Source: a virus
Direction: 5' to 3' (one strand)
DNA length: 27,212 nucleotides
IMG/VR virus record: IMGVR_UViG_3300028557_000164
Location: 1 to 27,212 of that record
The position numbers and the translations under genes are program-made. Below the pieces are notes generated by a model that worked only from the letters and a program-made list of their open reading frames with translations, searched no databases and had not been told where the DNA came from. Each line of letters opens with the position of its first letter. Within the stretch, counting starts at the first letter, position 1. Below are positions 1 through 27,212 of the stretch, one piece after another.

Positions 1-93
1 CGCCTGGCTGAACAAATGGTCAACGTGGTGGAACAAGAAGACCGCCCGCTGCCCTGGGCGCCCCAGGTGTTCACACCCAAATTTGAGGAATAA
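1..93 (+). CDS. 3' end of an unidentified phage gene (partial)
   Basis: An open frame runs from the window edge for 31 codons and stops with TAA two bases before the ATG of the first tailspike. Only the last 30 residues are visible. They are acidic and proline-containing, and end in PKFEE. The reading frame has the same Gln/Asn/Gly-rich style as the neighbouring genes, and the spacing fits one late operon. The visible part is too short to name a family. By position between the head genes (outside the window) and the tailspikes, a head or neck protein is likely, but that is inference only. Confidence 0.6.
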   Translation, partial: RLAEQMVNVVEQEDRPLPWAPQVFTPKFEE

Positions 94-95
94 AC

Positions 96-2003
96 ATGGC
101 AGTCAACTTATCCCCCGTTTTCGGCGTTGCCGCACAACTATTCAACGACAACGGCGACCCGCTGGCTGGTGGCAAGATTTACACCTACCTGGCGGGTACA
201 ACCACGCCCGCGGCGACTTACACCACCAGCGCGGGCAACATCGCCCACAGCAACCCAATTGTTTTGGACGGCGCTGGTCGTGTCCCAACCGGTGAAATTT
301 GGTTGACTGATGGCATTACTTACAAATTTGTGGTTGAGGATTCCGTTGGCACATTGATTGGAACCTACGACAACCTGACCGGCATCAATTCCAACTTTAT
401 TGCATACACCGCCCAACAGGAAATTCAAACGGCCACCGCTGGCCAAACTGTGTTCAACCTAACCACCATGCAATATTTGCCAGGTACAAACAATTTGTCG
501 GTGTTTGTGGATGGCGTGAACCAATACGGCCCTGGCGCTTCATATGCTTATGTGGAAACCGACAGCGACACCGTGACGTTTGTGTCGGGTTTGCACGTTG
601 GCGCGGCGGTTAAATTCACGACCGCAACACCTGTTGCCAGTAACGTGGCCAACGCCGAAAACGTGGCTTATATTCCGCCGTTTGTTGGCGGCGTCGCAAC
701 CAACGTCGAAAACAAACTTGCGGAATTTATCAGCGTCAAAGACTTTGGCGCTGTTGGTGATGGCGTGGTGAATGACACGTCAGCATTCACCGCAGCCTGG
801 GCAGCAGCAGACCCCCAGGCGGTGTTTGTCCCCGCTGGCACTTATTTGATTACCGGCACATTGACCGGCAATTTTTTCTCTTTTGGCGGCGTGACCATTT
901 CGGGCGGCACGGTCACAATTTCCACCGACATTGACGCAAGCGGCAACTTTGAAGCCAAGGTAACGCCAACTGGCGAAGGGGCGCAAATTTCGCTGTCTGA
1001 CGCCTTGCTGTCATCGTCCGGAATGCAACGTGGCCGCATCAACTATTACAGCGGAACCGAAGTTGAAGTAATTGTTCCTAACGAAATCATCATGGGCGGT
1101 TTCCGCTTCATGGGCAACTACAAAAAGAAACGCGCCCCAATGTATTCTTCGGGCGTTTCTTACCGCGCCGTTGTCAGCAATGTGACAGATTTGGGCGCTG
1201 AAACCGTTGCCGAAACCGACAACTGGTATGCGGTGTTTGCGTGCGCTGATGATGGCGACACCGACGTGACGTATAAATTGATGCCGTTCATTCGCGTTGG
1301 ATCGGTTGCTGGATCGGTTTGCACATTGAATTACGGCGGTGAAAACAGTCACACAATCACCCCAGCAACTTACACCTGGGGCGCCAATTCGTTGGCTGGT
1401 GTTGAATGCCTGGTCATCAATGAAGGAAGCAACAACAGGTTTTCGGGGCGCGTGACAACCATCACCGCAAACACCACCACCACGGTGACATTGAACGCGA
1501 TTGGCAGCGTTGGCGCATACGATTATTTGTTGCCCGCGCCGCCAGGTTTTGACCATTACTGCTATTTGGGCAGTTTTTACAACGATTCAGGAAGCGCCCC
1601 GTACAACATCGCAGACAACGGCATTATGGCCATGTCTTACATGAGCGACAACCAAGACCCGAATTGGGTTGCTGCTGGCGCTGTTGCTGGGCCGCCTGGC
1701 AATAAGGTCATGTGGGGCGGTTACGTTTCCCCGTTGGCTGGCGGCATCATTATGCGAAGCGCGTTGTCCACATCGACCAGCGCCGGTGGTGACATTTACA
1801 CCAACTTTTCACACGACAGCAGCAACCATGTAATTGGTGTTCACACATATTACAAAAATGCAACGGCTGGTACATCCACGCAAATGGCATTTTTGAACAT
1901 CAATTTTTCGATTGGCCAGTTTATGTACTACTGGGTTGACGGCCCGTTGGCCGCACAGCGAATCCTTGGGCAAATTCGCGCCCAGGGCTGGATTGAACCG
2001 TAA
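96..2003 (+). CDS. Tailspike protein with pectate-lyase-like beta-helix
   Basis: A 635-residue receptor-binding protein, presumably trimeric and attached to the short tail, where it would bind or degrade surface polysaccharide. Residues 1-95 form the conserved phage tail-fibre adaptor region (GGKIYTY, NPIVLDGAGR, GEIWL, DGITYKF motifs). Residues 105-180 contain a second repeat-like adaptor (GQTVF, NNLSVFVDGV, VTFVSGL). From residue 213 the SVKDFGAVGDGVVNDT signature opens a pectate-lyase-type right-handed beta-helix, followed by a Thr/Gly/Asn-rich C-terminal half. The start follows a GAGGAA Shine-Dalgarno (SD) sequence by 6 nt. It is the first of three receptor-binding genes in series. Enzymatic activity cannot be judged from sequence alone. 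Confidence 0.85.
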   Translation: MAVNLSPVFGVAAQLFNDNGDPLAGGKIYTYLAGTTTPAATYTTSAGNIAHSNPIVLDGAGRVPTGEIWLTDGITYKFVVEDSVGTLIGTYDNLTGINSNFIAYTAQQEIQTATAGQTVFNLTTMQYLPGTNNLSVFVDGVNQYGPGASYAYVETDSDTVTFVSGLHVGAAVKFTTATPVASNVANAENVAYIPPFVGGVATNVENKLAEFISVKDFGAVGDGVVNDTSAFTAAWAAADPQAVFVPAGTYLITGTLTGNFFSFGGVTISGGTVTISTDIDASGNFEAKVTPTGEGAQISLSDALLSSSGMQRGRINYYSGTEVEVIVPNEIIMGGFRFMGNYKKKRAPMYSSGVSYRAVVSNVTDLGAETVAETDNWYAVFACADDGDTDVTYKLMPFIRVGSVAGSVCTLNYGGENSHTITPATYTWGANSLAGVECLVINEGSNNRFSGRVTTITANTTTTVTLNAIGSVGAYDYLLPAPPGFDHYCYLGSFYNDSGSAPYNIADNGIMAMSYMSDNQDPNWVAAGAVAGPPGNKVMWGGYVSPLAGGIIMRSALSTSTSAGGDIYTNFSHDSSNHVIGVHTYYKNATAGTSTQMAFLNINFSIGQFMYYWVDGPLAAQRILGQIRAQGWIEP

Positions 2004-2012
2004 GGAATCGCC

Positions 2013-3074
2013 ATGGCGCAAACAGGCTACACACCCATCTTAATTTACAGCAGCAGCACGGCCAGCAATGCGCCCGCTGTTAACAACCTGACCAACAGCA
2101 CGTTGGGTTCAGAATTGGCCATCAACATCACCGACGGCAAACTGTTCTACAAAGACAACGCCAACGCCATCCAGGTGATTGGCTGGAAGACGACGCCAAC
2201 CACCGCGGGCGGCACGGGGCTGACTTCGTACACCGCTGGCGATATGCTTTATTACGCCAGCGGCACAGCATTGTCGAAGTTGGGCATTGGCGCATCCGGC
2301 ACGTATATGTCCAGCAGCGGCGCGGCGCCACAATGGACTGCGCCAGCAGCCCTTACAAAAACAGACGACACCAACGTAACATTGACCCTTGGCGGCAGCG
2401 CCAGCACGGCGTTGCTGAATGCGGCATCGTTGACATTAGGATGGACTGGAACGTTGGCTGTTGGCCGTGGCGGAACTGGAAATTCATCTTTCACCACCGG
2501 CGATTTGTTGTATGCGTCGGCATCAACCACGTTGTCAAAATTGGGAATCGGTGCGGCAGACACGGTTTTAACTTCATCGGGCAGCGCCCCGCAATGGTCA
2601 ACATCTTTAACGTTGTCCGGCAGCGTTACCGCGTCAAGTTTTGTTTTTACAAACAGCACGGGTTCGCGCCCAGGTTCTTCTGGCCAATATATTGTTGATG
2701 CTGCCAACGGTGGGTTTTATCAATTTACGGGCAGTTACTATTTGGTGACCACTTCGGGTGGTTCTACTTCAGACGCAACGTTAAAAACAAATGTGCAACA
2801 GTTGACCGGTGCGCTTGATAAAGTTTGCGCCATCCGCGGCGTCAATTTTGAATTTATTGAGCAGCCTTTATCGACGCCCGATCAAGGACGCCAAGTTGGC
2901 GTGGTCGCGCAAGAGGTTGAAGCGCAATATCCTGAAATTGTGGTGACCGATGAAAAGGGCATCAAGAGCGTTCGATATGACCGACTTGTTGCGCCGTTGA
3001 TTGAAGCGATCAAAGAATTGAAAACACAGTTGGATTTGGTCAAGGCTGAACTTGCCCAGGTCAAAGCAAATTGA
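2013..3074 (+). CDS. Tail fibre protein with C-terminal S74 self-cleaving chaperone
   Basis: A 353-residue fibre. Residues about 30-58 resemble the N-terminal beta module common in phage fibres (LGSELAINITDGKLFY). Two similar segments of about 42 residues follow (67-108 and 153-195), each running GGTG, GD.LY, LSKLGIGA and ending APQW, so the shaft was built by internal duplication. Residues 251-353 are an intramolecular chaperone auto-processing domain (peptidase S74 family). The Ser253-Asp254 site and Lys258 fit its known Ser/Lys self-cleavage dyad, then come QVGVVAQEV and a C-terminal coiled coil. In this family the chaperone trimerises the fibre and is then released. It sits between two tailspike genes, 9 nt after the first. 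Confidence 0.9.
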   Translation: MAQTGYTPILIYSSSTASNAPAVNNLTNSTLGSELAINITDGKLFYKDNANAIQVIGWKTTPTTAGGTGLTSYTAGDMLYYASGTALSKLGIGASGTYMSSSGAAPQWTAPAALTKTDDTNVTLTLGGSASTALLNAASLTLGWTGTLAVGRGGTGNSSFTTGDLLYASASTTLSKLGIGAADTVLTSSGSAPQWSTSLTLSGSVTASSFVFTNSTGSRPGSSGQYIVDAANGGFYQFTGSYYLVTTSGGSTSDATLKTNVQQLTGALDKVCAIRGVNFEFIEQPLSTPDQGRQVGVVAQEVEAQYPEIVVTDEKGIKSVRYDRLVAPLIEAIKELKTQLDLVKAELAQVKAN

Positions 3075-3084
3075 AAGGTTTGAA

Positions 3085-4431
3085 ATGGCAATTACAAAAG
3101 CATCTTATTCGCTGATTAACGGGGCGCCTTTTAACGTCCTGGATTTTGGCGCGGTTGGCGATGGTGTTGCCGATGACACCGCGGCGATCCAGGCCGCAAT
3201 TGATGCCGTGCCTACTGGCGGCGGCGCTGTCTATCTTCCGCAAGGTTTGTATTTGGTTGACCCCGCCGTTGGCATCAACGTGGTGGCTGGCTTAACTGTC
3301 TTTGGTGATGGCCGCTACAACACCCAACTGGTTGCGAAGCCTGTTGGGGGTAACATTTTTCAAAGACAGGTAAACCCGTCGGGGCCAAATGCTTATATTG
3401 ACAGCGTAACCGTGCGGGAGTTGGGCGTAATTTTTCGCCATCCAACCGTTGCAAACCCAAGCAACTATTACCAGGTTGCTTTTCAATTCCGGCACGTCAC
3501 AAGATCGTTAATTGAAGACGTTTATATTGGCAACTACCCAACAGGCGTATCAAGCAGTTTGCCGCAGCCTACAAACCAAGGCAATTCCCGCCAAGGATAT
3601 GGCGTTTCGTTTGGCACGTTCGGGGGCAGCAATCCCGCTTATTGTGGCGGCGAAGTCAACACTTGCCGCAGAGTGTTTTGCGCTGGTGTGCGTTACGGTT
3701 TTACGCTGGACAATCCAGAATTTATTGCCCCAGGCGACGGTTCCGCGTCCTATGCTTGCGTCATCGACAATTCCGAAGTGTCGGCCGCAGAGGTTGGCAT
3801 TTCGCAATATGGCCAGTATGGCGCCGGATCGACGTTCAGCAACAACGTAATTCAGGCCATCGACCAAATGCCAGGCAGCAGCGATACAGCGTATTCGTTG
3901 CTGATTGAAGGGTATGAAAATTACGTTTTTGGCGGCTATAACGAATCGCCGTTTACGGACTACGAATTGTTTTTGGGTTTGCAATCAAGGGCAAACCGCA
4001 TCAACACATGGCTGTCTAACGATGGCCCGTATCAAGACAACGGAACGGGTAACGTCATCGAAAAAATTGATGGCGTTACCAACAAATGGTCTTTGAGCAT
4101 CAACAACCGAAACCTTGTCAACGGAATTGCCAAGGCTTGGGTGACGTTTTATTGGGACGGCGCGGCCATTGTGGTTTTGGCTGCATACAACGTTAACGGC
4201 GTAGTGCGTGTTGGCGCTGGTGACTACCGAATTGATTTTGGCCTGGGCACGTTCGACGATGCCAACTATACGGCGGCGCTGGCTGGAAACGTTGATTCTT
4301 CTGGAACACCTGGAACAATCACAAACTTCACCAACAAATCAACAGCCAACTATCGCATCTTGACCAATAAAATTGGCACTGGCTTGACGGACTTTTTGCA
4401 AGTTACAGCAACATTTTGGGGCAACCCGTAA
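3085..4431 (+). CDS. Second tailspike, pectate-lyase superfamily
   Basis: A 448-residue protein. The pectate-lyase-superfamily opening (FNVLDFGAVGDGVADDTAAI, residues about 15-34) lies almost at the N terminus, followed by GGGAVYLPQGLYLV, the usual first coils of a right-handed beta-helix. Unlike the first tailspike it has no long adaptor, so it probably binds another tail protein rather than the tail directly (inference). I chose the ATG at 3085 because GAAAGG lies 7 nt upstream; an in-frame ATG at 3052 would overlap the fibre gene. The segment around residues 160-300 looks like beta-helix coils with aromatic residues. Substrate and activity are unknown. Confidence 0.85.
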   Translation: MAITKASYSLINGAPFNVLDFGAVGDGVADDTAAIQAAIDAVPTGGGAVYLPQGLYLVDPAVGINVVAGLTVFGDGRYNTQLVAKPVGGNIFQRQVNPSGPNAYIDSVTVRELGVIFRHPTVANPSNYYQVAFQFRHVTRSLIEDVYIGNYPTGVSSSLPQPTNQGNSRQGYGVSFGTFGGSNPAYCGGEVNTCRRVFCAGVRYGFTLDNPEFIAPGDGSASYACVIDNSEVSAAEVGISQYGQYGAGSTFSNNVIQAIDQMPGSSDTAYSLLIEGYENYVFGGYNESPFTDYELFLGLQSRANRINTWLSNDGPYQDNGTGNVIEKIDGVTNKWSLSINNRNLVNGIAKAWVTFYWDGAAIVVLAAYNVNGVVRVGAGDYRIDFGLGTFDDANYTAALAGNVDSSGTPGTITNFTNKSTANYRILTNKIGTGLTDFLQVTATFWGNP

Positions 4432-4440
4432 GGAGAAATC

Positions 4441-4701
4441 ATGGCACTGAAAAAATCATTTCAAACTGTTGAAGGCTTGACCGCCCCCGAAGCATATTTT
4501 CGCGTTGAAAACGTCAGCATCGCAAAAAACGAAATGGCTGGCGCAACGGTCAATGTTTTCGTGTCGGCTGAAAACACAAAAAAGCCAATTCAAGTGCGAT
4601 GCTACTCATTTGATTACCGGCTTGAAGGCAACAACGCAATCGCGCAAGCCTATATGCACTTGAAAAGTTTGCCTGAATTTGCTGACGCAATCGACTGTTA
4701 A
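4441..4701 (+). CDS. Conserved small phage protein, unknown function
   Basis: An 86-residue protein preceded by an AAGGAGA ribosome binding site. It opens MALKKSF and contains YFRVENVSI near residue 20 and IAQAYMHLKSLPEF near the C terminus. I recognise this as a small protein type seen beside tail genes in many phages, but I know no function. It looks like a compact beta-sandwich followed by a helix. Its place between the tailspikes and the gp4-like gene suggests a virion assembly or tail attachment role (inference). Confidence 0.75.
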   Translation: MALKKSFQTVEGLTAPEAYFRVENVSIAKNEMAGATVNVFVSAENTKKPIQVRCYSFDYRLEGNNAIAQAYMHLKSLPEFADAIDC

Positions 4702-4710
4702 GGGGTCGCC

Positions 4711-5691
4711 ATGACTACGCCTTACGACATCATCACCCGCGCCATGAAAGACATTGGCGCGTTGGCCGCGGGCGAAAACCCGACAGCAGACGAAGCCCAG
4801 GACGGGCTGGATATGCTGAACGACATGATCGCCCAATGGTCAAACGAAAACATGATGGTGTTTTACCGCACCGAAATCGTGTTCCCGTGTGTGCAAAACC
4901 AAATCCAGTACACCATCGGCCCAAGCGGTAATGTTGGGGCAGCGTTTACGGGTTCGATCACCGGCACGACTTTGACCGTTCCGGCCAACGCAGTAACGTC
5001 CGGCGCCATCACCATGGGCATGACCCTGACTGGCCCTGGTGTGCTGTCCGGCACGACCATTGTGGGCTTTGGGACTGGCGCTGGCGGCAACGTCAACGAA
5101 GGTGGCACATACACCGTCAGCAGACCGCATACAACGCCCGTGGTGAGCCAATCCATCACCGCGTACTACGAACGCCCATTGACTGTTGAATCGGCCTTTG
5201 TGCGCGTGAATACGACTTCCAACGGCGTTCCCATTTACGGTGGCGGCTTGGACTACCCAATCAGCATTTTGAGCCTGGAAGAATACGAATCCATCGGCTT
5301 GAAGTCGTTGAACGGCCCATGGCCAAAAGCCATTTATTACCAGCCATCCGAACTGCTGGGGACGATTTACGTTTGGCCAAACCCCGCCCAGGGCGAATTG
5401 CACCTGTTCACGCAAACCATTTTCCGTGAATTTGGCGACCTGTACGGCACGATCCAGTTTCCCCAGGGCTACAACATGGCGCTGCGTTGGTGTTTGGCTG
5501 AACGATTGATGCCAATGTACGGTAAAGTGAACCAAACCCAGGTGGGTCAGATCACCGCCTACGCTGCCCAGGCAAAGGCCACAATCAAGCGCACCAACAT
5601 GAAACCGCCGCAAGTGTCAAAGTACCCTGACGTGTTGATGACCGGCAGACCAAAAGACGCTGCGTTTATCCTAGACGGGGGATTTAACTAA
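4711..5691 (+). CDS. P22 gp4-like tail accessory / head completion protein
   Basis: A 326-residue homologue of the P22 gp4 family, which binds below the portal and extends the DNA channel. Residues 1-60 carry the helical family signature (II.RAM.DIGALAAGE, then DGLDMLNDMIAQWS). The later part has ESAFVRV, YPISILSLEEY and QGYNMALRWCLAE, typical of the family. Residues about 76-153 are a Gly/Thr/Ser-rich insertion (SGTTIVGFGTGAGG, GTYTVS) that interrupts the fold and looks like an added Ig-like or beta-sandwich module. The gene's stop overlaps the start of the gp10-like gene (TAATG), as expected for co-translated neck proteins. Confidence 0.88.
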   Translation: MTTPYDIITRAMKDIGALAAGENPTADEAQDGLDMLNDMIAQWSNENMMVFYRTEIVFPCVQNQIQYTIGPSGNVGAAFTGSITGTTLTVPANAVTSGAITMGMTLTGPGVLSGTTIVGFGTGAGGNVNEGGTYTVSRPHTTPVVSQSITAYYERPLTVESAFVRVNTTSNGVPIYGGGLDYPISILSLEEYESIGLKSLNGPWPKAIYYQPSELLGTIYVWPNPAQGELHLFTQTIFREFGDLYGTIQFPQGYNMALRWCLAERLMPMYGKVNQTQVGQITAYAAQAKATIKRTNMKPPQVSKYPDVLMTGRPKDAAFILDGGFN

Positions 5692-7163
5692 TGCCTGACT
5701 TTGGTTTTGTCGGTGCGTCGTACACCACTAGGTCAATCTACCAGGATGACCAGGAGTGCATCAATTTTTACCCCGAAATCGACCCGACTAAACAGCCAGG
5801 CGAACGCGGTATTGTTGCCCTGTACCCTACCCCTGGACTGGTGACCGAAATCACGTTCCCGATTCCCGCGGAAGTGCGTGGAATGCGGGCGCTGTCCGGC
5901 CTTCAATACGCCATCGCCGTGTGCGGCAATCGCGTGTACCGGATTGACACCAGCCTGGCCTACACCCAAGTTGGAACGCTGACCACCAGCGCGGGGCCGG
6001 TGTCGATTTCCGACAACCAAATGACCACCCAAGGGTTGACCGCATACATTGTGGACGGCGTGAACCGCTACTACTACGAAGTGCCGTCAAACACGTTTGT
6101 CACGCTGCCATCGACCGATGGCCCCTGGCAAGGCGCGTCCGTCACCGACGTGGTGGACGGGTATGTGATTTACAACGAACCCGACACGCAAAACTGGTCA
6201 TCGACTGACCTGGATTCGCCCCTGTCCACGCAAGCCTGGTACGGCACAAAGAACGGATCGCCCGACAACATCGTGTCGTTGATCGTTGACCACCGCCAGG
6301 TTTACCTGTTGGGCGAAGTCACCACCGAAGTTTGGGTGGACGTTGGCAGCCAAATCACCGGCCTGTTGACGTTCCCCTTCCAGCGTATTTCCGGCACGTC
6401 GTCGCAAAACGGCTGCGGCGCTGCGTTTTCCGTGGCCCGCTTTGGCGAAACGTTTATGTTCCTGGCGCGTGACACCCTTGGCACGGCGACCATCGGCATT
6501 CAACAGGGCTACGAATACAAGCGCCTGTCCACCCACGCTGTCGAAAACAGCCTGGTTGGCGTTGACGTGACCGACGCCCGCGCCTGGACTTACCAGGTTG
6601 AAGGCCATGAGTTTTACGTCATCACGTTCCCCAATGCTGACCTGACTTGGGTTTATGACCTGGCCACGCAGCAATGGCACAAATGGCTGTATTGGGATTC
6701 GCCCACGGCCACATACCACCGCCACCGCGCCAACTGCGGCATCGCGTTTGCGAACAAAAACCTGGTGGGCGATTGGGAAAACGGCAAGATTTACAGCCTG
6801 GATTTTGACCAATACACCGACGCGGGCAACCCGATCCGTCGGCTGCGTCGCGCCCCCCACATTACGACCGACTTGCAGCGCCAGTATTTTGAGGAATTCC
6901 AAATCCAATTCCAACCTGGCGTCGGCCTTACAACTGGCCAGGGCGAAAACCCCCAGGCTATGTTGCGCTGGTCAAACGACGGTGGTTCCACCTGGTCGAA
7001 CGAACATTGGACAAGCATTGGCCGCCAGGGCGCCTATCAAAACCGCGCCATTTGGCGTCGCATGGGCTGGTCGCGTGATCGCATTTTTGAAATGGCCATC
7101 ACCGATCCAGTCAAAGCCGTGGTCGTGTCCGCAAACCTGAAAGCGTCCGCGGGGGATAACTGA
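5691..7163 (+). CDS. P22 gp10-like packaged-DNA stabilisation protein (tail hub)
   Basis: A 490-residue protein of the phage stabilisation family. In P22, gp10 binds under gp4, plugs the channel with gp26 and helps hold tailspikes. Seen here: the N-terminal signature TRSIYQDDQECINFYPEID and LYPTPGL, then a long series of beta strands with repeated Y..D and W motifs consistent with the family's beta-propeller. Length is close to P22 gp10. The start codon overlaps the stop of the gp4-like gene by one base, and its TGA overlaps the next ATG (TGATGG). No gp26-like needle was recognised nearby. Confidence 0.88.
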   Translation: MPDFGFVGASYTTRSIYQDDQECINFYPEIDPTKQPGERGIVALYPTPGLVTEITFPIPAEVRGMRALSGLQYAIAVCGNRVYRIDTSLAYTQVGTLTTSAGPVSISDNQMTTQGLTAYIVDGVNRYYYEVPSNTFVTLPSTDGPWQGASVTDVVDGYVIYNEPDTQNWSSTDLDSPLSTQAWYGTKNGSPDNIVSLIVDHRQVYLLGEVTTEVWVDVGSQITGLLTFPFQRISGTSSQNGCGAAFSVARFGETFMFLARDTLGTATIGIQQGYEYKRLSTHAVENSLVGVDVTDARAWTYQVEGHEFYVITFPNADLTWVYDLATQQWHKWLYWDSPTATYHRHRANCGIAFANKNLVGDWENGKIYSLDFDQYTDAGNPIRRLRRAPHITTDLQRQYFEEFQIQFQPGVGLTTGQGENPQAMLRWSNDGGSTWSNEHWTSIGRQGAYQNRAIWRRMGWSRDRIFEMAITDPVKAVVVSANLKASAGDN

Positions 7164-7402
7164 TGGCAACTTTCACCAACGTTCGGTTCCCAACGTCGCC
7201 GTTTATTGAACAAACGACAGGAAGACCGTCGCGTGAATGGATCATTTGGCTGCAAAATCCTCAGTTGGTATCGCAAACAGTTGAATATCAAATCATCAAT
7301 GGCGGTGAAATCAACAACACCACCATTGGTTTGACAACGCCAGCAGCCGGTAAATTTACCAGCCTGACGGCATTAAACGGAATCGGTGGGGGTACATTTT
7401 GA
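7163..7402 (+). CDS. Small conserved tail-region protein, unknown
   Basis: A 79-residue protein whose ATG overlaps the preceding stop codon. It contains REWIIWLQN near residue 25 and a Thr/Gly-rich tail (TIGLTTPAAGKFTSL), a phrase common in short phage fibre or adaptor segments. Its end overlaps the TTG start of the acetyltransferase gene. It may be a small structural adaptor of the tail hub. I know no function for it. Confidence 0.7.
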   Translation: MATFTNVRFPTSPFIEQTTGRPSREWIIWLQNPQLVSQTVEYQIINGGEINNTTIGLTTPAAGKFTSLTALNGIGGGTF

Positions 7403-7857
7403 ACGTCAGACAAGCAACCGCGGAAGACCTGGACAGATACATTGAATTGCTGGCCGATTTTCACGCCGCTTCGCCCATGGTTGGGGTTGCTGATTTTGAC
7501 CCACCGAAAACCCGTGCATTTTTGGCAGCATCGTTGGAAAATACCAGTATTCTTTTGCTGGTTGGTGAATTGGATGGCGAAATTGTTGGGGTTACTTCGT
7601 GTTTGTTGTACCCGCTTTATTTCAGCCCCGATAACCAGGTGGCACAGGAATTGTGGTGGTGGCTGACACCCGCGGCCAGAGGCAGCGGTATTGGCCAAGC
7701 AATGTTCAGGGAAATTGAAGCCTGGGCAAAGAATAAAAACGCAAGGGCGCTGTTTATGATTGCATTAGAGGATGAACGCGCAGCAGCAATGGAAAAAGTT
7801 TACTTTCGGGCTGGCTTTAGACCGCTTGAAAGGACGTTCATTAAGGAGTTGAAATAA
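7399..7857 (+). CDS. GNAT-family N-acetyltransferase
   Basis: A 152-residue protein with the GNAT fold order: an N-terminal beta-alpha segment (VRQATAEDLDRYIELLADF), central strands (LLLVGELDGEIVGVTSCLL), the acetyl-CoA loop WWLTPAARGSGIGQAMF with its R/Q-x-x-G-x-G/A pattern (residues about 95-102), and a C-terminal AMEKVYFRAGFRPLERTF. Translation appears to start at TTG (7399), which overlaps the TGA of the upstream gene in a TTGA junction, so coupling is likely. Its stop overlaps the ATG of the next gene. GNAT enzymes transfer acetyl groups to amines; the target here is unknown. Its location in the virion-protein operon suggests it modifies a structural or host surface component (inference). 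Confidence 0.85.
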   Translation: MNVRQATAEDLDRYIELLADFHAASPMVGVADFDPPKTRAFLAASLENTSILLLVGELDGEIVGVTSCLLYPLYFSPDNQVAQELWWWLTPAARGSGIGQAMFREIEAWAKNKNARALFMIALEDERAAAMEKVYFRAGFRPLERTFIKELK

Positions 7858-8498
7858 TGGCAATCGGAACCGGAACCGCACTACTGTTGGGGGCTGGCGC
7901 TGGCTTAATTGGCGCCGGTATGCAATCAAGCGCCGCAAAATCGGCTGCACAAACCCAGGCGGGGGCTGCAAATTACGCCGCTGACGTTCAGCGGCAAATG
8001 TTTGAAACCGTCAACGAACAGCAAAAGCCGTATCGTGAAGCCGGTTATGGCGCCCTGACCCGCATTGGTGAATTGCTGCCTGGTTTGACTTCGCCTGTCA
8101 GCAAAGAGGAAATCCTGGGCCTTCCTGGTTACCAGTTTGCAATTGACCAAGGTGTTGGCGCATCGCGTCAAAACGTCAACGTTGGCGGCGGTGGTTCAAA
8201 CGTGGATCGCGCCGCACAAAAGTTTGCGCTGGATTACACGCTGGGAACTGCAATGCCCCAGGTGATCGCGCAACGCCAAAACATCTACAACACGCTGGCG
8301 GGTATTGCTGGCATCGGCCAAACCGCGCAAGGTCAAACGACAACAGCCAGCCAAAACGCTGCAACCAATATTGGCCAGGCTGCCATCGGTGGCGCAACTG
8401 CAATTGGCGCTGGCCAGGTTGGTTCGGCCAATGCTTACGCAAACGCATTTGGCAACATCGGCAACAGCGCGTTGATGTATTCGTTGCTGAAAGGATAA
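7857..8498 (+). CDS. Putative ejection / internal virion protein (P22 gp7 type)
   Basis: A 213-residue Ala/Gly/Gln-rich protein. Residues 1-25 are a glycine-zipper-like hydrophobic stretch (ALLLGAGAGLIGAG), then a helical region (YAADVQRQMFETVNEQQKPY), the LPGYQFAIDQG motif and a repetitive Ala/Gln/Gly tail. The motifs LPGYQFA and AGYGALTRIGELL recur in short-tailed phage proteins annotated as DNA transfer or internal virion proteins, which enter the cell ahead of the DNA. It is the first of three such genes. The ATG overlaps the preceding stop. Family assignment is moderate; exact function is inferred from gene order. Confidence 0.7.
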   Translation: MAIGTGTALLLGAGAGLIGAGMQSSAAKSAAQTQAGAANYAADVQRQMFETVNEQQKPYREAGYGALTRIGELLPGLTSPVSKEEILGLPGYQFAIDQGVGASRQNVNVGGGGSNVDRAAQKFALDYTLGTAMPQVIAQRQNIYNTLAGIAGIGQTAQGQTTTASQNAATNIGQAAIGGATAIGAGQVGSANAYANAFGNIGNSALMYSLLKG

Positions 8499-8502
8499 GA
8501 AC

Positions 8503-10137
8503 ATGGCAGACCTAACCTTAACCCCTGTTGCACAAAACATTAAGCCCGTCCCAGGTATGAGCCTGGGCGAAATGGTCAACTTTGCCCGCGGCGTTCAAGA
8601 TTACAAAACCGGCGAAATCGGTTTGACCCTGGAAAAGCAAAAAGAACAAGAACGCAACCGCATCACCGAATTTTTGGCGCGTCCTGAAAACTTCCAAACG
8701 GAAGGCCGCGTCGATATCAACAAACTGAACGCCGAAATTCCAAAGATTGCCCCGCTGACCGGCGCGGACTGGATGAGCAAATACACAACCCTGGGCAACG
8801 CACAAACGCAAGCCGTCCAGGCAGCGCAAAACCTAACGCAAATCCAACGCGAAATGATCGCGTCGCGCTTGTCGCTTATGGGCCGTTTGGGCGTCAAAGA
8901 CAAACGCGCATACATTGGCGAACTGGATCAGTTGGTTAAGGAAAACCCTAACAACCGTGAATTGCAAAACCTAGTCGGCGCATACAAAACCACGATTGAC
9001 GTGTTGCCTGGCGATGCGGATTTGCCTTCGTTGGCCATTTCCGGCGCCAATTCGTTGCTGAACCCACAAACCCAGCAGCAATTGTTTGCCCCCCAGGCTG
9101 GCACGGCCACAACAGGCGCAGCAACTTTCCAAACGACAACACGCCCGTCGGTGGCTGGCGAAGCGCCTGTCACCACCGTGGCGCAACAGCCATTGGTTAC
9201 CGCGCAACTTGCCCCAGGCAGCCGCGAAGTGCCAACCGGCCAGGTGGATATCAACAACAATCCAATCGTCAACGTATTCGATGCCAACGGTCGGTTTGTT
9301 GGCCAACGCGCTGGCACGGGAACGCCTGGCGCTGGCGAATTGCCTGGTGGCCAAATGCCGCGTCCTGTTTCAACGGCCCCTGGCGCCCCCGCCCCTGGTG
9401 TGCAAGTTGGCGGCCCAATGCAGCCATCAACCGTTCAGGGGCAAAATTTGCCGCCCGCTGCTGCCCCTGGCGGCACGACGCCCGTGGCGCGGATGCGTCC
9501 TGGCGAAACACCGCAAACATTGGAAGCGGCCAACAACCTACGCACCAGCAGCATGAACGCGGCCCAGCAAGTGCCATTGCAGACGTTCAACAACAATCAG
9601 ATCATCAAACTGGCCGATGACGTAATTACCGGTAAAGGCGCAAGTTTTGTCGGCAATTTGACTGGCGGTTATGCGGCCATTCCGTTTACCAGCGACAACG
9701 CCACAAACTTGAACCAGTTGGGCCATTACATGGCGCTGCAAACCGCATCGCTGGCCAATTCGTCGGGCCTTGGTGGCACGGACGCCGCCCGCGGTATTGC
9801 TGGCGAAATTTCCGGCACAACCAGTTGGACGGCGCCAGCGATCAAACAAACCGCCCGCGTCAACCGTGCGTTGTCCACCGCAACCGACCTGTTTAACCAG
9901 GGCGTTCAAAATTCATTTGCGGCATCAAAAAACGATCCGTTTGCCGCCCGCGACTTCCAAAACAAATGGTCGCAGACGGTTGACATTAACGCGGTTCGCT
10001 TGTTTGACGCCATGCGGAACAATGACAAAGACGCCATTCGTGAAGTGGTCACCGCAGCCGGTGGCCCGAATACGCCTGGCTACAAACGCCTGGTGGATAA
10101 CATCGGCAGAATGCAGCAACTTATCAGGGGGCAATAA
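8503..10137 (+). CDS. Putative internal virion / ejection protein
   Basis: A 544-residue protein. The N-terminal 180 residues are mostly helical and charged. Residues about 190-350 are a Pro/Gly/Thr/Gln-rich low-complexity region, and the C-terminal 190 residues are helical again (LGHYMALQTASLANSSG). No catalytic motif is visible. It lies between a gp7-like protein and the transglycosylase protein, 4 nt after the first and overlapping the second by one base. By gene order it is likely the second of three ejection proteins that form the channel through the envelope. This is inference from context. Confidence 0.65.
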   Translation: MADLTLTPVAQNIKPVPGMSLGEMVNFARGVQDYKTGEIGLTLEKQKEQERNRITEFLARPENFQTEGRVDINKLNAEIPKIAPLTGADWMSKYTTLGNAQTQAVQAAQNLTQIQREMIASRLSLMGRLGVKDKRAYIGELDQLVKENPNNRELQNLVGAYKTTIDVLPGDADLPSLAISGANSLLNPQTQQQLFAPQAGTATTGAATFQTTTRPSVAGEAPVTTVAQQPLVTAQLAPGSREVPTGQVDINNNPIVNVFDANGRFVGQRAGTGTPGAGELPGGQMPRPVSTAPGAPAPGVQVGGPMQPSTVQGQNLPPAAAPGGTTPVARMRPGETPQTLEAANNLRTSSMNAAQQVPLQTFNNNQIIKLADDVITGKGASFVGNLTGGYAAIPFTSDNATNLNQLGHYMALQTASLANSSGLGGTDAARGIAGEISGTTSWTAPAIKQTARVNRALSTATDLFNQGVQNSFAASKNDPFAARDFQNKWSQTVDINAVRLFDAMRNNDKDAIREVVTAAGGPNTPGYKRLVDNIGRMQQLIRGQ

Positions 10138-12731
10138 TGGCCGTCGAATTTTTAGACCCCGCCCAAATTGATGCCGCGGTGGGCGATGCGTTCGGCATGA
10201 AACAAAAGCCAGCCGCCGCACCCAGGCCCGCAGCCGCGCCTAAACCCGCAGCCGCCGCACCCACGCCCGCAACTTCCACAACTGGCCGATCCAACATTGT
10301 CATTTCCGACCAACTGTTGGACAGCCTAAGAAACGTTGAAAGTGGCGGTGATACTTTTGCCATCAACAAAAAAACAAAGGCCATGGGGCCGTATCAGTTT
10401 ATGCCTGACACGGTTCAAATGATGCACAAACAGGGCATCAAATTTAACCCGTTTGATGAAAACGAATCCCGTGAAGCCGCCAGGAAATTGTTGACACAAA
10501 TGGCGCAGCGACACAACGGCAACATTGAACTGGCGTTGAAAGATTACGGTGGTTTTGTCACAAAAGACCCGACCAGTTACGTCCAAAAAGTTTTAGGCGG
10601 TACATCATCCAAGCCAACCGCAGCGGCGCCAGCAGCCGCGCCCGCCGGTAAAGCGCCCGAAGGTCAATTGACCATGGACGACTTGATGAATCCTGACGCC
10701 ATCAACGCAGCGGTAACCGACGCGTTTGGCGAAAAGCCAAAGCAAGGCAAAGTGGCCAGCAAAGTCACGTCGGTGTTGCGCGGATCGGCTGCCCTGGCTG
10801 ACACAATTTACGGTGTTGTTCCTGGCGTCGCTGGCATGGTCACATATGCTGGCGCCCGTGCTGCTGGCCAATCGCCTGATGAAGCCGCAGCCACCCAGGC
10901 AAAAGTGTCGGGCGCAATTGACAAGCCATTTGGCAAAGCATTTGGCGTTACCGAAACGCCTGAATACAAAGGCGAAGCCAGCCAGCAGTTGATGAACTTT
11001 ATTGGCGAAAACGTCGGCAAGGGCGCTGAATGGATCAGCAAACAAACCGGTATGCCAAAGGCTGAAGTTGAATATTACATGAACCTTGGCATGACAGCGG
11101 CCCCGTTCAGCAAAGCCGTCCGCACCGAAGCCGGATTGGCCACGCAAGCGGTAAAACAAGCCGGTGGCAAAGTTGTAAGCGCCGTGGCTGACGTCACCCC
11201 CGCGCCCGTGCGAAACGTTGTTCGTGGCACGGTTGAAGCAATCGCACCAGGAACCACCAAAGCACCCGCCAGGGCGCCAACGCTGGGTGTTCAAGGTCAA
11301 CCCACAATACCAGGTATGCCCGTGCCGCCACAGGCCGTTCCACCAGCAGGTCGCGCAAGCGTGGGTGCAGCCGGTGTACCGGACACCACTATTGTTCGCC
11401 AGGCATTGACAAGCGCCACGCCTGAATTCCAGCAGTTGTACGGCAATATGCCCTTGGACAAAGTGAACACGCCCGTGGTGTTGCGTCACTTGGAAGCGGA
11501 TTCGTTGCCCGTGCCTGTTAGGTTGACAAAAGGTCAATCGACCGGCGACGTGGTGCAATTGTCCAAAGAACAAAATTTGCGCGGCAGCCAGCCGGATTTT
11601 GCGCGTCGTTTTAACGAACAAAATCAACAGTTGGTGGACAACGTGCCATTGATTCGCGAACGCGCAGCGCCGGACGTGTACGCCACCAAAACAATCGAAT
11701 CCAGCCAGGCAATCATTGATTCTTACAAAGCCTTGGACGACACCCGTAGCGCGGACATTTCCAAAGCCTACAAAGCATTGGAAGACGCCGCCGGTGGTGA
11801 TTTCCCCGTGGACGGTGTGACGCTGGCGCAGAATGCCGAACGTGGATTGGCTAAAAAATTAAAAACGGATTTTTTGTCGCCTCAAATTAAAAATCAATTG
11901 GATCGTTTTAAAAATGGCGAACCAATGACGTTTGAACAGTTTGAGGCTATGCGTACCAACCTGGCTACGGAAATTCGTAGAGCCGAACGCAGCGGCGACG
12001 GTAACGCAGCCATGGCCGCCAGCATTGTGCGTGACGCCCTGGAAGGTTTGCCTTTGAAGGCTGAAGCCCAACAATTCAAAGGGCTGGCTGATACCGCCCG
12101 CAGCCTGGCAAAAGCCCGCTTTGATGCGTTAAAAAAAGACCCAGCCTATAAAGCCGCGGTCGATGACGCTGTACCCGCCGACAAGTATTTTGACAAATTT
12201 GTGGTTAATGGCGTCAATAAAAACATCAACACTATGGTGGACACGTTGGGCCGCGATTCGCCAGCCCACCAGCATATGAAGGCCGGAACCATCAACTGGT
12301 TGTCGGACAAAGCGGGCATTGTGGACGGTAAGGGCAATTTCAGCCAAGCCAACTACAACAAGGCCGTCAAACGCTTAGATGACGTAAACAACTTTAAGGC
12401 CATCTTTGACCCTGAAAGCCAGTTGCAACTTCGCACCCTGGGCAACGTGGCTGCGTACACGCAATTCCAGCCCCGTGGATCGTTTGTCAACAATTCCAAC
12501 ACCTTGGTTGGCTACTTGGCCAATAAAGCCGCTGGTGGCGCGGAACAAGTTGGCAACGTCATTGGATTAAAAACATTCGGATACCCACTTGGCAGCGAAG
12601 CCCGCCGCGTGATCCGATCATCGCGTGAGCGCAAAGAAGCATCGGAAGCATTGAAGCCAGGCGCCGGAAGCACATTAGATGAAATCAGTCAAAAGGGCCA
12701 GCGGCCACATATTGATCCAACATTAGATTAA
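10137..12731 (+). CDS. Ejection protein with lytic transglycosylase domain
   Basis: An 864-residue protein. Residues about 55-150 form an SLT-type lytic transglycosylase: LLDSLRNVESGG with likely catalytic Glu68, then MGPYQFMP and a late ALKDYGGF. These enzymes cut the glycan strands of peptidoglycan, here probably to open the wall during DNA entry. The domain is flanked by two copies of a short motif (DPAQIDAAVGDAFG, residues 7-20, and NPDAINAAVTDAFG, residues 185-198) and by Ala/Pro-rich linkers. The remaining 650 residues are mostly helical without a recognised fold. It is the last of three ejection genes and ends just before the lysis cassette. Confidence 0.82.
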   Translation: MAVEFLDPAQIDAAVGDAFGMKQKPAAAPRPAAAPKPAAAAPTPATSTTGRSNIVISDQLLDSLRNVESGGDTFAINKKTKAMGPYQFMPDTVQMMHKQGIKFNPFDENESREAARKLLTQMAQRHNGNIELALKDYGGFVTKDPTSYVQKVLGGTSSKPTAAAPAAAPAGKAPEGQLTMDDLMNPDAINAAVTDAFGEKPKQGKVASKVTSVLRGSAALADTIYGVVPGVAGMVTYAGARAAGQSPDEAAATQAKVSGAIDKPFGKAFGVTETPEYKGEASQQLMNFIGENVGKGAEWISKQTGMPKAEVEYYMNLGMTAAPFSKAVRTEAGLATQAVKQAGGKVVSAVADVTPAPVRNVVRGTVEAIAPGTTKAPARAPTLGVQGQPTIPGMPVPPQAVPPAGRASVGAAGVPDTTIVRQALTSATPEFQQLYGNMPLDKVNTPVVLRHLEADSLPVPVRLTKGQSTGDVVQLSKEQNLRGSQPDFARRFNEQNQQLVDNVPLIRERAAPDVYATKTIESSQAIIDSYKALDDTRSADISKAYKALEDAAGGDFPVDGVTLAQNAERGLAKKLKTDFLSPQIKNQLDRFKNGEPMTFEQFEAMRTNLATEIRRAERSGDGNAAMAASIVRDALEGLPLKAEAQQFKGLADTARSLAKARFDALKKDPAYKAAVDDAVPADKYFDKFVVNGVNKNINTMVDTLGRDSPAHQHMKAGTINWLSDKAGIVDGKGNFSQANYNKAVKRLDDVNNFKAIFDPESQLQLRTLGNVAAYTQFQPRGSFVNNSNTLVGYLANKAAGGAEQVGNVIGLKTFGYPLGSEARRVIRSSRERKEASEALKPGAGSTLDEISQKGQRPHIDPTLD

Positions 12732-12742
12732 AGGAAAGTGAA

Positions 12743-12982
12743 ATGGCGCAGTTTGAGGAATCCGGAATTGATCCGGTCAAATATGGCGTGTTGTGGCAAA
12801 AGGTTCAGGACTACGAACGCCGGTTTGACGACATGGACAAAAAAATGGACAAGATGGAAGGCAACCTGGAAAAACTGGTTGCCTTGGCCAACCAGGGTCG
12901 CGGTGGGTTTTGGGTTGGTATGGCCTTGGTGTCGGCTGCGTCCAGCGCGGTCGGGTATATGTCTAGTTATTTTCACAAGTGA
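12743..12982 (+). CDS. Small coiled-coil membrane protein of the lysis cassette
   Basis: A 79-residue protein with a strong AAGGAAA ribosome binding site. Residues 15-52 form an amphipathic coiled coil (heptads in YERRFDDMDKKMDKMEGNLEK). Residues about 58-75 are one transmembrane segment (FWVGMALVSAASSAVGYM), followed by a short hydrophilic tail. The layout resembles XhlA-type lysis accessory proteins, which are membrane-anchored coiled coils that work with a holin. Its place directly upstream of two further membrane proteins and the endolysin supports a lysis role. The similarity is one of architecture, so holin, antiholin or accessory protein are all possible. Confidence 0.65.
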   Translation: MAQFEESGIDPVKYGVLWQKVQDYERRFDDMDKKMDKMEGNLEKLVALANQGRGGFWVGMALVSAASSAVGYMSSYFHK

Positions 12983-12988
12983 GGATGT

Positions 12989-13405
12989 ATGGACGAACAG
13001 CAATCAATTGCAATTATTAAGGCCCAGGCTGAAGTTGAATTAAAACGCCTGGAAGCACAAAGCCCCGCAAAGGACGTTGCTGGCCGCGCCATCGGCAAGC
13101 ATGGCCTGTTCTACATTACGCTGATTGTGGCCATCGGGGTTGCGTCCAGCCTGGTGTTGGACAAAGACAAAATTGCCGCTGTGATGGGCCTTTTGGGCGC
13201 GTCGTTGACCGCTTTAATTTCCATGTTGAACGGTATTGCTGGAACGGCTGCCAAACAGGAACGTCCTGAATTTGACGTCATTAAAGACTTGATTGGCAAA
13301 CTGGACAAATTGGATCGCAAAGAACAGCCCATGAAGGTTACGGTTGAAGGCGAAAAAGTCACCGTCAGCAAAGGCGATGACCAAATCACAACATCAAAGG
13401 GGTAA
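12989..13405 (+). CDS. Putative holin-like membrane protein
   Basis: A 138-residue protein. The N-terminal 33 residues are charged and helical. Two hydrophobic spans follow, residues about 38-56 (LFYITLIVAIGVASSLVL) and about 62-83 (AAVMGLLGASLTALISML). The C-terminal 50 residues are charged (DLIGKLDKLDRKEQ, then EGEKVTVSKGDD). It lies 6 nt after the coiled-coil protein and 3 nt before the 3-TM holin candidate. Two spans plus a charged tail are compatible with a class II holin or a pinholin-like regulator, but no family is recognised. The exact role in lysis is inferred from position. Confidence 0.6.
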   Translation: MDEQQSIAIIKAQAEVELKRLEAQSPAKDVAGRAIGKHGLFYITLIVAIGVASSLVLDKDKIAAVMGLLGASLTALISMLNGIAGTAAKQERPEFDVIKDLIGKLDKLDRKEQPMKVTVEGEKVTVSKGDDQITTSKG

Positions 13406-13408
13406 GCC

Positions 13409-13819
13409 ATGTTTGCACTTGACGCGTTGTTAAATGTCGGCGGTAAATTGATCGACAAACTAATTCCCGATCCTGAAGCAAAAGCCAAGGCGCAATTGGA
13501 ACTGGCCAAGATGGCCCAGGATGGCGAATTGGCCAAGATGGCCAACGACACCGACCTGTACAAAACCGAACAAAACAACCTGACCGACCGCTTGAAAGCG
13601 GATATGTCGTCGGATTCGTGGTTATCCAAAAACATCCGACCCATGACCTTGGTGGCCATTTTTGTGGGTTACTTTGTGTTTGCCATGATGTCGGCCTTTG
13701 ATTACGACGCCAACGAAGCATATGTCACGCTGTTGGGCCAATGGGGAATGCTGGTAATGTCGTTTTACTTTGGTGGCCGCACGTTGGAAAAAATCGTTGA
13801 CATGAGGAATAAAAAATGA
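13409..13819 (+). CDS. Holin of the GTA/3-TM type
   Basis: A 136-residue protein resembling the holin family named for gene-transfer-agent release. It has the opening LLNVGGKLIDKLIPDPEAKA, a charged helix with two KMA repeats (residues about 29-46), then SWLSKNIRPMTLVAI. Two clear hydrophobic spans follow, at about residues 76-95 and 105-122. Such holins assemble in the inner membrane and release the endolysin to the periplasm. Its TGA overlaps the ATG of the endolysin gene (ATGA), which couples the two. Confidence in the family is good; timing control cannot be seen from sequence. Confidence 0.78.
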   Translation: MFALDALLNVGGKLIDKLIPDPEAKAKAQLELAKMAQDGELAKMANDTDLYKTEQNNLTDRLKADMSSDSWLSKNIRPMTLVAIFVGYFVFAMMSAFDYDANEAYVTLLGQWGMLVMSFYFGGRTLEKIVDMRNKK

Positions 13820-14244
13820 GCCTGTCCAAACATTTCAGCCTGGAAGAACTGACCCACACCGATCACCGCCAACTGGACAACATTCCCAACGTTGACGAAA
13901 CCGCCAACCTGGTTCGATTGGCTGAATTCTTGGAACAAGTCAGGACAATTTTGGGCGACAAGCCCATCATGGTCAATTCCGCATTTCGCAGCAAAGCGGT
14001 CAATGATGCGGTTGGATCAAAAGACACCAGTCAGCATCGGATTGGTTGCGCTGCGGACATTCGTGTGCCAGGCATGACACCCGACCAGGTGGTGCGGGCG
14101 GTGATTGCTGCCGGTATTGGGTACGACCAGGTAATTCGCGAGTTTGACCGTTGGACGCATATAAGCATTCCAAGCAATCCTGGCGACAAACCGCGCCAGC
14201 AAGCGTTAATTATTGACAAGGCCGGAACGCGTTTGTTCGCCTAA
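13816..14244 (+). CDS. Endolysin, M15-family zinc peptidase
   Basis: A 142-residue peptidoglycan peptidase of the M15A type (D-Ala-D-Ala carboxypeptidase or L-Ala-D-Glu endopeptidase). Seen: an opening LSKHFSLEELTHTDHR typical of phage M15 endolysins, VNSAFRS, the zinc-binding motif SQHRIGCAADI (His74, Asp81) and WTHIS with the third ligand His115. No signal peptide or wall-binding domain is present, so export should depend on the holin. The start overlaps the holin stop. Its stop codon (TAA) overlaps, tail to tail, the stop of the last gene of the leftward operon. Confidence 0.92.
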   Translation: MSLSKHFSLEELTHTDHRQLDNIPNVDETANLVRLAEFLEQVRTILGDKPIMVNSAFRSKAVNDAVGSKDTSQHRIGCAADIRVPGMTPDQVVRAVIAAGIGYDQVIREFDRWTHISIPSNPGDKPRQQALIIDKAGTRLFA

Positions 14245-14339
14245 TCAAACAGCATCCATAAAGCCCAAGCCAACAACGACAAAATCAGCAGCGACAAGCC
14301 AAGCCAAATCAGCACCAGGCCAACGTCAATGTAAATCAT
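14241..14339 (-). CDS. 32-residue single-span membrane microprotein
   Basis: A short frame that I translated by hand from the reverse strand. It starts at ATG 14339 inside the stop of the Cys-rich gene (ATGA overlap) and ends with TAG at 14241. Nearly all of it is one hydrophobic helix rich in Leu, Ile and Trp (LVLIWLGLSLLILSLLAW), with Asp at residue 5 and a terminal Asp. It fills a gap of about 90 nt between the convergent operons. The ATGA coupling and fully hydrophobic composition argue for a real inner-membrane peptide. It could be a lysis modulator or a superinfection factor; no family is known to me. Confidence 0.6.
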   Translation of the reverse strand: MIYIDVGLVLIWLGLSLLILSLLAWALWMLFD

Positions 14340-14566
14340 CGTTTCATGTTCCTAACGAACACCGCAAACGACGCCGCGGTGTCGCCCAGGCTGGTCATTT
14401 TGTCAAATTCCGCAGCCACTTCATCCAGGGTATGGTTGCGGATGGCCAAGGAACGGCACGTATCGGGCGTTTGGCAGCCTTTTACGTAGCAAAACGGGCA
14501 AATCCACATGGTCGCGTGTGCGGGGCAATTGTGGGCCTGGGTGCAAACGTCATCGCAGCAATTCAT
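14336..14566 (-). CDS. Small cysteine-rich protein, probably zinc-binding
   Basis: A 76-residue protein with eight cysteines in its first 37 residues (C3, C4, C8, C14, C23, C26, C31, C37), including CPFC. This suggests one or two zinc sites. The opening MNCC...C...NCPA is a pattern I have seen in small phage early proteins. The C-terminal half is a charged helix ending in basic residues. It overlaps its upstream gene by 4 nt (ATGA) and its downstream microprotein by 4 nt, so it is co-translated in the leftward early operon. Function unknown. Confidence 0.7.
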   Translation of the reverse strand: MNCCDDVCTQAHNCPAHATMWICPFCYVKGCQTPDTCRSLAIRNHTLDEVAAEFDKMTSLGDTAASFAVFVRNMKR

Positions 14567-15075
14567 AATTTGATCGCATTTAGGTTGAAGTTGTCGGCCA
14601 TCACTTCCGCGTAATCAAAATGGCGGCCAAAGCAATCCCTGAACGAAACGCATTCATCCGACCAGCCTTCCACAACGTTGTTGTAAATGTACGCCTTACG
14701 TGGAACGGTAATCGTTCCGCAAATAAAGTGCAAGCCCTTTGCAGTCACGCGCCAGGCGCCATCCGCTTTTTTTGTCGTGTCGGTATTTACCCCAGGTTCA
14801 ACAAATCCCCAATGCTGCAAAGTTGTGTGCGTTTTGCCGCGCAGCAGCCACCGCGGGCCAATCTTTGGAACATCAACCCAACCATCATCATCGGAAGGGG
14901 CGCGGGAAAGCCACAAAAGGGCCAAGGCGCGTGTTTCGTTCATGCCCTGGGGGCTTACCTTGCCCCACTTCCCGCAACAGGGGCAATTGCCCCCGTCGCC
15001 TTCAATGGTGGCCCGCCAGTTGGTTTTTAATTGCGCCAAGTAATCGCCTTCGTCGCCAAAAAAATCCAATTGCAT
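14563..15075 (-). CDS. Winged-helix-like early protein with CPCC zinc motif
   Basis: A 170-residue protein starting at the ATG at 15075, which has AAGGGG about 8 nt upstream. An earlier in-frame ATG at 15162 would run through the neighbouring gene and has no support. Residues 31-34 are CPCC, followed by GKWGKV, a likely half zinc knuckle. Residues about 48-128 (LALLWLSRA, WVDVP, LLRGKTHTTLQHWGFVE, WRVTAKGLHFICG) read like a winged helix-turn-helix with a turn and wing. A DNA-binding or host-takeover role is possible, but I do not recognise the family. It lies 10 nt after the SSB-like gene. Confidence 0.7.
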   Translation of the reverse strand: MQLDFFGDEGDYLAQLKTNWRATIEGDGGNCPCCGKWGKVSPQGMNETRALALLWLSRAPSDDDGWVDVPKIGPRWLLRGKTHTTLQHWGFVEPGVNTDTTKKADGAWRVTAKGLHFICGTITVPRKAYIYNNVVEGWSDECVSFRDCFGRHFDYAEVMADNFNLNAIKL

Positions 15076-15085
15076 GGCCAGCCCC

Positions 15086-15358
15086 TTAGAAGTTTGGCAA
15101 ATCGTCGGCCATATCGTCAAACCCGCTGCCTTGGTTGGCGCGGCGCTGCTGCGGCTGGTCATCGCGTTCGCGTGGTTCGTTGATGTATGCCCAACCGTCC
15201 CAACCGCCCTCCTTCAGCGGGATTACGTCGATTTTGAGCATTGGCCCGTTTTTGGTATCAATGATTGATCCAACCCGCTGATAACGGTTTTTTTGCTGAC
15301 CTTGGGCGTTGGTGTACGTGCCGGTGATTACGGTGATTTCGTTGATAAGTTTTGCCAT
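15086..15358 (-). CDS. Putative single-stranded DNA-binding protein (SSB-like)
   Basis: A 90-residue protein. Residues 1-62 are beta-rich (ITVITGTYTNAQGQQ, RYQRVGSIIDTKNG, MLKIDVIPLKEGG). A flexible Gln/Arg/Asp linker follows and the protein ends in an acidic tip, DDMADDLPNF. The tip resembles the DDDIPF tail with which bacterial SSB recruits repair proteins. It lies directly downstream of the exonuclease and annealing genes, a usual place for a phage ssDNA-binding protein. Bacterial SSB is longer (about 175 residues), so this would be a minimal version. The assignment rests on the tail and context. Confidence 0.65.
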   Translation of the reverse strand: MAKLINEITVITGTYTNAQGQQKNRYQRVGSIIDTKNGPMLKIDVIPLKEGGWDGWAYINEPRERDDQPQQRRANQGSGFDDMADDLPNF

Positions 15359-15361
15359 GAT

Positions 15362-15988
15362 TTATTCCCCAATGAGTTTTTTTAGTTGATCGACCTTGAC
15401 CGCAGTTTCGGCCAGGAATTTGATAATTTCCGCTTCCATGTCAGCAACAAATACGTCGTCACGCGGAACGCGTTTGACAAACAGTTGGGCCTTGGCTGGC
15501 ATCCGCGGATCAAACACCACGTAATCGCACCAGGCGCGGCCAGCACAAACCATTTGGAATTGCATTTGCGCGAAATACTTTTGCGGGATGGCGCCGGTCA
15601 GCAGCGTTTCGATCATCGTGGCCGTGTTGGGGCATTTGATTTCCACGCAGCCGTCGTCACCAATCAGGCCGTCGGGTGACGCGCCAGCCATCGCAATGGT
15701 TGGGTGGTTCACAAACCCAACTTCCTCAACCATGTTTCCGGTGGCCGCTTCGTATGCGCCGCGGGCAAAGGGTTCCTGGTCGGTTCCCCATTGCATGGCG
15801 CTGTTGGTGAATGATTCTTGGCGTGTACCGGTGATTTGTTCAACCACCAGTTGGGCCATGTAGTTTTCGCGGCTGGCGCTGTAACCCGACTTTGTGCGGG
15901 CCATCACGTCGGCCACTTTGGATGCGGTGACCTTGCCCAGGCGGGCGGCAAACCATTCGTCGCTACGTTGTTCGATTTCGTCAGACAT
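15362..15988 (-). CDS. YqaJ/lambda-exonuclease-type recombination nuclease
   Basis: A 208-residue 5'-3' exonuclease of the YqaJ viral recombinase family, which makes 3' overhangs for the annealing protein. Seen: RSDEWFAARLGKVTASKV at the start, the conserved WGTDQEPFAR, then ASPDGLIGDDGCVEIKCP, which holds the catalytic Asp106, Glu117 and Lys119. The helix with FAQMQFQM is also typical. Two ATGs compete (15994 and 15988). The AAAGGA site is only 2 nt from the first and 8 nt from the second, so I chose 15988. It overlaps the end of the ERF gene, as expected for a coupled recombination pair. Confidence 0.9.
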   Translation of the reverse strand: MSDEIEQRSDEWFAARLGKVTASKVADVMARTKSGYSASRENYMAQLVVEQITGTRQESFTNSAMQWGTDQEPFARGAYEAATGNMVEEVGFVNHPTIAMAGASPDGLIGDDGCVEIKCPNTATMIETLLTGAIPQKYFAQMQFQMVCAGRAWCDYVVFDPRMPAKAQLFVKRVPRDDVFVADMEAEIIKFLAETAVKVDQLKKLIGE

Positions 15989-16583
15989 TTTCATTTCCTT
16001 TGGTTAATTGTTCTTTTTTGGCGCGGGCCACGCGTTCTTTTTTGGCTGCCATTACTTTGGCTTGCAATGCCTGGTTGCCCTGGCAAGCGTCGAAAGCATC
16101 TTTGTAAACCTTGGCCAATTCGTCGCTGTTGGCGCTGGCTTGGATGGCTGCCAGGTGGTCGGTAATGTCAGGCGTTGGGATTGCTGGCGCTGTTGGGCGT
16201 TTGCTGGCCGCGTTGCCGTCGTCATCCTCCGGTGCGATGCCACAGGCTGCCATGAGTGAATAACGGCGGGCATAAGTCAACGCGCTGCCGTAACCCTGGG
16301 CGTCGTGTTTGGTGGCCGGTACGTGCAACTGGCCGCAATTGATGACTTCGCCGGATTCGTGAATGAACACGGTTTCGACAATCACACCGTTTTCCGATGG
16401 GCTGACGCGTTGCGTCAACGCAATGCCGTTGTTGTTGAGTGCGTCCACCACCGCTTCAACACACGCGGCCAGGTCGGCGTAACGTGATTTGAAATGCGGG
16501 TTGCTGGATGACTTCAGCGCGGGGCCAAATTCTTTTTGTGCTTTGACCAGGGCCGCGGCGACTTTGTTAAATGACTGTTCCAT
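15981..16583 (-). CDS. erf: ERF-family single-strand annealing protein
   Basis: A 200-residue annealing recombinase of the P22 Erf type, which pairs complementary single strands and helps genome circularisation or repair. Seen: FNKVAAALVKAQKEF, the conserved NPHFKSRYADLAA block (residues 28-40), and the ERF signature GYGSALTYARRYSLMAACGI (97-116). An acidic linker (PEDDDG) leads to a C-terminal helical, lysine-rich region. The AAAAGGAAAATC ribosome site precedes the ATG. With the YqaJ nuclease and SSB-like protein downstream it forms a full annealing-type recombination module. Confidence 0.92.
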   Translation of the reverse strand: MEQSFNKVAAALVKAQKEFGPALKSSSNPHFKSRYADLAACVEAVVDALNNNGIALTQRVSPSENGVIVETVFIHESGEVINCGQLHVPATKHDAQGYGSALTYARRYSLMAACGIAPEDDDGNAASKRPTAPAIPTPDITDHLAAIQASANSDELAKVYKDAFDACQGNQALQAKVMAAKKERVARAKKEQLTKGNENV

Positions 16584-16593
16584 GATTTTCCTT

Positions 16594-16929
16594 TTAATAT
16601 TTTGGGGCGCAAGTTACATCCACCACAACGTCGGTTGTGAAGTTGTTGACCTTGCGTTTGCCATAAAGCATCACAGCGCGAAGGCCGCTGGATGTGCATT
16701 CAGTCACCGCGGTGATGACTTCGTTGCGCGACATTGGCTGCACCTGTTTATCCAGGATCAGTTGTTGTTGCGCGTCCAACGTTGTGTTGGGCGGTAGGCT
16801 GTTGCAGCCGGTCAAACAAAATGCAGCAACAGAAATCAAACACGCCAACACCAGCCAATTCCAGGCGCGTTGCCAGCGGTTAGGTTTGGCCCTGTACGGG
16901 CCTTCAATTTCGAAAGGTAAGCGTTTCAT
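16594..16929 (-). CDS. Early-region membrane lipoprotein, unknown
   Basis: A 111-residue protein starting at the ATG at 16929, which has AAGGGG 7-8 nt upstream; an earlier in-frame ATG at 16953 lies inside the neighbouring gene. A basic N terminus (residues 1-25, with R and K) precedes a hydrophobic span ending in the lipobox-like FCLTGC (cysteine near residue 42). The remainder is soluble, with DAQQQLILDKQVQP and a second Cys near the end. It fits a lipoprotein anchored in the envelope, or a single-span protein. It sits among early genes, not beside the endolysin, so a spanin role is uncertain. Superinfection exclusion would also fit. Confidence 0.65.
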   Translation of the reverse strand: MKRLPFEIEGPYRAKPNRWQRAWNWLVLACLISVAAFCLTGCNSLPPNTTLDAQQQLILDKQVQPMSRNEVITAVTECTSSGLRAVMLYGKRKVNNFTTDVVVDVTCAPKY

Positions 16930-16939
16930 GTTGATCCCC

Positions 16940-17152
16940 TTAAATGTTTGCAAGTTTTTGTGCGTAATTGATGGCCGCCGACAGCATGGCGCTGCCGTAG
17001 GTGCGAATGCTGCCGACGGGCAATTCCGCGTCGGTGTCCCACAACGTCACGGCGTAACCCGTGCTGATTTTTGTCACCAGGGCGGCAATGCCATATTCGG
17101 CATTGACGAACGTTGCGATTTGGTTGGGGTTGGTGATGGTGACGGCGTTCAT
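16940..17152 (-). CDS. Small early protein, unknown
   Basis: A 70-residue protein that starts inside the stop codon of the upstream gene (ATGA overlap). Its first half is beta-rich (AALVTKISTGYAVTLWDTD) and it ends in a helix with SAAINYAQKLANI. No motif is recognised. The tight coupling and codon use like the neighbours make it a real member of the leftward operon. Confidence 0.65.
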   Translation of the reverse strand: MNAVTITNPNQIATFVNAEYGIAALVTKISTGYAVTLWDTDAELPVGSIRTYGSAMLSAAINYAQKLANI

Positions 17153-17403
17153 GCTGCCACCCCGCTGGCGTTCAATTCGCCTTCCATGATTGCGAACAAA
17201 ACACCCTTGGCGCGGTTTAAGGTTTGACGGGCGCCTTCGGTATCACCAAACGCCATTTGTTCCTGGGCGTCGGACATTAAGCCAGCCACAATCATGTTGG
17301 CGCCGCTTAATTTGTAGGTGATTGAATCGGTGACAGATTCCAAGAAATTTTGGAAGTTGCAGCCATACATTTGTATGTCGCGGTTTGATTGGTTTGCATT
17401 CAT
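17149..17403 (-). CDS. Small helical early protein, unknown
   Basis: An 84-residue, mainly helical protein with a tetratricopeptide-like stretch (AQEQMAFGDTEGARQTLNRA, residues about 46-65). Family assignment is not possible. It is the first gene after a well-formed reverse-strand promoter (TTGACT-18-TATACT at 17473-17444), and its ribosome site AAAAAGGAAAT lies in a leader similar to that of the LPD29 gene. So it probably heads a second transcription unit feeding the downstream recombination genes. Confidence 0.68.
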   Translation of the reverse strand: MNANQSNRDIQMYGCNFQNFLESVTDSITYKLSGANMIVAGLMSDAQEQMAFGDTEGARQTLNRAKGVLFAIMEGELNASGVAA

Positions 17404-17443
17404 TTCAATTTCCTTTTTAAAAGACCGTTTCCGGCATGGTTTC

Positions 17444-17473
17444 AGTATAAGCCCGCTTAACCAAAAAAGTCAA
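17444..17473 (-). promoter_or_regulatory. Sigma70-like promoter, leftward (P2)
   Basis: Reading the reverse strand, TTGACT (17473-17468) and TATACT (17449-17444) are 18 nt apart. Each hexamer matches the sigma70 consensus in 5 of 6 positions. The start would be near 17437, giving a leader of about 35 nt before the ATG at 17403. The site contains a forward-strand CTTAAC at 17456-17461, a motif repeated in the divergent control region. Confidence 0.6.
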
Positions 17474-17618
17474 CAGAACTTGCAAATATTTTTGCAAACC
17501 CTTCGCGGACTGCTATTGCTTCGCGCAATTCTTTTTCGCTGGCGCGTTCAAAATACACGCCACCCAGGTACGTGGCAAAGAAAACTTTGCCAGCCCGATG
17601 TACTCTAAAAATTTTCAC
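17457..17618 (-). CDS. 53-residue early protein with GTG start, unknown
   Basis: A short frame that I translated by hand on the reverse strand. GTG at 17618 is preceded by AAGGGG at 7-8 nt, and the frame ends in TAA at 17457. The product opens with beta-like segments (KIFRVHRAGKVFFATYLGG), continues with a charged helix (RASEKELREAIAVREGF) and ends hydrophobic. The basic strand-plus-helix form would suit a small DNA-binding protein, but no family is recognised. The -35 of the next promoter lies inside its last codons, so this gene and the promoter share DNA. Confidence 0.6.
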   Translation of the reverse strand: MKIFRVHRAGKVFFATYLGGVYFERASEKELREAIAVREGFAKIFASSVDFFG

Positions 17619-17628
17619 GTTGTTCCCC

Positions 17629-17727
17629 TTAAAACATTGCCATGGCCAGCCACAGCAAAACGTAGATCACAGGCGCCGCAATCAGCGCCATGACCACAAC
17701 TTCCCAATCGGTTGGTTCGCGGTTCAT
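17629..17727 (-). CDS. 32-residue single-span membrane microprotein (second)
   Basis: A short frame on the reverse strand starting at the ATG at 17727, with a near-perfect AAGGAGG ribosome site about 5 nt upstream. The first 9 residues are charged (MNREPTDWE) and the rest is a hydrophobic helix (VVVMALIAAPVIYVLLWLAM). It lies between the LPD29 gene and the GTG-start gene with 10 nt on each side. A longer open frame runs upstream to 18000 but lies antisense-frame across the LPD29 gene, so only this part is likely translated. It has no sequence similarity to the other 32-residue peptide beyond hydrophobicity. Confidence 0.62.
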   Translation of the reverse strand: MNREPTDWEVVVMALIAAPVIYVLLWLAMAMF

Positions 17728-17737
17728 GGCGTCCTCC

Positions 17738-18289
17738 TTATGCTGCCAACCGGCCAACGGCGCCGTAACCGTAACCATCGTCACCCAGGAACCCGACACG
17801 GGCCAGGGTGGCGCTTTCGCTGGTGGCCACCAGGCTGATTTCGGAAACCTTGGCCATGATGCGGCGGTTGGTTTCGTAATCCAGCCGGTCGGCGATGTAT
17901 GCGCCATAAACGCCGCCACCGGTGATTGCTGGCATTGCGTAACCGTAGTATTCGCAAGCAGCCCGCACATTGCTTTCCAAAAATCCAAGGCTGAAATCAC
18001 GGTTTACAAAAATAAAGTCAGCGCCGAACCGAACTTCGTTGCCATCCAGGCTGCCGTAATTCAGACCTTTGTAATCTGTCATTCCGTCGAAGTAAGCGCC
18101 TTCGAACATACCGGCCACGGCTTTGACTTGTTCGTAAGTTGGGCCGTCGGTGTAACGAATGTTGATGCTGGCGCCGCCAGAATAGACGCTAGAACGAACG
18201 CTGAATTTCACACCTGGGAATGATTCTCTGAGTGCTGCACGAATCAATTTTGCAGTTTCAGAGCAAGAGAGGTATTCACGATTTGACAT
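17738..18289 (-). CDS. LPD29-domain early protein
   Basis: A 183-residue protein and the first gene of the leftward early unit. Residues 8-72 match the large polyvalent protein-associated domain 29 pattern: SCSETAKLIRAALRESFPG, KFSVRSSVYSGGASINIRY, DGPTYEQV and AYFDGM. The remainder is Tyr/Gly-rich with no known motif. In other elements LPD29 is one module of very large polyvalent proteins delivered to or made early in the host. Here it stands nearly alone. Its ribosome site AAAGGAAATC lies in a leader similar to that of the 17403 gene. The molecular function of LPD29 is not established as far as I know. Confidence 0.8.
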   Translation of the reverse strand: MSNREYLSCSETAKLIRAALRESFPGVKFSVRSSVYSGGASINIRYTDGPTYEQVKAVAGMFEGAYFDGMTDYKGLNYGSLDGNEVRFGADFIFVNRDFSLGFLESNVRAACEYYGYAMPAITGGGVYGAYIADRLDYETNRRIMAKVSEISLVATSESATLARVGFLGDDGYGYGAVGRLAA

Positions 18290-18337
18290 TTTGATTTCCT
18301 TTAAAAGACCCCGTGCAATTCGCTAGGGCATGACTGA

Positions 18338-18366
18338 ATGTTAAGCCAACTAAACCAACATTGCAA
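18338..18366 (-). promoter_or_regulatory. Leftward early promoter (P1)
   Basis: On the reverse strand TTGCAA (18366-18361) and TAACAT (18343-18338) are 17 nt apart, each matching sigma70 consensus in 4 of 6 positions. The predicted start near 18331 gives a leader of about 42 nt for the LPD29 gene. The -10 lies in the words GGCTTAACAT, which is nearly the same as that of the rightward promoter. Confidence 0.5.
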
Positions 18367-18438
18367 CAACTATTTGTAAAGCCCCCTTAACTTTGAGGGG
18401 ATTTGTTGCTATTGACATACAACGCAAGGCCGCTTAAC
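18340..18438. promoter_or_regulatory. Candidate operator cluster (CTTAAC motifs)
   Basis: The hexamer CTTAAC occurs at 18386-18391 and 18433-18438 on the forward strand, and as GTTAAG at 18340-18345. A fourth copy lies in promoter P2 at 17456-17461. Two copies overlap -10 boxes (P1 and the rightward promoter). The middle copy is the left part of an imperfect dyad, CCCCTTAACTTTGAGGGG (18383-18400). A Cro-like protein is encoded immediately downstream, so these are plausible operators. This is inference; no binding data can be seen. Confidence 0.45.
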
Positions 18439-18440
18439 AT
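18412..18440 (+). promoter_or_regulatory. Rightward early promoter (P3)
   Basis: TTGACA (18412-18417, perfect) and TAACAT (18435-18440, 4 of 6) are exactly 17 nt apart. The predicted transcription start falls at about 18446-18448, on top of the ATG of the Cro-like gene (18447). The mRNA would be leaderless or nearly so. Confidence 0.65.
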
Positions 18441-18446
18441 GGAAAG

Positions 18447-18605
18447 ATGGACAAAGAAAAAGCAATCAAACTGGCTGGATCGGCCAAGGCGCTTGCCGAA
18501 CTGTTGGGGATCACCAGGGCGGCAGTCAGTCAATGGGGGAACGATGTTCCACCGGCACGGGTGTGGCAATTGAAAGCGTTGCGTCCCAAATGGTTTAAGA
18601 GATAA
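18447..18605 (+). CDS. Cro-like helix-turn-helix regulator
   Basis: A 52-residue DNA-binding protein translated by hand from ATG 18447. The helix-turn-helix spans about residues 13-33 (AKALAELLGITRAAVSQW), followed by NDVPPARVWQL, matching the Cro/YdaS type where the pattern G-x-T-R-A-A-V-S-Q-W marks the recognition helix. Short length (P22 Cro is 61 residues) and a basic C terminus (RPKWFKR) agree. It is the first gene of the rightward early operon and probably represses the divergent promoters beside it. No partner CI-type repressor is visible in the window. Confidence 0.8.
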   Translation: MDKEKAIKLAGSAKALAELLGITRAAVSQWGNDVPPARVWQLKALRPKWFKR

Positions 18606-18709
18606 AATTTTTTGTGAAGCACGGATAGGGTGGAAGTCATGAGCCACCCGAAAAGCGACCCACCCGCCTTCCGATGTTTCCTTTTTTGGGTGGGATGAAA
18701 GGTGGGTTA
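18606..18709 (+). promoter_or_regulatory. Leader with competing GGGTGG hairpins and a possible leader peptide
   Basis: Between the Cro-like gene and the DUF1376 gene, GGGTGG (18628-18633) can pair with CCACCC (18644-18649), and CCCACCC (18659-18665) can pair with GGGTGGG (18688-18694). GGTGGG (18701-18706), which overlaps the ribosome binding region of the next gene, can also pair with either C-rich arm. A 19-codon frame (18639-18698) with GGTGGA upstream ends in an ATGA junction. Alternative pairings could control access to the downstream ribosome site. This is inference from pairing only. Confidence 0.35.
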
Positions 18710-19462
18710 ATGCACTATTACCAATTCAACATCGGTGACTATCAAAGTCACACCGCGCACCTGGATGAATCAGAAGATTTGGCATATCGCCGAATGCTTG
18801 ATTGGTGTTACCTTCACGAAAAACCGTTGCCGGAAGACGTTGGCGAAGTTGCCAGGTTAATTCGTATGCGTTCGCATTCCGAAAGCATTGCGAACGTGCT
18901 GCGTGAATTCTTTGAATTGATCGACGGCGGCTGGTGGTCGGAACGTGTTGGCTGTGAAATTCAAGCCATCCAGGACAAAAGCGAAAAGGCCAAAGCCAGC
19001 GCCCAGGCGCGTTGGAATGCGACCGCAATGCGACCGCATAGCGAAAGCAATGCTATACAAGACCCAAGACCCAAGACCCAAGATACAAAACCCAAGAAAA
19101 CAAAGGCGGTTGTCACCGCCACGCCTGACGGCGTTTCAAATGATGTTTGGGAATCGTTTTTGGCTATCAGGAAGGCCAGGCGGGCGCCTTTGACTACCGT
19201 GGCCTTGGCGGGGATTGAAAAAGAGGCCCAAAGGGCTGGATTCACGTTGGAACAGGCATTGGCGATGTGTTGCACCCGTGGTTGGCAAAGTTTCAAAGCC
19301 AGTTGGGCAAAAGACCAGGTGACCTCATCGGAAGCCAGGCAGAACGCAATGGGCGAATTGACCCGCGGCTTGGCGACCCCAAAACCCGCGCCAGCCCCAT
19401 TTTGGGCAAAACCCGAACAAACCGTGGAGGTGTCCCATGTGGAACGCAAGCGACTTTTGTGA
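18710..19462 (+). CDS. DUF1376 / DnaT-like phage replication protein
   Basis: A 250-residue protein probably involved in starting phage DNA replication. Residues 1-75 are a DUF1376 domain (YYQFNIGDYQSHTAHLDESE, then AYRRMLDWCY). Residues about 90-135 form a low-complexity linker. Residues about 138-200 (GVSNDVWESFLAIRKARRAP, then CTRGWQSFKASW) match the C-terminal DNA-binding region of phage replication proteins of the DnaT type. I chose ATG 18710 because AAAGG ends 7 nt upstream and because the domain starts here; two earlier in-frame ATGs (18674, 18695) are possible. The linker DNA holds tandem repeats listed separately. Its end overlaps the next gene by 26 nt. Confidence 0.82.
   Translation: MHYYQFNIGDYQSHTAHLDESEDLAYRRMLDWCYLHEKPLPEDVGEVARLIRMRSHSESIANVLREFFELIDGGWWSERVGCEIQAIQDKSEKAKASAQARWNATAMRPHSESNAIQDPRPKTQDTKPKKTKAVVTATPDGVSNDVWESFLAIRKARRAPLTTVALAGIEKEAQRAGFTLEQALAMCCTRGWQSFKASWAKDQVTSSEARQNAMGELTRGLATPKPAPAPFWAKPEQTVEVSHVERKRLL
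19017..19081 (+). repeat. Tandem repeats in the replication gene (candidate origin)
   Basis: ATGCGACCGCA occurs twice in tandem (19017-19027, 19028-19038), and GACCCAA occurs three times in tandem (19061-19081). An A-rich stretch follows (to about 19104). The repeats encode the flexible linker of the DUF1376 protein. Lambda places its origin iterons inside gene O in the same way, so this may be the replication origin. That role is inference. Confidence 0.45.
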
Positions 19463-19826
19463 TGCCGACAGCGGCTTTGATTACGTGTTCAGCAAAATGA
19501 ACGCGATTTACGGCGCCACGTTTGCCAACCATTGGCGCGATGTTGACCCTAACCTGGTTCGACAGGTGTGGATAGATGAATGTAGGCGTGGACTAACTTA
19601 TCGGCCAAAAATGGATTACGCTTTGAAGCACATGAACCCTGACCGGCCACCATCGGCTTTGGCGTTTGCTAAGTTACTGAACGACGGCCCGCGAATTCCT
19701 GACAAGCCTGAAACAATGATAACCAGGCAGCCGACATTGCACGAACAAATTGCAACCGAAAAAGCAAAAAACGAAGCATTGGCCAAGTTGCGCGAAATCA
19801 CCCAACAAATGAGGATGCCTAAATGA
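19437..19826 (+). CDS. Putative helicase loader (lambda P-like)
   Basis: A 129-residue protein directly after the DUF1376 replication protein, the usual place for a helicase loader. It has FSKMNAIYGATFANHW near residue 18, VWIDECRRGLTY near residue 44 and PPSALAFAKLLNDGP near residue 71. Such W, RGL and PP.A.EF.L landmarks recur in lambda P-type loaders, though lambda P is longer (233 residues), so this would be a short form. A GGAGGT site lies 7 nt before the ATG. The C terminus is a charged helix. Family assignment is moderate. Confidence 0.6.
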   Translation: MWNASDFCDADSGFDYVFSKMNAIYGATFANHWRDVDPNLVRQVWIDECRRGLTYRPKMDYALKHMNPDRPPSALAFAKLLNDGPRIPDKPETMITRQPTLHEQIATEKAKNEALAKLREITQQMRMPK

Positions 19827-20134
19827 CGAAAAACCAAGGGCATTTGTTGTTAAACAAACTTCAGGAGGGGCAAACTTTTGACTTCGACCAAATCACCGCA
19901 GCCCTTATCGCAACCGGCGACCTTGCTGGATGGCGAGAAACCAACCTGGTCGGAAGCCTGGCGGCGGAAATGCGAAGCCAGGGATTGGTTGCGCCGATTC
20001 AAGATTCACCAGCGCGAGAGGGGGACGAAGTTCGCCAACTTTTGGTGGCTGCAAACGATAGAGAAAATCGAAAAAATCCGCGGCCCTGGTGCAGCGCTTA
20101 CATTGCGGCAAGATATGAACAAGGTCAAAAATGA
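19823..20134 (+). CDS. Possible early protein, frame overlapping the DUF7696-like gene
   Basis: A 103-residue frame. Its ATG lies in an ATGA overlap with the preceding stop, with GAGG 9 nt upstream, and its TGA lies in an ATGA overlap with the next gene. These two junctions argue that it is translated. The N-terminal 35 residues look natural (HLLLNKLQEGQTFDFDQI, ALIATGDL). The remainder shares DNA with a different forward frame (19878-20162) that is better supported. Either both proteins are made, or only the first part of this one is conserved. Function unknown. Confidence 0.45.
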   Translation: MTKNQGHLLLNKLQEGQTFDFDQITAALIATGDLAGWRETNLVGSLAAEMRSQGLVAPIQDSPAREGDEVRQLLVAANDRENRKNPRPWCSAYIAARYEQGQK

Positions 20135-20162
20135 GAGCAGCCAGGATCGACGCAAACCATGA
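19878..20162 (+). CDS. DUF7696-like early protein (TTG start)
   Basis: A 94-residue protein reading from TTG 19878, which has a perfect AGGAGG ribosome site (19863-19868) 9 nt upstream. The product contains PATLLDGEKPTWSEAWRRKC and EARDWLRRF, a pattern I recognise from small phage proteins of the DUF7696 type (ATLLDG...EWR.ECEAR). IEKIRGPGAALTLRQDMN follows, agreeing with the family's RG..A...LR block. Function is unknown. It overlaps the 103-residue frame over most of its length and the first 32 nt of the VRR-NUC gene. Confidence 0.7.
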   Translation: MTSTKSPQPLSQPATLLDGEKPTWSEAWRRKCEARDWLRRFKIHQRERGTKFANFWWLQTIEKIEKIRGPGAALTLRQDMNKVKNESSQDRRKP

Positions 20163-20418
20163 ACAAGTTGTATTGGCATTACGCACGGCTGGCGCTACGG
20201 TTCAATCTTTGGCGGCTGTTGGCCAAGGTGTACCTGATTTGCTTGTGGGATTTCAAGGAAAGACGTTGCTTATGGAAATTAAAGATGGCCGCAAAACGCC
20301 TTCGGAACGTCGATTGACGGAAGATCAACTGAAGTGGCACGGCGCCTGGCGCGGCGGCCCCTTGGCCGTTGTGGACGGGGTGGATGCTGCTTTGCGGATG
20401 TTGGGGGTTATGAAGTGA
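20131..20418 (+). CDS. VRR-NUC domain nuclease
   Basis: A 95-residue stand-alone VRR-NUC protein of the PD-(D/E)xK superfamily. Seen: RIDANHEQVVLALRTAGA, then GQGVPDLLVGFQGKTLLMEI with Asp36, Glu49 and Lys51 as the likely catalytic set. In other phages such proteins act on branched or junction DNA. The ATG is in an ATGA junction with the upstream frame, with AAGG nearby. The end overlaps the GTG start of the ninB-like gene (GTGA). It belongs with NinB and the YbcO-like protein to a recombination and repair group. Confidence 0.88.
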   Translation: MRAARIDANHEQVVLALRTAGATVQSLAAVGQGVPDLLVGFQGKTLLMEIKDGRKTPSERRLTEDQLKWHGAWRGGPLAVVDGVDAALRMLGVMK

Positions 20419-20816
20419 TTTACGAACTACACAACGCGCAGCAAGCCAAAGTTTTGATGGATAACATTTGGCCTGAAGTCAAAAACAATTTGATGGCTGG
20501 CCACAAAATGCGCCTGGAAATCAAGCGGGCTACCAGGTCAAGCGATCAAAACGATATGTTTCACGCCATCATCCACCAAATTTACTTGGCCATGCGCGTG
20601 GCCGGTTCCACCTGGTCGGCTGACGATTGGAAACGCCTGTTGATTGACCAATGGGCGCACGAAACTGACCGCAAGATCGGCAAGGTATCGCCAAGCCTGG
20701 ATGGTCAACGGGTTGTCCAGTTGGGTTGGCAAACGCACAAATTTACCATTCCCGACGCCATCGAATTTATTGAATGGCTGTTGGCTTGGTGCGCGGAAAA
20801 AGGTATCGAAGCGTGA
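20415..20816 (+). CDS. ninB: NinB-family recombination protein
   Basis: A 133-residue protein of the lambda NinB (Orf) family, which binds single-stranded DNA and can stand in for RecFOR in recombination. Seen: MRLEIKRATRSSDQNDMFHA (residues about 32-51), IHQIYLAMR, then DDWKRLLIDQW and LLAWCAEKGIEA at the C terminus. The frame could extend upstream to ATG 20334 inside VRR-NUC, but GTG 20415 sits in a GTGA overlap with the VRR-NUC stop and is the family's start. Length is close to lambda NinB (146). Its stop overlaps the next start (GTGA). Confidence 0.88.
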   Translation: MIYELHNAQQAKVLMDNIWPEVKNNLMAGHKMRLEIKRATRSSDQNDMFHAIIHQIYLAMRVAGSTWSADDWKRLLIDQWAHETDRKIGKVSPSLDGQRVVQLGWQTHKFTIPDAIEFIEWLLAWCAEKGIEA

Positions 20817-21193
20817 CCGGCTGGCGCAAGAAACAAATTATGCAAATGCAAAAACACCCCTACATTCGAAGCAAAAAATTGTTGCGCCTGGTGGCCAGCC
20901 TGGATTGCCAATTGTGCGGCAGCGGTCATTTTGTCCAGGCAGCACATACAAATTGGGGTGGTGGCAAAGGCCGCGGTATCAAGGCCGACGACAACCTGAC
21001 GGCGGCGCTTTGTATGTCATGCCACCACGATATTGACCAGGGCGCCCAATGGACGAAGCGGGAACGCCAACAAGCCTGGTGGGTGGCGCACAAAAAAACG
21101 GTCGATTGCCTGGTTGACAATTGCCAATGGCCGGTTGACGTCCCAATCCCAAATGATGCAGAATGGGAACGGCTTTTTGAGCCGTTGCTTTAA
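20813..21193 (+). CDS. YbcO-like (DUF1364) zinc nuclease
   Basis: A 126-residue protein with the DUF1364/YbcO layout: CQLCG (residues about 32-36), AAHTNWGGGKGRGIKADDN, and CMSCHHDID, which form a zinc-bound HNH-like nuclease core. The family takes the place of Rap or RusA junction resolvases near ninB in lambdoid phages. GTG 20813 is in a GTGA overlap with ninB; ATG 20840 is an alternative but leaves a gap. It is the last gene before a strong terminator, so it closes the rightward early operon. Confidence 0.85.
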   Translation: MTGWRKKQIMQMQKHPYIRSKKLLRLVASLDCQLCGSGHFVQAAHTNWGGGKGRGIKADDNLTAALCMSCHHDIDQGAQWTKRERQQAWWVAHKKTVDCLVDNCQWPVDVPIPNDAEWERLFEPLL

Positions 21194-21194
21194 T

Positions 21195-21220
21195 CGGGGG
21201 TTTCGGCCCCCGCTTTTTTC
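21195..21220 (+). terminator. Rho-independent terminator
   Basis: CGGGGG (21195-21200) pairs with CCCCCG (21207-21212) around a 6-nt loop, followed by C and six T (21213-21219). It ends the rightward early operon two bases after the YbcO-like stop codon. Confidence 0.9.
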
Positions 21221-21235
21221 CTTTATCATCGCCAC

Positions 21236-21595
21236 ATGGAAAACGACGCATCCGAATTTATTGCCGCATTACTGCATAGCAGTACGGTGACACATTTCAT
21301 GCACCTATCGACCGATTCCTATTCGGTACATAAGGCGCTGGGAAAATATTACGTCGAAATTATTGACCTGGCAGACGATTTTGCCGAATCTTTCCAAGGC
21401 AGATACGAGAAAATTAAAAAGTACCCTGAAGAATTCCACAACGCCAAAGACCCTGTTAAATATTTGGAATCGTTGTTAAAGTTTGTGGACGAAGCCAGGG
21501 AAGACTTGCCCCAAGATTCTGAACTTCAGAATATCATTGACGAAATCGTTTCGTTAATTGACAAAACGTTGTATCGTTTGAAATTCCTAAACTGA
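21236..21595 (+). CDS. DUF5856-family protein
   Basis: A 119-residue acidic helical protein. AALLHSSTVTHFMHLSTDSY followed by HKALGKYYVEIIDLADDFAE is the pattern I associate with DUF5856, phage proteins that look like short four-helix bundles with conserved His and Glu residues (Dps-like in shape). No function is known to me. It starts the packaging-side operon directly after the terminator. No ribosome site precedes the ATG; instead TATCAT lies 6 nt upstream (21224-21229), a possible -10 for a leaderless message. Confidence 0.75.
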   Translation: MENDASEFIAALLHSSTVTHFMHLSTDSYSVHKALGKYYVEIIDLADDFAESFQGRYEKIKKYPEEFHNAKDPVKYLESLLKFVDEAREDLPQDSELQNIIDEIVSLIDKTLYRLKFLN

Positions 21596-21607
21596 AAGGA
21601 AAAAACC

Positions 21608-21829
21608 ATGAACAAAGATAACGCCGAAATGCAGCCCAAGGGCTATGGTACTAGCGCCAAGGCGCCCGCTGGCGCAACTGCCAGCGACAAAACTGGTGAA
21701 CGCATGGAACGCGTTGTGAACGGTGTTGCCATGGGCAAAGCCGACGCAACTGGCCCTGACCACAAATTTGACGGTGGCCGCAGCAAGGGCGTTTGCTACA
21801 CGCACGGTCGCAAGTCGTACCAAAAATAA
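21608..21829 (+). CDS. Small Gly/Lys-rich protein, unknown
   Basis: A 73-residue protein with AAAGGA 7 nt before the ATG. It is disordered in style, with GYGTSAKAPAGATAS, GERMERVVNGVAMGKADATG and a C-terminal GRSKGVCYTHGRKSYQK. No family is recognised. Its stop overlaps the ATG of the zeta-toxin-like gene by one base, so the two may be co-translated. An antitoxin role for that gene is possible only by position. Confidence 0.65.
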   Translation: MNKDNAEMQPKGYGTSAKAPAGATASDKTGERMERVVNGVAMGKADATGPDHKFDGGRSKGVCYTHGRKSYQK

Positions 21830-22758
21830 TGGCCATCCCGCTGTCGCAATTGGCAGCGGCGGGTCAATCACAGGCAGCGCCCCAGGGCGCCGAGCCTATC
21901 CAGGCCAGCCTGGCTTCGCTTGTCCCGCAGCCTACGCTGCCCCAGGTTCCTAGTCAGTCGGACAACCCGATTGGACAGGCGTATTTTGACCGCCTGGCGA
22001 ATGACTACACCGGCCTGGCCAGCGAATACGCGGCTTTGCCATCAACTGACGGTGGACGCATCCTGAACACGGATGACGCCCGCGAAATGTCGCCTGAATA
22101 CCGTGCAGATCGCACCAGGTCGGCAGACGTTCACGAACCGTCATCGGCGTTTGTCAAACAGATGTACGCCGAAAAACTTTCAAGCCCTACGCCGCCAGGC
22201 AAAGACAACACCGTGTTGTTTACTGCTGGCGGTACTGGCGCCGGTAAGACCACCGGACTTCAGGAAGCCCAAAAAGTCAGCCAGGGCATCCGTGACGCGG
22301 AAATGGTGTACGACACCAACATGAACACGTTTGAATCCGCGGACAAAAAAATCCAGCAAGCCCTAAAAGCCGGTCGAAAGGTCGGCATTGTTTATACCTA
22401 CCGCGACCCCGTGGAAGCCATGGAAGGCGGTGCATTAAAACGCGCCAGCGACATGGAAGCGGAAATGGGAACTGGTCGCACCGTGCCGATTGACGAACAT
22501 TTCAAAACCCACATGGGTTCGCGTGATGTAATGGATCGGCTGCAAGAAAAATACGGCGACGACCACCGGTTCCACATGATGGCGATCGACAACAGCCGCG
22601 GCCCAGGCAATGCAACTGTTGTAAGCGGACTTGACAAGTTGCCGCGCCTGGATCACAATGAAGTGAGGAAAGGATTAAATGATGCCCTTGAAAAAGCCTA
22701 TCGAAGCGGCAGTATCAGCCAAGCCATCTATGAAGGGACGCGAGGCGTCGCCCGCTGA
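21829..22758 (+). CDS. Zeta-toxin-like P-loop ATPase
   Basis: A 309-residue protein. The first 120 residues are a Pro/Gln/Ala-rich lead and a short helical region. Residues about 125-270 form a zeta-toxin-type P-loop domain: TVLFTAGGTGAGKTTGLQEA with the Walker A GGTGAGKTT (134-142), VYDTNMNTF with Asp162, VGIVYTYRDPVEAMEGGALK and GRTVPIDEHF. Zeta toxins phosphorylate UDP-N-acetylglucosamine and block wall synthesis, but phage homologues are often parts of virion-associated polyvalent proteins. I chose ATG 21829, which overlaps the preceding stop (TAATG); an earlier ATG (21793) lies within the upstream gene. Substrate is unknown. Confidence 0.82.
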   Translation: MAIPLSQLAAAGQSQAAPQGAEPIQASLASLVPQPTLPQVPSQSDNPIGQAYFDRLANDYTGLASEYAALPSTDGGRILNTDDAREMSPEYRADRTRSADVHEPSSAFVKQMYAEKLSSPTPPGKDNTVLFTAGGTGAGKTTGLQEAQKVSQGIRDAEMVYDTNMNTFESADKKIQQALKAGRKVGIVYTYRDPVEAMEGGALKRASDMEAEMGTGRTVPIDEHFKTHMGSRDVMDRLQEKYGDDHRFHMMAIDNSRGPGNATVVSGLDKLPRLDHNEVRKGLNDALEKAYRSGSISQAIYEGTRGVAR

Positions 22759-22861
22759 ACATCGTATGAAACGAATGCACGAAGCAAAAGTGCGTTCGGT
22801 TGCTGAAGACATGGCCGCAGCCCTGAACATGGCTGTACGCGCTGGAAAGCCCGTGCGATGA
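22682..22861 (+). CDS. Small basic helical protein, unknown
   Basis: A 59-residue basic protein that overlaps the 3' end of the zeta-toxin-like gene by 77 nt in another frame. AGGA precedes the second of two adjacent ATGs by 7 nt (22682); the first (22679) is 4 nt away. The product is one long helix, with EHRMKRMHEAKVRSVAED and NMAVRAGKPVR. It ends in an ATGA junction with the next gene, which supports translation. No family is recognised. Confidence 0.55.
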   Translation: MPLKKPIEAAVSAKPSMKGREASPAEHRMKRMHEAKVRSVAEDMAAALNMAVRAGKPVR

Positions 22862-23112
22862 GTGACGTCCGCTGCAAGACCTGTCGATTTTTTGTCACAG
22901 GCCAGGTAATGGGCGCTTGCCGCCGTTTTCCTGAAATGCAAAACAAGCATGAAATGGATTGGTGCGGTGAACACCAAATCAAAATGGTGGCGCTTGCCGT
23001 GTACGACATTATGACGGACGAAACTAAGGTGGCCGAAGTGCCAGCCGCCGTTGCCCCCCAACCCAAAAAGCCTGGAAGGAAGCCAAAAAATGCAAATTCG
23101 CCCGCTGCATGA
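22858..23112 (+). CDS. Small Cys-rich zinc-binding protein
   Basis: An 84-residue protein. Residues 1-45 hold C6, C9, C21 and C36 in the order CKTCRFF, GACRRFP, DWCGEH, a pattern of small phage zinc proteins of unknown role. The C-terminal half is a Pro/Lys/Arg-rich tail (PQPKKPGRKPKN). The ATG is in an ATGA overlap. The end overlaps the groES-like gene by 23 nt. Confidence 0.72.
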   Translation: MSDVRCKTCRFFVTGQVMGACRRFPEMQNKHEMDWCGEHQIKMVALAVYDIMTDETKVAEVPAAVAPQPKKPGRKPKNANSPAA

Positions 23113-23350
23113 CCGTGTGTTGGTCAAACCGTTTGTCAGAATACTGTCAGACATTATTTATGTAAACAACACGGAAAAATTCAACGAAGGCGAAATTGTA
23201 GCCATTGGCCCTGACGTGTACGACACCAAAGTTGGCGACAAAATTAAATACGGTAACGGCACGTACCTGGATTGGCCGGTGCATCATTTTGATGGCCAGG
23301 ATTACCAAATCATCCAGGAAGCGGACATTGCTTGCGTAGTGGAAGAATAA
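23090..23350 (+). CDS. groES: GroES-like co-chaperonin (Cpn10)
   Basis: An 86-residue co-chaperonin (host GroES has about 97). GroES forms a sevenfold lid on GroEL and helps fold capsid proteins. Seen: MQIRPLHDRVLVKP (the classic family start), the mobile-loop zone SDIIYVNN at residues 20-27 (IVL in Escherichia coli), GEIVAIGPD (34-42), KVGDKIKYG (47-55) and the end IIQEADIACVVEE. I chose ATG 23090, preceded by AGGAAG; a longer frame starts at 23051 in the upstream gene. No GroEL partner lies in the window, so it would use the host GroEL. Confidence 0.88.
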   Translation: MQIRPLHDRVLVKPFVRILSDIIYVNNTEKFNEGEIVAIGPDVYDTKVGDKIKYGNGTYLDWPVHHFDGQDYQIIQEADIACVVEE

Positions 23351-23377
23351 CCACGATACTTTGCAAAAAGGAAAAAC

Positions 23378-23653
23378 ATGGCCAAAGGACACGACAAACC
23401 GATTGCGCGAACCACGACCGGAAAGGGTAAAAACTACAACCCTACGGAAAAGGGCGCCGGTATGACCGCCAAAGGCCGTGCTGAGTACAATGCAAAGAAC
23501 AATTCAAATTTGAAGCCGCCAGCACCAAACCCGAAAACAAAAGCCGATGCCGGTCGAAAAGCATCGTTTTGTGCCAGGATGGAAGGGGTGGTGAAAAACG
23601 CGAAAGGCCCAGCGGAACGGGCCAAAGCCAGCCTAAAAAACTGGAATTGTTAA
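23378..23653 (+). CDS. DUF6321-like small basic phage protein
   Basis: A 91-residue basic protein with an AAAAGGAAAA ribosome site. The sequence GAGMTAKGRAEYNAKNNSN, then GRKASFCARMEGV and a C-terminal ASLKNWNC match the small basic proteins I associate with DUF6321 in phage head and packaging regions. A role in DNA binding or head assembly is possible but not established. Confidence 0.65.
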   Translation: MAKGHDKPIARTTTGKGKNYNPTEKGAGMTAKGRAEYNAKNNSNLKPPAPNPKTKADAGRKASFCARMEGVVKNAKGPAERAKASLKNWNC

Positions 23654-23684
23654 ACCCTTTTGGAAATGATAAAGGAAACCCAAA

Positions 23685-24281
23685 ATGTCAAACACTAAAG
23701 CAATTGGCGTCGCATACGCCGACCCAGCATTTGATTCGGTTCAGGTTGGTACATCCAGCGCCCCGATCACCATCACCAAATCCGGCATCCTGAACGGCGC
23801 ATACGCGACGACCAGCGCCACTTCCGGCGACACCCGCCTGACTTACCAAAAACTGACCTGGACTTCTACCGGTTCCGGTGAGGTTGTCCGTGGTTTTGCC
23901 GTGGTCAAAGGCGCAAGCGGCGCAACCGCTGGCACGATCAATGGCGCTCATTTCAGTTGTGAAATGCAAGGCGGTTCGATTTCCGGCGCTGCCAACGCTG
24001 TTCGCGCAACCATCGGTGGCACAACTGCTGCCCCTGGCGGTACTTTGGCTGCATTGCAACTGGACAGCAACTTTGGCGCCGGTGTAACGCTGCCTGGAAG
24101 TGCAGCATTTTTGCGCGTGACCAACAGCGGCGCAACCCAAGTTGGCAAATTTGCTTTGTTTCCCGCTGCTAACGTTGCCGGTGTATTTCGCGCAGCAGTT
24201 GGTACGCCAGCCGCCACGCACACCATTCCGGTGGTCAGCGGCGGCACGACGTACTACATCATGGTTTCGACAATTGCCTAA
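23685..24281 (+). CDS. Putative structural (capsid-associated) protein
   Basis: A 198-residue protein rich in Gly, Ala, Thr and Ser with alternating hydrophobic strands (GEVVRGFAVVKGASGATAG, GKFALFPAANVAGVF), ending in TYYIMVSTIA. The beta-rich, low-charge composition resembles head decoration or head fibre proteins of tailed phages. I do not recognise a family. It has an AAAGGAAACC ribosome site and sits 3-4 nt before a coiled-coil gene in the packaging module. A structural role is inferred from composition and position. Confidence 0.6.
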   Translation: MSNTKAIGVAYADPAFDSVQVGTSSAPITITKSGILNGAYATTSATSGDTRLTYQKLTWTSTGSGEVVRGFAVVKGASGATAGTINGAHFSCEMQGGSISGAANAVRATIGGTTAAPGGTLAALQLDSNFGAGVTLPGSAAFLRVTNSGATQVGKFALFPAANVAGVFRAAVGTPAATHTIPVVSGGTTYYIMVSTIA

Positions 24282-24284
24282 ACC

Positions 24285-24485
24285 ATGTTGAAGCATCCTG
24301 ACTCTGAAGTGCAATTCCTGGTTGAAATGCTGGAAGGTCAGCGGGATCAGGCGGTGGCCCAGGCTGCCGCCTTTTTCCGCACCATTAAGGAATTGGAAAC
24401 ACAGGTCGAACAATTGAAAGCAGCCGCATCCAAAAATTTGGACGAAGACTGCGAAGGTTTAATGAAGGTAGGGGGAACTGACTGA
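24285..24485 (+). CDS. Small coiled-coil protein, unknown
   Basis: A 66-residue acidic protein that is almost one helix: VQFLVEMLEGQRDQAVAQAA, then IKELETQVEQLKAAAS with leucine heptads. It overlaps the next ATG by one base (TGATG). It is the first of four small genes before terS. Function unknown; a scaffold-like role is only a guess. Confidence 0.65.
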   Translation: MLKHPDSEVQFLVEMLEGQRDQAVAQAAAFFRTIKELETQVEQLKAAASKNLDEDCEGLMKVGGTD

Positions 24486-24649
24486 TGGCAACAAAACCTG
24501 GACTGTATGCAAACATTCACGCCAAGCAAGAACGCATAGAACGCCAAAAAGCCGCGGGCAAGACCCCTGAACGTATGCGAAGCCCTGGGGACAAAGGCGC
24601 CCCCACGGCCAAAGCCTTTAAACAAAGCGCCAAAACAGCGAAAAAATAA
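24485..24649 (+). CDS. Small basic phage protein, unknown
   Basis: A 54-residue frame read by hand from ATG 24485. The product begins MATKPGLYANIHAKQERIER and ends GAPTAKAFKQSAKTAKK. GLYANIHAK and GAPTAKAF are phrases I know from many small phage proteins in packaging regions, whose function is unknown. It overlaps its upstream gene by one base and abuts the next ATG (TAAATG). Confidence 0.75.
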   Translation: MATKPGLYANIHAKQERIERQKAAGKTPERMRSPGDKGAPTAKAFKQSAKTAKK

Positions 24650-24841
24650 ATGACACCCGAACAAATTGCTAAACGCCTGGCTGAACTGCGAGAACTGGCG
24701 AAGCAACACGAAGCCATCTTGTTGCAGATCAGCGGGGCCATCCAGGAATACACAAACGTACTGGCGCAATTAAGCCAGGACAAAGCCCAGGAAGGAACCG
24801 AAAATGCCGCTGACCAAATCCCCAACCAAGAAAGCGTTTGA
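24650..24841 (+). CDS. Small coiled-coil protein, unknown
   Basis: A 63-residue protein with one amphipathic helix (EQIAKRLAELRELAKQHEAI) and an acidic tail. Its ATG directly follows the TAA of the previous gene. Its end overlaps the next small gene by 38 nt in another frame. No family is recognised. Confidence 0.62.
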   Translation: MTPEQIAKRLAELRELAKQHEAILLQISGAIQEYTNVLAQLSQDKAQEGTENAADQIPNQESV

Positions 24842-24947
24842 AAAGAACGTTAAGGCCGAAATCAAAGCCGGTAAGCCACCCAAGCAAGCGGTGGCCATAG
24901 CCTATTCGGTAAAGCGCGAAGCCGCAAAGCCAAAGGCCAAAAAATGA
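24804..24947 (+). CDS. Small basic phage protein preceding terS
   Basis: A 47-residue frame read by hand, with AAGGAA 7 nt before ATG 24804. It has the phrase KNVKAEIKAGKPPKQAVAIA, a conserved signature of very small phage proteins near terminase genes, followed by a Lys/Ala-rich tail. Its stop overlaps the terS start (ATGATGA). Function is unknown; a packaging accessory role is plausible. Confidence 0.75.
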   Translation: MPLTKSPTKKAFEKNVKAEIKAGKPPKQAVAIAYSVKREAAKPKAKK

Positions 24948-25519
24948 TGACCGACGCGCCCGTTAAAAAGCGGGGGCGCCGCCATCAAGATGACGCACCC
25001 AAGGACAAGCCCGACCGCGTAGAGCCAAAGAACCTGGGGGGAAGACCCACCAAGTACCGCGATGAATTCGTGGATATGCTGCTGGACTTTTTCAGCCAGC
25101 CATCAACCAGGGAAGTGACAGTCAAAGACGCTAAAGGAAATGAAACCGTCCAGGAATTGCCTGGATCGTTTCCGACCTTGGCGCGATTTGCCACAAATAT
25201 TGGGGTTACTACTGAGACATTGCACGATTGGGCAACCGCCAAAAACCTGGACGGAACCCATAGAAACCCACCGTTTTCTTACGCCTATAAAAAGGCCAAA
25301 GATTTGCAGCAAGCCAACCTGGTGGAAGGAACCATGAAAGGCGCCTACAACAGCACGTTTGCCATCTTTACGGCAAAGAACGTCCTGGGCTGGCGCGACA
25401 AGATCGAACAGGAAATCACCGGCAAGGACGGCGCCCCAATCGGGCCGTCGGTCATTGCCATTCAATTTATGAACCCCGATGGATCAATCGCAAACATTGA
25501 CGGACAACCAGCAAATTGA
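24944..25519 (+). CDS. terS: Terminase small subunit
   Basis: A 191-residue DNA-recognition subunit of the packaging motor. After a charged lead (residues 1-32) comes GGRPTKYRDEFVDMLLDFF, typical of phage TerS. The helix-turn-helix is near residues 75-98 (LARFATNIGVTTETLHDWA), followed by the helical FSYAYKKAKDLQQANLVEG and a C-terminal region ending near the TerL start. In this family TerS binds pac or cos DNA and stimulates TerL. ATG 24944 has AAAGG 8 nt upstream; ATG 24947 is less well spaced. It overlaps the terL gene by 41 nt. Confidence 0.85.
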   Translation: MMTDAPVKKRGRRHQDDAPKDKPDRVEPKNLGGRPTKYRDEFVDMLLDFFSQPSTREVTVKDAKGNETVQELPGSFPTLARFATNIGVTTETLHDWATAKNLDGTHRNPPFSYAYKKAKDLQQANLVEGTMKGAYNSTFAIFTAKNVLGWRDKIEQEITGKDGAPIGPSVIAIQFMNPDGSIANIDGQPAN

Positions 25520-26780
25520 CCAGGCGATTGCCAAGGCGCAATTTCCAGTCAAACTGCAAGGGTTGTTCAGGGCCAGCCGATACAAAGTGCTGTACGGCGG
25601 GCGCGGTGGTGCGAAGTCGTGGGGGATTGCCAGGGCGTTGCTGATTAAGGGCGCCAAAAAGCCCATCCGCGTGTTGTGCGCGCGTGAGTATCAGACCAGC
25701 ATCAAGGATTCCGTCCACAAACTGTTGTGCGATCAAATCGAAGCATTGGGGCTGTTGGGTTTTTACGACGTTACCCAGGCCACCATCCGCGGCGCCAACG
25801 GTACGGAATTCGCGTTTATTGGCCTGAAAAACAACCCGACCAACATCAAGTCGTTTGAAGGCGTGGATGTGTGCTGGGTTGAGGAAGCGCAGACCGTCAG
25901 CCGGTTGTCCTGGAACATCCTGATTCCAACCATCCGCAAACAGGGCAGCGAAATATGGGTTTCGTTTAACCCCGAACTAGAAACCGACGAAACGTATCAG
26001 CGGTTTGTGGTCAAGCCCCCGCGGGACTGCATAAGCATCAAGATCAATTGGAACGACAACCCCTGGTTTCCTGAAACGCTGGCGCTAGAAAAGGACGCGC
26101 TGAAGGTTCGCGACCCTGAAGCCTACAACCAGGTATGGGAAGGGTTATGCCGCCAAACGGTGGATGGCGCCATCTTTGCCAAGGAACTGGCCCAGGCTGA
26201 CCGCGACGAACGCCTGACCAAAGTGCCATATGACCCAACTAAGCCCGTCCACGCTGTTTGCGACCTGGGTTGGGCCGATGCCACCGCCTGGTGGTTTGTG
26301 CAGTTTGTGGGCATGGAAACCAGGCTAATTCGGTACTTTGAAGACACGCAGCGCACCATGACCAGTTACCTGGCGCAACTGCAAACGTTTGGGTATGTGT
26401 ACGACACCATTTGGTTGCCGCACGACGCGCAAAACAAAACCTTGGCCGCAGCCGGTCGCAGCATTGAAGACATTGTGCGTGGCGCTGGTTACAAAACACG
26501 CATCCTGGAACGCGTACCGGTGGCTGATTCCATCAACGCGGCCCGAACAATATTTTCAAACTGTTATTTTGATCGCGAAAATTGCGCGGACGGATTAAAC
26601 TGTTTGCGACATTATCGGTATGAAGTTGACCCTGACACGGGCCAATTCAGTCGAACACCGCTGCATGACCATTATTCACACGGTGCGGACGCATTCCGAT
26701 ACATTGGATTGATGATTAAAGAACCAACCAAAATTCGCAAGAAAACGCCTGTTGCTATGGGCGGTGGCTGGATGGGATAA
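25479..26780 (+). CDS. terL: Terminase large subunit (PBSX type)
   Basis: A 433-residue packaging ATPase and nuclease. The ATPase half shows Walker A at residues 40-47 (GGRGGAKS), AREYQTSIKDSVHK (68-81), and Walker B with its catalytic glutamate at about residues 130-136 (DVCWVEE). NINWNDNP-like text (INWNDNP, 189-195) precedes the nuclease half. There CDLGWADATAWW (Asp262), LPHDAQNK (Asp316) and HYSHGADAFRY (Asp404) fit the three metal-binding acids of the RNase H-like nuclease. Length is normal. The start overlaps terS. It is the best single marker for the phage's packaging type. Confidence 0.93.
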   Translation: MDQSQTLTDNQQIDQAIAKAQFPVKLQGLFRASRYKVLYGGRGGAKSWGIARALLIKGAKKPIRVLCAREYQTSIKDSVHKLLCDQIEALGLLGFYDVTQATIRGANGTEFAFIGLKNNPTNIKSFEGVDVCWVEEAQTVSRLSWNILIPTIRKQGSEIWVSFNPELETDETYQRFVVKPPRDCISIKINWNDNPWFPETLALEKDALKVRDPEAYNQVWEGLCRQTVDGAIFAKELAQADRDERLTKVPYDPTKPVHAVCDLGWADATAWWFVQFVGMETRLIRYFEDTQRTMTSYLAQLQTFGYVYDTIWLPHDAQNKTLAAAGRSIEDIVRGAGYKTRILERVPVADSINAARTIFSNCYFDRENCADGLNCLRHYRYEVDPDTGQFSRTPLHDHYSHGADAFRYIGLMIKEPTKIRKKTPVAMGGGWMG

Positions 26781-26802
26781 TCCTATACAAAGGGGATAAT
26801 TT

Positions 26803-27212
26803 ATGGCATGGCAAGACACAGACATGGATGGCCGCATCGGGGATGCGATTAAATTTTTGCGCCTGGTTGCGGAAGCCGATTCCCAAAACCGCGCTGAAGC
26901 CCTGGGCGACCTGAAATTTGCCGGTGGCGATCAATGGCCCGTCGAGATTCAAAACAGCCGCAACCTGGAATCGCGCCCGTGCCTGACAATTAACAAGATT
27001 GACGCCTACATTCGCCAGGTCACCAACCAGCAGCGCCAGCAGCGCCCCCGCATCAAGGTTCACCCTGTTAACAACGAAGGCGACCTGAAAATCGCCCAGG
27101 TGGTCGAAGGAATCACGCGCCACATTGAAGTCAATTCCAACGCGGACACCGCTTATGACACCGCGTTTGAATACGCTGTCCGCATGGGTTGGGGATATTG
27201 GCGCGTGACCAC
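26803..27212 (+). CDS. Portal protein, P22-like (5' part)
   Basis: The first 136 codons of a portal gene, running off the window. ATG 26803 has AAGGGG 8 nt upstream. Seen: IKFLRLVAEADSQNRAEALG, DLKFAGGDQWP, SRPCLTINKIDAYIRQVTNQ and RPRIKVHPVN. This order (Q.R.E...D..F..G.QW, then RP.LT.N.I...V..V) is characteristic of the P22-type portal, the ring through which DNA is packaged. It follows terL by 22 nt, the normal order in P22-like phages. Confidence 0.88.
   Translation, partial: MAWQDTDMDGRIGDAIKFLRLVAEADSQNRAEALGDLKFAGGDQWPVEIQNSRNLESRPCLTINKIDAYIRQVTNQQRQQRPRIKVHPVNNEGDLKIAQVVEGITRHIEVNSNADTAYDTAFEYAVRMGWGYWRVT

Follow-up and report, generated by a model that had tools for sequence, protein, structure and literature searches.

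Two overlapping small genes in a viral genome fragment (IMG/VR record IMGVR_UViG_3300028557_000164, positions 1 to 27,212; this whole 27,212-nucleotide stretch is referred to as the window) are best explained as two real genes whose protein cores lie back to back, with the second gene (B) starting inside the first (A) and the tail of A kept open for translational coupling. We give this reading a probability of roughly 0.7. Only residues 1-34 of A and residues 23-85 of B behave as proteins, by constraint and by predicted fold; elsewhere the two ORFs simply stay open. Judged from the sequences, both proteins are probably made.

Results

Arrangement and identity of the genes

All of the genes concerned lie on the + strand. 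The upstream gene, a P-like helicase-loader ORF (19437-19826; phrog_109, E=3.1e-4), ends in a TGA that overlaps the ATG of A, and the resulting ATGA (19823-19826) is at once the stop of the helicase loader and the start of A. ORF A (ATG to TGA, 103 aa, frame 0) runs from 19823 to 20134, where a second ATGA (20131-20134) combines its stop with the start of the downstream gene, a small nuclease ORF in frame +2 (20131-20418; phrog_93 'endonuclease', E=3.5e-10). ORF B (TTG to TGA, 94 aa, frame +1) runs from 19878 to 20162; its TTG (19878-19880) is formed from codon 19 of A (TTT) and the next G, and a Shine-Dalgarno-like AGGAGG lies 9 nt upstream of it, within codons 14-16 of A (19863-19868). The overlap of A and B covers 19878-20134 (257 nt), with B in the +1 register relative to A. 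The consecutive genes A, B and nuclease occupy the three frames 0, +1 and +2, and the initial codons of the nuclease gene double as coding for the C-terminus of B. The initial annotation had described the extent of A with its two ATGA junctions, the AGGAGG before the TTG of B, the 257 nt common to two different frames and B as DUF7696-like, all of which proved correct. Its naming of the downstream gene as VRR-NUC was not confirmed: for this ORF Pfam gave no VRR-NUC match at E<=1 and no match of any kind above cut-off, and the PHROG match is the only one. The third forward frame is also open within the overlap, for 43 codons (19930-20061), which we take as chance.

B is a member of DUF7696 (PF24751), the Pfam match covering residues 23-82 with 50.5 bits against a curated cut-off of 27 (E=2.2e-13). 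AlphaFold predicted the core of B, residues 23-85 (19944-20132), as a three-helix bundle with a pLDDT of about 95, and gave residues 1-21 a pLDDT below 50; the first 22 residues (19878-19943) form a leader crossing the domain of A that is open, unconstrained and predicted to be disordered. In A, residues 1-30 were predicted as two helices with a pLDDT of about 90, and the tail (19925-20131) mostly fell below 55, i.e. disordered or of low confidence. Constraint, pLDDT and alignments together delimit the domain of A as residues 1-34 (19823-19924), two helices ending in a TGDL motif, of which T31, G32 and D33 were invariant in two alignments of relatives.

Searches of Pfam and PHROGs with A gave sub-threshold matches only. 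Its N-terminal domain (19823-19924) weakly resembles DUF7890 (PF25418), below the cut-off: the resemblance was seen in 15 of 20 members with a best E of 0.0015, and the window itself scored 12.4 bits against 26. Searching the PDB by sequence was unproductive, and fold searches of the PDB gave a best E of 1.7 for B and no match at Z >= 2 for A. The idea that A is a winged-helix protein of some 60 residues was rejected as unsupported: confident prediction is limited to residues 1-34, and LAAGMRSQG results from reading, in the frame of A, the DNA that encodes the WRRECEAR motif of B.

Relatives of A and B

We used A and B, singly and as alignments, as queries against IMG/VR. This gave a first group of 44 distinct sequences in which A and B each matched their own profile, always in the +1 register. 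Identity in A went down to 42% within this group; among the first 21 sequences it was 57-88% for A and 64-89% for B. A second, more divergent group was also found (L169-L193 and others). Altogether there were 106 distinct A-domain sequences, all with a +1-frame partner overlapping the 3' part of A, this partner being DUF7696 in 79 and an unrelated small protein, B2, in 27 (25 in the census plus L302 and L303, which were flagged there as partnerless yet carry B2 in the +1 frame with a short overlap). Scans of IMG/VR with the first 37 residues of A alone found no A lacking a +1 partner. ORF A was open in 79/79 distinct sequences of the DUF7696 type, extending to near the end of B, with A lengths of 87-199 aa. 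At one of the loci (L082:2501-3097), one extra base at the stop of A places A in frame with a phrog_93-type nuclease to give a 199 aa ORF; the base sits in a run of A, and either a real fusion or a sequencing error is possible.

The published phage MW202484 carries the domain of A with B2 in the +1 frame, and a second published phage, MW202462, has a relative of this B2 in the same place. In the deposited annotations the nested B2 is absent from both, the A frame being present in MW202484 (L196:3001-3264) and annotated from an internal start in MW202462 (L280:2485-2670). A scan with B2 gave 30 loci, most of them carrying the domain of A in the +1 layout; the only B2 loci without A were L299 and L300, both with A-frame stops. 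In L302 and L306, A has a tail of its own and stops near the start of the B2 core, leaving a shorter +1 overlap, and the overlap is likewise short in L303, where the domain of A is present. Crossing the partner is therefore, as L302 and L306 demonstrate, not obligatory for A.

At least one exchange of the nested gene appears to have taken place, between DUF7696 and B2 (each with its ATG at A+103 in some lineages), and the genes before and behind seem to have been exchanged too, with the three-frame layout kept. DUF7696 also exists as stand-alone genes that start at the core and lack a B-type leader, and B2 cores too occur as genes with their own starts. In five of the loci with stand-alone DUF7696 (L139, L141, L144, L146 and L147) a Cro-like helix-turn-helix ORF and a hydrophobic ORF of 40-44 aa replace A between the helicase loader and DUF7696. 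When one genome per bacterial species was searched, no A was confirmed and DUF7696 gave a single match (L195); scanning phage records with A and B was unproductive.

Constraint passes from A to B

The initial annotation had proposed true dual coding as one of two explanations of the overlap and had suggested a codon-substitution analysis over related phages, looking for constraint in both frames. We classified each substitution by what it changes in either frame, using our own script that follows the logic of published overlapping-gene methods, on sequences of equal length without indels (27/44 of the first group, 28/40 of the second and 18/25 of the B2 type); no sequence was excluded on account of an A-frame stop in the tested stretch. 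Constraint was found, frame by frame, with A first and B after it. In the first group, codons 2-18 of A had a dNN/dSN of 0.28. Over nt 55-120 (codons 19-40) dNN/dSN was 0.26 (0.10-0.51) and dNN/dNS was 4.0, i.e. A was constrained, and over nt 121-297 (codons 41-99) dNN/dSN was 1.03 (0.68-1.64) and dNN/dNS was 0.43 (0.30-0.62), i.e. B was constrained. The second group behaved alike, with 0.44 (0.23-0.76) for the domain of A and 0.94 (0.58-1.67) for its tail, where B had 0.25; in the B2 type the values were 0.06 for A before the nested ATG and 1.25 (0.52-11.95) for its tail, where B2 had 0.06. In each of the three groups, sliding windows placed the passage of constraint from A to B near codons 33-40. 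Residues 1-34 are therefore the sole part of A with amino-acid constraint of its own, and AlphaFold confidence changes at the same places as the constraint.

Amino-acid constraint was thus present in a single frame at a time over the shared nucleotides, so this is not strict dual coding, in which most of the overlap would be under selection for both proteins at once. What stands of that proposal is that both frames are open, conserved and alignable across relatives; since nt 55-120 are constrained in A only and nt 121-297 in B only, and the other two groups agree, we regard strict dual coding as the least probable of the explanations considered. Near codons 33-40, a short stretch may be constrained in both frames.

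A change of constraint from one frame to another at one place, seen in three groups, is also what a frame transition within a single gene would give. The main rival to two separate genes is therefore a programmed +1 ribosomal frameshift near codons 33-40, fusing the domain of A to the DUF7696 or B2 core, and it fits the observation that the domain of A was never seen without a +1 partner directly behind it. However, by eye the hand-over has no common sequence, reading GAC CTT GCT in the group of the window, GAC TTA CAT or GAT CTA CAT in the second group and GAC ATT AAA in L125/L163, and the DUF7696 and B2 cores exist as genes that have starts of their own. Two further observations given below, on the openness of frame 0 and on the start signals of B, also stand against a shift, and overall we consider it unlikely.

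The frame of A is open beyond chance

In the window alone, the probability that the A frame is open across the overlap, given the amino acids of B and codon usage, was 0.0033, and the probability that B is open given A was 0.028. Shuffling of synonymous codons gave probabilities of 0.003 to 0.15 per sequence, over 44 sequences, that the A frame is open over the core of B. As relatives are not independent, we simulated B-only evolution along a tree: only B was coding, each alignment column could take only the amino acids observed in it, and third positions of B were used to match divergence. A-frame stops were expected in 18.5/27 sequences of the first group, 20.7/28 of the second and 13.1/18 of the B2 type; none was observed in any of them, and this openness was reached in 0/400 runs for each group, where the simulations used one tree per group and pooled codon usage, ignored recombination and treated metagenomic contigs that are perhaps not independent. 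Setting omega to 0.2 or 1.0 left the result for the first group unchanged (0/200 runs each). As a control, the downstream nuclease gene fell within the simulated range in both other frames (of 300 runs, 113, 42, 268 and 66 gave the observed value or a lower one). These simulations, with a control gene that fits the same model, rule out a chance shadow ORF as the source of A's tail.

These results bear directly on the possibility that the long A frame is a by-product of codon choice in B, with only B and the first 34-40 codons of A being of importance. Several observations are in keeping with it: the tail of A has no amino-acid constraint of its own in any of the three groups, an A-type frame is open over the core in 4/13 DUF7696 loci without a recognised A (L150-L152 and L154), and A loci with closed tails exist (L302, L303 and L306). 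Against this, the simulations never reproduced the observed openness, and A-frame stops interrupt the other 9/13 DUF7696 loci without A; we consider a by-product very improbable, at about the level of strict dual coding. The stops also bear on homologues that conserve one frame and close the other, which the initial annotation had taken as evidence against its explanations: such homologues were absent from the A plus DUF7696 set and present outside it, namely at these nine loci and at the three where A ends near the start of the partner core. For a +1 frameshift, an open frame 0 through the partner is unneeded, and here it is open far above chance.

For the leader and start of B taken together, 13, 23 and 38 of 400 runs in the three groups were at or below the observed value, so that by simulation alone these are only weakly beyond chance. 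In relatives, both frames are open and conserved beyond chance, with the leader of B giving the weaker result of the two.

Start signals of B

The start site of B is inferred from codon choice in A together with the Shine-Dalgarno-like site, which in relatives takes GAGG or AAGG variants. Codon 19 of A makes either the TTG or the ATG of B, and it ended in T in 38/38 Phe/Tyr codons, compared with 8/38 at codon 21 (Fisher p = 8e-14, kinship ignored). The only two sequences without a start at codon 19 (L045 and L081) have an ATG from codon 21 instead. A second position behaves similarly: Leu28 of A was CTT or CTC in 39/39 sequences, and CTA or CTG there, or TTA or TTG before A, would close frame B. 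In L125, L130 and L131 Leu28 is CTG, frame B is closed, and the first possible start of B lies further downstream. In the main type of the second group (L169-L191) an ATG at A+103 was present in 20/20 sequences, following a GGTGA- or GGCGA-type sequence, and the B2 ATG of MW202484 likewise lies at A+103. A start of B at 19878 thus appears probable in the window. Start codon and Shine-Dalgarno-like site are retained and shift together with frame openness, which argues against a +1 frameshift and for initiation of B at its own start.

The junction with the next gene

In the DUF7696 type the stop of A overlapped the next start in 64/78 testable sequences (ATG in 56 and GTG in 8, with a next ORF of >= 45 codons), and in 14/78 the two did not overlap. 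The overlap persists although the next gene varies, this being a phrog_93-like nuclease in 34, RusA in 13 and PAPS reductase in 1 of the first 67 loci (65 testable). According to PMC6728339, termination-reinitiation couples pairs of the ATGA/TGATG type tightly (13/14 tested pairs), and the conserved overlap of A's stop with the next start fits such a mechanism. The tail of A would then serve coupling. This agrees in part with the second explanation in the initial annotation, that A exists mainly to deliver ribosomes; the purifying selection on the first 34 codons of A and their predicted fold speak against "mainly".

In the B2 type the stop of A overlapped the next start in only 5/25, and 14/25 of the A ORFs ended at codon 72, well ahead of the next gene; the A frame was still significantly open. 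At two loci, L301 and L302, it is B2 and not A whose stop overlaps the next start. Coupling therefore accounts well for the DUF7696 group and poorly for the B2 group. At L038 and L041 (on the same contigs as L011 and L015/L019), and also at L013 and L060, B is separated from the nuclease gene by an insertion of ~120 bases that contains a short ORF, and there the ATGA is formed by the stop of B instead of that of A.

Discussion

We propose that gene A encodes a two-helix domain of roughly 34 residues, as indicated by constraint and prediction, and that its frame then stays open along the full length of the DUF7696 core. Gene B would initiate at its own start codon within A, in the +1 frame; its unconstrained leader would cross the end of the domain of A, and the three-helix core would follow. 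On the statistical evidence of the simulations, selection keeps the tail of A open, most likely because ribosomes translating A keep the message open across B; ribosomes finishing A at the ATGA on the next start codon could reinitiate there. The domain of A and its embedded start signal would form a portable module, in which the nested, next and upstream genes vary among phages and the +1 arrangement is constant. A more specific version, to which we hold only tentatively, is that the first 34 codons of A are a portable translation cassette, i.e. a short functional peptide that also carries the ribosome-binding site and start for a +1 gene, with the frame left open to pass ribosomes onward.

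Long same-strand overlaps are known from phiX174 D/E and lambda Rz/Rz1, in which the shared DNA yields functional protein in both frames. As in those pairs, the second protein here is read in +1 from a start inside the first gene; unlike in those pairs, A and B are constrained in a single frame at a time, and A has two unrelated nested partners. The stand-alone copies of DUF7696 occur in the same replication neighbourhood as B, and unlike B they begin at the core and are not nested in another gene. In the ATGA/TGATG termination-reinitiation pairs (PMC6728339), a stop overlaps the next start as it does at both ends of A; here, in contrast, the gene that hands over spans an entire second gene read in another frame, and this hand-over outlasts replacement of the next gene. 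Conserved prokaryotic frame transitions, as in the GeneTack survey (PMC3711429), also have constraint moving between frames along one stretch, whereas here both frames are open on both sides and start signals for the second are present.

Overlaps between phage genes, coupling at ATGA and the DUF7696 family were all known before. The open literature searched contained no mention of DUF7696, and the partial texts within it contained no description of the A/B layout. As far as could be checked, two aspects are new: (i) a single short domain is paired with either of two unrelated +1 partners and (ii) an overlap that is both long and conserved has one frame open yet unconstrained as a protein.

If our reading is true, a long overlap does not have to imply that the same codons encode two proteins at once, and selection can preserve the openness of a frame purely for translation traffic, with the other frame specifying the protein. 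This would call for caution before a conserved open frame is taken as dual coding, and would account for the half annotation of such genes, as in MW202484 and MW202462 with frame A only. The exchanged partners would provide a natural set for testing coupling across a nested gene, and the layout as a whole suggests a portable way for these phages to pack neighbouring genes and link their translation.
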